DNA of 55,148 nt from an uncultured Anaerolineales bacterium. GTDB taxonomy: Bacteria > Chloroflexota > Anaerolineae > Aggregatilineales > Aggregatilineaceae. Position 1 is the stretch's first letter. Every line of letters starts with the position of its first letter. This document shows, piece after piece, positions 1 through 55,148 of the stretch. The notes beneath the pieces were generated by a model. It was not told the DNA's origin and did not search any database. It was given only the letters and a program-made list of their open reading frames with translations. The translations under genes and the position numbers were made by a program. The DNA lies in the NCBI GenBank assembly GCA_937135955.1, contig CAKZOB010000056.1, forward strand, positions 1 to 55,148. Direction: 5' to 3'.

Positions 1-74
1 TGTTCGTCGGTTAGTTCGTGTCGTTTGCTCATGCGCCGCAGTATAATGGTCTGGCGCGACTTTGCAAACACGCC

Positions 75-1319
75 CTAACGTGCCGCGCCCACCAGGCGCG
101 GCAGACGCTCCTCCAGCGGTTTGTCCACCTGCAAGCCCTGGAAAGCGGGCAGGTAGCGCATCCCCAGGCTGAAGATCAGCGCCAGAATGGCCAGGATCAT
201 GAAGGCAGTGGCCCACTCTGTCCAGGCCGGTGTGTAGGAGCTGATCAACGGGTCGGTGAGCGGTGGATTGCGGGAAAGCGGCTCAGTGAAGGCCAGCAAC
301 GTGGTGTGATAGCGGTTGAAGGCCAGCCCCGACGCTGTCAGTCCGCTGCCGATGAGCAGCATCATGATGCTATTGCGGAAGCGCGCGCGGATCAGCAGAT
401 AGGCAGCCAGCAGACCGCCGAGCAGGATTTCCCATGTCCAGAAAGTGAGCGCGAACGTCCCCGCCGAAAGCGTCGTGAAAGCTTCGGTGCGCCCTGGCAC
501 ATAGCCGTAGTTGCCCGCTGTCGTGTCCCAAAAGCGCATGTAGAGGTAGATCAGCAAAATCGCCCCCGCGAGCTGCCCGGCCTGGAACAGCACTCTATCC
601 GGCACCAGCAGTCTGCCGCTCAGCCATTCCACGATCAGGGTCAGATGAACGGAGAAGGCAATGCCCGCCGCCACCGCCGAGACGATGAACAGCAGCGGCA
701 TAGTCGGGCGGAACAGCGCCGCGCGCCCCACCACCACACCGTAGGTGCCGCCCAGGCTGGATTGATGCAACAGCGACAGCCCCATGCCCACGATAGCCAG
801 CACCGGCGCGAAGCGATGCACGCGGTGTCCCAGTTCGCGCAACCAGGGCAGCCGGTCGAAGAAGGGCAGCTCGACCACCATGGGGAACACCTCCAGCGTC
901 AGCACCAGGAAGTAGAAGGTGATGCACATCGTCACTTCCCAGAGCATGGAGTGAATGTTCCAGAAAACCCAGCCATGCCAGAAGCGATCGGGCCGCCCAA
1001 TGTCGAGCAAGAGCGCCATCAACGCGCCGCTGTAGCCGAGAATGCCAATGAAGACCGCCACCCGCGCCAGAGGTCGGTAGGATTCTTGCCCCAGCAGGTA
1101 GGTCAAAGCCGAGAGCGAGAAAGCCCCCGCGCTCAGGCCGATGCACGTCAGATCGAGGATGATCCACAGCCCCCAGGGCGTGCCATCGGTCAGGTTGGTG
1201 ACCACCAGACCCTTGGTGAAGATAAGAAACGCAGCGTAGAGGCCAACAACGATCACCACCACCAACAGGCCAATCCACGCCCAGAACAGGTTGATTCTCT
1301 GCCGTAGCTGATTCAGCAT
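75..1319 (-). CDS. NrfD/PsrC-family quinone-interacting membrane subunit
   Basis: The 414-residue protein is almost entirely hydrophobic, with about nine or ten predicted membrane helices starting near residue 11. Its pattern (early helix ending in a TKGL turn, conserved small/aromatic residues, charged cytoplasmic loops such as DIGRPDRFWHG near residue 106) fits the NrfD/PsrC/HmcC family. These anchors exchange electrons with menaquinone and carry no cofactor in most members. It lies 15 bp downstream of the ferredoxin gene in a minus-strand operon with a 17-heme cytochrome. I infer that it links the quinone pool to the periplasmic cytochrome through the ferredoxin. The direction of flow (quinol oxidation or quinone reduction) cannot be read from the sequence. 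The operon may continue beyond the left edge. Confidence 0.85.
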   Translation of the reverse strand: MLNQLRQRINLFWAWIGLLVVVIVVGLYAAFLIFTKGLVVTNLTDGTPWGLWIILDLTCIGLSAGAFSLSALTYLLGQESYRPLARVAVFIGILGYSGALMALLLDIGRPDRFWHGWVFWNIHSMLWEVTMCITFYFLVLTLEVFPMVVELPFFDRLPWLRELGHRVHRFAPVLAIVGMGLSLLHQSSLGGTYGVVVGRAALFRPTMPLLFIVSAVAAGIAFSVHLTLIVEWLSGRLLVPDRVLFQAGQLAGAILLIYLYMRFWDTTAGNYGYVPGRTEAFTTLSAGTFALTFWTWEILLGGLLAAYLLIRARFRNSIMMLLIGSGLTASGLAFNRYHTTLLAFTEPLSRNPPLTDPLISSYTPAWTEWATAFMILAILALIFSLGMRYLPAFQGLQVDKPLEERLPRLVGAAR

Positions 1320-1334
1320 GATCCCCTTCCCCCT

Positions 1335-2123
1335 TTACGTGGGCAGCAGGTAGTACACGCGCGGCTTGGTGCCCAGTTCTGGACGCAGCACCACCGCCTG
1401 CCGCCCCTGCATCTTGCGCGATGCCGGGCTGTTCGGGTCGCGCAGGTCGCCGAAGACGCGCGCCTCCGTCGGACAGATGACACAACACGCTGGCGTAGCC
1501 GCGCGGTCGTAGCCGGGGCGCAGACCTCGTTCCAGCCCGGCGTCTATGCGATGCGAGCAGAAGGTGCATTTTTCGGCCACGCCGCGCGGGCGACGCCGCA
1601 CTTCGGGCGTGCCCCAGGTGGGGGCCATGGGGTTTTCCTCGTTGTTTTCCTCCCAGTTGAACACACGCACCCCGTAGGGACAGGCCACCATGCAATACCG
1701 ACAGCCGATGCAGCGCTGATAGTCCATCGTCACCAGGCCGTCCGGGCGATGATAGGTTGCCTTGACGGGGCAGACTTCCACGCAGGGAGCATGTTCGCAA
1801 TGCATACAGGGGCGCGGTAGGAAGACCGGCTTACCGAAAGTCTCCTCATCGCGCAGGACAATGTTCCACAGGTGACCGGTTGCAGTATCATTGGTCGCCT
1901 GGCAGGCAAAGGCGCAACGCTCGCAGCCAATGCAGGTTTGCAGGTCAATGACCATGGCCCAATAGGGGCCACCGCCTTCTCCATGCGCGGTCACCTCGCC
2001 GATGGGGTTATCGTGCGCCCAGAACTCTTCCCACACCCAGGCCCCAGCCGCCGCGCTGAGGCCCAGCGCCCCCACCAGCTTGACGAACTCGCGCCGGTTG
2101 AGCCGGCGGATGTATTCACTCAT
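1335..2123 (-). CDS. Tat-exported four-cluster [4Fe-4S] ferredoxin subunit (HybA/PsrB/NrfC-like)
   Basis: The 262-residue protein begins with a twin-arginine signal (NRREFVKLVG, residues ~9-18, followed by a small-residue hydrophobic stretch), so it should be exported folded. Four cysteine clusters follow: CIGCERCAFAC (~residue 64), CMHCEHAPCVEVCP (~106), CIGCRYCMVACP (~138) and a split CTFC...ACCVICP set (~187-218). This is the pattern of the periplasmic electron-transfer subunits of NrfD-type complexes, which bind four [4Fe-4S] clusters. It sits 13 bp after the multiheme cytochrome gene and 15 bp before the NrfD gene, so the three are co-transcribed. Expected role: an electron wire between the NrfD subunit and the heme subunit. 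Confidence 0.9.
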   Translation of the reverse strand: MSEYIRRLNRREFVKLVGALGLSAAAGAWVWEEFWAHDNPIGEVTAHGEGGGPYWAMVIDLQTCIGCERCAFACQATNDTATGHLWNIVLRDEETFGKPVFLPRPCMHCEHAPCVEVCPVKATYHRPDGLVTMDYQRCIGCRYCMVACPYGVRVFNWEENNEENPMAPTWGTPEVRRRPRGVAEKCTFCSHRIDAGLERGLRPGYDRAATPACCVICPTEARVFGDLRDPNSPASRKMQGRQAVVLRPELGTKPRVYYLLPT

Positions 2124-2136
2124 TGGGTACCTCCTG

Positions 2137-4545
2137 CTATCGCAACAATGATTTCAGCCGTATCAGCAGGAATACGACAGCAACGACTACCAAAGCGCCC
2201 AGCGCGCCGCCCACCAGGTCTGCGGTGCGTGTGTCGTCAGCCTCTTGTTGCAGGCGGGCTACCTCGGCCTCCAGTTGACGCACGCGCTCCAGTTCTTCCG
2301 GCGACAGCCCCATTTCACCGCGCGCGCTCAGCAGGTGCGTATTGCCATGGCATCCGGCGCACACGCTGGGATCAATGGCCATCGTGTGACCGGTGACTTT
2401 GATCTCTTCGCCGTTGGTGATCACGCGCTTTTGCATATGGCAGTCCACGCAGGTCATGTCGTCGCCCATGTGCACCGGGTCCACCAGCGCTTCCTGGTGA
2501 CACGAGCCACAGGTCGTGTTGACATCGCCCAGGATCAGGCCGTTCTCGTGCGGCGTGTGGCAATCCACGCAGTCCACGCCCGCCACGCGGTGCCGACTCA
2601 CCAGCCATTCGTCATTCTGCGGAGCATGGGCACCGCTGTGGCAACGCGCGCAGTCCTGCGGCTTGTTGGCAATCTCCACCGCTCCCGGCGGGTGCTGCAC
2701 ATCTCTGGGCAGAATATGGCACGTGCTGCATACCACGCCCTCGAATACATAAGTGCCCGTATTCGGGTCGAAGCCCGACGCATGACAGCTCATGCAGATC
2801 GTGGGACGGCCCTGGCTGGCGTAGTCTTGCAGGAACGTCTCGTTGAGCGAGGCCCGCGCGTGCGGCGAATCCTGCCAGCGACGGAACTCGTCGCGGTGAC
2901 ACTGAGCACACTGCTCGGGATCGACCGTTTGCGACAGCAGAGAGGCCGTCTCTGGCGCGATCACCTTCAGCAGGCCCAACTCCACTTCAACAACATGGAG
3001 CAAAGCATCGGTATAGGGGAAGTTGTGAATACCCAGGCTGCCGTCGTTGGCCACAAAGGTCAACACCGTATCCACCCAGGCGGGCGCGTCCGGCCTGGTG
3101 GCGAGCGCTTCCTGGGCTTTGCTCAGCCGTGCGGCAACGCCATTCTGGGTCTTCTCGACAAACGTCTGGAGATAGTCGCGCGTCAGGTCGGTGTGACAGG
3201 TTGTGCACGAGTCCGGGAAGCATTCCGTCAGGTCGGTGCACAGGGCCGTTTCCATGGTATGACTGCCAACGCGACCGTACTCTCCCACGAACGTTGTCTT
3301 GGGCATGTGGCAGGTCTCGCATGTCGGCCCGCCCTCTGTCGTGAAGTGGCCGGAAGGAATGCCCCGTACCACCGGCACAACTTGCTGCCCTTCGTACATT
3401 TCCTGTGCGCCATAGTGCAGCTTGCCCCCGACCAGCATGGTTTCACCGTCGGGGGTCTTGCTGTTGTGACACGACACGCACAGTGCATAGCGGTCGGCTG
3501 GTGTATCCAACGATGGTTCATTTTCGCCATGCGGACTGTGACAGGCCACGCAGGTCACGCCCGCGGCCACCACTTCCGGATCAGTGCTCCCCGTGGTGTG
3601 GCAGCGCGCGCAGTCCCCAGGCAACGGCCCCAACGCCTGCCCGTGACCGCTCTTAAGCCATTCCGCATACTGGTTGTATACCTTGGCGTGTCCGGTTGAC
3701 CACCAGACCTGCTCGTCGTCCTCCGCCGTCAGCACAAACACATTCTCGTCGAGCGGCAGACCGGGTTGATACCCAACTGGATATGGATGTACACCATCCG
3801 CACTGAGTCCCTGGACATGGCACTGCCCGCAGACAGCGGCGTCTACGCCTTTGTAGATCGTGCCCGCTGTGCCCATATGCGCGCCGCCGGGGCCATGACA
3901 CGCCTCGCAGCCGACGTTCAGCTCCACCGCGCCCGTGTCCCACTCCTCGGCGAAGGCGAACACGGTCTGCTCGGCAGCTTTCGCCCCGTCCAGGCCGGTA
4001 GTGTGGCAACCCGCGCAGGCCACGCGCCAATCACGCTCCGGCAATTGCCAATCGTCGCCTTCCTGTACCGTCCACGTCCCCTGCTGATCTTCGGTCTGTG
4101 GCACGTTCCAGGTCACCGGCAGCACATAGTAAGCCAGCGAGCCGTCGGCGCGTTCCTGCACGCTCACGTACTGCTCGATGTAGCGCCCACCCAAAACATA
4201 GGTGATATCTTCGACGCTCAGGGGGCGCTGTGTTCCGTCGGGCCAGGTGATCACCGGACGTGCCCCCGCCGAAAGATCGCCGGAGATGTTTTCCGGCGTG
4301 CCGGGGCGCACCATCCGCGCGTGCCATGTCGTATGGTAGGTTTCGCTCTGGGTGTGGCACAGATTGCAGAAGCGCGATCCCTTATATTCGGCTCCCAGGT
4401 TGGGCGGGTTGCTCTGCTGACCAGGCATGGCATGGGCTGTGTCCGCCTGTTCCAACGCCCAGAGGAGCACGCCCAGGCTCAATAAGGCCAGGCCCACCAG
4501 AGTCAGCCCCCACACCCGCAAATGTCCATGCCATTGTTTAGTCAT
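2137..4545 (-). CDS. 17-heme membrane-anchored cytochrome c
   Basis: I count 17 CXXCH heme-binding motifs in 802 residues, the first (CNLCH) near residue 60 and the last (CAGCH) near residue 729. An N-terminal hydrophobic segment (~residues 11-30) ending in THA serves as signal or anchor. A short Leu/Glu-rich coiled coil near residue 750 leads to a C-terminal membrane helix and a basic tail (RLKSLLR). Local motifs such as WQDSPHA, TTWHA and WLKSGH supply distal His ligands, as in cytochrome c554-type multiheme proteins. I chose the ATG at 4545 because GGGGAGAA precedes it; an upstream in-frame ATG at 4665 adds 40 non-signal-like residues. It is the first gene of the ferredoxin-NrfD operon. 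The layout is reminiscent of HmcA (16 hemes), but homology to HmcA is not established. Confidence 0.9.
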   Translation of the reverse strand: MTKQWHGHLRVWGLTLVGLALLSLGVLLWALEQADTAHAMPGQQSNPPNLGAEYKGSRFCNLCHTQSETYHTTWHARMVRPGTPENISGDLSAGARPVITWPDGTQRPLSVEDITYVLGGRYIEQYVSVQERADGSLAYYVLPVTWNVPQTEDQQGTWTVQEGDDWQLPERDWRVACAGCHTTGLDGAKAAEQTVFAFAEEWDTGAVELNVGCEACHGPGGAHMGTAGTIYKGVDAAVCGQCHVQGLSADGVHPYPVGYQPGLPLDENVFVLTAEDDEQVWWSTGHAKVYNQYAEWLKSGHGQALGPLPGDCARCHTTGSTDPEVVAAGVTCVACHSPHGENEPSLDTPADRYALCVSCHNSKTPDGETMLVGGKLHYGAQEMYEGQQVVPVVRGIPSGHFTTEGGPTCETCHMPKTTFVGEYGRVGSHTMETALCTDLTECFPDSCTTCHTDLTRDYLQTFVEKTQNGVAARLSKAQEALATRPDAPAWVDTVLTFVANDGSLGIHNFPYTDALLHVVEVELGLLKVIAPETASLLSQTVDPEQCAQCHRDEFRRWQDSPHARASLNETFLQDYASQGRPTICMSCHASGFDPNTGTYVFEGVVCSTCHILPRDVQHPPGAVEIANKPQDCARCHSGAHAPQNDEWLVSRHRVAGVDCVDCHTPHENGLILGDVNTTCGSCHQEALVDPVHMGDDMTCVDCHMQKRVITNGEEIKVTGHTMAIDPSVCAGCHGNTHLLSARGEMGLSPEELERVRQLEAEVARLQQEADDTRTADLVGGALGALVVVAVVFLLIRLKSLLR

Positions 4546-4710
4546 CGAACTTCTCCCCGGTATGGGCATCTCCAGCGCAAAACGCTTTCGCAGTCTCGCC
4601 GTAGAGCCAAAGTCGTAGCATATGGCGAGAAGACTTCTTGCAAATTTCCTATGCGCAACCCCCACATCTTCTGCTATGCTAAAGGCCAGAATGCTGAGGA
4701 GGTCGCTATC

Positions 4711-4896
4711 ATGGAACTCGGTTCGATCTTGAATGTCACAGGTTTCTTCCTGTTGCGCATCGGTTTGCCAGTGGTGCTACTTGTCGTGCTTGGCATGCTG
4801 ATTGACCGCTGGCAGAGAGCACGCCGCAGTGCCGTAGACACGGCTGAGTTTGACTCGCTCGAAAACTCTGCCAACCATCACGAGCACGGCCACTGA
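4711..4896 (+). CDS. Small single-helix membrane protein with His-rich C-terminus
   Basis: A 61-residue ORF with a near-perfect ribosome site (GAGGAGGT) 8 bases before the ATG. Residues ~10-33 form one hydrophobic helix (FFLLRIGLPVVLLVVLGML), followed by a basic stretch (RWQRARR), an acidic segment and a terminal HHEHGH tail. I do not recognise the family. It is transcribed divergently from the multiheme cytochrome operon, with 165 bp between the starts, so it could be an accessory or assembly subunit of the redox complex. The His tail might bind metal. The strong Shine-Dalgarno and sensible topology make it likely to be real despite its size. A possible -10 (TATGCT) lies at 4675-4680 with no convincing -35. 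Confidence 0.7.
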   Translation: MELGSILNVTGFFLLRIGLPVVLLVVLGMLIDRWQRARRSAVDTAEFDSLENSANHHEHGH

Positions 4897-4903
4897 CCGA
4901 TAA

Positions 4904-4981
4904 GGCCGTCCTTTCTACGGCCATTGCACCATTCTATCTTGTTGGAAAGTAGAGCGCTCAGTGCCAGAGGCAACGCTCTAC
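4904..4981. terminator. Two hairpins between convergent genes
   Basis: Two inverted repeats fill the gap between the small membrane protein and the convergent LysR gene. GGCCGT/ACGGCC spans 4904-4922 (loop 7). GTAGAGCG/CGCTCTAC spans 4949-4981 (loop 17). Neither has a real T-run, so bidirectional termination is plausible but weakly supported. Confidence 0.35.
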
Positions 4982-5000
4982 CAGGACACTTGTCATTTCC

Positions 5001-5990
5001 TTAGATCGCCCATTTTACAGGGACATCTCCCGCCTGCCCCTGTTGGGTTTGGGCGTAAAGGCCAGCCAGTGAGACGGGCAACTGACGTAAGTCCTCGTTC
5101 TCAGGAGCAAACGTGAAGTCCCAGAATGCCCGCTGAACCACTGTGCCCTGAAACGCTGTCTGCCGCGCCATATACAATGACAGGACTGGTTCCAAGCTCT
5201 TCACAGGCACGGCCCGTATCTGCCCGCGTTCCAGGAACGGCGCAGCCACCACCAGCGAAACGAAAGCCGGGCCGACCCCTTCGCAGACAGCCTGCACAAT
5301 AGCCTCCGAACTGGCCAGAGTCAGGCGCACCGACAAGACATCCAGGCTCATATCGAAACGCGACAGTTCGCGGTTGATGGTGATGGCCGTGCCCGAAGTC
5401 GGTTCGCGCATCATCAGCGGATACTCGACCAATTCTTCCGGCTCCAGAATGGATCGTCGCGCCCAGGGGTGCTCTGGTGGGACGATCAGCACCAGCACGT
5501 CATCGGCGAGATGACGATACTCGAAATCGCGCCGCGGCGCGCGCAGGCTGCTCACTGCCAGATCAATCGTGCCACTGGCCAGGTCTTCGAGCGCTGCACC
5601 GCGCTGCCCGACCCACACCGTCACGCGCACTTCTGGGTTTCTGCCCATGAAACGCCCGATAATACGTGGCAACAGATACCTGCCGCAGGCTGTGCTGCAC
5701 CCTATTGTCAGATGACCAGCCACCGTGCCGCGCCGCGCTGCGATGAACATTTCGGCCTGACGGGCCTCTTTGAGCAGATTGCGGGCGACTGGCACAAAAG
5801 CACTGCCCACCTCATTGAGACGGATATTGCGCCCGGTGCGGTCGAAGAGTTGCGTCTTGAGCTGCTGTTCGAGCGACTGAATGTGGCCGCTGACCGCCGG
5901 TTGTGAGATGTTGAGCAACCGTGCTGTCTCCGAAAAGTTTTCCGTCTCAGCGGCGATCAGGAAAACCTGCAACTCGTAGAGGTCGAGCAT
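5001..5990 (-). CDS. LysR-family transcriptional regulator
   Basis: The 329-residue protein has a typical LysR N-terminal winged helix-turn-helix (residues ~1-60; core FSETARLLNISQPAVSGHI, then LFDRTGR). A two-lobed inducer-binding domain follows from about residue 90 (start LTIGCSTACGRYLLP). The subfamily resembles the CysB/CbbR/CysL-like branch, but the ligand cannot be assigned. It is transcribed divergently from the split 11-heme cytochrome gene across a 216-bp AT-rich gap, the usual geometry for a LysR regulator controlling its neighbour. It may therefore regulate the cytochrome/rhodanese genes. The C-terminus is about 30 residues longer than typical. Confidence 0.9.
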   Translation of the reverse strand: MLDLYELQVFLIAAETENFSETARLLNISQPAVSGHIQSLEQQLKTQLFDRTGRNIRLNEVGSAFVPVARNLLKEARQAEMFIAARRGTVAGHLTIGCSTACGRYLLPRIIGRFMGRNPEVRVTVWVGQRGAALEDLASGTIDLAVSSLRAPRRDFEYRHLADDVLVLIVPPEHPWARRSILEPEELVEYPLMMREPTSGTAITINRELSRFDMSLDVLSVRLTLASSEAIVQAVCEGVGPAFVSLVVAAPFLERGQIRAVPVKSLEPVLSLYMARQTAFQGTVVQRAFWDFTFAPENEDLRQLPVSLAGLYAQTQQGQAGDVPVKWAI

Positions 5991-6206
5991 ATGTGTTACC
6001 CTGCTTCTCTTCTGGCGGTCAGCATCCGGGCCACCCCGTCCCCCCAGGCCCGACTCACTTGGCCACTATTGTCTTTCATAGCAGATTTCCCGCCAGCGCG
6101 GAACAGACGAAAATCATAACAAAATCGGATAATCGTTACTGCGTTGCATTGGGGAATTCAATTAAACTGAGTGCAATGCGCTTTCCATCTCTTCGTGGAG
6201 TGAGCT

Positions 6207-6491
6207 ATGCAGCGACGATTCAGGGTTTGGCTATTGATAGCAGTAGGCGCGTTGTTACTGGGCGCTGCGGCGCTGCTATATAGCGCAACCAGCCCCGCTG
6301 CCGCAGCCTGTAACACTGCGCCATCAGCCACCTCGCCGGTGAGAGGGGCGCACCAGGGCGCTCCGGCTGACCTGGCCCTGGTGCAGGCGGCGGGTGAGGG
6401 ATGCCTGAACTGTCACGCCGACCAGGAGAAAGTCAAGGCGCTGGCAGTCGAAGAAGAACCCGCCGAGAGTCTCTCCGAAGGGCCTGGTTGA
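6207..6491 (+). CDS. N-terminal fragment of an 11-heme cytochrome c (ends at in-frame TGA)
   Basis: The 94-residue ORF has a Sec signal peptide or anchor (RRFRVWLLIAVGALLLGAAALL, split here as residues ~3-24) with a likely cleavage region at SPAAAAC, and one heme motif (CLNCH, ~residue 68). It ends at TGA 6489-6491. The reading frame simply continues after the stop as a ten-heme cytochrome that lacks any export signal. I therefore read this and the next entry as one gene interrupted by a nonsense codon, by a sequencing error, or (less likely) expressed by readthrough. It is divergent from the LysR gene. The ribosome site GTGGAGTGAGCT precedes the ATG. Confidence 0.75.
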   Translation: MQRRFRVWLLIAVGALLLGAAALLYSATSPAAAACNTAPSATSPVRGAHQGAPADLALVQAAGEGCLNCHADQEKVKALAVEEEPAESLSEGPG

Positions 6492-6500
6492 GGGGGATCG

Positions 6501-7724
6501 GTGCCTCCGTTGGAGGCGTGGGAGAAAGTCTGGATCAACCTGGACACCTATGGCAGCGACTTTCATGCTTACATCAAGTGCACCGCCTGCCATGGCGGCG
6601 ACCCCGATGCTACCGACATGGAAACCGCTCACCAGGGGCTGATCCTCGATCCGTCGAGTGTGCCGCTGTCCCCGTGCAAATCGTGTCACGAAGAAATCTT
6701 CGTCAGTGCGGCGGACAGCCTGCACAACACCCTGGCCGGCTACGACACCGCCCTTTACGAACGCAGCAGCCCTGAGCATTACCAGGCGCTCGAAACCATG
6801 CAGTCCTATCACTGCAACAGTTGCCATGCCACCTGCGGCGATTGCCATATCAGTCAGCCCAATTCGGTAGGAGGTGGCTTGCTGGACGGACACGCCTTCG
6901 TGAAGACTCCGCCCATGAGCCGCACCTGCACTGCCTGTCACGGCAGTCGCGTGAAGAACGAATACTTCGGGCTGAACGAAGGTGTTCTGGGAGATGTGCA
7001 CCTGCGGCAGGCGCGGATGGCCTGCACAGCTTGCCACACCGCCGAGGAAATGCACGGCATGGGAGCTGCCAGCGGTTCGGCTCACCGCTACGACGGGGCG
7101 GAGAATCCTTCTTGCGAAAGCTGCCATGCCGATCAGATCGGCCCACAATCCGGCATTCCGCAGCACATGGTGCACAAACCGGACACGCTGTCTTGCCAGG
7201 CATGTCATAGCCTGAGCTATACCAACTGCACCAACTGTCATGTGGATCGCACCGAGGATGATGTGCCCTTCTACTCGGTAGAGGCACACTGGGTCGGCTT
7301 CTACCTGGGTCGTAACCCCATCCAGAGCGAAGATCGCCCCTATAAGTATGTGCCGGTGCGCCATGTGCCCATTGACATCAACTCGTTTAGCGCCTACGGT
7401 GAAAACCTGCTATCCAACTTCCTGACACGGCCCACCTGGACGTATGCCACACCGCACAACATCCAACGCATCACCCCGCAAAACCAGACGTGCGGCTCGT
7501 GTCATGGCAACGAAGCGATCTTCCTGACGGCGGACAAGGTGTCGGAGACCGAACGGGGCGGAGCCAACCTCAACGTCATCGTCGAAACCATCCCGCCGCT
7601 ATTCCCTGGTATGCCCACGCCCGAACCAACTCAGCCCCCTACCCCTGAGGAAGAAACAGGCGGCGAGGCTGGTGAGAGCGACGCTGACTTCTGGGGCAGC
7701 GACGGGGCTGCGGGCGGCGAATAG
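6501..7724 (+). CDS. Ten-heme C-terminal part of a split multiheme cytochrome c
   Basis: The 407-residue ORF contains ten CXXCH motifs (CTACH, CKSCH, CNSCH, CGDCH, CTACH, CTACH, CESCH, CQACH, CTNCH, CGSCH). It ends in a Pro/Thr linker and an acidic Gly-rich tail. There is no signal peptide, yet c-type hemes are attached only outside the cytoplasm, so as a separate protein it could not mature. It lies in exactly the same frame as the upstream 94-residue fragment, separated only by TGA and three sense codons. The GTG at 6501 follows a GAGGGGG sequence, so coupled re-initiation is formally possible. No membrane helix is visible, so the intact protein would be soluble or lipid-free outside the membrane. 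Its partner is likely the tetra-rhodanese or the NrfD-type complex. Confidence 0.8.
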   Translation: MPPLEAWEKVWINLDTYGSDFHAYIKCTACHGGDPDATDMETAHQGLILDPSSVPLSPCKSCHEEIFVSAADSLHNTLAGYDTALYERSSPEHYQALETMQSYHCNSCHATCGDCHISQPNSVGGGLLDGHAFVKTPPMSRTCTACHGSRVKNEYFGLNEGVLGDVHLRQARMACTACHTAEEMHGMGAASGSAHRYDGAENPSCESCHADQIGPQSGIPQHMVHKPDTLSCQACHSLSYTNCTNCHVDRTEDDVPFYSVEAHWVGFYLGRNPIQSEDRPYKYVPVRHVPIDINSFSAYGENLLSNFLTRPTWTYATPHNIQRITPQNQTCGSCHGNEAIFLTADKVSETERGGANLNVIVETIPPLFPGMPTPEPTQPPTPEEETGGEAGESDADFWGSDGAAGGE

Positions 7725-7752
7725 CTCGCGGGCCTATCCCAGATACCCTACG

Positions 7753-7787
7753 CAAGGGGGCAAGCGACAACTAGGCTTGCCCCCTTG
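7753..7787 (+). terminator. Hairpin terminator after the split cytochrome
   Basis: CAAGGGGGCAAG (7753-7764) pairs perfectly with CTTGCCCCCTTG (7776-7787) around an 11-base loop. No clear U-run follows, so termination may be factor-assisted. Confidence 0.6.
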
Positions 7788-7849
7788 TCGTGCCTCAATC
7801 CCTCGAATGAACTCACGCAGGTCGTAATCAATAAGGAGTGCCTATACTC

Positions 7850-7915
7850 ACTAGTTCAAAATATCACAAAAAGATATAATTCACTAGCGATTGTAGGGAT
7901 TTCCATTGAACTAGT
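7850..7915 (+). promoter_or_regulatory. -10 box flanked by a 10-bp inverted repeat, upstream of the rhodanese gene
   Basis: A perfect TATAAT lies at 7875-7880, 57 bp before the rhodanese start. The -35 region (7852-7857) is poor, suggesting activator dependence. The -10 sits inside a perfect inverted repeat, ACTAGTTCAA (7850-7859) and TTGAACTAGT (7906-7915), with an extra half site TCACTAG just after the -10. The spacing of the arms is 46 bp. It could be a bipartite operator or a stem in the leader. The regulator is unknown; LysR is one candidate. Confidence 0.5.
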
Positions 7916-7936
7916 CAGCAGGAGGTATCCTTCACC

Positions 7937-9598
7937 ATGCGGAAGTTCACCTTGTTCGCCCTGATCCTGGCGCTGATATTGCCGTTGGCGCTCCCCTTCG
8001 CCCCGGTCGCGGCCCAGGAAAACATCGTCGAAGCCCGGCTGGAGGCCTACAACGCCAGCCTGCCACCAGCTTATGGCAACGTTTCGGTTGACGATCTCTC
8101 GGTCGAGATGATCGAAAAGCCAGACCTGCTGATCCTGGATGTGCGCCAGCCAGAGGAATACGCCGAAGGCCATCTGCCGGGCGCGATCAACATCCCCCTG
8201 CGCGACCTGGCCAAGAATCTGGACGCCCTGCCCGATCTGAACGCGGAAATCGTCGTCTATTGCGGCTCGGGTTTCCGTTCGTCGATCGCCATGACTGCCC
8301 TGCAAATCCTAGGCTATACCAAAGTTCGCAATATGAAGGGCGGCTACGGGGCCTGGACTGCCGAAGAATACACCACCACAACCGAAGCGTTCGAGGCCGC
8401 GCGAGGCACCGTGCCGGAGATTGAGGCGGAACTGCTCGCTGCGGTAGACGCCGCTCTGTCGGGCATTCCTCAGGGCTGGGGGGCTATCAAAGCCGAAGAC
8501 CTCAACATCAAATTGATTGAGACTCCACCCGACCTGCTCATTGATGTGCGCAAAGTCGAGGAAGTGACCGAGCAGGGGTATATCGCCGGTGCGGTCAACT
8601 GGCCCCTGGAACAGTTCATGAGCTTTGCCGGCGAACTGCCCGAGGATCGCAGTGCGGACATCGTGGTTTACTGCGCGGCGGGGCATCGGGGCAACATGGC
8701 CGCGACCATGCTGCGCATCCTGGGTTACACCAATGTCATCAACCTGGCGGGCGGCTTCGGCGCATGGAGCACCGCGGGCCTGCCTGTGGAAAGCGCCGCC
8801 CCTGCTGCCGCGACCTTCGACCTGGCCGGTCTGCTGGATGCCTACATCAGCGGTCTACCTGCCAACTTCAACGCTATTCGCGCCGCTGATCTCAACGCGC
8901 TGCTGGCAGAGAATCCGGACATCCTGCTGGTAGACGTGCGCACCGCTGATGAATTCGAAGAAGGTCACCTGGCCGGGGCGATCAACGTGCCCCTGATCGA
9001 ACTGACCGATCATCTCGATTTGCTGCCCGACCTGAATCGGGACATGGTCGTCTACTGCGGCAGCGGCCATCGCTCCGCTATCGCCATGACGCTGCTCAAC
9101 CTGTTGGGCTATCAGAATGCCAAGAGCCTGCTGGGCGGCGTGAAAGCGTGGACGGCAGCCGAGCTGCCGATCACGACCGAGGTCGTCGAAGCGCAGGCGG
9201 GCACTGCCCCGCAGTTCGACCCCGACCTGCTCGCTGCTGTTGATGCCTACGTCAAAGCGATCCCCGCCGGCTTTTACGCCATCAGCGCCGACGACCTGAA
9301 CGTCACGCTGATTGAGAATCCGCCATACCTGATTGACGTGCGCACCAGCGAAGAGGTGGCCAAGGGTGTCATCGAGGGCGCGGCCCATATCGAACTGCGC
9401 TCCTTCGTGAGCCAGATGGATCAATGGCCCGCCGACAAAAGCCAGCCCATCGTGGTCTATTGCGGCAGCGGCCACCGCTCGGCCATCGCCATGGTGGCCA
9501 TGCAACTGCTGGGCTACACCGACGTACGCTCGCTGGCAGGCGGCATCGGGGCCTGGACAGCCAAGGAATATCCGCTCGTTATGCCCGTTGCCAACTGA
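7937..9598 (+). CDS. Exported protein with four tandem rhodanese domains
   Basis: The 553-residue protein begins with a Sec signal peptide (residues ~1-28, hydrophobic core LFALILALILPLALP, cleavage near VAAQ). Four rhodanese (sulfurtransferase) domains of about 130 residues follow, at roughly 45-155, 180-285, 315-420 and 450-550. All four keep the active-site Cys: YCGSGFRS, YCAAGHRG, YCGSGHRS and YCGSGHRS. Each domain also has the DVR motif and the GG-GAW end motif. Rhodaneses move sulfane sulfur through a Cys persulfide. Four active domains in one secreted chain is unusual; two is the common number. A strong ribosome site (AGGAGGT) precedes the ATG. Next to multiheme cytochromes and an NrfD complex, it likely handles polysulfide or thiosulfate sulfur outside the membrane. 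Confidence 0.93.
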   Translation: MRKFTLFALILALILPLALPFAPVAAQENIVEARLEAYNASLPPAYGNVSVDDLSVEMIEKPDLLILDVRQPEEYAEGHLPGAINIPLRDLAKNLDALPDLNAEIVVYCGSGFRSSIAMTALQILGYTKVRNMKGGYGAWTAEEYTTTTEAFEAARGTVPEIEAELLAAVDAALSGIPQGWGAIKAEDLNIKLIETPPDLLIDVRKVEEVTEQGYIAGAVNWPLEQFMSFAGELPEDRSADIVVYCAAGHRGNMAATMLRILGYTNVINLAGGFGAWSTAGLPVESAAPAAATFDLAGLLDAYISGLPANFNAIRAADLNALLAENPDILLVDVRTADEFEEGHLAGAINVPLIELTDHLDLLPDLNRDMVVYCGSGHRSAIAMTLLNLLGYQNAKSLLGGVKAWTAAELPITTEVVEAQAGTAPQFDPDLLAAVDAYVKAIPAGFYAISADDLNVTLIENPPYLIDVRTSEEVAKGVIEGAAHIELRSFVSQMDQWPADKSQPIVVYCGSGHRSAIAMVAMQLLGYTDVRSLAGGIGAWTAKEYPLVMPVAN

Positions 9599-9620
9599 GC
9601 GCGGACAGGCAGTCCCTCCA

Positions 9621-9651
9621 GCGGCCTCCCGATCATGGGGGGCCGCTTTTT
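9621..9651 (+). terminator. Intrinsic terminator of the rhodanese gene
   Basis: GCGGCCTCCC (9621-9630) pairs with GGGGGGCCGC (9637-9646; one G-T wobble) around a 6-base loop and is followed directly by TTTTT (9647-9651). It lies 23 bp after the stop codon. Confidence 0.85.
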
Positions 9652-9717
9652 GCATCCAGCACGGATTCGTTTCATGATCGCTGCGCACAATACACCTTTC
9701 CCGGAGGAGTGACGCAC

Positions 9718-10494
9718 ATGCGCATCGGTCGTTTTCTGACTGAAAAAGGTCCGGTCTTCGGCCTGATCGAAGGGGATATCGTCTATGCCCTGGAAGGCGA
9801 TCCCTTCGCGGGCTTAGTGCAGGCCGGTGAACAACTCGGTTCTGTGCAGACGCTCAGGTTGCTACCTCCAGTGCAGCCGAGCAAGATCGTCTGCGTGGGA
9901 CGCAATTACGCCGCGCACGCCGCCGAACACAGCGCCCCTGTCCCCGAAGAGCCAATGCTCTTCCTCAAGCCGCCCAGCGCCCTGGTAGGCCATGGCGAGG
10001 CCATCCTCATCCCGCCAGACATCGGGCGGGTGGAACACGAAGCAGAACTGGCCGTGATCATGGGGCGACAGGCTCACCGTGTGGAACGGCAAGATGCGCT
10101 GAGCTATGCGCTGGGCTATACCTGCGCCAACGACATCAGCGCGCGCGACTTCCAGAAGAAAGACGGGCAGTGGGGCCGCGCCAAGGGCTTCGACACCTTC
10201 TGCCCGCTCGGCCCCTGGATCGTCACCGGTCTCGATCCGTCCGACCTGAGCATTGACTGCCGCGTGAACGGCGAGCAACGCCAGAGCGCACGCACATCGG
10301 AGATGGTCTTCGACGTGTCCGCGCTGATCGCCTTCATCAGCCGGGTGATGACCCTGCTGCCCGGCGACGTGATCCTGACAGGCACACCCGCCGGCGTTGG
10401 CCCGCTAACTGCCGGCGACACAGTAGAAGTGGAGATCGAGGGGGTCGGCGTGCTGCGCAATCCCGTCCAGAGCGGGCCGGCGTGGGTGGGGTGA
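9718..10494 (+). CDS. Fumarylacetoacetate hydrolase (FAH) family protein
   Basis: The 258-residue protein is of usual length for FAH-family enzymes, which cleave C-C bonds in, or decarboxylate/hydrate, acylpyruvate-type compounds. Visible signatures are the FAH entry motif IVCVGRNYAAHA (~residues 58-69), the metal-binding acidic residues in VEHEAELAVIMG (~103-114) and the NDISARDFQKKDGQW segment (~137-151). The C-terminal GDVILTGTPAGVGPL motif is also present. GGAGGAGT precedes the ATG at 9718; a longer upstream reading overlaps the rhodanese gene and is not credible. The gene stands alone between two terminators. The exact substrate (fumarylpyruvate, acylpyruvate, oxaloacetate or other) cannot be told. 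Confidence 0.92.
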   Translation: MRIGRFLTEKGPVFGLIEGDIVYALEGDPFAGLVQAGEQLGSVQTLRLLPPVQPSKIVCVGRNYAAHAAEHSAPVPEEPMLFLKPPSALVGHGEAILIPPDIGRVEHEAELAVIMGRQAHRVERQDALSYALGYTCANDISARDFQKKDGQWGRAKGFDTFCPLGPWIVTGLDPSDLSIDCRVNGEQRQSARTSEMVFDVSALIAFISRVMTLLPGDVILTGTPAGVGPLTAGDTVEVEIEGVGVLRNPVQSGPAWVG

Positions 10495-10535
10495 GCGCGG
10501 GCACGTTGTCCCCTAAGGGTTACCGCAGATATAAA

Positions 10536-10569
10536 GCGCCCCCGTCCGGCAGGCAACCAGCGGGGGCGC
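10536..10569. terminator. Hairpin between convergent FAH and sugar-dehydrogenase genes
   Basis: GCGCCCCCG (10536-10544) and CGGGGGCGC (10561-10569) form a perfect 9-bp stem with a 16-base loop. Short A and T tracts flank it on either side, so it could end both transcripts. Confidence 0.6.
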
Positions 10570-10596
10570 ATTTACGATCAGCGCTGAAACTCCATC

Positions 10597-11799
10597 TCAG
10601 TTACTTTCGCCCGGCTCGAAGCGCAACACCGCGCCGCCGTAATCCACCAGGTAGAGTTCGCCCGCCTCGTCCTCGCCGAACGAACTGATCTGCCGACCGG
10701 ATTCCAGCACGATAGTTGCCTGCCAGATGCCGCTGCTATCGGCTCGCGCCGCCCAGATGGTGCCGGTGCACCAGTCCCCATAGAGATAGTAGCCCTGCAG
10801 AGCCGATATGCGCTCACCCCGGTAGACATATCCGCCCGTCACCGAGCACCAGCCGTTACGGTGTTCGTATTCGAGCACCGGCATCACTACCTCCGACGCG
10901 GGCGGCTGCCCGGAATAGACATGGGAGCCTTCGTAGGCGTTCCAGCCGTAATTTTCCCCACCCCGACTTGTCGCGGGCTGGAAGTTGATCTCCTCCCAGC
11001 GATTCTGTCCCACATCAGCCAGGTAAAGATCGCCCGTTACACGGTCGAAGCTGAAGCGCCACACATTGCGCAATCCCCACGCCCAGATTTCCGGGCGAGC
11101 ATCGGCGCGCCCCGCGAAAGGATTGTCCGGCGGGATGGCGTAACCATCGTCCGCGTTGATATCAATGCGCAGAATCTTGCCCAGCAGGGACCCCAGATTC
11201 TGGCCGTTGCCCTGCGGGTCACCGCCCGACCCGCCGTCGCCCAGCGAAATGTAGAGATAGCCGTCTGGGCCGAATTCCATGTGCCCGCCGTTGTGATTAC
11301 TGTAGGGCTGCGGGACGTAGAGCAGCGGCAGCGCGCTGGCCGGATCGGCGCGATCGGGGTTGTCTCCTGAGACCGAATACCGCGCGACGACCGTATTGCC
11401 ATTGGCATCGGTGTAGTTGATGTAGAACAGGCCATTTTCGGCGTAGTCCGGGTGGAACGCCAACCCCAGTAACCCGCGTTCGGTATAGTCATTGCTACGC
11501 GCCGCCCGGCTGACCAGCTCCGACACGTCCAGGAATGGTTCGGCCAGCACTGCGCCATCCTTGATCACGCGGATCACACCGCCCTGCTCCACCACAAACA
11601 GGCGGCCAGAGCCATCGCCCGCATGTGTGACAAGCAGGGGACGCCGGAAGCCATCGGCGACCGTCACCAGGCGAAAGGAGGCGAGCTGTTGTGCAGCAGC
11701 CTGGAGCGGTAGGCTTGCGCCCAGATGCCCAAAAGTTAGCGCGGCGACTGTCAGCAGCGCCACCAGCCAGTAAGCGCTTTTCTTGTGTGTACTGTTCAC
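10597..11799 (-). CDS. Exported PQQ-dependent glucose/sorbosone dehydrogenase family protein
   Basis: A ~400-residue six-bladed beta-propeller of the soluble glucose dehydrogenase / GSDH family. Hallmarks are GFRRPLLVTHAGDGSGRLFVVEQ near the N-terminus (quoted in part), ERGLLGLAFHPDY, the SNHNGGHMEFGPDGYLYISLGDGG core (quoted in part), EIWAWGLRNVWRFSFD and GENYGWNAYEG. Members oxidise aldoses or sorbosone with PQQ and pass electrons to the periplasm. A Sec signal (WLVALLTVAALTF...AAAQ) is visible. I prefer the GTG at 11799, preceded by GAGAGGT; an ATG at 11823 adds eight residues and is possible. Many family members have no proven substrate, so the activity is a family-level call. It converges on the FAH gene and diverges from the hydrogenase operon. 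Confidence 0.88.
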   Translation of the reverse strand: MNSTHKKSAYWLVALLTVAALTFGHLGASLPLQAAAQQLASFRLVTVADGFRRPLLVTHAGDGSGRLFVVEQGGVIRVIKDGAVLAEPFLDVSELVSRAARSNDYTERGLLGLAFHPDYAENGLFYINYTDANGNTVVARYSVSGDNPDRADPASALPLLYVPQPYSNHNGGHMEFGPDGYLYISLGDGGSGGDPQGNGQNLGSLLGKILRIDINADDGYAIPPDNPFAGRADARPEIWAWGLRNVWRFSFDRVTGDLYLADVGQNRWEEINFQPATSRGGENYGWNAYEGSHVYSGQPPASEVVMPVLEYEHRNGWCSVTGGYVYRGERISALQGYYLYGDWCTGTIWAARADSSGIWQATIVLESGRQISSFGEDEAGELYLVDYGGAVLRFEPGESN

Positions 11800-11891
11800 G
11801 TCCTGTGACCTCTCTGAATACATCGTTGGGATTCAAGGAGATCATAGACACCCAAATGGACGGGTGACAACTGCGGCGCGGTCCGGCTGAT

Positions 11892-11926
11892 TGTGTTTCG
11901 CTTCACATGAAGTGATATCCGTCACA
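11892..11926 (+). promoter_or_regulatory. Two tandem CRP/FNR-family-like operator sites upstream of the hydrogenase operon
   Basis: TGTGTTTCGCTTCACA (11892-11907) and AGTGATATCCGTCACA (11911-11926) each match the CRP consensus TGTGA-N6-TCACA with one mismatch. Their centres are 19 bp apart. A possible -10 (TACGCT, 11971-11976) would put the nearer site about 64 bp upstream of transcription start, close to the class I distance. The sites could instead serve the divergent sugar-dehydrogenase gene. No regulator gene of this family is in the window. Confidence 0.5.
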
Positions 11927-12089
11927 CCAAAGATTGCCAAGCTCCACTGGGGAGCGCAGCCAGGCCCTGCTACGCTACTAGGTGAGAAACGGCGCACAGC
12001 CAATCAGCGTATGCGCGACCCCCGCAGAGTCGCGTATCAGCACGTACAGCGAAACCCTTGATCGCATCGGAGCCTTGGCGGAGTGGCAC

Positions 12090-13157
12090 ATGAGCCTGTA
12101 CATACTTCCAAAGGAAAGGTTGCCGGAGTTTGTCAGGGCGCTGCAGGGGAATTACCGCGTTGTCGGGCCGGTGAAAACCGAGCACGGCTTCGCCTTCGAC
12201 GACATCAGCGATCCCCAGCAGTTGCAGCTTGACTACACGACAACCATTCTCCCCCCAAAAAAGTACTTTTTGCCCCAGCGCGAGGTCTTGTTCTCCTATC
12301 ACACCGAGCAGGGGGACAACGGTCGGCAGCGCATCGAAATGCGCCCCGTCTATCAGGGCGTCGAGCCAACCGTGATCTTCGGCGTGCACACCTGCGACAT
12401 GAATGGCATCATGCTCTACGACAAAGTCTTCTCCGAAGGCTTTCGCGATGAGCACTACATGGAGCGGCGCGAGCAGATATACGTCATCGGCATCGAGTGC
12501 CTGCACCCATGCGACGAGGCGTCTTTCTGCAAGGACATGGGCACACTGACCGCCCCGCCCGTCTACGACCTGCACATGACCGACGCCGGCGACTTCTATT
12601 TTGTGGACACGGGCACCGAAAAGGGCGAGCGGCTGCTGCTGGATCATGTCTACGTCAAGATGGCGGAAAAGGAAGACATCCAGAAACTCGGCCAGATTCT
12701 GTCGTCCAAATGGCCGCGTTTCCGGATGCGCCTGAAGATGAGCCGTGACCAGACGCCTGCGCTGCTCACCCTGGGCTACCAGGCCAAACTATGGCAGGAA
12801 CTGGGCGAACGCTGCCTGGCCTGTGGTTCATGCACTAACGTCTGCCCGACCTGCTTCTGCTTCGACGTGATTGACGAGAACGACATCACCCTGCAGAACG
12901 GCGAGCGCGTGCGCGTGTGGGACTCCTGCCAGCTCTACGAGTTCGCGCTGGTGGCAGGCGGACACAACTTCCGCGAGAGCAAGGCTTCGCGCGTGCGTCA
13001 CCGCCTGATGCGCAAGGGCAAATACATCAAGCAGGTACACGGGCTGATCGGTTGCACAGGCTGCGGGCGCTGCGAACGGGCTTGCCTGGTACACATTACC
13101 GTCCCCGGCACGCTCAATGCGCTGCACGAAGAAATGCAGCTCGAGCCGGGTGTATAG
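12090..13157 (+). CDS. hyhB: Group 3b [NiFe] hydrogenase beta subunit, 4Fe-4S (HyhB/HydB-like)
   Basis: The 355-residue protein belongs to the sulfhydrogenase beta / anaerobic sulfite reductase A family. Its N-terminal two thirds resemble the HdrA/AsrA-like domain (GVHTCDMNGI and GIECLHPCDEASFC). Two ferredoxin-like clusters lie near the C-terminus: CLACGSCTNVCPTC (~residue 249) and CTGCGRCERAC (~325). It carries electrons between the flavin subunit and the small subunit. I chose the ATG at 12090; the upstream 36 residues look non-coding and match no family feature. It is the first gene of a four-gene operon in the same order as Pyrococcus hydBGDA. Confidence 0.92.
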   Translation: MSLYILPKERLPEFVRALQGNYRVVGPVKTEHGFAFDDISDPQQLQLDYTTTILPPKKYFLPQREVLFSYHTEQGDNGRQRIEMRPVYQGVEPTVIFGVHTCDMNGIMLYDKVFSEGFRDEHYMERREQIYVIGIECLHPCDEASFCKDMGTLTAPPVYDLHMTDAGDFYFVDTGTEKGERLLLDHVYVKMAEKEDIQKLGQILSSKWPRFRMRLKMSRDQTPALLTLGYQAKLWQELGERCLACGSCTNVCPTCFCFDVIDENDITLQNGERVRVWDSCQLYEFALVAGGHNFRESKASRVRHRLMRKGKYIKQVHGLIGCTGCGRCERACLVHITVPGTLNALHEEMQLEPGV

Positions 13158-13169
13158 GAGAGGCGCGCG

Positions 13170-14048
13170 ATGTTGCACTTGCACGAAAACCTCAAGACGA
13201 CTACAACGCCGCTGCGCTACGACGGTCACACTTCGGTCTTCTTGCCCGCAGTAGCGACCATCGAGGACGTGAAGACTGAGACAGCGCTGGAGAAAATCTA
13301 CACGGTGCGCCTGCCCGGCGGGCAGAACCTGGGCCATGTGCCAGGGCAGTTTGTTATGGTCTCGGTGCCCGGTGTGGGCGAAGCACCGATCAGCGTGATG
13401 TCGTCGCCCAGCCGCACCGGCGAGACCTTCAAACTGTGCATCCGCAAGGCAGGCGACTTGACCGGCGTCATTCATCTGCTGCAGCCGGGCGATCAGATCG
13501 GCATCCGCGGCCCCTTCGGGCGAGGCTTTCCGGTAGACACGTTCCGCGGCAAGGACATCCTCGTTGCGGCGGGCGGCCTGGGGCTGGCTCCGGCACGCTC
13601 GCTGATTGACGAAGTCCTCGATCATCGCTCGCAGTTTGGCCGCCTGATCATCCTGTATGGGGCCAAGAATCCGTCGGAAATCCTCTTCCGCGATGCCATC
13701 GCCGAATGGGAAGAGCGCGACGATGTCGAGTTCCTGATGACCGTTGACCGCCCCGATCCCACCTGGTTTGGGCACGTGGGCGTGATCACCACGCTGTTCC
13801 CACATGTCGAGGTCAACCCGTACAAGACTGTCGCGGTGACCGTCGGACCGCCGGTGATGTACCGTTTCGTCACCATGGAACTGCTGGGCAAAGGGCTGAC
13901 GCCAGAGCAAATCTGGCTCAGCTTCGAACGGCGCATGAAGTGCGGCATTGGCAAATGTGGCCACTGCCAGGTCAACCATCGCTACAGTTGCCAGGAAGGC
14001 CCGTCGTGGACCTACGCCGAAGCTCTGGCATTTGAGGAGGCGCTCTGA
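13170..14048 (+). CDS. hyhG: Group 3b hydrogenase gamma subunit, FAD/NAD(P)H-binding (HyhG/HydG-like)
   Basis: The 292-residue ferredoxin-NADP reductase-like subunit has an FAD-binding beta barrel (GQFVMVSVPGVGEAPISVMS, ~residues 58-77) and an NAD(P)-binding Rossmann part (ILVAAGGLGLAPARSLI, ~131-147). The C-terminal [2Fe-2S] site is C-GIGK-CGHC...C (~residues 253-274). It exchanges electrons with NAD(P)H in the cytosol. The start has GGAGAGG upstream, 12 bp after hyhB. Its TGA overlaps the next ATG by one base, indicating translational coupling. Confidence 0.94.
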   Translation: MLHLHENLKTTTTPLRYDGHTSVFLPAVATIEDVKTETALEKIYTVRLPGGQNLGHVPGQFVMVSVPGVGEAPISVMSSPSRTGETFKLCIRKAGDLTGVIHLLQPGDQIGIRGPFGRGFPVDTFRGKDILVAAGGLGLAPARSLIDEVLDHRSQFGRLIILYGAKNPSEILFRDAIAEWEERDDVEFLMTVDRPDPTWFGHVGVITTLFPHVEVNPYKTVAVTVGPPVMYRFVTMELLGKGLTPEQIWLSFERRMKCGIGKCGHCQVNHRYSCQEGPSWTYAEALAFEEAL

Positions 14049-14881
14049 TGGCGACGAAACCGAAAATCGCCTTCTTCGATTTCACCAGTTGTGAAGGCTG
14101 TCAGCTCACCGTCATTGACCTGCTCCAGACACACCTGGGCCTGCTCGACCTGGTGGAAATCGTGCAATTTCGCGAAGCCATGTCGGAAAAAGACGAAGAC
14201 TATCAGATCGCCTTCGTCGAAGGCTCGTGCACGCGCAAGGGTGACGAAGCTCGTCTGCTGCAGATTCGCGAGCAGGCCAGCATGGTCGTGGCGCTCGGTG
14301 CCTGCGCGCACCTGGGCGGCATCAACGCGCTGAAGAACCGCTGGGCGATCGAGAACGTCCAGACATATGTCTACGGCAAGAATGGCAAGGATGCCTACGA
14401 GAGCTATCCGGCACGCCCCATCTCCGCCGTGATCAAAGTGGACGCGGTGATCCCCGGCTGCCCGATCGATCGTTACGAATTCCTGCGCGTTGTGCAGCTC
14501 ATCCTGCAAGGGCGCAAACCACGCCTGCCCGACTATCCGCTATGCGTGGAATGCAAGCTCAAGGAAAACGCCTGCCTCAACACGCTGGGCAAGCCCTGTC
14601 TGGGGCCGATCACCCGCGCTGGCTGCAACGCCATCTGCCCGACCTATGGTGACGGCTGCGAAGGTTGCCGGGGCTGGCATCCAGAGGCCAACTTCACCTA
14701 CATGCGCGAGATTCTGCGCGGGCATGGTCTGTCGGACGCCGAGATTGACGCCCGTTTCACCATGTTCAACCACTATCAGTTCCAGCACATGGGCGACGAA
14801 GCGCCCATTACGACACCTATCTCGCCCGCCAAAGATGAGCCTCTGCCCACCTCAACCTTTGCCGCGCCGAAGGAGGCCTGA
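14048..14881 (+). CDS. hyhS: Group 3b [NiFe] hydrogenase small (delta) subunit
   Basis: The 277-residue small subunit begins with the proximal-cluster motif TSCEGCQ (~residues 14-20) and continues with EGSC, LGACAHLGG and PGCPIDRYEF, the standard ligands of the proximal [4Fe-4S] cluster. Cys-rich segments CVECKLKENACL, KPCLGPITRAGC and CPTYGDGCEGC (~165-210) provide the medial and distal clusters of the three-cluster type. There is no Tat signal, which fits a cytosolic group 3 enzyme. It is coupled to hyhG and 5 bp before the large subunit. Confidence 0.95.
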   Translation: MATKPKIAFFDFTSCEGCQLTVIDLLQTHLGLLDLVEIVQFREAMSEKDEDYQIAFVEGSCTRKGDEARLLQIREQASMVVALGACAHLGGINALKNRWAIENVQTYVYGKNGKDAYESYPARPISAVIKVDAVIPGCPIDRYEFLRVVQLILQGRKPRLPDYPLCVECKLKENACLNTLGKPCLGPITRAGCNAICPTYGDGCEGCRGWHPEANFTYMREILRGHGLSDAEIDARFTMFNHYQFQHMGDEAPITTPISPAKDEPLPTSTFAAPKEA

Positions 14882-14886
14882 CGACC

Positions 14887-16188
14887 ATGACTGAGAACAT
14901 CAAAGTCAACGTCCATCACGTCACCCGCGTCGAGGGGCACGGCAACATTGTCGTTGACGTGCGCGGCGGCACCATCGAAAAGTGCGAGCTGCAGATCGTC
15001 GAGTCCCCGCGCTTCTTCGAGGCCATGCTGCGCGGCAGGCCCTACCATCAGGCGTCGCACATCACCAGCCGCATCTGCGGCATCTGCGCCTGTGGCCATG
15101 CCACCGCCAGCCTGCGCGCCACCGAGCGCGCCCTGAAAGTCAAGCTCAGCGAGCAGACGATACGCCTGCGCAAGCTGGTCTTTCACGGCGAAATGCTCGA
15201 CAGTCACATCCTGCATGTCTACATGCTGGTTGCGCCGGACTTCCTGGGCGTGGGCAGCGTGATCCCGCTGGCCAAGACGCATCCGGAGGTCGTCAAGCGC
15301 GCGCTGCGCATGAAGCAGTTCGCCGGTGACCTGTGCGCCACCTTCGCCGGACGGCACACACATCCCATCGCCATGACCGTCGGCGGCTTCACCCAATATC
15401 CCAGCATGACCAGAGTCGAGGAACTGCGCGAACGCGCCGAGGCGATGATCGCCGATGTGGACGCCACCGTCGAGCTGTTCGGCACCCTGCCCTGGCCCAA
15501 CTTCGAGCGCGAGACTGAGTACGTGGCGTTGGTGCAGCCGGATGAGTACGGCTTTATTGACGGCATGATCGCCAGCAGCGACGGTTACACCCTGCCGGTC
15601 GAGCAATATCGCAGTGTGACCAACGAGCGCCTGGTGCCGCACTCAACCGCCAAGCACACTGCCTTCAACCGCGATAGCTACATGGTAGGGGCGTTGGCCC
15701 GCTTCAACCTGAAGCACGAGCAACTCCATCCGCGCGCCAAGGCTGCCGCCGAACACCTGGGGCTGCGCGCGCCGTGTTACAATCCTTTCCTCAACAGCGC
15801 GGCCCAGGTGGTGGAGATCGTGCACTGCGTGGACGATACCATCCGCCTGCTGGACGAGACGCTAACCCGCGGCATCACCTGGGAAGCTCCTGCGCCGGTG
15901 ACGCTCTCGCCGGGCGCGCGCGGCGTTGGGGCGTGCGATGTGCCGCGCGGCACGCTCTTCCACGAGTATCAGATCGGCGAAGATGGCCTGATCGAAGAGG
16001 CGAACTGCATCATCCCCACGGGCCAAAACCTGGGCAACATTGACCGCGACATGCGCGCCCTGGTGCCAAAGATTCTGACCGAGCCAGAGGATCAGATTCG
16101 CCTGAAGATGGAGATGCTCGTACGGGCCTATGACCCGTGCATTTCGTGCTCGACGCATTTCTTGAACGTCGAGTTTGTCGGCAAGTGA
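14887..16188 (+). CDS. hyhL: Group 3b [NiFe] hydrogenase large (alpha) subunit
   Basis: The 433-residue catalytic subunit carries both NiFe ligand motifs: L1 RICGICACGHATAS (~residues 58-71) and L2 DPCISCSTHF (~416-425). Nine residues follow the L2 His, consistent with a short C-terminal peptide removed by the protease encoded next. Together with HyhBGS it makes a cytosolic, bidirectional NAD(P)-dependent hydrogenase; some relatives also reduce elemental sulfur or polysulfide (sulfhydrogenase). GGAGGCC precedes the ATG. Confidence 0.96.
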   Translation: MTENIKVNVHHVTRVEGHGNIVVDVRGGTIEKCELQIVESPRFFEAMLRGRPYHQASHITSRICGICACGHATASLRATERALKVKLSEQTIRLRKLVFHGEMLDSHILHVYMLVAPDFLGVGSVIPLAKTHPEVVKRALRMKQFAGDLCATFAGRHTHPIAMTVGGFTQYPSMTRVEELRERAEAMIADVDATVELFGTLPWPNFERETEYVALVQPDEYGFIDGMIASSDGYTLPVEQYRSVTNERLVPHSTAKHTAFNRDSYMVGALARFNLKHEQLHPRAKAAAEHLGLRAPCYNPFLNSAAQVVEIVHCVDDTIRLLDETLTRGITWEAPAPVTLSPGARGVGACDVPRGTLFHEYQIGEDGLIEEANCIIPTGQNLGNIDRDMRALVPKILTEPEDQIRLKMEMLVRAYDPCISCSTHFLNVEFVGK

Positions 16189-16201
16189 GATGACAGTGGG
16201 A

Positions 16202-16228
16202 AGGGGGAATGTAGACGGCATTCCCCCT
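16202..16228 (+). terminator. Hairpin between hydrogenase large subunit and maturation protease
   Basis: AGGGGGAATG (16202-16211) pairs perfectly with CATTCCCCCT (16219-16228) around a 7-base loop. There is no U-run, so it may act as an attenuator or mRNA-stabilising 3' stem rather than a full stop. Confidence 0.5.
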
Positions 16229-16259
16229 CGCCCGCGGCGATGCCCGGAGCGGAGCAGCC

Positions 16260-16760
16260 TTGCCACACAAGACCAGTCACCTGGGCAGCGAGACCCTGAT
16301 CCTGGGCGTAGGCAACCCCCTGCGGGGTGATGACGGGGTCGGGGTGTTGGCTGTGCAACAGATCGCCACCCGCCCCGATCTGCCCGCAGGAGTAGACGTG
16401 CTCGACGGCGGCACAGCCGGTCTTGGGCTGATCCCTGTGCTGGAACAATACCGGCGGGTGATTCTGGTTGATGCTGTGCAGATGGGCGAACAACCGGGCA
16501 CGGTGCGTCGGTTCGCCTGGGACGACGTGCGCCTGCGCGAGCGCGAGCGCGCCCTGTCGCTGCATCAGAGCGATCTCAACGAAGCGCTGGCGCTGGCCGA
16601 AGCGCTGTGCTGTATGCCGCCCGTGTTGATCGTCTATGGCGTGCAGCCCCAGCACACCGACTGGGATCAACCACTGAGCGACGCGGTTCGGCGTGCTCTG
16701 CCGGGCCTGGTAGATGCCCTCATGACCGAGGTCAGGAGTATCAACAGCAATGGCTCATAA
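16260..16760 (+). CDS. [NiFe]-hydrogenase maturation protease (HyaD/HybD family)
   Basis: The 166-residue endopeptidase trims the C-terminus of the large subunit after nickel insertion. Family marks are ILGVGNPLRGDDGVGV (~residues 14-29, with the nickel-sensing acidic residue in GDDG), DVLDGGTAGLGL (~residue 45) and the second metal site in ILVDAVQMG (~70). The start is TTG at 16260 with GGAGC upstream; no better ATG exists. Its last 11 bases overlap the next gene. Its placement after hyhL supports cognate function. Confidence 0.92.
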   Translation: MPHKTSHLGSETLILGVGNPLRGDDGVGVLAVQQIATRPDLPAGVDVLDGGTAGLGLIPVLEQYRRVILVDAVQMGEQPGTVRRFAWDDVRLRERERALSLHQSDLNEALALAEALCCMPPVLIVYGVQPQHTDWDQPLSDAVRRALPGLVDALMTEVRSINSNGS

Positions 16761-17139
16761 GATTCTGATCATTGACGATGATCCCGATGTCGTGCTGGCG
16801 CTGCGGATGCCGCTGGAAAGCGCCGGCTATGAAGTGCACGACGCGCACTCCCAAGAAAGCGGCCTGAAAGCGGTGGATCAACTGAAACCCGATCTGATCA
16901 TCCTGGATGTGATGATGGACACGCACACGGCGGGCTTCCAGCTGGCGCACAAGTTGCACGGACCTGCCGCCAAGGAAGAGCACAAAGCCATCCCCATCCT
17001 GATGCTGACGGCCATTCATCAGACCACGCCGCTGCGTTTCGGGCCGGACGAAGACTATCTACCTGTAGACGGGTTCATTGAGAAACCCATAGACCCGCAG
17101 AAGCTGATCGCGGAGATCACAAAACTGCTCAAGAAATAA
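16750..17139 (+). CDS. Single-domain response regulator (receiver)
   Basis: The 129-residue protein is one receiver domain with no output domain. The acidic pocket is IDDDPD (residues 8-13), the phospho-acceptor Asp lies in LIILDVMMD (~residue 52), the Thr in MLTA (~85) and the switch Lys in IEKPID (~109). The start overlaps the protease gene and has AGGAG upstream, so it is part of the hydrogenase operon or its read-through. The histidine kinase immediately downstream is the obvious partner. Because it has no DNA-binding part, it may act by protein contact or relay. Confidence 0.9.
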   Translation: MAHKILIIDDDPDVVLALRMPLESAGYEVHDAHSQESGLKAVDQLKPDLIILDVMMDTHTAGFQLAHKLHGPAAKEEHKAIPILMLTAIHQTTPLRFGPDEDYLPVDGFIEKPIDPQKLIAEITKLLKK

Positions 17140-17275
17140 ACCGGGGCATGTCTATGGATGTGATCGGGCGCTGGAAAGGCACAGCCTCACGGCCAGCCAT
17201 ACAGACGCCGCCAGCCGGTGGAAGATGGAGCTGTCCCGCCATCTGGTAGCGTGGCATAGTCGCGCGAGGCGTCCG

Positions 17276-18652
17276 ATGAAGATCACCACCGAACCCCAGC
17301 CCGAAGCCCCTCAAGAACGTCTGGCGTTACGGCCCACCTTCGAGGAGTTGTGTCAGAACGCCCGGCTGCTCATCCGCCTGCGATGGGTAGCCGGGTTTGG
17401 CATTCTGTTCGGCACAGCGATCGCCAGCGTGTTGCTGGACATCAGCCTGCAAGTCGGCCCTCTGTTGATCATCGGCGGGTTGGTACTGGGCTACAACGCG
17501 CTGCTGGCCGTGGCCTGCCGCGACAACATATCACCCGCCGGCATCGAGACCATCGCCTGGGGCCAGATATTACTGGACTGGCTGGCCATGATCGCGCTGG
17601 TGCACTTCACTGGCGGCATTACCAGCCCGGCGCTGATCTACTTCGTGTTGCACGCGGCCCTTTCGGGCATGGTGTTGCTGCCCTGGCAGGTGCGCAGCCT
17701 GGCCCTGCTGGCTGTGTTGCTGGTAGGCGGGCTGGCCCTGGCCGAACGCGCTGGCTGGCTGCCGCATGTCACCATTGCCGAACTCGACCTGCACGACAGC
17801 CTGTACCGCAACACCACCTATATCGCCGCGGTGATGTTTTTCTTCGGTTCGACCGTTTTTGTGCTCTCCGAACTGGTGACGCGCATCGTGCAGCGCCTGC
17901 GTCAGCGCGAAGAGCGCATCCGCCAGCTCCTGGAAGCGCGTTCAACTTTCGTGCGCGTGGCGACGCACGAACTGCGCGCTCCTCTGGCCGCTGGTCTCTC
18001 GCTCATGAAGAATATTCAACAGGGCTATGCCGGGGAACTGACCGAACAACAGACCGCGCTCATCGCGCGCGTCGTCAGCCGCCTGGAAGGGCTGCGCATC
18101 CTGATTGACGATCTGCTCACGCTGGCCCGCAGCCGCGAGGCCACGACTGCTCATGCTCCCCTGGAAATGGAAAGCGTCCGCGCCAACCTGCTGCGCATCC
18201 TGGAACGCGAAGCCCCCAATGCCGAGCACAAGAACATCGCTTTGCGCACCGACCTGGACGATGATCCCGGCACAGTCCTGGCGGGCGAAGTCGGGCTGCA
18301 GATCATCTTCGGTAACCTGCTCAACAATGCCATCAAGTACACGCCAGAGGGAGGCAACGTCTCTGTCCGCTACCGGGTAGACCGCGCCGCGCGCCTGGCC
18401 GAGGTGACCATCGCCGATACGGGGATCGGCATCCCCGCCGAGGACATGCCCAACATCTTCAACGAGTTCTTCCGCGCCCGCAATGTAAAAGCCGGGCCAA
18501 TCGTTGGGACAGGCATTGGCCTTTCCACGGTCAAGACGCTAGTAGACCGCTATCGGGGTACCCTGACTCTGGAAAGCGAAGAAGGCAAAGGCACGACCGT
18601 GACGGTGAGCCTGCCCCTGGCCCCGAAACATGCCCCGCGCGAATTGATCTAG
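17276..18652 (+). CDS. Membrane sensor histidine kinase
   Basis: The 458-residue protein has about five or six membrane helices (residues ~35-205), with no large external sensor domain. A short coiled coil (LRQREERIRQLLEARS) leads into the HisKA dimerisation domain with the phospho-acceptor His in FVRVATHELRAPL (~residue 233). The ATPase domain has N-box NLLNNAIKYTPEGG, G1 DTGIGIP, F-box EFFRAR and G2 GTGIGLSTVK. The ATG at 17276 is preferred (GAGGC upstream); 17 extra residues from 17225 are possible. It likely pairs with the preceding receiver. The membrane sensor could read a redox or quinone state, but this is only inferred from context. Its TAG stop overlaps the stop of the convergent DUF192 gene. 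Confidence 0.92.
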   Translation: MKITTEPQPEAPQERLALRPTFEELCQNARLLIRLRWVAGFGILFGTAIASVLLDISLQVGPLLIIGGLVLGYNALLAVACRDNISPAGIETIAWGQILLDWLAMIALVHFTGGITSPALIYFVLHAALSGMVLLPWQVRSLALLAVLLVGGLALAERAGWLPHVTIAELDLHDSLYRNTTYIAAVMFFFGSTVFVLSELVTRIVQRLRQREERIRQLLEARSTFVRVATHELRAPLAAGLSLMKNIQQGYAGELTEQQTALIARVVSRLEGLRILIDDLLTLARSREATTAHAPLEMESVRANLLRILEREAPNAEHKNIALRTDLDDDPGTVLAGEVGLQIIFGNLLNNAIKYTPEGGNVSVRYRVDRAARLAEVTIADTGIGIPAEDMPNIFNEFFRARNVKAGPIVGTGIGLSTVKTLVDRYRGTLTLESEEGKGTTVTVSLPLAPKHAPRELI

Positions 18653-19035
18653 CCCTCACTTATGCGCTCGAAAACCAGTTGCTCCCCCAAACTCACACGC
18701 TCCAGCAGCGCAGGCGCGGCTTCGATCAGATAGCGAGCGGGCGCGCGCGGAGCATAGTAAGGTCGCCAGGGCCGCGCCAGTGCGGTTCCCACCACCTGCC
18801 CCGCATCGTCCAGCCACACCGCGGCAATGGGGAAAAACACGAAGAACATATGGATCGCCGTGTTGCTGATGCCCGGACGGCTGTAAACGAAGAGCAGGCC
18901 TTCGCCAGGGGACAGGGCGCGGCGGAACATCAGCCCGCGCAGATGACACCAGAAACTCTGACACCAGCGGGCGCGGGCCAGCACCACCTCGCCCGTGCTG
19001 GCCCGCCGAATGGTCACTGTGTCTTGTCGTGACAT
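18649..19035 (-). CDS. DUF192 family protein
   Basis: The 128-residue protein matches the DUF192 fold: an early ARWCQSFWCHLRGLMFRRAL motif (~residues 21-40), the GISNTAIHMFFVFFPIAAVWLDD core (quoted in part; ~56-78) and a late YLIEAAPALLERVSLGEQL (~102-120). The family is widespread and of uncertain biochemical role. Homologues are often exported, but no signal is visible here. The ATG at 19035 is preferred over one at 19068. It starts 4 bp after the LysM gene, so the two form an operon. Its stop shares a CTAG palindrome with the convergent kinase gene. Confidence 0.85.
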   Translation of the reverse strand: MSRQDTVTIRRASTGEVVLARARWCQSFWCHLRGLMFRRALSPGEGLLFVYSRPGISNTAIHMFFVFFPIAAVWLDDAGQVVGTALARPWRPYYAPRAPARYLIEAAPALLERVSLGEQLVFERISEG

Positions 19036-19039
19036 TGCC

Positions 19040-20488
19040 CTAAGGGATGCGCAACACCTGACCGGCAAAGATCAGGTTCGGGTTGTAAATACCGTTGTAG
19101 CGCGCGAGTTGATCCACAGTCACCCCATAGCGCAGGGCGATGCGGAACAGATTCTCGCCCGGCTGTACCACGTGGGTGGCCGGTCGAGGCGGCTGCGGCA
19201 CGGTTGGCGCTTGGGTGGGTGGGACCGGCGTGGGCACCGGCTGCGCCGCGCCCGGCACGCGCAACTGCTGACCCGCGTAGATCAGGTTCGGGTTGACCAG
19301 TCCGTTCAACTGCGCCAGCACGGCCACAGTCGTGTTGAATCGCGCGGCAATGCTCGACAGGGTATCGCCCCGCACGACCGTATAGGTGGTATATCCCCCG
19401 GTGCCATCCGGCACCTGGGTCGGCATGGGTACCGCAGGGGTGAAGGTCGGCGGAACGGGCTGCTGATCACGCACCGGCACGACCAATACCTGGCCGATGT
19501 TGATGAAGCCGCTGGCTGGCAGGCCGTTTGCCTGAATGATCGCTGCCACCGTACTGCCGAATTGGCGGGCAATGCCCCATACTGTATCGCCAGCCTTGAC
19601 AGTGTAGAGGATAGTGCCGGTGAAGCCTTCCGGAATAACCGGCGTAGCAGTGGCAGGGCGCGGCGTTGGCATATTGGGGGTAAAGGTCGGCGGCACGACC
19701 GGCGTATAGGGCACCGGCGTGATCGTCCCCTCCTGCGTCGGCTCGATAATCACCGGGCTGGGCGTGACGGTCGGCTGAACCGCCGTCGGCCCTGGCGTAG
19801 GCATGGCGCTCAGGGGCACCAGTGCCGCATCGTCCAGGTACACATTGTTCACGCCCACATATCCCTGCGGCGCGGTGCGCACAAAGACCGTCACCGCCGT
19901 CCCCTTGGACTTCGCCACCACCGACATTTGGCGATATTGATCGTAGTATTCCGCGTCCGCCGACCAGATGATGCTGGGGCTGTCTGGGTCTGTGCCGCCG
20001 GTGGGATCAATGCCGACGTTGATGATCACCGTGTTCGGTTGCTCGCTGACATCGGGGTTGGTGAAAGTGGCCGATGACCACACGTACACATAGACGCTGA
20101 AGCGCAAGTCTACGTTGGGAGAGACAGGTACGCGCTGATACACACCAGCAGTGTGCGTGGCGAAGAAGGTATTGTATTCCTGAGCCGCCCCTCCAGAACG
20201 CACACGTGTCGAAGGCGCTGGCTTGTATTCGGGGCGAGCGTTGATGGCGCTGGATTCGCCTGGCGGCGTCGTCTTGTACCAGGGCTGCCAGTTAGCAGCC
20301 ACCCGCAACCCGGCATCACCATTGATGGTGATATAGGGTTGTTCAAAGCCGGGATTCTGCAAGAGATTCTGCCCCTGGAAGGCGATTGCCTCTCGCGGCC
20401 CAAGGCCAGGTATACCGGCGATCGCCAGCACGCCAATCAGCACCACGACCAGCCAGTGAAGACCTCGCGCTTTTTTCTGTTTTGGCAT
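19040..20488 (-). CDS. Exported triple-LysM protein with N-terminal beta-sandwich domain
   Basis: The 482-residue protein has a signal peptide or anchor (residues ~10-36, [17 protein letters not shown]). A carbohydrate-binding-like domain opens with [11 protein letters not shown] and ends in [13 protein letters not shown] (~residues 41-230). A Pro/Thr-rich linker follows, then three LysM domains of about 44 residues, each with the YTV-GDT...IA...N-L...GQ-L-VP pattern (~295-340, 370-415, 435-482). LysM domains bind N-acetylglucosamine polymers, so this protein should attach to peptidoglycan or exopolysaccharide. Such proteins are frequent in Anaerolineae. No catalytic domain is visible. Confidence 0.9.
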
Positions 20489-20591
20489 AAGACCACCTCA
20501 CGTTACCATGAGTTGCACCAGCAGGCCAGTGCCCTTCAGTGTAGCATGATTTGCTCAACAGAACAGCGCAGGCGAAAAACCACTGGTGCGT

Positions 20592-20705
20592 TCGGGCCTA
20601 GGGGGCAGAATTCACCCCAGGAGCGCAGAAAACACAGCCCCTTTGATTTGTGCTCTTGATTCGTCCTTCTTCTGCGCTCTCGGCGTCTCCGCGATTCAAG
20701 ACCAC
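20592..20705. repeat. Intergenic inverted-repeat element (GAGCGCAGAA family)
   Basis: The 247-bp gap between the LysM gene and the methyltransferase gene holds no ORF with gene-like features. It contains GAGCGCAGAA (20621-20630) and its exact inverse TTCTGCGCTC (20670-20679), followed by CTCGGCGTCTCCGCG. The wording resembles the CTCTGTG-rich element at 54625-54715, suggesting a dispersed non-coding element. Confidence 0.5.
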
Positions 20706-20735
20706 AGCCCCGAAGGTGAATATACCCGAAAACCA

Positions 20736-21626
20736 CTATGCGCCGCGCAACGCCTGCGCAATGGCGCGGATGTGCTCCGGGGTACTGCCACAGCACGCGC
20801 CGATGATGCGCGCGCCCAGGTCGTGCACACGCTGCGCGTAACGGGCCATGTCCTCCGGCGTGGCGTCGTAAACAGCGCGGTCACCTTCCAGGCGCGGCGC
20901 TCCCGCATTCGCCTTGGCGATCAGCGGCACGATCGGCGCGGCATTGCTCATGCGGGCAATGGCCGCTTCCAATTCATCCGGGCCTTTGCCACAATTGGCC
21001 CCCAGTGCCACCACCCCCAGCGCCCCGATCTCATCCGCGGCGCGTTCGGGCGTCACGCCCATCATCGTGCGCCCGCGCGTGTCGAATGTCATCGTACTCA
21101 CGACAGGCACCGTTGGCGCTGCCCGCCGACATCCCTCGACGGCTGCGCGTACCTCTTCCAGATCGGACATGGTCTCGACCCACAACACATCCACGCCCCC
21201 TTCGACCAACGCCTCCGCCTGCTCTGCGAAAGCGGCGACGGCTTCGTCGTAGGACAGCGTGCCCATGGGAGCCAGCATCTGACCGGTCGGCCCCATCGAA
21301 CCAGCGACCAGCACCGGCCCAGCGGCAGCGTCGGCCTCGGCCCGCGCCAGGCGCGCCGCCGCGCGGTTCAGCTCGCCCACACGCCCGCTGACCCCATGCA
21401 GTTCAAGGCGCAATCGGTTGCCGCCAAAGCTGTTGGTGAGGATGATCTGCGCGCCCGCCTCAATGTAGGCGCGATGAATGGCGCGCACGTCATCGGGCCG
21501 CTCGACATTCCACAGTTCCGGTGCGGTGCCGCGCTGCAAGCCGCGAGCAATGAGCATGGTGCCCATCCCACCGTCGGCAATCACTACGTCGCCGCTCCCC
21601 AGCAGAGCCTCCCAGGTAGTTCGCAT
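20736..21626 (-). CDS. Homocysteine S-methyltransferase family protein
   Basis: The 296-residue protein is a lone Pfam S-methyl_trans (TIM barrel) domain. It shows the substrate motif ADGGMGTML (~residues 16-24), NSFGGNRLRL (~64-73), and the zinc Cys ligands in GANCGKGPDEL (~200-210) and GACCGSTPEHI (~270-280). It transfers a methyl group from a donor such as S-methylmethionine, or from a corrinoid/folate partner, to homocysteine. It is too short to be full MetH; it could be MmuM-like or the N-terminal half of a split methionine synthase. The ATG at 21626 follows GAGGAAGGGG; an upstream ATG would add 30 unrelated residues. Confidence 0.9.
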   Translation of the reverse strand: MRTTWEALLGSGDVVIADGGMGTMLIARGLQRGTAPELWNVERPDDVRAIHRAYIEAGAQIILTNSFGGNRLRLELHGVSGRVGELNRAAARLARAEADAAAGPVLVAGSMGPTGQMLAPMGTLSYDEAVAAFAEQAEALVEGGVDVLWVETMSDLEEVRAAVEGCRRAAPTVPVVSTMTFDTRGRTMMGVTPERAADEIGALGVVALGANCGKGPDELEAAIARMSNAAPIVPLIAKANAGAPRLEGDRAVYDATPEDMARYAQRVHDLGARIIGACCGSTPEHIRAIAQALRGA

Positions 21627-21703
21627 GGTCGCCCCTTCCTCAAGCACAGGCCACACAGCGCCCGATTCTACTGAAAAGCTGATCTCCGCGCGAACAAAGA
21701 CAA

Positions 21704-21729
21704 CGGGTGCTGCCACAATGGAGCACCCG
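21704..21729 (-). terminator. Intrinsic terminator after the response regulator
   Basis: CGGGTGCT (21704-21711) and AGCACCCG (21722-21729) form an 8-bp stem. Read on the minus strand it is followed by TTGTCTTTGTT, giving a moderate terminator just downstream of the receiver gene. Confidence 0.6.
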
Positions 21730-21753
21730 CACCCGCCTTAGTGAGGATGACGC

Positions 21754-22155
21754 TCAGGCTTCTTCGGTCTCGAAACCCGCTTCTTGGAGCACGCGCATGA
21801 CGCTGGTGAGCAATTCGGAGGGGCCGAAGGGCTTGGTGATGTAATCGTTGACTTTGGCGATGTGCAGGCCCAACACCTTGTCAATGCTCTGGGCCTTGGC
21901 TGTGACCACGATGACCGGCACATCCTTCATGCGCTCGTCGGCGCGCATCCGTTGGTACACCTCCCACCCGTCCATTTCAGGCATCATCAGGTCGAGCAAA
22001 ACAAGAGCCGGTCGCTCGCGCTCGATGGCTTGCAGACCGGCATCCCCACCGGTGGCCCCGATCACCTCGTAGCCCTGACGCGAGAGGATCAGTTTCACCA
22101 ACTCGATCATCTCCGGATCATCTTCAATACATAGAATCTTGATGCCCTTCGTCAT
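21754..22155 (-). CDS. Single-domain response regulator (receiver)
   Basis: The 133-residue receiver-only protein has IEDDPE (residues ~8-13), the phospho-acceptor Asp in LVLLDLMMPEMDGWE (~53), the Thr in VVTAKA (~83) and the switch Lys in ITKPFG (~105). The sequence is close to the PleD/CheY-like class often found as orphans. The ATG at 22155 has GGAG upstream; a start at 22185 would add ten residues. No kinase is adjacent, so its partner is unknown. Confidence 0.9.
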   Translation of the reverse strand: MTKGIKILCIEDDPEMIELVKLILSRQGYEVIGATGGDAGLQAIERERPALVLLDLMMPEMDGWEVYQRMRADERMKDVPVIVVTAKAQSIDKVLGLHIAKVNDYITKPFGPSELLTSVMRVLQEAGFETEEA

Positions 22156-22304
22156 CTTGGCACGCTCCAGGCAAATAAACAGCACCGCTTGTCGCCCAGG
22201 CGGTAGCCTTCAAAAGGTCTGTTTGCACATATTACCCGTAGTCTACCATAGGCCGCTGCGCCGTGTCTACCGAGATATGTAAATTTTGCCGCGTTCGCCA
22301 GTTG

Positions 22305-23162
22305 TCAGGGGATCGGCTGTGGTTCCGGGTGCAATGGTCCCCATTGTTCCAGCGCAGCGCGCAACAAACCGTGATTCTGACGATAGACGACCAACGCCGG
22401 GTCAATGAACATGGTCGCCATCCAGCGATCGTGCGTTGTCCACTGGCTGAAGTCCGCATTCCAGAACATCCCCGGCGGGCCATAGCGAATCTCCACGTGC
22501 ACATGGTACTGTTCCGAGTAGCCGCTAGCGCCCACGACTCCGATGATCTCGTCAGGTGTTACGAAGTCGCCCAGGCCGACAAAATCGCGCGCGACATGCG
22601 CATAGAGAATGTAGACAGACACTTTGGGGTTGATGGGCGTCTCCACCAGCACCAGCCCGCCCCAGCCAAAGTTGTAGCGCGGCCATTTCCAGCCCACGCG
22701 CCCCTGAGCATCACCATCCACATAGCACGACAAGCACGACGAGCGCGCAGTGACAAATCCTGGCGCAATCGGGTAGAAGTAGGTAACCTGCCCGTTGAGG
22801 TAATCGGTCGGGCAGGCATAGTCTACCCCGTAGTGTGGATCGGTGTGATCGTCGTCCAGAAACCCCCCACCCTCTGGCACAATGTAAACATCGAGCGGGC
22901 GGCGCTCGAAGATGGCCAGCGGATCGCTGCCAGGGGCCAGTAACGAACGCCCTCTGGCTGGGTTGTGCAGCCCCGTGTAACCGGCTTGCGCGACAGGTTG
23001 CACAGGATCGTCACTCGCAGGAGGACACAGAGCCAGGGACTGCGCGTCGCAGGGACGCGCCTGCCAGGCCGACGGCAGAGCCGGAGCAGGAGAACTCGCA
23101 GCGACGGGCGAGATCGTCCCCAGGCAAATCACCACCAGCACCCCGCACAGCCCCTTGACCAT
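22305..23162 (-). CDS. Secreted M23 (LytM-type) metallopeptidase
   Basis: The 285-residue protein has a signal peptide (residues 1-22, VLVVICLGTISPVAAS). The peptidase region begins near residue 105. Zinc-ligand and catalytic motifs are HYGVDYA (first His and Asp), YILYAHV and YHVHVEIRYG (H-x-H), in the order of LytM endopeptidases. These cut peptidoglycan cross-bridges. The usual GxHxGxD opening is relaxed to DPHYGVD. A CLSC pair inside the domain may form a disulfide. It is divergent from the small NHLP-like gene and, like the LysM genes nearby, points to envelope remodelling. Confidence 0.85.
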   Translation of the reverse strand: MVKGLCGVLVVICLGTISPVAASSPAPALPSAWQARPCDAQSLALCPPASDDPVQPVAQAGYTGLHNPARGRSLLAPGSDPLAIFERRPLDVYIVPEGGGFLDDDHTDPHYGVDYACPTDYLNGQVTYFYPIAPGFVTARSSCLSCYVDGDAQGRVGWKWPRYNFGWGGLVLVETPINPKVSVYILYAHVARDFVGLGDFVTPDEIIGVVGASGYSEQYHVHVEIRYGPPGMFWNADFSQWTTHDRWMATMFIDPALVVYRQNHGLLRAALEQWGPLHPEPQPIP

Positions 23163-23175
23163 GCGCGCGTTACCC

Positions 23176-23279
23176 CACCAGGTTCAAAAAAAAGCCGTCA
23201 CTCATCTGTAAAAAAGTTCGATCAGTCAGGTTTTGTTGGCTGTTTTCGATGATAATATAATCGGTAGTGTAACCTGGTG
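23176..23279 (+). promoter_or_regulatory. Promoter inside a 9-bp inverted repeat, upstream of the NHLP-like gene
   Basis: -35 TTGTTG (23233-23238) and a perfect -10 TATAAT (23256-23261) are 17 bp apart, about 60 bp before the gene. They are enclosed by CACCAGGTT (23176-23184) and AACCTGGTG (23271-23279), an exact inverted repeat. One arm lies just upstream of the divergent M23 gene and the other at the transcription start, a layout suited to a looping repressor. Confidence 0.55.
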
Positions 23280-23322
23280 TGTTGCGACTGTCGCCACTCA
23301 CCGCGAGCCTGGAGGAACCCCC

Positions 23323-23616
23323 ATGGCCAAGGAAGACCTGACCACCGTCATCAACCGTGCTCTGACCGATGAGAAGTTTCGCGCTCAGTTGCTCTCCGAC
23401 CCCGATGCGGCTCTGGCGGGCTACACGCTCAGCGAGGAAGAAAACCGCGTCCTGCGCAGCCTGCCCGCCGATGCTTTCGACGAGCTGGCCATGGACCTGG
23501 AGAATCGGCAGTCGAAGAGTGGCTTCATGGGGCTGTTCTCGGCGATGAGTGGCAAAGACGCTGCTGTTGACGCCAGCAAGCTACTCAGCCTGCTCTCCAA
23601 CAAGTACGGCAAGTAA
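23323..23616 (+). CDS. Small Os1348/NHLP-clan-like protein (possible RiPP precursor)
   Basis: The 97-residue protein begins MAKEDLTTVINRALTDEKF and continues with FRAQLLSDPDAALAGYTLS and EEENRVLRSLPADAF (consecutive). That is the typical layout of the nitrile-hydratase-like leader peptide / Os1348 clan: a helix, the LxxDPxxAL motif, then GYxLSxEE. In that clan the conserved part acts as a leader for ribosomally made, modified peptides, though many members are orphans. The tail after residue ~65 (KSGFMGLFSAMSGKDAAVD and following) is variable-looking, has no Cys and is Ser/Lys-rich. GGAGGAA lies before the ATG at 23323. No modification enzyme or transporter is adjacent. It could alternatively be a small non-RiPP protein that shares the fold. 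Confidence 0.7.
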   Translation: MAKEDLTTVINRALTDEKFRAQLLSDPDAALAGYTLSEEENRVLRSLPADAFDELAMDLENRQSKSGFMGLFSAMSGKDAAVDASKLLSLLSNKYGK

Positions 23617-23691
23617 CAGCCCGCCGCAAACTTCAGCAAGACAACGGGCATGCCGGGCGCTGTGTAGCATGTCCGTCGGACTTCTTTTCGC

Positions 23692-24582
23692 CTATTGTCC
23701 TGCCGGAATGATCAGCTCCTGGCCGGGATAGATTAGGTTGGGGTTGGCCAGGTTGTTGGCCTGAATGATCGATTCCGGCGAGACCCCATATTTCCGCGCA
23801 ATGGCGTAGATTCCCTCGCCTGGCTGCACCACATGCACGATCGGCCCGCCGGGCGTGCTGGCCGGGGTCGGCGAACTTCCCTCCTGAGCAGCGGGCGCAG
23901 CAGGCGTCACTGTGCCCGCGCAGTCTAGCAACGGGAGGCGTAGTTGCCAGCCCAGGCGCAGGATCGTGTTGGGGTTGCCCCTCAACAGATCGGGGTTGGC
24001 TGCCACCAGGTCTTCGATGGTAACCTCGTTCTTCCTGGCAATCGAATAAAGCGTATCGCCGGACGTCACCACGTGAATGCACGGATTCAGTTCGATCGGG
24101 ATGTCGGTCGGCGTAGGCATCTTCGATGGATCAATGGTGGGTGAAGGCGTCGGCGAGGGCCGGATATCGCTCATCACCGGCGTGGTGATGACGCGCACCG
24201 TCACCGTAGGCGAAGGAGTCTCCGCCTGCAGAGTGAATGTCGGCTGGAAGATCGGCAGGTCGGTCGGGGTTGCCAGCAGGGGAGCAGCCTCGCCTGTCTC
24301 AGGGGTCGCCGTTGGGGGCAACTCGGCCTGTACCGCGTCCGCAGGGGTAGTGGTGGGGATAAGCTGGCGCGTGGGCGTCGCCAGCGGCAGCGACTCCGCT
24401 GTCGCGGTGAACGCCTGCGTGGGCGGGGCAGGCGTCGTGGGCGTGATATCCAGGACGTTAACTTGCCGGGAAGTCGGCGGCAGATTCTCGCCAGCATCTT
24501 TGTAGCAGGCCGCCAAACCCCCAGCTACCGCCATCAGCATTCCGGCCAATATGGCCCGCTTTGCGAAAAGCCCAGACTTCAT
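23692..24582 (-). CDS. Double-LysM lipoprotein
   Basis: The 296-residue protein starts with a lipoprotein signal (lipobox GGLAAC, Cys ~residue 26), so it should be lipid-anchored outside the membrane. A long Pro/Thr-rich linker (~residues 35-165) leads to two LysM domains: HVVTSGDTLYSIARKNEV (~170-215) and HVVQPGEGIYAIARKYGV (~248-293). The first has an atypically long ANPDLLRGNPNTILRLG middle. The start ATG 24582 follows AAGGAGAA. It converges on the NHLP-like gene and diverges from ricT. Likely role: peptidoglycan or polysaccharide binding at the surface. Confidence 0.9.
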   Translation of the reverse strand: MKSGLFAKRAILAGMLMAVAGGLAACYKDAGENLPPTSRQVNVLDITPTTPAPPTQAFTATAESLPLATPTRQLIPTTTPADAVQAELPPTATPETGEAAPLLATPTDLPIFQPTFTLQAETPSPTVTVRVITTPVMSDIRPSPTPSPTIDPSKMPTPTDIPIELNPCIHVVTSGDTLYSIARKNEVTIEDLVAANPDLLRGNPNTILRLGWQLRLPLLDCAGTVTPAAPAAQEGSSPTPASTPGGPIVHVVQPGEGIYAIARKYGVSPESIIQANNLANPNLIYPGQELIIPAGQ

Positions 24583-24704
24583 CGCCACGATTCTCCTTAC
24601 CACCACCACGCCACCGGCGGGTTGCACACCAGCGCCGGGCACTTGCTTTTTCCAGAATACACCGAACGCCCGGTTTATACAACGCGCCCACGAAATAGGG
24701 TGCG

Positions 24705-24855
24705 TGCAGGGGGATTGCATCAAACCGTTTGCCGCTTTACCTCACCCCCAGCCTCGCTACGCTCGGCTTGGAGGCGCGCCAGCGCCGAGTGAGGGTGAGG
24801 TCAACCCGAAGATCACACCTGAGCTTACCTCTGCCCATGGTTCTGCTGGCTGGTG
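24705..24855 (+). repeat. Dispersed ~145-bp non-coding repeat, copy A
   Basis: By eye this copy matches, in inverted orientation, the stretch 34624-34765 at roughly nine bases in ten. Shared landmarks are TGCAGGGGGATTGCATCAAA, CCTCACCCCCAGCCTCGC, GAGCTTAC and CCCATGGTTCTGCTGG. Inside are complementary arms (CCTCACCC and GGGTGAGG; CTCGGC and GCCGAG) that would fold into a long hairpin. Copy A has an extra 8 bases (GAGGCGCG) near the hairpin tip. No coding is likely. It fills the 391-bp gap between the lipoprotein and ricT together with a promoter. Confidence 0.75.
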
Positions 24856-24885
24856 TTGATGCGATTACCCTGCCCAAGCGAGCTA

Positions 24886-24914
24886 TTGCAAACGACCTGT
24901 AGTTCTTTTATAGT
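24886..24914 (+). promoter_or_regulatory. Promoter of ricT
   Basis: -35 TTGCAA (24886-24891) and -10 TATAGT (24909-24914) with an ideal 17-bp spacer, about 60 bp before the gene start. Confidence 0.65.
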
Positions 24915-24973
24915 TGACGTGTCCGGCTCATGCGCCGGATCATCTATCCCTTTGGCGAAAAGGCTATCCGGGC

Positions 24974-26116
24974 ATGACACTCATCAGCGAACATCACACT
25001 CAGACGGCGACTGCCCGTGTTGCCGGTGTGCGTTTTCACGAAGTCGGCAAGGTCTATCACTTCAGCTATAGCCACATCCCCGACCTGCTGGTCGGTGACT
25101 TTGTAATCGTCGAGACGGCGCGCGGCATTCAACTTGGCCAGGTCATGAACCTGATCGAGGTAGATGCCGAAAGTGAACAGCGCGATTACAAGCCTATCCT
25201 GCGGCGGGCCACGCCCACTGACCTGATGAGCCAGAAGCTATGGAAGGCGCGCGAAGTCGAGGCGCTCATTACCTGTCGCGAGAAGGCCGCCGAACTGGGC
25301 GGCTTCAACGGCGTGAAATTCATCGCTGCGCAGTACAACTTCGACGGTTCGTTGCTGACCTTTCTGTACACCACCGAGGAGAAGATCAACATGATGCGGC
25401 TGCGCTCGGTGTTGCAGCGCAGTTTCCGCGCCAAGGTGGAGTTGCGGCAGATCGGCCCGCGCGACGTGGCAAAACTGCTGGGTGGCATGGGCGCGTGCGG
25501 CATTCCGCGCTGTTGCAGCACCTTCCTGACCGACTTCAGCCCGATCTCGATCAAGATGGCCAAGGCGCAGGGTATCTCCCTCAACCCGACCGAGATCACC
25601 GGCATGTGCGGGCGGCTGCGCTGCTGCCTGATCTACGAATACGAGCAATACGTCGAAGCGCGCAAACAGCTCCCCAAGCGCAACAAGCGCGTCGGTACGC
25701 CGCATGGCGAAGGCAAAGTGATTGACGTGCATCCCCTGCGCGATGCTGTGACGGTGCTGGTCAACGAGACTCAATATCTGGTGAGCCGCGAAGAGTTGAT
25801 CCCGCTGGACGAACTGGAGGCCCTGCAGGCTAAGGCCGAAGCGGGCTGCTCCAAAGCAGAGACCGGCGGTTGTGACTGCGGGGCGCGCGCCCCTGCCCTG
25901 TCGGACGAGGAAGAAGAAACCGACTTCGACGACGAGCAGGAAGGCATCGCCGACGAGCTGCCTGTTCTGGGAAAGTCCGAGGTCGAAACAGACCTCAAGG
26001 AGAGCGGCCCGTCGGCCCCGCGTCCAGAGCGGTCGCGGCGCGGTCGCCGACGGCATGGGCGGGGAATGCACAGGCGTAATCGTCCTCATCAGGAGCAACC
26101 CAACCAGCATGAGTGA
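24974..26116 (+). CDS. ricT: PSP1/RicT (YaaT) family protein
   Basis: The 380-residue protein has the PSP1 domain of RicT: a beta-rich N-terminus (GVRFHEVGKVYHFSY), LRRATPTDLMSQKLWKAREV, and the Cys motifs CGIPRCCSTFL and TGMCGRLRCCLIYEYEQY (~residues 175-230). In Bacillus those Cys help the RicA-RicF-RicT (Y-complex) bind [4Fe-4S] clusters and direct mRNA processing. An acidic region (EEEETDFDDEQEG) and an Arg-rich tail follow and are not part of the core domain; a second Cys set (CSKAETGGCDCG, ~residue 300) is unusual. The ATG at 24974 is preferred, though its ribosome site is weak. The stop overlaps the deacetylase gene by 8 bp. Confidence 0.88.
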   Translation: MTLISEHHTQTATARVAGVRFHEVGKVYHFSYSHIPDLLVGDFVIVETARGIQLGQVMNLIEVDAESEQRDYKPILRRATPTDLMSQKLWKAREVEALITCREKAAELGGFNGVKFIAAQYNFDGSLLTFLYTTEEKINMMRLRSVLQRSFRAKVELRQIGPRDVAKLLGGMGACGIPRCCSTFLTDFSPISIKMAKAQGISLNPTEITGMCGRLRCCLIYEYEQYVEARKQLPKRNKRVGTPHGEGKVIDVHPLRDAVTVLVNETQYLVSREELIPLDELEALQAKAEAGCSKAETGGCDCGARAPALSDEEEETDFDDEQEGIADELPVLGKSEVETDLKESGPSAPRPERSRRGRRRHGRGMHRRNRPHQEQPNQHE

Positions 26117-26831
26117 ACAGGAGACACCGAAAAAGACACTGACCATCATGGGTATCTTCGCTCACCCCGACGATCCGGAGTTCTTCTGCGGAGGATCGTT
26201 CGCGCGGTGGGCCGCCGAAGGACATCGCGTCATCTTTGTGCTGGCAACCAGTGGCGACAAAGGATCGAATGATCCACAAATGACCTCCGAGCAACTGATC
26301 GTCATCCGCGAAGCGGAAGAGCGCGCCGCCGCCGCCCGCCTGGGCGTAGGGGAAGTCATCTTCCTGCGCTACCCCGACGGCGAGCTACAGCCGACGCTCG
26401 ACCTGCGCCGCCAATTGACGCGCCTGATCCGCCTGAAGCGCCCCGACATCGTTGTCACCAACGACCCGACAGTGCGCTGGTATGGCACGGAATACCTGAA
26501 CCATCCGGATCACCGCGCTATCGGCGACGCTGCGCTGGACGCCGTATTTCCGGCGGCGCGCGATCATCTGACGTTTCCGGAATTGCTGCGCGACGAGGGT
26601 CTGGCCCCGCACAAGGTGAGCACCGTCTACCTGTGCGGCACGCGCGAACCAACCATCAAGATAGACGTAACCGACTTCCTGGAGGCCAAGATCGCCGCCT
26701 TGCGCGAGCACAAAAGTCAGATCGCCGACATGGACGAGATGGAACGGCGGCAGCGCGCTAATGTGGATCGGGAATATCAGGCAGACGGGCCGCGGTATAC
26801 CGAGGCGTTTCGGGTCTTCATCCTGCGCTGA
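26109..26831 (+). CDS. LmbE/PIG-L family deacetylase
   Basis: The 240-residue protein is a PIG-L type zinc amidase with the signature AHPDDPEFFCGGSFARW (residues ~18-34, His-Pro-Asp-Asp), TSGDKGS, RYPDGEL and the third ligand motif HPDHRAIGDA (~132-141). Members deacetylate N-acetylglucosamine-linked substrates or act on mycothiol/bacillithiol-type conjugates; the target here is unknown. The start overlaps ricT, with AGGAG 13 bases upstream, so translation is coupled. Confidence 0.92.
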   Translation: MSEQETPKKTLTIMGIFAHPDDPEFFCGGSFARWAAEGHRVIFVLATSGDKGSNDPQMTSEQLIVIREAEERAAAARLGVGEVIFLRYPDGELQPTLDLRRQLTRLIRLKRPDIVVTNDPTVRWYGTEYLNHPDHRAIGDAALDAVFPAARDHLTFPELLRDEGLAPHKVSTVYLCGTREPTIKIDVTDFLEAKIAALREHKSQIADMDEMERRQRANVDREYQADGPRYTEAFRVFILR

Positions 26832-26879
26832 GCGCCGCTGAAGGCCAGCGAAAGTTTGACAGACAGGAGAACAAACCGG

Positions 26880-28079
26880 GTGATCGGTTTAAAGTCACAG
26901 ATCGAAGCCCGCCAGGACACATGGATCGCGCTGCGCCGCGATCTGCATCAGCACCCCGAATTGGGGTTCGACCTGCCCCGCACCGCAGCAGTAGTGGCAG
27001 AACGGCTGCGCTCGCTGGGGCTGGAAGTACAGACAGGCGTCGGGTGTTCGGGCGTCATCGGGTTGCTGGAAGGCGCAGCCGCCGGGCCGACCGTGCTGGT
27101 GCGCGCCGATATGGACGCCCTGCCGGTGCAGGAAGAGAACGCCGTCCCCTATGCCTCGCGGACGCCGGGCGTCATGCACGCCTGCGGTCACGACGGGCAT
27201 ACGGCCATCGCCCTGGCCGTCGCCGAACTGCTCAGCGAGCACCGTACTCAGATGAGCGGACGAGTCAAGTTCGTATTTCAGCCTGCCGAAGAAATCGGGC
27301 GCGGGGCGCAGGCCATGATCGAGGATGGTGCGCTGTCCAATCCTGCGCCGGACGTGTGCCTGGGCCTGCACCTGTGGAACGAAATGCCCGTCGGCTTCGT
27401 CGCCCTGGTGGATGGGCCGATGATGGCCGCTGCCGGCGATGTCAGCATCACTGTGCGCGGGCGCGGCGGGCATGGTGCACTTCCGCACGAGACGCGCGAC
27501 CCGATTGTCGCGGCCAGCCATATTGTGACAGCGCTGCAAACGGTAGTCAGCCGCAACGTGCGCCCTACCGATGTGGCTGTCGTGTCCATCACCGAGTTCA
27601 AAGCGGGCGATTCCTTCAACGTGATCCCAGAGATAGCGCAGTTACGCGGCACGATCCGGGCCTTCCGCCCTGAGGTGATCGAATTGCTCGGGCAGCGCAC
27701 GCGCGAAATTGCGCAGGAACTCGCCGCAGCTTTCGGCTGTCAGGCCGAGGTACATGTGGAGCAACTCACCCTGCCTGTGGTCAACGATGCCGCAGTCAAC
27801 GCCCGGCTGCGCCCGCTCTTTCGGCAGGTTGCTCCGCAGGTGCAGTTGCTGGATGGCGTGCAGACCATGGCCGCCGAGGATATGTCCTATTTCCTCAACG
27901 CGGTACCTGGCACTTTCTTCTTCGTCGGCTCGGCCAACCCTGAGCGCGGCCTCGACTACCCGCATCACCATCCCCGTTTCGATTTCGACGAAGCCGCCCT
28001 GCCGCTGGCAATCGAACTGCTGGCCGAGGCGGTCGCGTCTTACGTCCTACCGGACACATCGCATCCCCCCACGTTATAG
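26880..28079 (+). CDS. M20 family metallo-amidohydrolase
   Basis: The 399-residue protein is of the M20D group (hippurate hydrolase / N-acyl-L-amino acid amidohydrolase). It has RRDLHQHPELGFD (~residues 16-28), ADMDALPVQE (~76-85), the metal motif HACGHDGHTA (~99-108), QPAEEIGRGA (~134-143) and LHLWNEMP. The dimerisation domain has GRGGHGALPHETRDP (~197-211). GTG at 26880 is preferred because AGGAGAA precedes it; TTG 26856 is an alternative. It is followed within 11 bp by the S51-like gene, suggesting joint handling of acylated or peptide-linked amino acids. Confidence 0.92.
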   Translation: MIGLKSQIEARQDTWIALRRDLHQHPELGFDLPRTAAVVAERLRSLGLEVQTGVGCSGVIGLLEGAAAGPTVLVRADMDALPVQEENAVPYASRTPGVMHACGHDGHTAIALAVAELLSEHRTQMSGRVKFVFQPAEEIGRGAQAMIEDGALSNPAPDVCLGLHLWNEMPVGFVALVDGPMMAAAGDVSITVRGRGGHGALPHETRDPIVAASHIVTALQTVVSRNVRPTDVAVVSITEFKAGDSFNVIPEIAQLRGTIRAFRPEVIELLGQRTREIAQELAAAFGCQAEVHVEQLTLPVVNDAAVNARLRPLFRQVAPQVQLLDGVQTMAAEDMSYFLNAVPGTFFFVGSANPERGLDYPHHHPRFDFDEAALPLAIELLAEAVASYVLPDTSHPPTL

Positions 28080-28090
28080 AGGAGAACACC

Positions 28091-28771
28091 ATGCCCCACC
28101 TCAACATCTTTCGCTGGCAGGCCGGGCGCGGCTGGCTGGTATTCAGCGGCGGCGGAGCCTGGGACTCCGACGCGGTACAGACTATCGAAGCTGCCGTGTT
28201 GAGACGGGCGATTTCGCAAGGCCCGCTGGTCTACATCTGGGCCGCGGGCGACCTGGAAACCGCCGATCAGCACATGGACTCTCTGCGCGACCTGGGCGCG
28301 CGCACTGGCTACCTGCTCGACATCGTCAGCGAGAGCGATCAGGAACTGGTCGAACGGCTGGGCGAAGCGGGCGTGATCATCATTGGTGACGGCCCCAATC
28401 AGGGGGCATTGCGCGATGCGCTGGACGGCGCTGTGCTGGAGGGGTTGCAGTTGGCCTTCAACCGGGGCGCGACCATCTACGCCGTCGGGCTGAGCGCCGA
28501 GCAATTCGGCGCGCTGCGCCTGGACGCGACCTCGCTGACGCCGGGTGTGGCCTGGCTGCAACAGGCTATCCTGATCGCAGGCTATACGCCCGACATGGCG
28601 GACGAACTACATCAACTCATCCGCCAGACTCCTGCACACTTCGGGATCGGGCTGGGCCAGGGCGCGGCGCTGGCGCTGGGGCCGCGGGGAGAAGTGGAAG
28701 TATGGGGTAATCCTGCCATTACCGTAGCGTTGGGACGAGAATTCGCCAGCGCATACCCGGAAGGAGCATGA
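28091..28771 (+). CDS. S51 peptidase / cyanophycinase-like protein, atypical
   Basis: The 226-residue protein opens with LVFSGGGAWDSD (~residues 17-28), then LVYIWAAGDLETAD, IIIGDGPNQGALRDAL (~96-111), IYAVGLSAEQFGAL (~134-147) and GIGLGQGAALALGPRGEVEV (~196-215). The order and spacing recall the S51/class I glutamine amidotransferase-like fold of cyanophycinase and peptidase E. In those enzymes the nucleophile Ser sits in a GxSAG turn; here it would be GLSAE. The usual acidic DExTAL motif reads GQGAAL. It may be a divergent or inactive relative. It sits between an M20 amidohydrolase and purA with tight spacing. Confidence 0.5.
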   Translation: MPHLNIFRWQAGRGWLVFSGGGAWDSDAVQTIEAAVLRRAISQGPLVYIWAAGDLETADQHMDSLRDLGARTGYLLDIVSESDQELVERLGEAGVIIIGDGPNQGALRDALDGAVLEGLQLAFNRGATIYAVGLSAEQFGALRLDATSLTPGVAWLQQAILIAGYTPDMADELHQLIRQTPAHFGIGLGQGAALALGPRGEVEVWGNPAITVALGREFASAYPEGA

Positions 28772-28772
28772 C

Positions 28773-30056
28773 ATGCCTGCAACGGTCTTGATCGGGGCAC
28801 AGTGGGGCGACGAAGGCAAAGGCCGCGTGGCCGACTGGCTGGCCGGGCAGTGCGACGTGATGGCCCGCTACGCCGGCGGCGACAACGCCGGACATACCGT
28901 CAAGGTGGGTGAGCGCGAGTTCAAGCTGCATCTGGTGCCATCTGGCGTAGTGCACCCTGGCGTCCGCTGTGTCCTGGGCAGCGGCATGGTGATCAACCCG
29001 CTGCGCCTGGTCGAAGAACTGGACATGCTGGCCGGACAGGGAGTAGACGTCTCTCCGGAGCGGATTCATCTGAGCGTCCGCGCCCATGTGATCACGCCGG
29101 GGCATCTGGCGCTCGATGGCGCTTCGGAGCGGGCGCGGGGCAGTAGCTCCATTGGCACGACGCGGCGCGGCATCGGCCCGGCCTACATGGACAAGGCCGC
29201 TCGCACGGGCCTGCTCACTGGCCAGATGCGCGATCCTGACGAGTTCGCCGCGCAGGTCAAGGCATCTCTGGAAGGGGCCAACGCGCTGTTGACTCGCCTG
29301 TACGGACTGGAGCCGGTGGACGCCGAAGGGTTGGCAGCGCAGTACGGCGCGGCTGCCGCCCGTCTCGCCCCCTACCTGGCCGACACGACCACCCTGCTGC
29401 ACGATCTGCTCGGCCAGGGACAACGCTTGCTCTGCGAAGGAGCACAGGGTACCCTGCTCGACCTGGATCACGGGCATTATCCTTACGTGACCAGTTCCTC
29501 AGCGACAGTGGGCGGCGCTCTCACTGGCCTGGGCATCGGGCCGCAGCAGATCACCCGCGTGGTGGGCGTGGCCAAAGCCTATTGCACGCGCGTCGGCAAC
29601 GGCCCCTTCCCCACCGAACTGTTCGACGAAACGGGCGAGCGGTTGCGCAATGCTGGCCACGAATACGGCACGACGACAGGGCGCCCGCGCCGTTGCGGCT
29701 GGCTGGACGCAGTAGCTCTGCGCTACGCCGCCCGCGTCAACGGCCTGACTGAACTGGTGATCACCAAGCTCGATGTGCTCAGCGGTCTGGACGAGCTGAA
29801 GATCGCCGTGGCTTACCAGCGTGGCGATCAACAACTCACTGCCCTGCCGCTCTTCACGCCGGACTATGAAAGCGTATGCCCGGTCTATGAGACGCTGCCC
29901 GGCTGGCACGAAGACATCTCCGCCGTCCGGCGCTTCGACGAGCTACCGCTCAATGCACAACATTACCTGCGCCGCATCGAAGCCCTCGTCGGCGTGCCTA
30001 TCCGCATGGTCAGCGTAGGACCGGAACGCGAGCAAGCTATCGAACTGGTGTGGTGA
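28773..30056 (+). CDS. purA: Adenylosuccinate synthetase
   Basis: The 427-residue protein is full length for PurA, which makes adenylosuccinate from IMP, aspartate and GTP in AMP synthesis. It has the opening QWGDEGKGRVADWLA (~residues 9-23), GGDNAGHTV (~35-43), the IMP site SSIGTTRRGIGPAYMDKAAR (~126-145), EGAQGTLLDLDHGHYPYVTSS (quoted in part, ~224) and GNGPFPTEL (~278). The C-terminal TTTGRPRRCGWLDAV and KLDVLSGLDELKI motifs are also present. AAGGAGC lies 6 bases before the ATG, which follows the S51-like stop directly. Confidence 0.97.
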   Translation: MPATVLIGAQWGDEGKGRVADWLAGQCDVMARYAGGDNAGHTVKVGEREFKLHLVPSGVVHPGVRCVLGSGMVINPLRLVEELDMLAGQGVDVSPERIHLSVRAHVITPGHLALDGASERARGSSSIGTTRRGIGPAYMDKAARTGLLTGQMRDPDEFAAQVKASLEGANALLTRLYGLEPVDAEGLAAQYGAAAARLAPYLADTTTLLHDLLGQGQRLLCEGAQGTLLDLDHGHYPYVTSSSATVGGALTGLGIGPQQITRVVGVAKAYCTRVGNGPFPTELFDETGERLRNAGHEYGTTTGRPRRCGWLDAVALRYAARVNGLTELVITKLDVLSGLDELKIAVAYQRGDQQLTALPLFTPDYESVCPVYETLPGWHEDISAVRRFDELPLNAQHYLRRIEALVGVPIRMVSVGPEREQAIELVW

Positions 30057-30071
30057 AAAGGAAGCGGCGCG

Positions 30072-30920
30072 ATGAGCCAGTCTGGTCTGCCGCAGCCGGA
30101 CGATCCCTTTGCTCCGCCGCCTCTGGAGTTCCCTCCCCGGCGCGTCATCTCGCTGGTGCCCAGCCTGACGGAGTCACTCTTCGACCTGGGGCTGGGCAAC
30201 CGTCTGATCGCGGTCACCGAATATTGCACGCGCCCGGCAGCCGGCGTGCTTCCCCTGCCCAAGGTAGGCGGCACCAAAACGCCCAATATAGAGCGCATCA
30301 TCGCCCTGCAACCCGACCTGGTGCTGATGAACGACGAGGAGAACCGCCTCGAGGATGCTGAAGCGCTACAGGCGGCTGGTATCCCGCTGTGGATCACCGG
30401 GCCGCGCACTGTGCAAGACGCGCTCAACCTGCTGTGGCAGATCATGGAAGTATTCGACGATGCGGCCATGTCGCCCCGTGTGCGCGAGATCGAGCGTGCC
30501 TACGACATCACCCGGCTGGCCGCCCAGGCCAGCGAGCCGGTACGAGTCTTCGCCCCCATCTGGCGCGATCCCTGGATGACCTTCAACGCCAGCACCTACG
30601 CTCATGATGTGCTGCGCGTGTGTGGGGGGTATAATGTATTTGCCGGGAGCGCTCTCCGCTATCCCACTGTCACGTTGGACGAGGTGGTGGCGGCACAGCC
30701 AGAAATTGTCTTATTGCCTGATGAACCCTATCCCTTCTGCGATGCCGACATAGCCGAGTTCAGGGGGCTGGACATACCGGCAGCCCATCACGGGCGCATT
30801 TATCGGCTCGATGGCAGTCTGTTGACGTGGCATGGCACCCGTGTGGCCTATGCCCTGCGTGATCTGCCAGGACTGTTGATGCGGGGGGGATTTGATGATC
30901 ACGCACACGCTCACCCATGA
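30072..30920 (+). CDS. BtuF-like helical-backbone binding protein without signal peptide
   Basis: The 282-residue protein has the fold of cobalamin/Fe-siderophore binding proteins (PF01497): RRVISLVPSLTESLFDLGLG (~residues 23-42), VGGTKTPNIERIIALQPDLV (~66-85), IPLWITGPRTVQDAL (~107-121) and a second lobe with GGYNVFAG (~190), TLDEVVAAQPEIVLLPDEPY (~203-222). There is no Sec signal or lipobox, so it appears cytosolic, unlike true transport receptors. No ABC transporter genes are near. Its 3' end overlaps a PAS histidine kinase by 26 bp, so it may be an intracellular ligand sensor. Confidence 0.85.
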   Translation: MSQSGLPQPDDPFAPPPLEFPPRRVISLVPSLTESLFDLGLGNRLIAVTEYCTRPAAGVLPLPKVGGTKTPNIERIIALQPDLVLMNDEENRLEDAEALQAAGIPLWITGPRTVQDALNLLWQIMEVFDDAAMSPRVREIERAYDITRLAAQASEPVRVFAPIWRDPWMTFNASTYAHDVLRVCGGYNVFAGSALRYPTVTLDEVVAAQPEIVLLPDEPYPFCDADIAEFRGLDIPAAHHGRIYRLDGSLLTWHGTRVAYALRDLPGLLMRGGFDDHAHAHP

Positions 30921-31881
30921 GACCCTGGAGACGCTCTGTCGCCAGTCGCCAGTCGCTACTATCGTCATAGACCCAGATAAACGTATCCGCCTGATCAATC
31001 CGGCGGCGGAGAAAGCGCTGGAATTGCCCTCGCTAACTGCCGTGGGGCGCTCGCTGTCCGACTATGAAATCCTGCGCCCCATCGCCGAACATCTGGATAC
31101 GACTCCCAACGGCCCCGGTATTCAGACCACAGGATTGAAACTGAGCGCAAGTGCAGAAGTTACGGTGCAGATCATCGTCGCGCTGGATATCTCTGCGGCC
31201 AATCTGTCACAGGTAGAGCTGGTGGAAAACCTGGTGCACGACCTGAAGAGACCAGCAGCAGTGGCCAAGACCCTGGCCGATATGGTGCAGGAAACCGGCC
31301 CCCTGAATCAAGATCAACTCGTCTGGCTAGACCGCACCCGTCGCAAGCTGTTGACCATGTCCAGCGCCATCAACGAGGTCATTGACACCTTCTGGATGGA
31401 AGTGAGCGGACAACTGCTCTGGCAGCAGACCGACCTGGTGCCGATTGTGCAACGGCTGGTGCGCGAGGCGAACGACCTGGCGCAGATGAACGGCATCACC
31501 CTGGAAACCGAACTGCCCGAAAACGGGTGCCCGGCCCTGGTAGATGCTACGCGCATTCAGGGGGCTATCAACAACCTGATCAACAACGCCGTCAAATACT
31601 CCCCCAATGGCGGCGTTGTGCGCGTCTCACTCAAACATGAGGGCGATAGCATCACCTTCCAGGTCTCTGACCAGGGAATTGGCGTCCTTCCTGAGGAACT
31701 GGAGCGTATCTTCGAGCCGGGCTATCGGGTGCGCAACAAAGAAACCGAGCGCATCGAAGGCACCGGCATCGGGCTGACCATCGTGCGCACGGTGGTGGAC
31801 AAGCATGGGGGCAAGGTTTTCGTCCACAGCACGCTGGGTCAGGGCAGCGTCTTCGGATTCACCCTGCCCTGCAAACCCTGA
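30895..31881 (+). CDS. Soluble PAS-domain histidine kinase
   Basis: The 328-residue protein has an N-terminal PAS domain (LCRQSPVATIVIDPDKRIR to about residue 95). A HisKA region has the phospho-acceptor His in ENLVHDLKRPAAV (~residue 115). The ATPase domain has N-box NNLINNAVKYSPNGG (~222-236), G1 DQGIGV and G2 GTGIGLTIV (~289-297). No membrane helix is present. It overlaps the BtuF-like gene, with a GGGGGGA ribosome site; ATG 30895 is preferred to TTG 30892. No receiver gene is adjacent on this strand. Its signal may be the ligand of the overlapping binding protein, which is an inference from coupling only. Confidence 0.9.
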   Translation: MITHTLTHETLETLCRQSPVATIVIDPDKRIRLINPAAEKALELPSLTAVGRSLSDYEILRPIAEHLDTTPNGPGIQTTGLKLSASAEVTVQIIVALDISAANLSQVELVENLVHDLKRPAAVAKTLADMVQETGPLNQDQLVWLDRTRRKLLTMSSAINEVIDTFWMEVSGQLLWQQTDLVPIVQRLVREANDLAQMNGITLETELPENGCPALVDATRIQGAINNLINNAVKYSPNGGVVRVSLKHEGDSITFQVSDQGIGVLPEELERIFEPGYRVRNKETERIEGTGIGLTIVRTVVDKHGGKVFVHSTLGQGSVFGFTLPCKP

Positions 31882-31890
31882 GCGGCGGAC

Positions 31891-32904
31891 TCAATCATCG
31901 TCGTCGTGATGCTGCGACAGCCACTCCGGCGAGAGCCACTCAAATGACGACCAGGGTCGCGAGCGCTCGCGTGGCACGACGATAGGCAGCGCGCGCGGCA
32001 GCAGATCGGCGATGATGGGCGTCGTGCCCAGTGGGTCGCCGTCAATCTGTGTCGGTTGAGGGGTCTTGGCGTCAATCACAATGCGTTTCCGCGCCGAAAA
32101 ATAGATGATGGACTCCGGCGGCAACCCACTTCCCACCACCAGATTGGCCACGCCGGTGAGCACCCGCGCCGGATTGAGGGGACGCAGCACGCCTGCATAG
32201 AGCAAGCCATCGTCCGGCTGAATCGCATCATTGATCAGCGATAACCCATTGATCCAGGTCAACGCCCCCGTCGCCGTGACAAACGCCAGAATGCCGTCTA
32301 CGTGGATCGGCGGTTGCCCATCCAGCGAAACCAGGTATTCAACTGGCTTCGTCTGGCGCAGGGACTTGAGGCCAGTGATGCCGTAGGCCAGCACGCCCAA
32401 GCGATCTTTGTCCGCGCGGGTGGTGTTGAAAGCTGCCTCTGCCTCAAACCCTGTCGAGACGCGCAACACGGAGCAGCGGTCACCCACACGAGCCAGATCG
32501 ATCCGCCGGATCAGTCCAGGGCCAAGCGCCAGTTTGAGCGCCGCTTCCAGGCGGTGCGGCAACCCCAGAAAGCCGGAGACCACGTTGCCCGTGCCGACTG
32601 GAACCCACGAAAAAGGTACCATGGCCTCGCCCAGGGCACGCAGCGCGCCAGACACGCCTTCCATCAGCGTGCCATCTCCTCCGGCAACCAGGATTCGATC
32701 CGCGCCAGCAGCCACTCCCTCGGCGATGGCATGGGCAAAGTCGAAATCGGGCGTGGTGACGTGCAGAGTCACGCGCGGCTCTCTGGTCGCACGCAACCGC
32801 TCGATCACGATCTGTCCGCGCTTTGCCCCCGACGCCGGATTGACGATCGCCAGCACATGCTCCGGGGCCTCAACTTCTGGCCACTCCGCGTTGGTCATGG
32901 TCAT
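31891..32904 (-). CDS. Diacylglycerol/lipid kinase family protein
   Basis: The 337-residue protein has the DAGK catalytic domain: IVNPASGAKRG (~residues 19-29), the nucleotide motif VAGGDGTLMEGV (~71-82) and the VPVGTGNVV motif (~100-108). A second beta domain follows with the family end motif TQIDGDPLGTTP (~295). These enzymes phosphorylate diacylglycerol, sphingoid bases or related lipids at the membrane. The ATG at 32904 is preferred; an upstream ATG at 32997 lacks family support. The C-terminus ends HHDDDD. It converges with the PAS kinase gene with only 9 bp between the stops. Confidence 0.88.
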   Translation of the reverse strand: MTMTNAEWPEVEAPEHVLAIVNPASGAKRGQIVIERLRATREPRVTLHVTTPDFDFAHAIAEGVAAGADRILVAGGDGTLMEGVSGALRALGEAMVPFSWVPVGTGNVVSGFLGLPHRLEAALKLALGPGLIRRIDLARVGDRCSVLRVSTGFEAEAAFNTTRADKDRLGVLAYGITGLKSLRQTKPVEYLVSLDGQPPIHVDGILAFVTATGALTWINGLSLINDAIQPDDGLLYAGVLRPLNPARVLTGVANLVVGSGLPPESIIYFSARKRIVIDAKTPQPTQIDGDPLGTTPIIADLLPRALPIVVPRERSRPWSSFEWLSPEWLSQHHDDDD

Positions 32905-33053
32905 CTCGCTGTCCGCGGCTTTCCCTGACTCCAGTATATCGTAAAGTCGCTCTCTACAGCGCATTCTAGAGCAGGCCGTGCACTTTTTCGCCCTCAACGC
33001 CCTGCCTCTTCTGCCACGTTGCGAGCGAAGAGATGTATTCCTGCGACAGAAAA

Positions 33054-33095
33054 CCCCTCCCCTTGCCCCGCGACGGAGTCGCGAAGGAAACGGGG
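33054..33095. repeat. Short dispersed repeat (CCCCGCGACG-AGTCGCG core), copy 1
   Basis: The sequence CCCCTCCCCTTGCCCCGCGA continues as CGGAGTCGCGAAGGAAACGGGG. It shares its palindromic core with 48266-48300. The 224-bp gap between the two minus-strand genes holds nothing else I can identify. Confidence 0.5.
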
Positions 33096-33128
33096 ATTAA
33101 CACCTCGCGCGAAAGCTCATGACAGCCC

Positions 33129-33764
33129 CTAGAAGGTGATCTGCCAGGGCGTTGGCGAAAGCTCTTCTACAGCGCCCGGCGTCACCGTCGCAGCCGTAAC
33201 AGGCGGCACCGTCTCTGTGAACGTCGGCGAGGGTGCAGGGCCAGGTGTATTGCTCGGCAGCGGCGTGACCGTCGGCAGGGGCGTGAAAGTGAGCGACGGC
33301 GTGGGAGTCGGGTTCACCGCCTCCAGCACGCTCTGATGCATGAATACTGTGTCACGAAACGCCCCCCGCGGATTGAGATCTATCACGTACCACTCCGGAT
33401 TATCCGGCGAACGGCCATACGTACAAAGCTCCGTGCCATAGGTCACCACTGCGCGGACGGGACACAGCCTGTTGTCGGTGCTGGGACACTCGCGATAGAC
33501 CGCGCGCTCCACCCGCACACGAAACCATTGACAGGGCGGCAGCGGAGTGAACGTCGCCGGAACATACAGAGTCGGTAACGGCAACGCCGTCATAGCCCGC
33601 GCCGTGGCCGAGGCGCTCGCTTCCTGCGTCACCGGCGCGGTGATGTCTCCCCGATTTTCCAAGAAAGACAGAATTCCTCTCCAGGTGAAATAACACCCAA
33701 GTACCAGCAACGCTCCGGTGATTACCACCAGAACGGGCGAAGGGCCTGCCGAGCGGTAAGTCAT
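33129..33764 (-). CDS. Hypothetical single-pass membrane protein with Pro/Thr-rich regions
   Basis: I do not recognise the family. The 211-residue protein has one membrane helix near its start (SPVLVVITGALLVLGCYFTW, ~residues 9-28). An Ala/Thr-rich linker and a compact Cys-containing segment (CQWFRVRVERAVYRECPST to about residue 130, four or five Cys) follow. It ends in a long Pro/Thr/Ser tail. The Cys segment could be a small SH3-like or binding domain stabilised by disulfides. The ATG at 33764 follows GGTGGAGT. The Pro/Thr style matches the LysM proteins of this genome, so surface display is likely. Confidence 0.65.
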   Translation of the reverse strand: MTYRSAGPSPVLVVITGALLVLGCYFTWRGILSFLENRGDITAPVTQEASASATARAMTALPLPTLYVPATFTPLPPCQWFRVRVERAVYRECPSTDNRLCPVRAVVTYGTELCTYGRSPDNPEWYVIDLNPRGAFRDTVFMHQSVLEAVNPTPTPSLTFTPLPTVTPLPSNTPGPAPSPTFTETVPPVTAATVTPGAVEELSPTPWQITF

Positions 33765-33860
33765 GACAGCACTCCACCACACCATGACGGCGCGCGCCAC
33801 GAGTGTAAAGTCCGGCAACCGTTCTTGTGGCTGCCTCGCCCCCCTTCGCCATACCAGGCA

Positions 33861-34472
33861 TCACGCCAGCGCCTGCGCCAGCGCCCCCCGCACTTCTTCC
33901 GCCGACCAGCTACGGCATCCGTCCAGTTCCAGCACCGGGCATTCGGCCACTTGCGGGTCGCGCAGCCAGGCATCGTGACAGCGCTCCAGATGGAGCAGGT
34001 AATCCAGCGAAATACCTCGCTCTTCGGCGCGCCCGCGCACCTGCAGGCGGCGATAGCATTCGTCCGCCGGCGTGCGCAGATAGATGATGGCATCGGGCTG
34101 TGGCGCGGCGGCCCGGAACTGTTCCCAGAAATGCTGATACAACGCCCATTCCGTGCTGTCCATCAGCCCCTGCTCATAGAGACTCCGGGCGAAGACGTGT
34201 CGGTCGCAGTAAATTGAGCGCTCGAAGACCACATCGCGCCCATCGTCGGGAGCGCCCTGCACAGCCTGCGTGCGCGTCACGAAGGCGCAGATTTGCAGGG
34301 TGAACGCCCAGCGCGGGGTGTCGGTGTAGAAACGCTCTAGCAGGTTCGCCGCAAAACCGCTCTGCCAGCGCTCCACCGGCTCCGGCACGAACACGAAGTG
34401 CCCGCTGGCGGCCAGCGCCGTGCCCAGGGTCGTCTTGCCCGCAGCGATATTGCCTTCCAGAAGGATACGCAT
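33861..34472 (-). CDS. Deoxynucleoside kinase (dNK family)
   Basis: The 203-residue protein has the P-loop GNIAAGKTTL (residues ~7-16), the substrate-binding FVPEPVERW (~28-36), the catalytic ERS motif in VVFERSIYCDRHVFA (~81-95) and the LID-type RRLQVRGRAEERGISLDYL (~142-160). It salvages deoxyribonucleosides (deoxyadenosine/deoxyguanosine type) by 5'-phosphorylation in the cytosol. The ATG at 34472 directly precedes the RILLEGN beta strand. It lies 97 bp downstream of the Pro/Thr-rich protein's start, on the same strand. Confidence 0.92.
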   Translation of the reverse strand: MRILLEGNIAAGKTTLGTALAASGHFVFVPEPVERWQSGFAANLLERFYTDTPRWAFTLQICAFVTRTQAVQGAPDDGRDVVFERSIYCDRHVFARSLYEQGLMDSTEWALYQHFWEQFRAAAPQPDAIIYLRTPADECYRRLQVRGRAEERGISLDYLLHLERCHDAWLRDPQVAECPVLELDGCRSWSAEEVRGALAQALA

Positions 34473-34623
34473 ATGACCGCATCTCCCAAACAACATCACC
34501 GGTCAACGCGCGCGGCGTGCCGGTGATGGTATTGTGCCGCGCCAGGACCTGCGCGACAATTCTACGGAACAACCGTGCCCCCTGCCAAGTTATGGCAGTC
34601 TCCCCCAGGGTAGTCGCATCAAA

Positions 34624-34765
34624 ACCAACCAGCAGAACCATGGGCAGAAGTAAGCTCAGGGGTGATCTGCTGGTTGACCTCACCCCCGCTCGGCGCTGGC
34701 AAGCCGAGCGTAGCGAGGCTGGGGGTGAGGTAAAGCGGCAAGCGGTTTGATGCAATCCCCCTGCA
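34624..34765 (-). repeat. Dispersed ~145-bp non-coding repeat, copy B (inverted relative to copy A)
   Basis: The reverse complement matches 24705-24855 almost throughout, with an 8-base deletion at the hairpin tip. That deletion makes the inner palindrome GCTCGGCTTGCCAGCGCCGAGC (tip shown) tighter: GCTCGGC pairs with GCCGAGC-like arms. It occupies most of the 303-bp gap between the deoxynucleoside kinase and sdhB. With copy A it brackets about 10 kb. Confidence 0.75.
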
Positions 34766-34775
34766 GTCTCCCCCA

Positions 34776-35495
34776 TCAGGGCGCGCCGCGCCGGATGGCC
34801 AGCTTGACCTCGCCAATGGCGCGCGTCACCTCGATCTCGCGCGGGCAGGCTGTGGTGCAGTTGAAGATAGTACGGCACCGCCATACCCCATCCGGCTCGG
34901 CGAGTATCTTCAGGCGCTCGGCAGTCGCCTGATCGCGGCTATCGAAGATGAAGCGGTGCGCCTGCACGATGGCCGCCGGCCCCACATAGCGGCCATTGGC
35001 CCAGAAGCTGGGACACGACGTGGTACAGCAAGCACACAGGATGCACTTGGTCGTGTCGTCGAAGCGCTCGCGATCTTCGGGGCTTTGCCGCCGCTCGCGC
35101 CCGTCTTCGGGCAACGGCAGATCGTTGACGAAGTAGGGCATCACCTGGCGGTAGTGCTCGAAGAACGGTTCCATATCCACCACCAGGTCTTTGATCACCG
35201 GCAAACCCAGGATCGGCTCCACCTGGATTTTGACGTGTTCGCCCTCGCCCAGGGTCTTGACCAGCACCTTGCACGCCAGCCGGTTGACCCCGTTGATGCG
35301 CATCCCATCCGACCCACATATGCCATGCGCACACGATCGTCGGAAAGCCAGTGTGCCGTCCTGCTCCCATTTCACGCGGTGCAACAGTTCCAGAACGCGA
35401 TCGTTCGGCTCAACGTCGCGCAACGTATAGTCGGCCCAGTAGGGCTTGGAGTCCTTTTCCGGGTTAAAGCGCCGGATGTGCAATGTAACCTGCAT
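34776..35495 (-). CDS. sdhB: Succinate dehydrogenase / fumarate reductase iron-sulfur subunit
   Basis: The 239-residue protein has the N-terminal [2Fe-2S] ligands SCAHGICGSDGM...LAC (~residues 54-75; the Asp replacing the third Cys also occurs in E. coli SdhB). The C-terminal clusters are CILCACCTTSCP (~151-162) and CRTIFNCTTACP (~209-220), for the [4Fe-4S] and [3Fe-4S] centres. It relays electrons from the flavin subunit to quinone. It is the last gene of the sdhCD-A-B operon, 24 bp after sdhA. Confidence 0.95.
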   Translation of the reverse strand: MQVTLHIRRFNPEKDSKPYWADYTLRDVEPNDRVLELLHRVKWEQDGTLAFRRSCAHGICGSDGMRINGVNRLACKVLVKTLGEGEHVKIQVEPILGLPVIKDLVVDMEPFFEHYRQVMPYFVNDLPLPEDGRERRQSPEDRERFDDTTKCILCACCTTSCPSFWANGRYVGPAAIVQAHRFIFDSRDQATAERLKILAEPDGVWRCRTIFNCTTACPREIEVTRAIGEVKLAIRRGAP

Positions 35496-35519
35496 GACAG
35501 CCCTCTTCCCTCAGCAATC

Positions 35520-37319
35520 TCAGTAAACGCGCTCTTTGGGCTTGAAACGATCGTCCTTCTCCGCCAGCGACAGATCAACTGGCTTGTCGTGCGTCAGCGT
35601 CACCGAACCGTCCTCGGCGCGGAAAGCGAGCGTATGCACTAGCCAGTGCTCATCGTCGCGCTCCGGGTAGTCTTCGCGCGAGTGTGCCCCGCGACTTTCG
35701 GTGCGCGCCAGCGCGCTCAGCGCTGTCACCTCGGCGATATCCAGCAGACAACCCAGTTCCCACGCTTCGAAGAGATCGGTATTGAAGCGCCTGCCGCGGT
35801 CGTCAATCCCCAGATGATGCTGATATTGGTCTTTCAGACGGCGGATCGTTTCCACGGCCTGCTGAATGCCTTCGGCGGTGCGAAAGACGCCGACATGTCT
35901 CATCATCACCTGCTGCATTTCGACGCGCAACTGATAGGGCCTCACCTTTCCGTCGGCACGGCGAAGACGTTCGAGTTCAGCGGTCACCTCGCCCGCCGGA
36001 TCAGCGGGCAGCGGGGCGAAATCGGTGCCCGCGCAATATTCGGCCATGTGCCGCCCCGCCCGCCGCCCGAAGACGATCAGGTCGGTCAGGCTGTTGGTGC
36101 CCAGGCGATTGGCCCCGTGCACGCTCACACAGGCCACCTCGCCCGCCGCATACAGGCCCGGCAATGGGGTGCCCTGCGCATCAATCACCACCCGCCCGTC
36201 GAGGTCGGTGGGAATGCCGCCCATCCCGTAGTGCGCCGTCGGCTGAACGGGGATTGGCTCCTTGACCGGATCAATGCCCAAGTACGTGCGGCAGAAGTCC
36301 AGGATGTCCGGTAGCTTGCTTTCTACATATTCGCGGTTGATGCGCCGTTCCTCGCCCGCTTCGGCCAGGTAGCGATTCACCGTCTCCGGCGTCACGTCCA
36401 GGTGCACGTAGTTCCTGCCCTTGATGCCACGTCCGGCTTCGATCTCCAGGTAAATCGCGCGCGATACCACATCGCGGCTGGCCAGGTCTTTGATGCGCGG
36501 CGCGTAGCGCTCCATGAAGCGCTCGCCCCGGTCGTTGAGCAGCACGCCGCCTTCGCCGCGCACCCCTTCGGTGATCAGAATGCCCAGCTTATAGATGCCC
36601 GTGGGGTGAAACTGATAAAACTCCATATCCTGCATGGGCACCCCGCGGCGGAAGGTGATGGCGTTGCCATCGCCTGTCAGGGAATGAGCATTGCTGGTGA
36701 TCTCCCACACGCGCCCCCACCCGCCGGTAGCAAAGAGCACTGCCTTGCTGTGAAAGACGTGTAGCTCGCCGTCGTCAATGTTGACGGCCACCACGCCCAC
36801 CACCCGATCGCCATCGCGGATCAGGTCTACCACGTGATATTCGTCGAAGAAGGTGACGTTGTTCCTGATGCACTGCTGATAGAGCGTCTGCAGGATCATG
36901 TGGCCGGTGCGGTCAGCCGCATGACAGGCGCGTCGCACCGGCTTCCCGCCAAAGTTGCTGGTGTGCCCACCAAAGCGACGCTGCGCAATGCGCCCGTCCG
37001 GCGTGCGGTCGAAGGGCAGGCCCAGATGCTCCAGCTCGATCACTGCGCTCACCGCCTCTTGAGCCAGCACCAAAGCCGCGTTTTGATCCGTCAGATAGTC
37101 TCCACCTTTGACCGTGTCGAAGGCGTGCCATTCCGGATGATCCTCATCCAGGTTGCCCAGCGCTGCACCGATTCCCCCTTGTGCCGTACCCGTGTGTGAG
37201 CGCGTCGGATACAATTTGCTGATCACGGCAGTCTTGACCTGGCGGGAAGCGTAGAGCGCGGCCATCAGTCCCGCGCCTCCTGCACCCACGATCACTGCCT
37301 CGTATTGATGTATCTGCAT
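35520..37319 (-). CDS. sdhA: Succinate dehydrogenase / fumarate reductase flavoprotein subunit
   Basis: The 599-residue protein has the FAD dinucleotide fold [16 protein letters not shown] (~residues 10-25) and the FAD-linking His region [18 protein letters not shown] (~40-57). Active-site segments are [21 protein letters not shown] (quoted in part, ~245), the catalytic Arg in [11 protein letters not shown], and [17 protein letters not shown]. The late motif [14 protein letters not shown] reads [18 protein letters not shown] here. It oxidises succinate to fumarate on the cytoplasmic side, or the reverse. The ATG 37319 starts exactly before the FAD strand. Confidence 0.96.
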
Positions 37320-37348
37320 GGCTAACCTCGTGTTCTCAGCGCCTGTTA

Positions 37349-38356
37349 CTACATGAAAGGCAGCAGTATCCAGGAAGTCAGGTCAGTCGCGATCTCATAG
37401 GCCGTTTCGTCCACGCCGACCAGCAGAGCCGCCATTCCTACCACGATCAGGGCGATCGCGCCGAAGACGATGGCGTAGTTGAGCGCGCGGTTGACCAGCG
37501 GCGAATGGGCGTAGTCGTTGACCACATAGCGCAGGCCGTTGAAGCCATGCAATACCACCAAGGCCAGCAATAGCCCGTCGTAGAGCCGCCAGATGGCCAC
37601 GCCCGCCACCAGCATGTTCCAGCGCTCGCCCACGAACTCCACCGCTTTGCCGCTGTCGTTGATGGCATTCGTGCCCACGATCTCGATCCCGCCGCCGGTG
37701 ATGTCGAACACGCCCTGCAGCACGTGCATCATGGCCAGATGCCCGAAGACAAGCGGCAGAATGAGCACTCCCGACAGCCGCATGAACGTCCACAGCGACA
37801 CCTCGAAGCGTCCGGGCAGGTCGAACGTGCCCCGGCTGCGCGTGATCAGGCCATAGAGGGCCGAGAGCAACAACGCCCCCAGCAAGATCACCACGAACCC
37901 CAGGGCGAATTGGGCTTGCGTGCGGATGATCTCGTCCAGGCCCGCTATGTCGCGCCCCTCTTCGCCGTAAAAGTCCAGCACATGGCCCACCATCAGCGCG
38001 AAGGTGGGGAGCAACACCACGACTGTTGCCGCGAAGACGAGCGTCGCCGCCCGCTGCTGGTAGGCCCACCAGGCGGGTTTGTAGTCCAGCGCAATGATGC
38101 GCAGTCCGTTGAAAGCGTGATAGACCACGCAGGCCACCAGGATAAATTCCCCAATGGTGAACAGGGGACTCTGGTATTGGCGGATGACCTGCTCGTATTC
38201 TTCCGGAAAGAAGGCGGCCCAGGAAGTATCAATGACATGTAGAATCAAAAAGAGCACCGTCCCCAGGCCAGAAACACGGTGCAATACCCAGCTCCACTGT
38301 CCTACCTGCCCCCGATAACGCAGGGTCTCAGTGACAGTCGTGACCAAAGTCGTCAT
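37349..38356 (-). CDS. Fused SdhC-SdhD-like membrane anchor of succinate dehydrogenase
   Basis: At 335 residues this is about the sum of two normal anchors (~115-130 each), and it shows two similar halves. Half 1 has [18 protein letters not shown] (~residues 26-43) and [16 protein letters not shown] (~77-92). Half 2 has [20 protein letters not shown] (~192-211) and [16 protein letters not shown] (~267-282). Each half repeats an RxSG quinone-site-like motif and an H-x-FNGLR heme-ligand-like motif, with about three helices each plus extra. It therefore looks like a fused or duplicated SdhC/D pair binding heme b and quinone. GGGAGG lies 8 bases before the ATG; it heads the operon. Confidence 0.85.
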
Positions 38357-38457
38357 GCCAGTCTGCCTCCCAATACGACAAAGACGCGATTAACTTGAAC
38401 GATAGCTCCCTTCACGCGGTCGTCGTGTGCGTGCCACCTCCCCCTGCGGCCAGAGCC

Positions 38458-38490
38458 GTGCCGGGCACCGCAAAAAGCGGTGTCTGGCAC
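38458..38490. repeat. REP-like hairpin in the sdhC-gltA gap
   Basis: GTGCCGGGCACCGC (38458-38471) and GCGGTGTCTGGCAC (38477-38490) form a 14-bp stem (two G-U pairs) around AAAAA. It lies in the 395-bp gap between divergent sdhC and citrate synthase. The GTGCCxGGCACC wording resembles dispersed extragenic palindromes, but only this one copy is in the window. Confidence 0.55.
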
Positions 38491-38544
38491 CGCCGGGTCA
38501 ACAATCTGCTACCAAGATTGTGCATAAAAGCTCATAAAATTGGT

Positions 38545-38573
38545 TTGTTACCAAAATAACCAGTTGTTATACT
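38545..38573 (+). promoter_or_regulatory. Promoter of citrate synthase
   Basis: -35 TTGTTA (38545-38550) and -10 TATACT (38568-38573) with a 17-bp spacer. The leader would be ~170 bases and holds GTGGGCA...TGCCCAC complementary arms (~38592 and ~38635), so a structured leader is possible. Confidence 0.55.
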
Positions 38574-38751
38574 CTACCATCAGAAGGTAGCGTGGGCAAG
38601 CGCAGCACTGATTTTTCTCACCCGAAGTGCACAATGCCCACTATCCTCCACTCTGCGAGCGGCGCAGCCTGGTCAAGCCCCGTGGTGCGCTGCTGATTCA
38701 GTTACCTGCTACGTCACACTTTTTCAGCACTGTTGAGGAGACAGGCGTCCT

Positions 38752-39897
<1,146 letters not shown>

Positions 39898-39916
39898 CCG
39901 ACCCTTTCGTCGCCCC

Positions 39917-39954
39917 ACAGAGCCGGACTGTGCTAAACTCGCCTCCGGCTCTGT
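39917..39954 (+). terminator. Terminator of citrate synthase
   Basis: ACAGAGCCGGA (39917-39927) pairs perfectly with TCCGGCTCTGT (39944-39954), loop 16, followed by TTCGTTTG. Confidence 0.65.
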
Positions 39955-39984
39955 TTCGTTTGCTATAGCAAAGGTCCTGGTTTG

Positions 39985-40800
39985 ATGCTCACCGCTGCCG
40001 ACAAACGTATCAGCCTGCCCGAAGCCGCCGCGCTCGTGCAGTCCGGTCAGACGCTGGCCCTGGGCGGCAACATGCTCTATCGCCGACCGGTGGCGTTCGT
40101 CTACGAACTGTTGCGCCGCCCCGCCCCGCCCACTGATCTGACCTTGCTGTGCTTCACCGCCGGTTATGAATCCGATCTGCTGGTGGGGGCGGGCTGCGTC
40201 AGCCGGACACGCACCTGTTACTTCGGCCTAGAAGCGTTTGGCCTGGCCCCTATGTTCACCTCCGCCGCCAGCGCTGGCACGTTGCAGGTCATCGAGGAGA
40301 CGGAGGCCAGCATCGCTTTCGGACTGCGTGCCCGGCTGGCGGGAGTGGGCTTCATGCCTTCGACGGCCTGGTTGGGCACTGATTTGCTGGCGCTGCGCCC
40401 CGATGTGAAGACCGTGACCGACCCCTACACCGGCGAGACTCTGGTCGCCTTCCCCGCGCTGAGTTGCGACGTGACGGTGATCCACGCGCTGGTCGCCGAC
40501 CGGCGCGGCAACGCCCGCCTGAACAAGAACCTGGGCGTTGATCCGGAGCTATCGGGCGTGGCTGATACAGTGATCGTCACCGCCGAAGAGATTGTCGAGC
40601 AACTGAGCAGCGACGTTGACCTGCCGGGCACGCTGGTCACGGCGGTAGCTCATGCGCCCGGCGGCGCGTGGCCCACCTCTGCCTACCCCCTCTACCCGGT
40701 CGCCGGTGGCGAGTTGCTGCGCTATGTAGAAGCCTGCGCGGAAGGTAATTTTTTCGCGTATTTAGCGGATGTGTTGCACCGCCGGCCAACGCTGCCGTGA
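39985..40800 (+). CDS. CoA-transferase family protein, subunit A
   Basis: The 271-residue protein has the family I CoA-transferase alpha fold: LVQSGQTLALGGNMLYRRP (~residues 16-34), LTLLCFTAGYESDLLVGAGCV (quoted in part, ~50-70), FMPSTAWLGTDL (~122-133) and a late NKNLGVDPELSGVADTVIVTAEEIV (quoted in part, ~170-195). Relatives include glutaconate CoA-transferase GctA and the steroid-ring hydrolase subunit IpdA. ATG 39985 is preferred to TTG 39982. Its likely partner, the beta-like gene, is 2.3 kb downstream with two unrelated genes between. Confidence 0.85.
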   Translation: MLTAADKRISLPEAAALVQSGQTLALGGNMLYRRPVAFVYELLRRPAPPTDLTLLCFTAGYESDLLVGAGCVSRTRTCYFGLEAFGLAPMFTSAASAGTLQVIEETEASIAFGLRARLAGVGFMPSTAWLGTDLLALRPDVKTVTDPYTGETLVAFPALSCDVTVIHALVADRRGNARLNKNLGVDPELSGVADTVIVTAEEIVEQLSSDVDLPGTLVTAVAHAPGGAWPTSAYPLYPVAGGELLRYVEACAEGNFFAYLADVLHRRPTLP

Positions 40801-40844
40801 CCCCGCTGTCACCTCTGCCGGTGCCAGATGGAACCGAAGGGGGC

Positions 40845-40850
40845 TATAAT
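40845..40850 (+). promoter_or_regulatory. -10 box upstream of ctpA
   Basis: A perfect TATAAT 35 bp before the protease gene; the -35 region is weak (TGCCAG, 40822-40827, spacer 17). Confidence 0.4.
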
Positions 40851-40884
40851 CAAAGGCAGAACCGTGGTTTAGGAGACCCTACTG

Positions 40885-42294
40885 ATGCCATACCTGTCCG
40901 CGCTCCGCTCGCGGTTGCCCCATTTTGCGGGTCCGCTGCTGGCAATTCTGCTCAGCGCAGTTCTGACCCTGTCAATGGGAGCGCCCGCATTGGCCCAGGG
41001 TACGCAACCCCCTGCCACGCAGGAACTCTTCGCGCCGTTCTGGGAAGCGTGGGAACTGCTGCACGCCAATTATGTAGACCCGCTGGACGATGCGGCCCTG
41101 ATCACCGGGGCGACGGAGGGGTTAATCCGCGCTGCTGCCCTGCCGCCGGACACGATCACCGTCGCGCCCATCCCGTCAGATGCCGCCGACGATCAGGCTC
41201 GCCTGGCTCCGCTGTGGCAGGCGTGGCAGGACATTCACCGCGTCAAGCCGCTGGTGGACGACGACCTGTTGCTCGACGGCGCGCTCTATGGGCTGATGGC
41301 CGCCGTCGGTGACCCGCACACCGACTACATGAATCCGGAGACCTACGCCCGCGTTTCCGAAGGCATGAGCGGGGAGTACGAGGGCATTGGCGCAACTGTG
41401 CGCACCAGCGAGCAGTACGGTGGGCTGGAATTGGTGACGATCATGGATGGCTCACCGGCGCAGGCTGCCGGGCTGCAGCCAGGCGATGTCATCGTCGAGG
41501 TAGACGGCGAAGACGTGACCGGCCTGTCGCAGAATGAGATCATCAGTCGTGTGCGCGGCCCGGCCAACACCACTGTGCGGCTGGGCATTCGCCGCGCGGG
41601 GGTGGACGAAATCCTGCATTTCGACGTGACCCGCCAACGCATTCACGTGCCCAGCGTAGTCAGCCGCTTGCTGGAAAACAGCATCGGCTACCTGCGCCTG
41701 AACAGTTTTGAAGACGATACCACTGCGGAGATGGTCGCCGCGCTACAGGCCATGAACGCCAATGCCCTGCCCGGCCTGATCCTCGACATGCGCGGCAACC
41801 CCGGCGGCTACCTGACCACTGCCATCCAGGTAGCGAGCGCCTTCCTGCGCGAGGGTAACATCCTGATCGAGCGCACCCCCGACCGCAGCACCGAATATCC
41901 GCGCATCGGCGAGCCAGTCGCGCCGGACGTGCCCATGGTGGTGCTGGTAGATCAGGGCAGCGCCAGCGCTTCGGAACTAGTGGCGGGCGCATTGCAGGAT
42001 CATCACCGCGCCACCGTGGTGGGAATGCCCACCTTTGGCAAGGGTTCGGTGCAACGCTGGTATCGCCTGTCCAATGGCGGCGGGATTCGCATCACCGTGT
42101 CGCGCTGGTATACGCCCAACGGGCGATCGGTGAGCGAAAGGGGCATTCAGCCCGACGTACAGGTCCCCTACGAGCCAGACCCCGCCGACAACACGGCGGA
42201 CAACCAGCTCGAAGTGGCCCTGCAAGTGCTCCAGGGGACTTATGCCGTGTCTGAGCAGGCGCGCAATCCCACGCCAGCCTTCAAGGCACCATAG
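40885..42294 (+). CDS. S41 C-terminal processing peptidase (CtpA/Prc-like)
   Basis: The 469-residue exported protease has a signal peptide (residues ~10-35, LLAILLSAVLTLSMGAPALAQ in part). A PDZ domain spans ~residues 155-240 (EGIGATVRTSEQYGGLE ... AAGLQPGDVIVEVDGEDV). The catalytic domain has LDMRGNPGGYL (~298-308), the Ser nucleophile in VDQGSASASELVAGAL (~353-368) and the Lys in TFGKGSVQRW (~383). It degrades or processes envelope proteins by their C-termini. TAGGAGA precedes the ATG. It separates the two CoA-transferase subunits, with a terminator-free 84-bp gap before it. Confidence 0.93.
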   Translation: MPYLSALRSRLPHFAGPLLAILLSAVLTLSMGAPALAQGTQPPATQELFAPFWEAWELLHANYVDPLDDAALITGATEGLIRAAALPPDTITVAPIPSDAADDQARLAPLWQAWQDIHRVKPLVDDDLLLDGALYGLMAAVGDPHTDYMNPETYARVSEGMSGEYEGIGATVRTSEQYGGLELVTIMDGSPAQAAGLQPGDVIVEVDGEDVTGLSQNEIISRVRGPANTTVRLGIRRAGVDEILHFDVTRQRIHVPSVVSRLLENSIGYLRLNSFEDDTTAEMVAALQAMNANALPGLILDMRGNPGGYLTTAIQVASAFLREGNILIERTPDRSTEYPRIGEPVAPDVPMVVLVDQGSASASELVAGALQDHHRATVVGMPTFGKGSVQRWYRLSNGGGIRITVSRWYTPNGRSVSERGIQPDVQVPYEPDPADNTADNQLEVALQVLQGTYAVSEQARNPTPAFKAP

Positions 42295-42434
42295 CTTTTG
42301 CGTCATTCTAAGGGTGTTCTAATGCCTCTCTGATCCCACTGGCGCTATACTAAGAAACGACAGGAATCACACACGGGCTGCGGTACTGTGTAGTGTGTCA
42401 TGACCCTTGACCAGGCATGACGGAGGGATGAGCG

Positions 42435-43127
42435 ATGTTCTTCGACCCAATGTATGTATTCGTCGTCTTGCTGCCCACTCTGATCATCAGCGGACTGGCG
42501 CAGGCCTGGGTGCGCGGGGCCTACCAGAAATGGAGCAACATTCCCAACAGTCAGCGCGTCACTGGTCAACAGACGGCGCAAATTCTGATGCGCAAAGGGG
42601 GCATCCAGCCGGTGGGGTTGGAACTGGGGCGCGGTGAGCTTTCGGATCACTACGACCCGCGCGCGGGTGTGGTACGGCTTTCGCCGGGTGTAGCGCAGAC
42701 TCCTTCAGTGGCGGCCATGGCCATCGCCGCGCACGAGTTCGGGCACGTGCAGCAGGATCAGCACAACAGCCCGCTGATGGCGCTGCGCTCCATGCTCATT
42801 CCCAGCGCCACGCTGGGGCCACAGCTTGGCATCGGCCTGATCATCCCGGGCCTGGTGCTCAACTTCACCGGTCTGGCCGTCGTGGGGCTGGTGCTGTTCG
42901 CCGGTGCGGCGCTATTCACCATTGTCACGCTGCCCGTCGAGCTAGACGCGAGCCGCCGCGCCCTCAAGCTGTTGCGCGAGACTGGCCTGATCGCGTCGCC
43001 GCAAGACGCCGAGGGCGCACAGGCTGTGCTGCGCGCCGCTGCCTTCACCTATGTGGCTGCCGTGGCGACCTCGCTGCTGACGCTGCTCTACTATGCCATG
43101 CTGGTCTTCGGGCGCAATCGCGACTGA
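42435..43127 (+). CDS. YugP-type membrane zinc metallopeptidase
   Basis: The 230-residue protein has an N-terminal helix (~5-25), the zinc motif AAHEFGHVQQ (~residues 97-106, HExxH) and the preceding DHYDPRAGVVRLSP (~71-84) typical of Zn_peptidase_2 (YugP family). Three helices follow (~residues 125-165 and 195-222), with ELDASRRAL between. The function in the family is unknown; the active site should face the membrane or cytosol. GGAGGGATG upstream gives a good ribosome site. A -10-like TATACT lies at 42346-42351. Confidence 0.88.
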   Translation: MFFDPMYVFVVLLPTLIISGLAQAWVRGAYQKWSNIPNSQRVTGQQTAQILMRKGGIQPVGLELGRGELSDHYDPRAGVVRLSPGVAQTPSVAAMAIAAHEFGHVQQDQHNSPLMALRSMLIPSATLGPQLGIGLIIPGLVLNFTGLAVVGLVLFAGAALFTIVTLPVELDASRRALKLLRETGLIASPQDAEGAQAVLRAAAFTYVAAVATSLLTLLYYAMLVFGRNRD

Positions 43128-43162
43128 GCGCGTTGTAACTCTCGCACAAGGCTGAACTGCGT

Positions 43163-44002
43163 ATGGCCAGGCCAGACGATCCCGCCGCCGATTACACCGT
43201 GGACGAACTGATGGCGGTGTGCATTGCGCGGCAGGTGCAGGATGGGGACATCCTCGTCCAGGGCCTGGCCACGCCTTTAGTGGCTGCCGGCTACATCCTG
43301 GCACAGCGTACACACGCCCCCAACGCTTTCTTCGCCTCGGCCATCGGCCAGGGCATGGTGCAGGACTGGGCACCGCTGGGCCTGGCCCGCGCTGAAGAAT
43401 TGTGGTTGGGCAAGGCGCTAACCCACGCCAGCTTTGTGACGCTGGTCGCCGACGCGCTGCACACGCTCGCGCCCAAAGAGTTTTTCCGTCCCGCCCAGGT
43501 AGACCCGGCGGGCAACTTCAACAACCTCGCCATCGGCCAGGACTACGCCCATCCTCGCCTGCGCCTGCCCGGTGCGGGCGGCATTCCCGATGTCACCGTC
43601 TATTCATCGCAGGTGTATATGTACGTGCCGCGCCACTCACGGGCTGTGTTCGTCCCGCGGGTAGACTGGTGCAGTGGACTCGGTCACAGTCCACAGCGCC
43701 AGAGAGGCAGCGGTCCGCGCTACCTGATCAGCGATCTGGGACAGTTCGACTGGGCCAACGGGCGGATGCGCCTGGTATCTTATCACCCTGGCACAACCAT
43801 CGAGCGCATCCAGGCCAAGACAGGTTTTCCGCTGGATATTGCGCCAGATGTGCACGAAACGCCGCCGCCCTCCGCGGAAGAAGTGCGGCTGCTACGCGAA
43901 GAAATCGATCCGCTGGGGGTGCGTCGCCTGGAGACGCTAGCGGGGGCAGCCCGACGTGACCATCTGCGCGAGATTCTGCGCCGCGAAGGGGCGCTCGACT
44001 GA
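43163..44002 (+). CDS. CoA-transferase family protein, subunit B
   Basis: The 279-residue protein resembles the beta subunit of glutaconate CoA-transferase/IpdB: DELMAVCIARQVQDGDILVQG (quoted in part, ~10-31), VDPAGNFNNLAIG (~113-125), LPGAGGIPDVTVYS (~134-147) and LISDLGQFDW (~193-202). In true CoA-transferases a Glu in an SENG-like motif forms the acyl intermediate; the matching region here reads ASAIGQG (~residues 56-62), without Glu. That is like IpdB-type hydrolases. It lies 35 bp after the YugP gene on the same strand as subunit A. Confidence 0.82.
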   Translation: MARPDDPAADYTVDELMAVCIARQVQDGDILVQGLATPLVAAGYILAQRTHAPNAFFASAIGQGMVQDWAPLGLARAEELWLGKALTHASFVTLVADALHTLAPKEFFRPAQVDPAGNFNNLAIGQDYAHPRLRLPGAGGIPDVTVYSSQVYMYVPRHSRAVFVPRVDWCSGLGHSPQRQRGSGPRYLISDLGQFDWANGRMRLVSYHPGTTIERIQAKTGFPLDIAPDVHETPPPSAEEVRLLREEIDPLGVRRLETLAGAARRDHLREILRREGALD

Positions 44003-44058
44003 ACCAACGCTGAGGCGCATTACCCTATCTCTAGCGCACCCCCCATCTCAGCGCTTCG

Positions 44059-44094
44059 CAAAGAAAACGGAGCCTCTGGCACGAGAGGCCCCGT
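44059..44094 (-). terminator. Intrinsic terminator of transketolase
   Basis: Read on the minus strand, ACGG-GGCCTCT and AGAGGC-CCGT arms (44067-44094, one mismatch) are followed by TTTTCTTT. It also faces the convergent CoA-transferase gene. Confidence 0.7.
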
Positions 44095-44125
44095 TCGATC
44101 CGCAGGCTGGAAGAAGACGCGCGGG

Positions 44126-46126
44126 TCAGGCTTTCACCACCAGCGCGCGAGCGCGCTCGGCAATGTGTGCCGCCGTCAAGCCGAACTGTTCGTAGATCAC
44201 CTTGTAGGGCGCTGACGTGCCAAAGCGATCCACCCCTACAATCTCGCCTTCCGAGCCGACCCATTTCTGCCAGCCAGTGGTGACGCCCGCCTCTACCGCC
44301 ACGCGCGCCTTGACATGCGGCGGCAGCACGCTGTCGCGATACTCCTGCGGCTGTTTGGCGAAGCGCTCCCAGCAGGGCATACTGATCACACGCGCGCCGA
44401 TGCCCTCGGCGGCCAGCAGTTTCTGGGCTTCCAGCGCCAGATGCACTTCCGAGCCGGTGGCGATCAGCAGCACGTCTACGCGGCCCTCTGGCGCTTCCGA
44501 GAGCACATAGGCTCCGCGAGCCACGCCTTCGGCAATGCCCCAGGCCGGATCGAGCACCGGCACATTCTGGCGGGTGAGGGCGATCACCGTGGGATGCTCG
44601 CGATTCTCGATGGCGCAGCGCCAGGCCGCTGCTGTCTCGTTGGCGTCGGCGGGGCGGAACACTTCCAGGCGCGGGATCAGCCTTAGCGACATGATCTGCT
44701 CGACCGGCTGATGTGTCGGGCCGTCTTCGCCCAGACCAATGCTATCGTGCGAGAAGACGAAGATCGGCGCGAACTCGCTCAGCGCTGCCACGCGAATAGC
44801 CGGGCGCATGTAGTCGGAGAAAACCAGGAAAGTAGCGCTATAAGGGATCAGGCCGCCGTGCGCCGCCATGCCGTTGACGATCGCACCCATGGCGTGTTCG
44901 CGCACGCCGAAACGCAGGTTGCGGTTGCCGTACTGCCCCGCCTGGAAGTCGCCGCTCAGGTTGAGATAGGTCTTGGTAGACGAGTCCAGGTCTGCCGCGC
45001 CCCCCATCAGGCCGGGTAGATGCGGGGCGAGCGCGTTGAGCACCTTGCCCGATGCATTGCGCGTGGCAACCGCCGTCCCCGGCTGGAAGACGGGCAGGTC
45101 GGCGTCCCAGCCCTCCGGCAAAGTATTGCTCATCATGTGCGCCCATTCGGTCGCCAGGGCGGGCTGAGCGATCTTCCAGGCGTCGAAAGTCTTCTGCCAG
45201 GCCGCCTGCGCTGCCTGACCGCGTTCGACTGCCTGGCGGAAATGTGCCAACACATCGTCGGGCACCAGGAACGGCGGCTCGACCGGCCAGCCCAGAGCCT
45301 GCTTGGTCAGGCGGACTTCTTCCTCGCCCAGGGGCGCGCCGTGCACCTCGGCAGTGCCCGCCTTATTCGGGCTGCCATAGCCGATCACTGTGCGCACCAT
45401 GATCAGCGAAGGACGCTCTGTGTCGGCGCGTGCGGCGTGAATGGCCGCTTCGATCGCGTCCAGATCGTTGCCGTCGGGCACGCGCAACACCTGCCAGCCG
45501 TACGCTTCAAAGCGTTTGGCGACATCCTCCGTGAAGGCCATCGCCGTTGGCCCGTCCAGCGAAATCTGGTTGTCGTCGTAGAGATAGATCAGCTTGCCCA
45601 GCTTCAGGTGACCGGCCAGCGAAGCGGCCTCGGCGGCCACGCCTTCCATCAGGTCGCCATCGCTGACGATGGCATAGGTGTAGTGGTCAACGACCGCGTG
45701 ATCCGGCGCGTTGAAGTGCGCCGCCAGGTAGCGCTCGGCAATGGCCATGCCCACGCCCGTAGCGAAGCCCTGCCCCAGCGGGCCAGTCGTTGTCTCCACG
45801 CCCGGCGTCAATTTCGCTTCTGGATGCCCTGGCGTGATGCTCCCCCACTGACGAAACTGCTTGATGTCGTCCAGAGTCACATCGTAGCCGGTCAGGTAGA
45901 GCAGCGCGTAGAGCAGCATTGAGCCATGCCCCGCCGAAAGGACGAAGCGATCGCGGTCGGGCCACTGAGGATCGCGCGGATTGTGCTTGAGGAAGCGCGT
46001 CCACAGCACATAAGCCATAGGCGCTGCGCCCAAAGGCAACCCCGGATGTCCGGAATTTGCCTTCTGAATGGCATCTATTGCCAGTGTGCGAATGGTGTTG
46101 ATTGCTCTTTGCTCAAGGTCTGTCAT
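44126..46126 (-). CDS. tkt: Transketolase
   Basis: The 666-residue protein is full length. It has the opening [26 protein letters not shown] (quoted in part, ~residues 13-38), the TPP motif [20 protein letters not shown] (~154-173) with NQISLDG, and [17 protein letters not shown] read here as [16 protein letters not shown] (~405-420). The catalytic-His and binding motif is [18 protein letters not shown] (~460-477). It moves two-carbon units in the pentose phosphate pathway. The ATG at 46126 is preceded by GGAAGGG; an upstream ATG at 46141 adds five residues. It is transcribed divergently from the TIR gene. Confidence 0.96.
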
Positions 46127-46346
46127 CGGAACCCTTCCCAACTGAATGTGCGATCTCGGTCAAACCGGGCGAGTTGTGTTGGCTGATGTTGACCCGGCAC
46201 TTTCCCCTGGCTAAACGCCCCCATTTTACTCCGGTGCCGTTGTTACGCATAATTCGCGGGGTGTGGTAGTCTTGTGTCCCGGCTGGTGGATCGGCCCTGT
46301 GCCAGCCCTGTGACCTGTGTGCGCTCAACTCATAACTTCTGAACTC

Positions 46347-47024
46347 ATGACTCCTGACTCGCACCCCCAAGACTCGCCCATGGACGACGAACTCAACCCA
46401 TTCGACGAACTGTACGACGACGAAGATGAATTCGAAGCCTACTGCGTGAGCTGCCGCCAGAAGACACCTATCGAAACACCTCAGGCCATCTGGACGCGGC
46501 GCGGTGCGCCGGGTATTCGCGGCACCTGCGCCTTCTGTGGCACAACGGTGATCCGCATGGGGCGCACGCCCCTGCACGCTCATCTCAAGCGCCCCGATCC
46601 GGCGCAGTTCACCGACCTGGTCTCTGGTAAGGGAAAATCCAGGCTCAGCGCACCCCCCGTGTACCTGAATTATAGCGTCTCCGACGCGGAGTTTGCCGAA
46701 ATCCTGGCCGAAGACCTGACGCGCAGCGGCATACCGGTCTGGCTACCAGGGCCAGAGGACGACTTGGTGCAGTGGGCCACAGGCGTACATCCCGCCCTGA
46801 CGGAATGCCGCGCGATGGTGTTGATCCTCACTCCGCTGGCCGCCAAAGCGACCAATGTTGCCGAAGCGCTGGAGTACTTCCTCAAGACGCGCAAACCCAT
46901 CGTGGTCGCCCTGCTCCAGCCCACGGAGATACCCGATGCGCTACGTCGCAAGCCGCGTTTCGACTTCACGGGCGACAATTATAAGCAGCAATTGCGTCAG
47001 CTCGTAGCTGCCCTCAGCGTGTGA
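46347..47024 (+). CDS. Zinc-ribbon (DUF5679-like) plus TIR-domain protein
   Basis: After an acidic N-terminus (FDELYDDEDEFE) the protein has a treble-clef-like zinc ribbon, AYCVSCRQKTPIETP...GTCAFCGTTVIRMGR (four Cys, ~residues 31-73), of DUF5679 type. A TIR-like domain follows: PPVYLNYSVSDAEFAEILAE (~103-122), SGIPVWLPG, TECRAMVLILTPLA (~154-167) and RKPIVVALLQPTE (~185). TIR domains mediate signalling or cleave NAD. The catalytic Glu position is unclear (NVAEALEYFL). The start is uncertain: 46347 and 46380 are ATGs, and 46317 is GTG; none has a ribosome site. A candidate promoter is TTTACT (46225) / CATAAT (46248), 17-bp spacer. It converges on the prenyl synthase, 3 bp between stops. Confidence 0.75.
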   Translation: MTPDSHPQDSPMDDELNPFDELYDDEDEFEAYCVSCRQKTPIETPQAIWTRRGAPGIRGTCAFCGTTVIRMGRTPLHAHLKRPDPAQFTDLVSGKGKSRLSAPPVYLNYSVSDAEFAEILAEDLTRSGIPVWLPGPEDDLVQWATGVHPALTECRAMVLILTPLAAKATNVAEALEYFLKTRKPIVVALLQPTEIPDALRRKPRFDFTGDNYKQQLRQLVAALSV

Positions 47025-47027
47025 AGT

Positions 47028-48068
47028 TCAGTAAGCGCGGCGCACCAGGAACGACGCCAGTTGCCGCAGCTCCGTTTGGGCGGCATTGGCCAGGCCGGTG
47101 TCGTCCAGGTGCGCCAGAGCAGCTTCGTAGTATTGGGTGGCGACGCGCTCGGTTTCGGCAGGCGCGCCCGCGCGCTCCAGGATACGCATAACCTGGTGCA
47201 CGTCATCGTCGCTGAGCGCCGGCTGAGCGTAGAGGCGACGCAGGGTTTCGCGGTCTTCTGCAGCGGCTCGTTCCCATGCCACCAGCACAGGATAGGACTT
47301 CTTCTTCTCGTGGATGTCGCTCGTCGCCGACTTGCCGGTGACCGCCTCGTCGCCCCAAATGCCCAGGTAATCGTCGCGCACCTGGAAAGCAATGCCCAAC
47401 GCCCGCCCGAATTGCCCATAGGCCCGGATAATCGTCTCATCGTCGGTGCTCAGCAAAGCGCCCATCTGCGTCGCCGCTTCGATCAGCGTCGCCGTCTTGT
47501 GCGTGATCATGGTCAGGTACTCGGCCACGGTCACATCGTCGCGCTGCGGAAACGTCATGTCCAGCACCTGCCCTTCCGCCGTCCACAGGCACGCCTGCGA
47601 CAGCACCGCCGCCGCGCGTACAATGCGCGCAGGGGGCACAGCCAGCCGCAGCAGGCGAGTCAGGGTCAGGTTGGCCAGCGCGTAGAGGCCGTCTCCGGCG
47701 TTGATCGCCTGATCGCTGCCCCAAATGCTCCACACGGTTGGACGATGGCGGCGTTCCAGCGAGCGATCCATCACATCGTCGTGAATCAGGGTGAAGTTGT
47801 GCAGGAATTCGAGCGCTGCGGCGGCGGGCAAGACATGCCGGTAGTCACCTGTGATGGCCCGCGCCACCAGCGCCATCAGCACCGGACGCACCCGTTTACC
47901 GGCGATACGCGCCCTTTGCGCCGCGCTCTCTGCATCCCAGCCGAAGTGATGATCGATCATCTGCCACAATAGCGGCGCGACTTCGCGCTGCTCCTGGCGG
48001 GCGGCGCGCATCTCCTCCTCGATATCCGCCAGTATCCCGCCAAACTGCGACTCATAAGAAGCCGGCAT
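47028..48068 (-). CDS. Polyprenyl diphosphate synthase (trans-isoprenyl, FPP/GGPP type)
   Basis: The 346-residue enzyme joins isopentenyl units in the cytosol. Seen are KRVRPVLMALVA (~residues 58-69), the first Asp-rich motif LIHDDVMDRSLERRHRPT (~94-111), LANLTLTRLLRL, GQVLDMTF (~166), the THKTATL motif (~188-194) and the second Asp-rich motif FQVRDDYLGIWGDE (~222-235) with GKSATSDIHEKKKSYP. Chain length cannot be set reliably. ATG 48068 follows AAAGGATGG; longer readings upstream cross repeat DNA. It lies divergent from the two mevalonate-pathway genes, forming an isoprenoid cluster. Confidence 0.93.
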   Translation of the reverse strand: MPASYESQFGGILADIEEEMRAARQEQREVAPLLWQMIDHHFGWDAESAAQRARIAGKRVRPVLMALVARAITGDYRHVLPAAAALEFLHNFTLIHDDVMDRSLERRHRPTVWSIWGSDQAINAGDGLYALANLTLTRLLRLAVPPARIVRAAAVLSQACLWTAEGQVLDMTFPQRDDVTVAEYLTMITHKTATLIEAATQMGALLSTDDETIIRAYGQFGRALGIAFQVRDDYLGIWGDEAVTGKSATSDIHEKKKSYPVLVAWERAAAEDRETLRRLYAQPALSDDDVHQVMRILERAGAPAETERVATQYYEAALAHLDDTGLANAAQTELRQLASFLVRRAY

Positions 48069-48177
48069 GATCCATCCTTTCGTCAACTCAACGGGCGCGC
48101 ATTGCCCTAATTGTACGCGCTCCTGTCTGCTGCGCCCACGTTTCGGGTGCGAGCAAAGGTTGACAGCGACTTTGCCC

Positions 48178-48343
48178 CGCCCGATGACCCTCATCCCCCA
48201 GCCCCTTTTCCCGCGCTGCGGTCTATACACGGGCGAAGGGGAGCACCTGGACGAGAGAAAGTAAGTCCCCTCGCCCCGCGACGCAGTCGCGAGGGAGAAA
48301 TTTAGGGGTGAGGGGCAACAGACTGCTGCAAATTGCCCCTCAC
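48178..48343. repeat. Intergenic repeat cluster between isoprenoid genes
   Basis: The 375-bp gap holds three palindromic pieces. CCCCTTTTCCC...GGGCGAAGGGG spans ~48199-48242. A CCCCGCGACGCAGTCGCGAG core (~48275-48294) is shared with 33054-33095. A perfect 11-bp hairpin GTGAGGGGCAA/TTGCCCCTCAC (48308-48318 and 48333-48343) is followed by ATTTTGC. The last could terminate transcription before mevalonate kinase. No gene is visible here. Confidence 0.55.
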
Positions 48344-48443
48344 ATTTTGCACACACCCCACGTTTCGCCATTGCCGCCGCCCCTCAAACAGTTTACACTA
48401 CCTGCGAGGGCGCAACAGAGAACATGGGCAAGGGATTTCTGCG

Positions 48444-49427
48444 GTGACGGGCGTACAGGTTTCGGCTCCAGGCAAACTGATGCTGCTGGGCGAGCACGCA
48501 GTAGTGCATGGGCAGCCCTGCCTGGTGACCGCCATGGACGCCCGTCTGTCTATGACTCTGGCGCATATCGAAACAGATACATTCTTCATTGATGCGCCAG
48601 ATGTCGGCGTGCGCGGCATGAGCGGCTCGCTGCGCGATGTCTTCCGCGACGGGCGCGCGCTGGCCCCCGGCACGCGCTTCATCGAAAGCGCCCTGCGGCT
48701 ATTCGACGAACAGGTCGGGCTGAGCCGCGGAGTCGCCATCACCACCCGCAGCGACTTTGCCAGCACGCTTGGCCTGGGCAGTTCCTCAGCGACAGTCGCC
48801 TGCACCCTGTTCGGCCTGGCGCAGCTTGAGCAGGTTGATCTCTCCCTCGAACAGCTCTTTGATTGGGGTCTGCAGGCCATCCGTCGGGTGCAGGGCACTG
48901 GCTCCGGCTTCGACCTGGCAGCGGCGATCTTCGGCGGGACGCTGCTCTACCAGGCCGAGCCGCGCCAGATCGAGTCTCTGGATGTCCCCGACCTGCCGCT
49001 GTTGGCCGCTTACTCCGGCATCAAGGCGGATACGGCCACCTATGTTGAGCGTGTGTCGGCGCGATTGGCCGCGCACCCGGCGGCTGTCGAACACATCTTC
49101 GCCGCGATGGGCGCGCTGGCCCTGGAGGGGCGCGCTGCTTTGCTGGCACATGACTGGCCGCGCCTGGGCGAGCTGCTGGACATGCAGCACGGCCTGGCCC
49201 ACGCGCTGGGAGTAGATATCCCACAGACGGCGACGCTGGTCTTCGCCGCGCGCGAAGCCGGAGCCTGGGGCGCTAAGCTGAGCGGGGCGGGCGGCGGCGA
49301 CTGCGTGATTGCGCTGGCCCCGCCCGACCGCCGCGCTGCAGTGATCGCAGCCTGGCAGGCCGTCGGAGGCACGCTGATAGATAGCGCGCCGCACGCGCCC
49401 GGTGTGCGCCTGGAAACGGAAAGGTAG
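48444..49427 (+). CDS. mvk: Mevalonate kinase
   Basis: The 327-residue GHMP kinase phosphorylates mevalonate at O5. Motifs are VSAPGKLMLLGEHAVVHGQP (~residues 5-24), the ATP loop TLGLGSSSATVACTLFGL (~109-126), GTGSGFDLAAAIFGG (~152-166, catalytic Asp) and the closing KLSGAGGGDCVIALA (~278-292). I chose the GTG at 48444, with AAGGGA 9 bases upstream; earlier ATG starts add unrelated residues. It is 4 bp from the decarboxylase gene and probably co-transcribed. Confidence 0.93.
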   Translation: MTGVQVSAPGKLMLLGEHAVVHGQPCLVTAMDARLSMTLAHIETDTFFIDAPDVGVRGMSGSLRDVFRDGRALAPGTRFIESALRLFDEQVGLSRGVAITTRSDFASTLGLGSSSATVACTLFGLAQLEQVDLSLEQLFDWGLQAIRRVQGTGSGFDLAAAIFGGTLLYQAEPRQIESLDVPDLPLLAAYSGIKADTATYVERVSARLAAHPAAVEHIFAAMGALALEGRAALLAHDWPRLGELLDMQHGLAHALGVDIPQTATLVFAAREAGAWGAKLSGAGGGDCVIALAPPDRRAAVIAAWQAVGGTLIDSAPHAPGVRLETER

Positions 49428-49431
49428 AGCT

Positions 49432-50421
49432 ATGCCGTTCGTCAAAGCGACGGCGCTGAGCTGCGCCAACATCGCCTTCATCAAGTACTGGGGGCGCAAA
49501 GATCACCTGCTGCGTCTGCCGCTCAATTCGTCCATTTCCATGAACCTGGACAACGCTACTACGGTCACGACAGTGGCCTTCGACGAAGCGCTGCCCGCCG
49601 ACGAGATCGAGATCGGCGGAGAACCCGCGTCACCGCACGCCGCACGGCGGGTGAGCGAACACCTGGATCGTATCCGGGCGCTGGCGGGTATCACGGCACG
49701 GGCGCGGGTCGCTTCGCGCAACTCGTTCCCGATGGGCGCGGGGATCGCCTCGTCGGCCTCAGCCTTCGCCGCGCTGACCGTCGCCGCCTGTGCCTCCGCC
49801 GGACTCCAACTCGACGAGCGCGCGCTGACCATCCTGGCCCGCCAGGGGTCGGGGTCGGCCTGTCGTTCTATTCCGGCGGGTTTTGTGGAATGGCACACCG
49901 GCGACACAAGCGACGAGTCCTTTGCAGAGTCCATCGCCCCGCCCGATCACTGGGACTTGCGCGACCTGATCGCCATCGTGCAGACAGAGCACAAGGAAGT
50001 CGGTTCGTCCAAGGGGCACGAGATAGCCGGGCCAAGCCCCTTCGCAGCGGCGCGCCTGGCCGAAGCAGAGCGCGCGTTGCCAGTGGTACGCGTGGCCATC
50101 CTGGCGCGCGACTTCACCACCTTCGGCGAAGAGGCCGAGCAGGAAGCGATCCGGATGCACGCCGTGGCCATGACCTCGCGCCCCAGCGTGCTCTACTGGT
50201 CGCCGGAGACGGTGCGCATCATGCACGCCGTGCGGCAATGGCGCGCCGAAGGGCTGGAAGCGTACTTCTCCATTGATGCCGGAGCCAACGTGCATGTGCT
50301 GTGCCAGGGCAAAGATGCCCCCTACGTCGAAGCGGCGCTGCACGCCCTGCTCGATGTGCGCGAGGTGCTCGCCAACCGTCCAGGGCCAGGCACACAGCTA
50401 GTTGAACACCATCTGTTCTGA
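49432..50421 (+). CDS. Mevalonate diphosphate (or monophosphate) decarboxylase
   Basis: The 329-residue GHMP-fold decarboxylase has ALSCANIAFIKYWGRKDH (~residues 6-23), LPLNSSISMNLDNATTVTTV (quoted in part), SRNSFPMGAGIASSASAFAAL (quoted in part, ~95-115), ARQGSGSACRSIPAGFVEW (~138-156) and a late YFSIDAGANVHVLC (~280-293). It releases CO2 to make isopentenyl diphosphate or isopentenyl phosphate. In the Chloroflexota Roseiflexus a homologue is a phosphomevalonate decarboxylase working with isopentenyl phosphate kinase, so the substrate is open. No phosphomevalonate kinase or IPK gene is in the window. AAAGGTAG precedes the ATG. Confidence 0.9.
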   Translation: MPFVKATALSCANIAFIKYWGRKDHLLRLPLNSSISMNLDNATTVTTVAFDEALPADEIEIGGEPASPHAARRVSEHLDRIRALAGITARARVASRNSFPMGAGIASSASAFAALTVAACASAGLQLDERALTILARQGSGSACRSIPAGFVEWHTGDTSDESFAESIAPPDHWDLRDLIAIVQTEHKEVGSSKGHEIAGPSPFAAARLAEAERALPVVRVAILARDFTTFGEEAEQEAIRMHAVAMTSRPSVLYWSPETVRIMHAVRQWRAEGLEAYFSIDAGANVHVLCQGKDAPYVEAALHALLDVREVLANRPGPGTQLVEHHLF

Positions 50422-50439
50422 ATCGTCGGGTCGGCTGAC

Positions 50440-50474
50440 AAAAGACCGGCGTCGCAGAGACGCCGGTCTTTTTT
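50440..50474. terminator. Strong bidirectional intrinsic terminator
   Basis: GACCGGCGTC (50444-50453) and GACGCCGGTC (50459-50468) form a perfect stem with a 5-base loop, with AAAA before and TTTTTT after. It separates the convergent decarboxylase and bioY genes. Confidence 0.92.
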
Positions 50475-50484
50475 CCGGATGGTA

Positions 50485-51063
50485 TCACTGTCCCCAGCCG
50501 CGCCGGTCGAGGATGCGCCAACCCCAGGGCAGAGACGCCGCCGCCAGCAGTACCTTGCCCAGGTCGCCGGGCAGGAAGGGCAGCAGCCCCAGGTCGAACA
50601 CCCTGTCCGCACCCACGAAACGGGCCAGCCAGGGCAACCCAAACGCATAGATCACCGCGTTACCCAGGAGCATCGCCAGCAACGTGCTCTCCATCCGCCG
50701 ATCCCAACCCCGCTCGGCCAGCCGTCCCACCAACCAGGCAGCGGCGACGAACCCGACCAGATAGCCGCCAGTCGGGCCGGTCAGGCGGGCGAGACCCGCC
50801 GCCCCCCCAGCCAGAACAGGCAATCCCATCGCTCCTTCGGCCAGGTAGGTGAGCAGGGCCAAGCTCCCCCGCCGGCTGCCCAGCAACACGCCAGTCAGGA
50901 GCACGGCGAAAGTCTGGCCGGTAACAGGCACCGGGCTGAAAGGCAAGGGAATGGCGATCTGTGCGAACAGCGCAACCAACAACGACCCGGCCAGCACCAG
51001 GGCGGCATCGTACAGCAAAGCGTGATTCCTGGCAGACGGACGAAGCACATCGGCGTATGTCAT
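50485..51063 (-). CDS. bioY: Biotin transporter substrate-binding component BioY
   Basis: The 192-residue membrane protein has about six helices and the BioY marks FAQIAIPLPFSPVPVTGQTFAV (quoted in part, ~residues 33-54), LLGSRRGSLALLTYLAEGAMG (quoted in part) and LPVLAGGAAGLARLTGPTGGYLVGF (quoted in part). It is the S-component of an ECF transporter, or works alone. GGAGGTAG lies before the ATG at 51063, which rules out the upstream ATG at 51084 that overlaps the ribosome site. No ECF ATPase genes or biotin synthesis genes are adjacent. Confidence 0.95.
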   Translation of the reverse strand: MTYADVLRPSARNHALLYDAALVLAGSLLVALFAQIAIPLPFSPVPVTGQTFAVLLTGVLLGSRRGSLALLTYLAEGAMGLPVLAGGAAGLARLTGPTGGYLVGFVAAAWLVGRLAERGWDRRMESTLLAMLLGNAVIYAFGLPWLARFVGADRVFDLGLLPFLPGDLGKVLLAAASLPWGWRILDRRGWGQ

Positions 51064-51134
51064 GGCGTTCTCTACCTCCAACAATGCTCCCTTGAGATCG
51101 TCTCTGCGGGAGGTCTACAGCGAAGAACAGAACC

Positions 51135-51169
51135 AAAAAATGGGGTTGTTCCCATGGAATCAACCCCAT
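51135..51169 (-). terminator. Second terminator downstream of tRNA-Arg
   Basis: ATGGGGTTG (51140-51148) and CAACCCCAT (51161-51169) pair, and TTCC/GGAA extend the stem inside. On the minus strand the stem is followed by five to six T (51135-51140). Confidence 0.75.
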
Positions 51170-51201
51170 CAACCCAACGAAGTTATCTGGTGAAAACAGA
51201 C

Positions 51202-51236
51202 AAAAAAACAGTTCTGGCGCTGATGCGCCAGAACTG
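51202..51236 (-). terminator. First terminator downstream of tRNA-Arg
   Basis: CAGTTCTGGCGC and GCGCCAGAACTG (51209-51220 and 51225-51236) form a perfect 12-bp stem with a TGAT loop. On the minus strand TTTTTTT (51202-51208) follows. Confidence 0.9.
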
Positions 51237-51241
51237 GAAGA

Positions 51242-51313
51242 TACCCCCACCAGGACTCGAACCTGGGCCTCTGCCTCCGGAGGGCAACGCTCTATCCTCT
51301 GAGCTATGGGGGC
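51242..51313 (-). tRNA. tRNA-Arg (anticodon CCG)
   Basis: The minus strand folds into a full cloverleaf. The acceptor is GCCCCCA/TGGGGGT, the D arm GCTC...GAGC, the anticodon stem TTGCC/GGCAG with loop CTCCGGA (anticodon CCG, positions 34-36), and the T arm CCAGG-TTCGAGT-CCTGG. The discriminator is A and CCA is not encoded. It reads the CGG codon, which is frequent in this GC-rich DNA. Confidence 0.95.
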
Positions 51314-51325
51314 GTACACCCCATT

Positions 51326-51353
51326 ATTGTATCAGCAAGGGCCTGAGCGTCAA
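51326..51353 (-). promoter_or_regulatory. Promoter of tRNA-Arg
   Basis: On the minus strand -35 TTGACG (51348-51353) and -10 TACAAT (51326-51331) are 16 bp apart, placing the start about 6 bases before the tRNA. The -35 overlaps the stop codon of the upstream gene. Confidence 0.7.
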
Positions 51354-52177
51354 GGCTCGTCCGCGTCATCCGCGCCATCGGCTTCAGTCTCGTCGTCGCG
51401 CAGCATGGGCGCGACCTCCGCCCCGCTGACGCGCAGCAATTCGGCGCAGGAAATGCGCAACAGGGCGTCAATGCCTCCGCCTCCGGCATACACCGTCTCG
51501 TAGCGCTGAATGGCCGGGTCCAGGAAGGCAGGCATGGGTGTCTTCAGCCCGACGGGCGGCACCGTGCCCACTGTATAGCCGGTGATCTCCAGCACCTGAT
51601 CGGCGTCGGCCAGGCGCACCTTCTTGCGGTTGACATGCAGCCGCTCGGCCAGCTTGCGCGGGTCTACGCGGCGCACGCCACAGCCATAGACCAAAAACGG
51701 CTTGCCGTCAACCAGAAATACAACGGACTTGACGATCTGATCCACTTCCACACCCAGCGCCTGCGCCGCCGCGGGGACAGTCGGCGTAGGTGCGCCGGGG
51801 AAGACGATCTGCGCGTCAATCTGATGATTGTCCAGGAACGCCTGCAGGTTAGCCGGGCCAAGCGGTCCCGCGGACAGATCGGGGCTTTCCTCCACGAACA
51901 GCACTTCTGCGCTCGCCCCTGCGAAATCCATCAGGTCTTTGCCTGCGGCCACGCCTTCCGGCGACCGCAGTGCAGCATCGAGAGCCTCAAATGAGGCAAA
52001 GTGCACTTCCACCAGCCGGTGATAGGGTGCCTGGCCTGCCGGGCCGCCGATCACCTGTGCTTCGTGTACGGTCTGCACGCCGGGCATTTTGCGCAACAGG
52101 GCCAGATTACGGGCGTAACGCAGATCGAACGTGCCGCCCTTCGTCGCCTGGCGGAACAGAATCACCAGCCTGACCAT
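51350..52177 (-). CDS. EthD-like domain fused to YbaK/ProX-type aminoacyl-tRNA deacylase
   Basis: The 275-residue protein has two parts. Residues ~1-100 resemble an EthD/ferredoxin-like alpha-beta barrel (VRLVILFRQATKGGTFDLRY, LVEVHFASFEALDAAL, SPEG). Residues ~108-250 are a YbaK/EbsC domain: TVPAAAQALGVEVDQIVKSV (with the conserved Lys, ~residue 150), YGCGVRRVDPRKLAERL, the TGYTVGTVPPVGL signature (~198-210) and YAGGGGIDALLRISCAELLR. YbaK-type enzymes hydrolyse mischarged tRNA. I do not know this fusion as a common form. The acidic tail (ETEADGADDADEP) is disordered. Confidence 0.82.
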   Translation of the reverse strand: MVRLVILFRQATKGGTFDLRYARNLALLRKMPGVQTVHEAQVIGGPAGQAPYHRLVEVHFASFEALDAALRSPEGVAAGKDLMDFAGASAEVLFVEESPDLSAGPLGPANLQAFLDNHQIDAQIVFPGAPTPTVPAAAQALGVEVDQIVKSVVFLVDGKPFLVYGCGVRRVDPRKLAERLHVNRKKVRLADADQVLEITGYTVGTVPPVGLKTPMPAFLDPAIQRYETVYAGGGGIDALLRISCAELLRVSGAEVAPMLRDDETEADGADDADEP

Positions 52178-52212
52178 AGAGTCCTTCGCTTTCTCAAGGC
52201 GTCACCTGCCAT

Positions 52213-52578
52213 TCACGAACGTCCACGCCGCAGACTGCGTCCGAACACCGCCCCCAGCAAAAAGGCGATGATCACCGCCTGCCACGGCTTGGACTGCACC
52301 ATCTGCGTCGCGTCGCCGGTCATCTGATCGAAGGTGTGCCCGTGCAGATAGACGGCGGCGCGTTCCAGGCTGCGCGCGAGTTGATTCGCCTGGCGCAGCG
52401 CCACCTCATCGCCGCTGCGCAACGCTTCGGCGCGGATACGCTCCGCCGCTGTGATCAACTGGTCGGCGGCGGCCTCTTTGGTGGCATAGGCGCGCTGCAT
52501 GACCGAACGTCGCGCCTCGCGCAACGACGAACGGGGCCGCGCACCGTCTGCGGCACCATACTCCAGGTCTTCGCTCAT
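52213..52578 (-). CDS. Small protein with C-terminal membrane helix (DUF883/ElaB-like)
   Basis: The 121-residue protein is mostly charged alpha helix (residues ~20-85). One hydrophobic helix and a basic end follow (SKPWQAVIIAFLLGAVFGRSLRRGR, quoted in part from ~residue 96). The KPW...GAVFG tail is what inner-membrane ElaB/YqjD proteins use to hold ribosomes or stress factors at the membrane, but homology is a guess. GAGGGGAAG precedes the ATG. It is co-directional with the EthD-YbaK gene (35 bp). Confidence 0.65.
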   Translation of the reverse strand: MSEDLEYGAADGARPRSSLREARRSVMQRAYATKEAAADQLITAAERIRAEALRSGDEVALRQANQLARSLERAAVYLHGHTFDQMTGDATQMVQSKPWQAVIIAFLLGAVFGRSLRRGRS

Positions 52579-52617
52579 GGTATCTTCCCCTCAAACAATC
52601 CAGACTCCCGCCAGGAA

Positions 52618-52646
52618 TTGTTGCTGATGCGCAAACATGCTACCAT
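52618..52646 (+). promoter_or_regulatory. Promoter upstream of the VanW gene
   Basis: -35 TTGTTG (52618-52623) and -10 TACCAT (52641-52646), 17-bp spacer, about 60 bp before the gene. Confidence 0.45.
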
Positions 52647-52705
52647 ACAACCATCGGCTGGGGGTATTTTCGCCCTTGCACAACACTGTTTCCTGGGTGG
52701 TGATC

Positions 52706-54601
52706 ATGAGCGCTCCGCATCTTCCCTACTCTCACCAGCCATATCCCTATGCCCGCCCCTACCCTGCACGCAGGCCAGCCAACCCCTGGCCCCTGCGCCT
52801 GCTCTTGCTCAGCCTCACCGGCGTGGTGTTGCTGTTCTTTGCGCTGGTGCTGGTGGTGACCGGCTATCAGTTTGTGCACCACAACGAGATTTATCCGGGC
52901 GTCTCGACGGTGCTGGGCGTCAATCTGAGCGGGATGACGCGCCAGGAAGCAATACGCGCCCTGACTGGCCGTTTCACCTATGCCGATAGCGCGACCTTCG
53001 TTTTCCGCTACGGCGATCAGCGCTGGGAGTATACCGCGGGCGAACTGGGCGTCTCGTTCGATGTCGAAGCTACGGTGGACGCGGCTTTTCGCGCCGGACG
53101 CGAGGGCAACGCCTTGGACAATCTGCTGGCGCAGCTCGATATGCGCCTCAACGGGTATCCGGTCGTGCCGGTGATCACCTACGATCAGTCGGTGGCAGAG
53201 CGCATCCTGAGGGAGATCGCCACTGCCCATATCAACCGACCTGTGCTGGACGCCGCGCTCACCGTGCGCGACGGGAAGGCGGTTGCCTCTCCAGCGCAGG
53301 TTGGGCGAATGGTGGACGTGTCCGCGACACTCGTTGCGCTGCGCCAGGAGATTGTGCGGCTGGCAACGCATAGCGAGATCGCGCTGGTGGTGCAGGAAGC
53401 ACAGCCGACGGTATGGAACGCCGGCGCGGCGGCGGAGCGCGTCAATCTGGCCCTGTCCGCTCCGGTGGAGTTCTACATCGCACCAGAAGACGGCCCGGAC
53501 AAAGGCCCCTGGGTGGCGCAGGTCACCTCGCTGGAAAAGATGCTCACCATTGAGCTGGTGCAGAATTCAGACGGCACTGCTTCTTACGAAGTGTCCGTTA
53601 GCCTGGACGAGCCGCGCGCCTTTCTCAACGACCTGGCCCCACAGCTCTCCGTCAAGCCGGTCAACGCCCGCTTCGTCTTCGACGACGCCACCCGGCAACT
53701 GCAAGTGATCCAGAACAGCGTTAACGGGCGCGCCCTGGATGTCGAGCAGACGCTCGCACAGTTCGAACAGGCTATCTTCTCCGCAGACCCCGCCGCGCGG
53801 CGGGTGCGGCTGGTCTTCCAGCAGATTCCGGCGGCCATCCCCGACACAGCCACCGCCGCCGAACTGGGTATCACCGAACGCATCGTCCAGAAGACCACCT
53901 ATTTCTACGGCTCGACACCGGCCCGCCGTCATAACATCGAAGTGGCAGCCGCCAATTTCCACGGGCTGGTCATCCCGCCGGGGGGCATCTTCTCGTTCAA
54001 CGAATGGCTGGGCGATGTCAGTGTGGAAAGCGGCTACGAGCAGGGCCTGATCATCGTCGGCAATCAGACCATCACGGGCGTCGGCGGCGGAGTGTGTCAG
54101 GTGGCGACCACCGCCTTCCAGACCGCTTTCTACGGCGGCTTCCCCATCCTGGAGCGCGTCGAACACGCCTACCGGGTGGGCTACTATGAAGAGGGCGAAG
54201 GGCCAGGCATGGACGCGACGGTCTATTCGCCCATCGTGGACTTCCGCTTCCTCAACGACACGCCCTATCACCTGCTGATCGAGACCTACGTCAACACGGC
54301 CAACAGCACCATCACCTGGAAGTTCTACAGCACCAGCATGAACCGGCGCGTGGTCAAGGAAGGCCCCGTGATCCGCAACCAGACCGCCCCTCCGCCGCCC
54401 ATCTATCGGGCCAATCCGCAGCTTGCCCCTGGCCAGATTCGTCAGGTGGACTATGCGGTAAGCGGCGCGGACGTGTATGTCTGGCGCACTGTCTATGAGG
54501 GCGACCGCGTGATTATTGATCGCGAGGAGTTCCACAGCCACTACGTGCCGTGGGCGGCACAGTTCGAAGTCGCGCCGGGCGATCCGCGTATCAACGGCTA
54601 G
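52706..54601 (+). CDS. VanW family protein with peptidoglycan-binding-like repeats
   Basis: The 631-residue protein has a cytosolic Pro/Tyr-rich N-terminus, one membrane helix (~residues 30-55) and an external region. Two or three PG_binding_4-like domains span ~residues 60-375 (GVNLSGMTRQEAIRALTGRF, ELGVSFDVEATVDAAF, VNGRALDVEQTLAQFEQAI). The VanW domain spans ~380-530: TYFYGSTPARRHNIEVAAA, IPPGGIFSFNEWLG, GVGGGVCQVATTAFQTAFYGGF (quoted in part). VanW proteins occur in vancomycin-resistance operons of B type but are common in Gram-positive and Chloroflexota envelopes with unknown function. ATG 52706 is preferred; GGGTGG lies upstream. Confidence 0.92.
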   Translation: MSAPHLPYSHQPYPYARPYPARRPANPWPLRLLLLSLTGVVLLFFALVLVVTGYQFVHHNEIYPGVSTVLGVNLSGMTRQEAIRALTGRFTYADSATFVFRYGDQRWEYTAGELGVSFDVEATVDAAFRAGREGNALDNLLAQLDMRLNGYPVVPVITYDQSVAERILREIATAHINRPVLDAALTVRDGKAVASPAQVGRMVDVSATLVALRQEIVRLATHSEIALVVQEAQPTVWNAGAAAERVNLALSAPVEFYIAPEDGPDKGPWVAQVTSLEKMLTIELVQNSDGTASYEVSVSLDEPRAFLNDLAPQLSVKPVNARFVFDDATRQLQVIQNSVNGRALDVEQTLAQFEQAIFSADPAARRVRLVFQQIPAAIPDTATAAELGITERIVQKTTYFYGSTPARRHNIEVAAANFHGLVIPPGGIFSFNEWLGDVSVESGYEQGLIIVGNQTITGVGGGVCQVATTAFQTAFYGGFPILERVEHAYRVGYYEEGEGPGMDATVYSPIVDFRFLNDTPYHLLIETYVNTANSTITWKFYSTSMNRRVVKEGPVIRNQTAPPPPIYRANPQLAPGQIRQVDYAVSGADVYVWRTVYEGDRVIIDREEFHSHYVPWAAQFEVAPGDPRING

Positions 54602-54624
54602 TAGACAGAGACGTAAGACACCAA

Positions 54625-54715
54625 ACCACAGCGGCCCTGGAGAACGCAGAGAAGTCACAGAGGGAAATTGAACATCTCTCTGTGTTTCCTCTGTGTTCTC
54701 TGTGCTCTCTGTGGT
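54625..54715. repeat. CTCTGTG-rich imperfect hairpin element
   Basis: Four CTCTGTG units (starts 54678, 54689, 54698, 54707) face complementary CACAGAG (54656-54662) and ACCACAG (54625-54631). ACCACAG and CTGTGGT (54709-54715) form the outer arms. Similar non-coding CACAGAG/CTCTGTG elements are scattered in many bacterial genomes. It sits between the VanW and radA genes. Confidence 0.6.
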
Positions 54716-54728
54716 GATTATACGCACA

Positions 54729-54757
54729 TTGCACAGAACACCTGTTCGCGCTACACT
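54729..54757 (+). promoter_or_regulatory. radA promoter with embedded SOS-box-like palindrome
   Basis: -35 TTGCAC (54729-54734) and -10 TACACT (54752-54757), 17-bp spacer. Between them lies GAACACCTGTTC (54736-54747), a perfect GAAC-N4-GTTC palindrome, the core of the Gram-positive LexA (DinR) box. A repressor bound there would cover the promoter. LexA binding in this organism is inferred, not shown. Confidence 0.6.
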
Positions 54758-54793
54758 GGGCACAGGATTTACCCTTCACAGAGAGCGAAGGCC

Positions 54794-55148
54794 ATGGCCA
54801 AAGCGCGCGTCTACTACGAATGCCAGAACTGCGGGCGCCGCTCCCCGCGCTATATGGGGCGCTGCCCCGGTTGCGGCGAATTCAACACCATGATCGAACT
54901 GGTCGAAGAGCCGGAAGCGCCCGCGGGCGCAGCACGACCGTCAGCCGCCCCCCGCTCGCAGCCACAACGCCTGAACGACGTGACCGCCGAAGGTGACGAA
55001 CGCTACCCGGTGCCGGTCGCTGAACTGGCCCGCGTGCTGGGCGGCGGGCTGGTGCCGGGCAGCGTGGTGCTCATCGGCGGCGACCCCGGCATTGGCAAGA
55101 GCACCCTGCTGCTCCAGATGGCAGCGCTGATGGAACCCATCGCCGGAC
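54794..55148 (+). CDS. radA: DNA repair protein RadA (5' part, runs off the window)
   Basis: Only the first ~118 residues are present. They contain the N-terminal zinc finger YECQNCGRRSPRYMGRCPGC (C-x2-C...C-x2-C, residues 8-27), a Pro/Ala linker and the start of the RecA-like ATPase: ELARVLGGGLVPGSVVLIGG and Walker A GDPGIGKSTL (~residues 99-108). RadA processes branched recombination intermediates. GCGAAGG precedes the ATG at 54794. It is open to the right edge. Confidence 0.95.
   Translation, partial: MAKARVYYECQNCGRRSPRYMGRCPGCGEFNTMIELVEEPEAPAGAARPSAAPRSQPQRLNDVTAEGDERYPVPVAELARVLGGGLVPGSVVLIGGDPGIGKSTLLLQMAALMEPIAG

Follow-up and report, generated by a model that had tools for sequence, protein, structure and literature searches.

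Where would the electrons go in a locus that sets a cytochrome with 17 heme motifs beside a ferredoxin and an NrfD-type membrane subunit, as is seen at the start of the 55,148-nucleotide stretch of Chloroflexota DNA analysed here (the whole of which we call the window)? We propose, from genes and models, that the three products form a membrane-bound, quinol-oxidising terminal reductase of Nrf/Mcc-like layout in which the reductase and its heme wire are one chain, a reading to which we assign a probability of about one half; the locus probably passes respiratory electrons out of the cell. The original prediction had described these three genes together with a divergent 61-aa reading frame, and all four are present in the following layout:

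4545-2137, minus strand: 17-heme c-type cytochrome, 802 aa including the initiator methionine, a fusion of OcwA-like nonaheme and octaheme parts
4429-4542, minus strand: probable Sec signal peptide of the cytochrome, residues 1-38, ending in TAHA (from the hydropathy of residues 12-30 and an alignment read by eye)
2968-4410, minus strand: OcwA-like nonaheme terminal-reductase domain, residues 45-525, including a C-terminal three-helix region
2338-2922, minus strand: octaheme wire domain, about residues 541-735, MtrA/DmsE/NrfB-like by sequence
2140-2301, minus strand: coiled-coil stalk leading into the C-terminal transmembrane helix (residues 748-801, of which about 776-794 lie in the membrane)
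2123-1335, minus strand: Tat-targeted ferredoxin with four 4Fe-4S clusters, of DsrO/QrcC/NrfC type, 262 aa
1319-75, minus strand: NrfD-type quinone-reactive integral membrane subunit, QrcD-like, 414 aa
4711-4896, plus strand: 61-aa single-helix membrane protein, the divergently encoded companion
4546-4710: divergent intergenic region between the cytochrome and small-protein genes, presumed from gene order alone to hold the promoters

Cytochrome residue numbers omit the initiator methionine. As the first base of the window is also the start of the contig, the genes that follow NrfD in this genome are out of sight.

The 17 CXXCH motifs of the cytochrome bear out the predicted heme number and lie far above what was seen in 5000 residue shuffles (mean 0.083, maximum 3); a motif count found no CXXCK, and the HmcA family (NF045713) gave no match at E 0.1. 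Hydropathy marks two helices, at residues 12-30 and 776-794, from which the protein had been thought doubly anchored. This is unlikely because, in all 15 aligned orthologues as read by eye, the first helix runs into a site resembling that of signal peptidase, with an invariant Ala38 and a small or aliphatic residue at position -3, and it is thus probably a signal peptide rather than an anchor. The predicted C-terminal helix stands: the region is a single 53-residue helix in the model, with a hydropathy of 2.93 and a coiled coil discernible by eye. What had been missed is that, judged by its matches in sequence, the cytochrome is a fusion of two domains, an OcwA-like N-terminal half and an octaheme C-terminal half.

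The N-terminal half is, on profile and model alike, a clear full-length relative of OcwA, the nonaheme cytochrome of Thermincola (T. potens, PDB 6i5b) that the available text of PMC6703420 presents as a surface terminal reductase. In hmmsearch the two match with an E-value of 2.1e-87 and nine collinear CXXCH motifs, and the AF2 model of residues 45-523 superimposes on 6i5b with a Z-score of 27.6 and an rmsd of 3.1 over 423 aligned residues, the three-helix C-terminal region being common to both. Unlike OcwA, this half sits in a membrane-tethered fusion with eight further hemes. It also departs from the His-His motif that the same text places above the open hemes 2 and 5 of OcwA (PMC6703420): the heme-2 pair is missing in 24 of the 24 N-domain proteins compared, while at heme 5 His376 is kept in 23 of the 24, the next residue being mostly a second His or a Tyr, the latter in the window's protein. 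The loss at heme 2 and the variation at heme 5 imply that reactivity may differ from that of OcwA. His399, invariant in all 24, falls by alignment in the column of an OcwA Met, which may be the ligand of heme 9, a heme with His-Met coordination in OcwA.

These features bear on an alternative in which the locus encodes a reductase dedicated to one soluble compound of nitrogen or sulfur, be it nitrite, hydroxylamine, sulfite or another oxyanion of this kind, that works in the manner of NrfABCD or MccACD with the OcwA-like head as its catalytic part. We consider this unlikely, if a serious contender. The modelled N half shares the superfamily fold of NrfA, ONR and MccA (Z 9.5-11.6), yet its best match is by a wide margin OcwA and not NrfA or MccA, and the absence of CXXCK and the loss of the heme-2 histidine pair also speak against such a catalyst. 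Some NrfA proteins do, on the other hand, lack CXXCK, and genes for two-component systems with HisKA_3 and LuxR-type domains, which nitrate/nitrite sensors carry, lie near many of the fused loci. OcwA itself is described as reducing nitrite slowly and turning over hydroxylamine (PMC6703420, available text), which makes a soluble substrate possible.

In sequence the C-terminal half is wire-like, of the MtrA/DmsE/NrfB type. Its profile matches MtrA (6r2q, 1.2e-16) and NrfB (1.5e-8), and its best family is TIGR03508, at 73.4 bits below the cut-off of 192.2. It differs from the decaheme MtrA/DmsE wires in having eight CXXCH motifs rather than ten hemes and in being tethered by a C-terminal helix. 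The model of this half is poor (pLDDT 67, pTM 0.52), and none of its structural matches (Foldseek to 6r2q, E 1.6e-3; VIA Z 5.6; best Z 7.5) is decisive, the fold neither establishing nor excluding any family.

The two remaining subunits answer to the original description. The ferredoxin retains its twin arginine and 16 cluster cysteines in all 20 aligned sequences, in keeping with Tat export and four clusters; it scores 202.3 bits with the DsrO model NF045797 (cut-off 200) and 171.7 with QrcC (cut-off 400). The narrow pass does not make it a DsrO, as the NrfD subunit disagrees with a score of 45.3 bits for DsrP, against a cut-off of 350. The NrfD subunit matches PF03916 and has as its best family NF041784, QrcD (290 bits, cut-off 570); with the curated NrfD family it reaches 24 bits, short of 347.6, and phmmer against the PDB returned nothing at E up to 1. 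Five of its residues, D56, Y96, D106, S124 and Y136, are invariant in 23 aligned sequences. All five correspond to residues of QrcD studied by mutation, among which D70, Y110, S138 and Y150 are essential according to the available text of PMC13059093 and are matched with equal spacing by D56, Y96, S124 and Y136, the register being set by this spacing and by an alignment that ties D56 to D58 of E. coli HybB rather than by direct alignment to QrcD.

The kinship with QrcD, a subunit of a cytochrome c3:menaquinone oxidoreductase, also suits flow in the inward direction, with electrons from a donor outside or a partner cell passing through the nonaheme head to menaquinone at NrfD, as in Qrc and Nhc. 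The kept essential residues and the [NiFe]-hydrogenase genes close to the complex, both in the window (reading frames identified by eye) and in a relative, L043, agree with this, and the QrcD and NhcC relatives, which run from cytochrome to quinone in the available accounts (PMC13059093, PMC8076601), count against our proposal of outward flow. Against inward flow, the QrcD and QrcC scores fall far below the curated cut-offs, OcwA is described as a reductase, and no QrcB gene fits between the cytochrome (to 2137) and the ferredoxin (from 2123), the run being of three genes only. We hold an inward route to be rather improbable. An outward-acting reductase is suggested by an N half homologous to OcwA over its full length, the wire-like C half and the QrcD-like NrfD taken together.

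None of the families tested has this subunit set. NrfABCD appears alike in the layout of terminal reductase, heme wire, four-cluster Fe-S protein and NrfD (as we read the available text of PMC8076601), and differs from the present locus, where reductase and wire are one chain, CXXCK is lacking and the NrfD-family score is low. The same text gives MccACD as a complex of multiheme cytochrome, Fe-S protein and NrfD, a composition in line with the soluble-compound alternative; its reductase shares the superfold (MccA, Z 11.4), whereas here the cytochrome is of the nonaheme OcwA type with an octaheme domain added. QrcABCD supplies the NrfD family nearest to that of the locus and an Fe-S family that is also near, with the key QrcD residues kept, but the locus has no hexaheme QrcA and its scores are about half of the cut-offs or less. 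With DsrMKJOP only the DsrO score is just reached and that for DsrP is not, and the Hmc and Nhc complexes of sulfate reducers likewise combine a multiheme cytochrome, Fe-S protein and NrfD, the cytochrome here being OcwA plus octaheme. The predicted undescribed conduit between quinone and exterior thus agrees with a subunit set matching no tested family, but its parts are not new, being a clear OcwA relative and a QrcC/QrcD-like module.

We then turned to the distribution of the locus. The fused cytochrome occurs in 22 of the 154 genomes of its order, that of the window included, and was not found outside the order in the samples searched; a pattern scan of genome contigs recovered four proteins related to the entire chain, at 42-88% identity, and three remote ones. 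The ferredoxin follows in 22/22 fused loci and NrfD in 21/21 where the contig reaches; the small reading frame accompanies all three in the majority of fused loci, such that the genes travel together as had been anticipated. Sets of octaheme protein, ferredoxin and NrfD that lack the OcwA domain exist as well, and in L055, L069 and L070 an OcwA-like protein and a 9-CXXCH protein are encoded separately, again with ferredoxin and NrfD. Both the linkage in the fused loci and these unfused octaheme, ferredoxin and NrfD sets support the reading as an outward reductase. A class-wide relative, L133, scores well with HmcB, HmcC and HybB models.

Among the neighbours, genes of about 530 and 220 aa near the small reading frame in relatives had been candidates for ResB and CcsA; in L042 and L043 Pfam identifies them as a kinase with a HisKA_3 domain and a regulator of LuxR type, and a pair like that of L042 is present in 11 of the 22 fused loci, which we count in favour of the proposed reductase. 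After NrfD come SelA/SelB in L032 and, in L043, the hydrogenase genes, at one point taken for cytochrome biogenesis genes. The complex of the window adjoins a LysR gene and a decaheme cytochrome gene, as do seven octaheme loci (L060-L062, L064, L071, L073, L077), in which the decaheme gene is TGA-bearing, a rhodanese protein occurs too in several, and there is no OcwA domain. This shared setting of fused and octaheme loci likewise speaks for our reading. The decaheme cytochrome beside the window's complex probably contains selenocysteine. Rfam gave no SECIS match, and RNA folding after the in-frame TGA is not striking in the window (z -0.37) or L042 (-0.83) and is more marked in L061 (-1.68) and L064 (-2.27). 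The recurrence of this core beside LysR, decaheme and, in several, rhodanese genes in seven relatives lacking the OcwA domain might be taken to mean that the complex is a quinol:cytochrome hub, sending electrons mainly sideways to the decaheme and other secreted cytochromes rather than acting as a terminal reductase; we find this very improbable, and the fused loci of families f8 (L043-L047, L049, L050), f7 (L051, L052) and f2 (L127) have no match to the decaheme cytochrome in their mapped stretches.

In phylogenetic trees, the C halves form one clade and the N halves do not (p 0.003), a pattern as if reductase heads had been exchanged on a constant base. The trees comprised 13 fused proteins, without the near-copies L046 and L047, together with 12 N halves that stand alone and 13 C halves that are not fused; the AU test used 11 fused and 10 standalone N halves, after removal of L033 and L050, both near-copies, and of two rows that were long or divergent. 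Alignment A1 contained 15 fused proteins out of 16 recognised by that point, excluding G028, which is split over two frames; G298 and the fused loci G790, G715, G747, G791 and G704 stand outside A1 and the trees, and G738 is L034 again.

The small protein is real and under purifying selection, as its reading frame shows dN 0.20 and dS 1.41 (near saturation) relative to genome G002, a dN/dS of about 0.14. Related small proteins occur across the class. Outside the order, 24 such relatives have loci and score about 28-40 bits only; with L113 and L118 left out and matches without a locus excluded, at least one of cytochrome, ferredoxin and NrfD is adjacent in 19 of the 22 loci and all three in 14, and we estimate from genome size that chance linkage would be far below this. 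The HHEHGH tail, which had been stressed and could have been a conserved metal site, is variable or missing among the 13 members aligned. The protein is probably an accessory of the complex, serving in assembly or docking, and not a metal-binding partner.

In light of these observations, we posit that menaquinol would give up its electrons to the QrcD-like NrfD at its outer face and that the ferredoxin, exported by Tat, would relay them through its four clusters to the octaheme half, which the coiled coil and C-terminal helix would tether to the membrane. This half would hand them to the OcwA-like nonaheme head, and the head would release them beyond the cytoplasmic membrane, the likeliest recipient being an extracellular acceptor such as a metal oxide, a humic or flavin shuttle, an electrode or a partner cell. 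More tentatively, the constant base of quinone module, ferredoxin and tethered octaheme, with fused or exchanged OcwA-type heads, could let one 17-heme chain carry electrons from the quinone pool through a monoderm wall, and the small protein could be a new accessory subunit that serves complexes of cytochrome, ferredoxin and NrfD throughout the class.

The available text of PMC7399161 reports no porin-cytochrome complexes in multiheme-rich Anaerolineales genomes, probably for want of a Gram-negative envelope. The present locus, with an OcwA-type surface reductase covalently fused to a wire beside a quinone module, is relevant to how monoderm Chloroflexota move electrons past their envelope, and its three genes may encode the entire path that takes electrons from quinol to the exterior. 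That heads seem to have been exchanged on a single base points to an evolvable means of changing acceptors, and the small protein is a candidate subunit beside many Anaerolineae complexes.

All four genes of the original prediction, a 17-heme cytochrome, a ferredoxin, an NrfD protein and a small ORF, were located, and the architecture that it stated proved right:

4545-2137, minus strand: 17-heme cytochrome, 802 aa, 17 CXXCH motifs counted
2123-1335, minus strand: ferredoxin, directly after the cytochrome
1319-75, minus strand: NrfD protein, after the ferredoxin; the contig begins at window base 1
4711-4896, plus strand: small protein, a 61-aa ORF, divergent, upstream of the cytochrome

Against the 17 motifs present, 5000 residue shuffles of the cytochrome gave a mean of 0.083 CXXCH and a maximum of 3. 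Among named contigs that carry the cytochrome gene, the closest come from Anaerolineales bacterium UBA2029 (88% identical), Thermoflexus sp. BE2012_66_11 (75%) and Anaerolineae CHL4 (73%), pointing to a host in the Anaerolineae (Chloroflexota).

We find that the cytochrome is a fusion of an OcwA-like N-terminal half and an octaheme C-terminal half. OcwA, the nonaheme surface terminal reductase of Thermincola potens (PDB 6i5b), aligns end to end with residues 45-525 (numbered without the initiator Met; phmmer E 5.6e-43), and a profile of 15 orthologues matches it with E 2.1e-87, in an alignment that keeps all nine CXXCH collinear and extends over the three-helix region. The AlphaFold2 model (pLDDT 71.7, pTM 0.59) superposes on 6i5b with Z 27.6 and rmsd 3.1 over 423 residues. 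The next-best match is 6qvm, an 11-heme protein of Carboxydothermus (Z 20.1), and after it come octaheme nitrite reductases, MccA and NrfA, all with Z 9.5-11.6. Eight further CXXCH lie in residues ~541-735 of the C half, which by sequence resembles the DmsE/MtrA/NrfB wires: it scores 73.4 bits against TIGR03508, below the cut-off of 192.2, and its profile matches MtrA (6r2q) at 1.2e-16, NrfB at 1.5e-8 and also OcwA at 2.7e-18, while a separate model of this half is poor and favours no one fold. The chain ends in a single 53-residue helix in the model, read by eye as a coiled coil leading into a membrane helix. The cytochrome had been described as doubly anchored; because Ala38 is invariant in 15/15 sequences at a signal-peptidase-like site after the N-terminal helix (alignment read by eye), that helix is more likely a cleaved signal peptide than a second anchor.

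According to the available text of PMC6703420, OcwA has His-His pairs above heme 2 (281/282) and heme 5 (380/381), both open, and His-Met coordination of heme 9. None of 24 N-domain proteins (12 fused, 12 standalone) has the His-His pair of heme 2. Of the heme-5 pair, 23 of them retain the first residue (His376), the next residue being mostly His or Tyr, and His399 is invariant where the aligned OcwA residue is Met (the available text does not name the ligand Met); His399 may turn heme 9 bis-His. The N half therefore has the fold of OcwA, but perhaps not its reactivity.

Across 20 aligned sequences the ferredoxin keeps its twin arginine and all 16 cysteines of the clusters, and its top family is DsrO (202.3 bits, cut-off 200), followed by QrcC (171.7 of 400). 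For the NrfD protein the top family is QrcD (290 of 570 bits), while HmcC (132), HybB (115), DsrP (45) and NrfD proper (24) score lower. The models of QrcD, HmcC and HybB each recognise the full set of 23 aligned homologues, with E lowest for QrcD. In the available text of PMC13059093, D70, Y110, S138 and Y150 of QrcD are essential, D120A retained about two thirds of activity, and D58 of HybB is the equivalent of D70. Residues D56, Y96, D106, S124 and Y136 of our protein, matched to those of QrcD by their equal spacing, are invariant in the 23; alignment with E. coli HybB pairs D56 with D58. Within the window's own genome, at E up to 1e-6, this NrfD is the sole one of its type except for one remote match (32 bits), and an octaheme of the C-half kind occurs once only.

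The fused gene is present in 22 of 154 genomes of the order, 19 times at full length (covering the profile from position 18 or earlier to 814 or later); the other three are G028, split over frames, and G704 and G298, with a divergent N half and 17 and 16 CXXCH respectively. G001 (80% complete), one of the genus's four other genomes, yielded no hit. Full-length matches in a class sample of 298 genomes (E 1e-100) number five, all within the order, and G298 adds a partial one; the sole match in a phylum sample of 400 (E 1e-150) is the window's own genome, at thresholds that would overlook remote forms. In 18-CXXCH proteins of two genomes outside the order (G109, G269) the match is confined to the N half. 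Very large multiheme ORFs with 18, 22 and 32 CXXCH occur outside the order (loci L131, 8659-17999, and L132, 5805-8861), those with 18 holding an OcwA-like domain. The ferredoxin follows the fused gene in 22/22 loci (the G008 contig ends within it), and NrfD follows in 21/21 where the contig continues (in two frames in G028). Unfused relatives are common, as standalone N halves and as octaheme, ferredoxin and NrfD without an OcwA domain; in loci of G006, G041 and G036 the OcwA-like protein is encoded separately, together with a 9-CXXCH protein, ferredoxin and NrfD. Homologues of the kinase/regulator pair of locus L042 are found at 11/22 fused loci. L042 (6015-10077) also carries a three-gene cluster of a standalone OcwA-like nonaheme, a 9-CXXCH protein and a cytochrome b561 plus cytochrome c protein (Pfam), which recurs in L128 and L129 (BLAST) and in L044, L047, L050, L053 and L068 (size and heme count).

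The two halves differ in their trees. Thirteen fused C halves group in a single clade (100/99), whose sister is an unfused octaheme found in two genomes (L058, L059). The fused N halves do not group in this way: three changes are needed on the free tree, and no fewer than two given its well-supported branches, while a single clade is rejected by an AU test on 11 fused and 10 standalone N halves (log-likelihood 216 lower, p 0.0034). With standalone nonahemes of G043 and G014 the window's N half shares 48-54% identity, but only 36-38% with the fused proteins that family f8 contains, whose C halves are 55-57% identical to the window's. We posit that an exchange of heads on a constant base, as read from these trees and identities, explains both the conflict and the identity pattern, although repeated rounds in which fused genes duplicated and split could explain them too.

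Thirteen members of the small protein align about one helix (F..R.G.P.......G...DRW...R, nine invariant columns); the His tail emphasized earlier is variable and missing in several. Between the window's genome and G002 its dN/dS is ~0.14, with dS near saturation. It occurs in 15/22 fused loci (frame-broken in G030), was not found in five (G028, G056, G790, G791 and G044, where only 3.1 kb precede the cytochrome), and is unassessable in two (G738, G747) whose contigs end inside the kinase gene. Its position is directly divergent to the cytochrome in some loci and beyond a two-component pair in f8. None was found in the order's 11 octaheme loci without an OcwA domain (L058-L062, L064, L071-L073, L075, L077), some on short contigs. 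A class search gave matches in 54/298 genomes (E 1e-3). Of the 24 loci that it yielded outside the order, 21 have an NrfD, ferredoxin or cytC profile match inside ~1.5-kb flanks; with longer flanks, at least one of cytochrome, ferredoxin and NrfD adjoins the small protein in 19/22 and all three in 14/22, none lies beside it in L139, L149 and L152, and several of the remaining five, with one or two genes adjoining, stop at a contig edge. As match scores there are low (~28-40 bits), linkage is the stronger evidence for these distant members. The one complex typed outside the order (L133) is Hmc/Hyb-like, and the small protein may therefore serve more than one NrfD branch. The small proteins scanned have no counterpart among Pfam or NCBIfam models. 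Remote ones in L133 (4995-5591) and L134 (4295-4678) have a C-terminal Cys/Trp-rich segment (PCW...C...C...PCW...C..C-like), and L142, L145, L147, L154, L156 and others have two or three small one-helix proteins per cytochrome/ferredoxin/NrfD cluster.

Neighboring genes in the window are:

6207-7724, plus strand: multiheme cytochrome, 11 CXXCH if read through, in-frame TGA at 6489-6491
7937-9598, plus strand: protein with four rhodanese stretches, adjoining the TGA cytochrome
11982-16188, plus strand: likely [NiFe]-hydrogenase operon (ORFs read by eye)

The TGA is conserved in 12/12 homologues examined (SxGxG-TGA-GGxxxPxE) and is followed by a perfect GCCTCC/GGAGGC hairpin, in which L072 and L077 replace a C-G pair by G-C, a compensating change. 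The window's genome encodes SelB and tRNA-Sec, and in relative L032 SelA and SelB lie right downstream of NrfD. The product is a probable selenocysteine cytochrome; the folding energy after the TGA, unremarkable in two of four sequences, and the lack of a SECIS match in Rfam count against this. Neither ExtKL (E up to 0.01) nor MccSep (E up to 1) is matched by this cytochrome. The pair with the rhodanese protein is found again by octaheme-ferredoxin-NrfD loci of relatives, and in L043, which has the fused gene, hydrogenase genes come straight after NrfD.

We infer both the order and the direction of electron flow, which would probably run from quinol through NrfD, the four clusters and the tethered octaheme to the nonaheme head and an outside acceptor. 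Inward flow, as in Qrc, and a soluble N/S substrate, as in Nrf/Mcc, would be less likely alternatives, the slow reduction of nitrite by OcwA (available text of PMC6703420) speaking for the latter. The outward path would share with NrfABCD a layout of reductase, wire, Fe-S protein and NrfD, and MccACD is similar, but here reductase and wire are fused in one chain (compared with the available text of PMC8076601). OcwA/OmhA relatives with 5-17 hemes, mainly from uncultured organisms, are described in the available text of PMC7829351, and 17-heme relatives may therefore already stand in its tree. In the largely open-access texts consulted on Chloroflexota/Anaerolineae EET, NrfD, multiheme cytochromes and OcwA, we found no description of the complex. 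The finding is real and conserved, and the complex is a new form of the known quinone-multiheme complexes.
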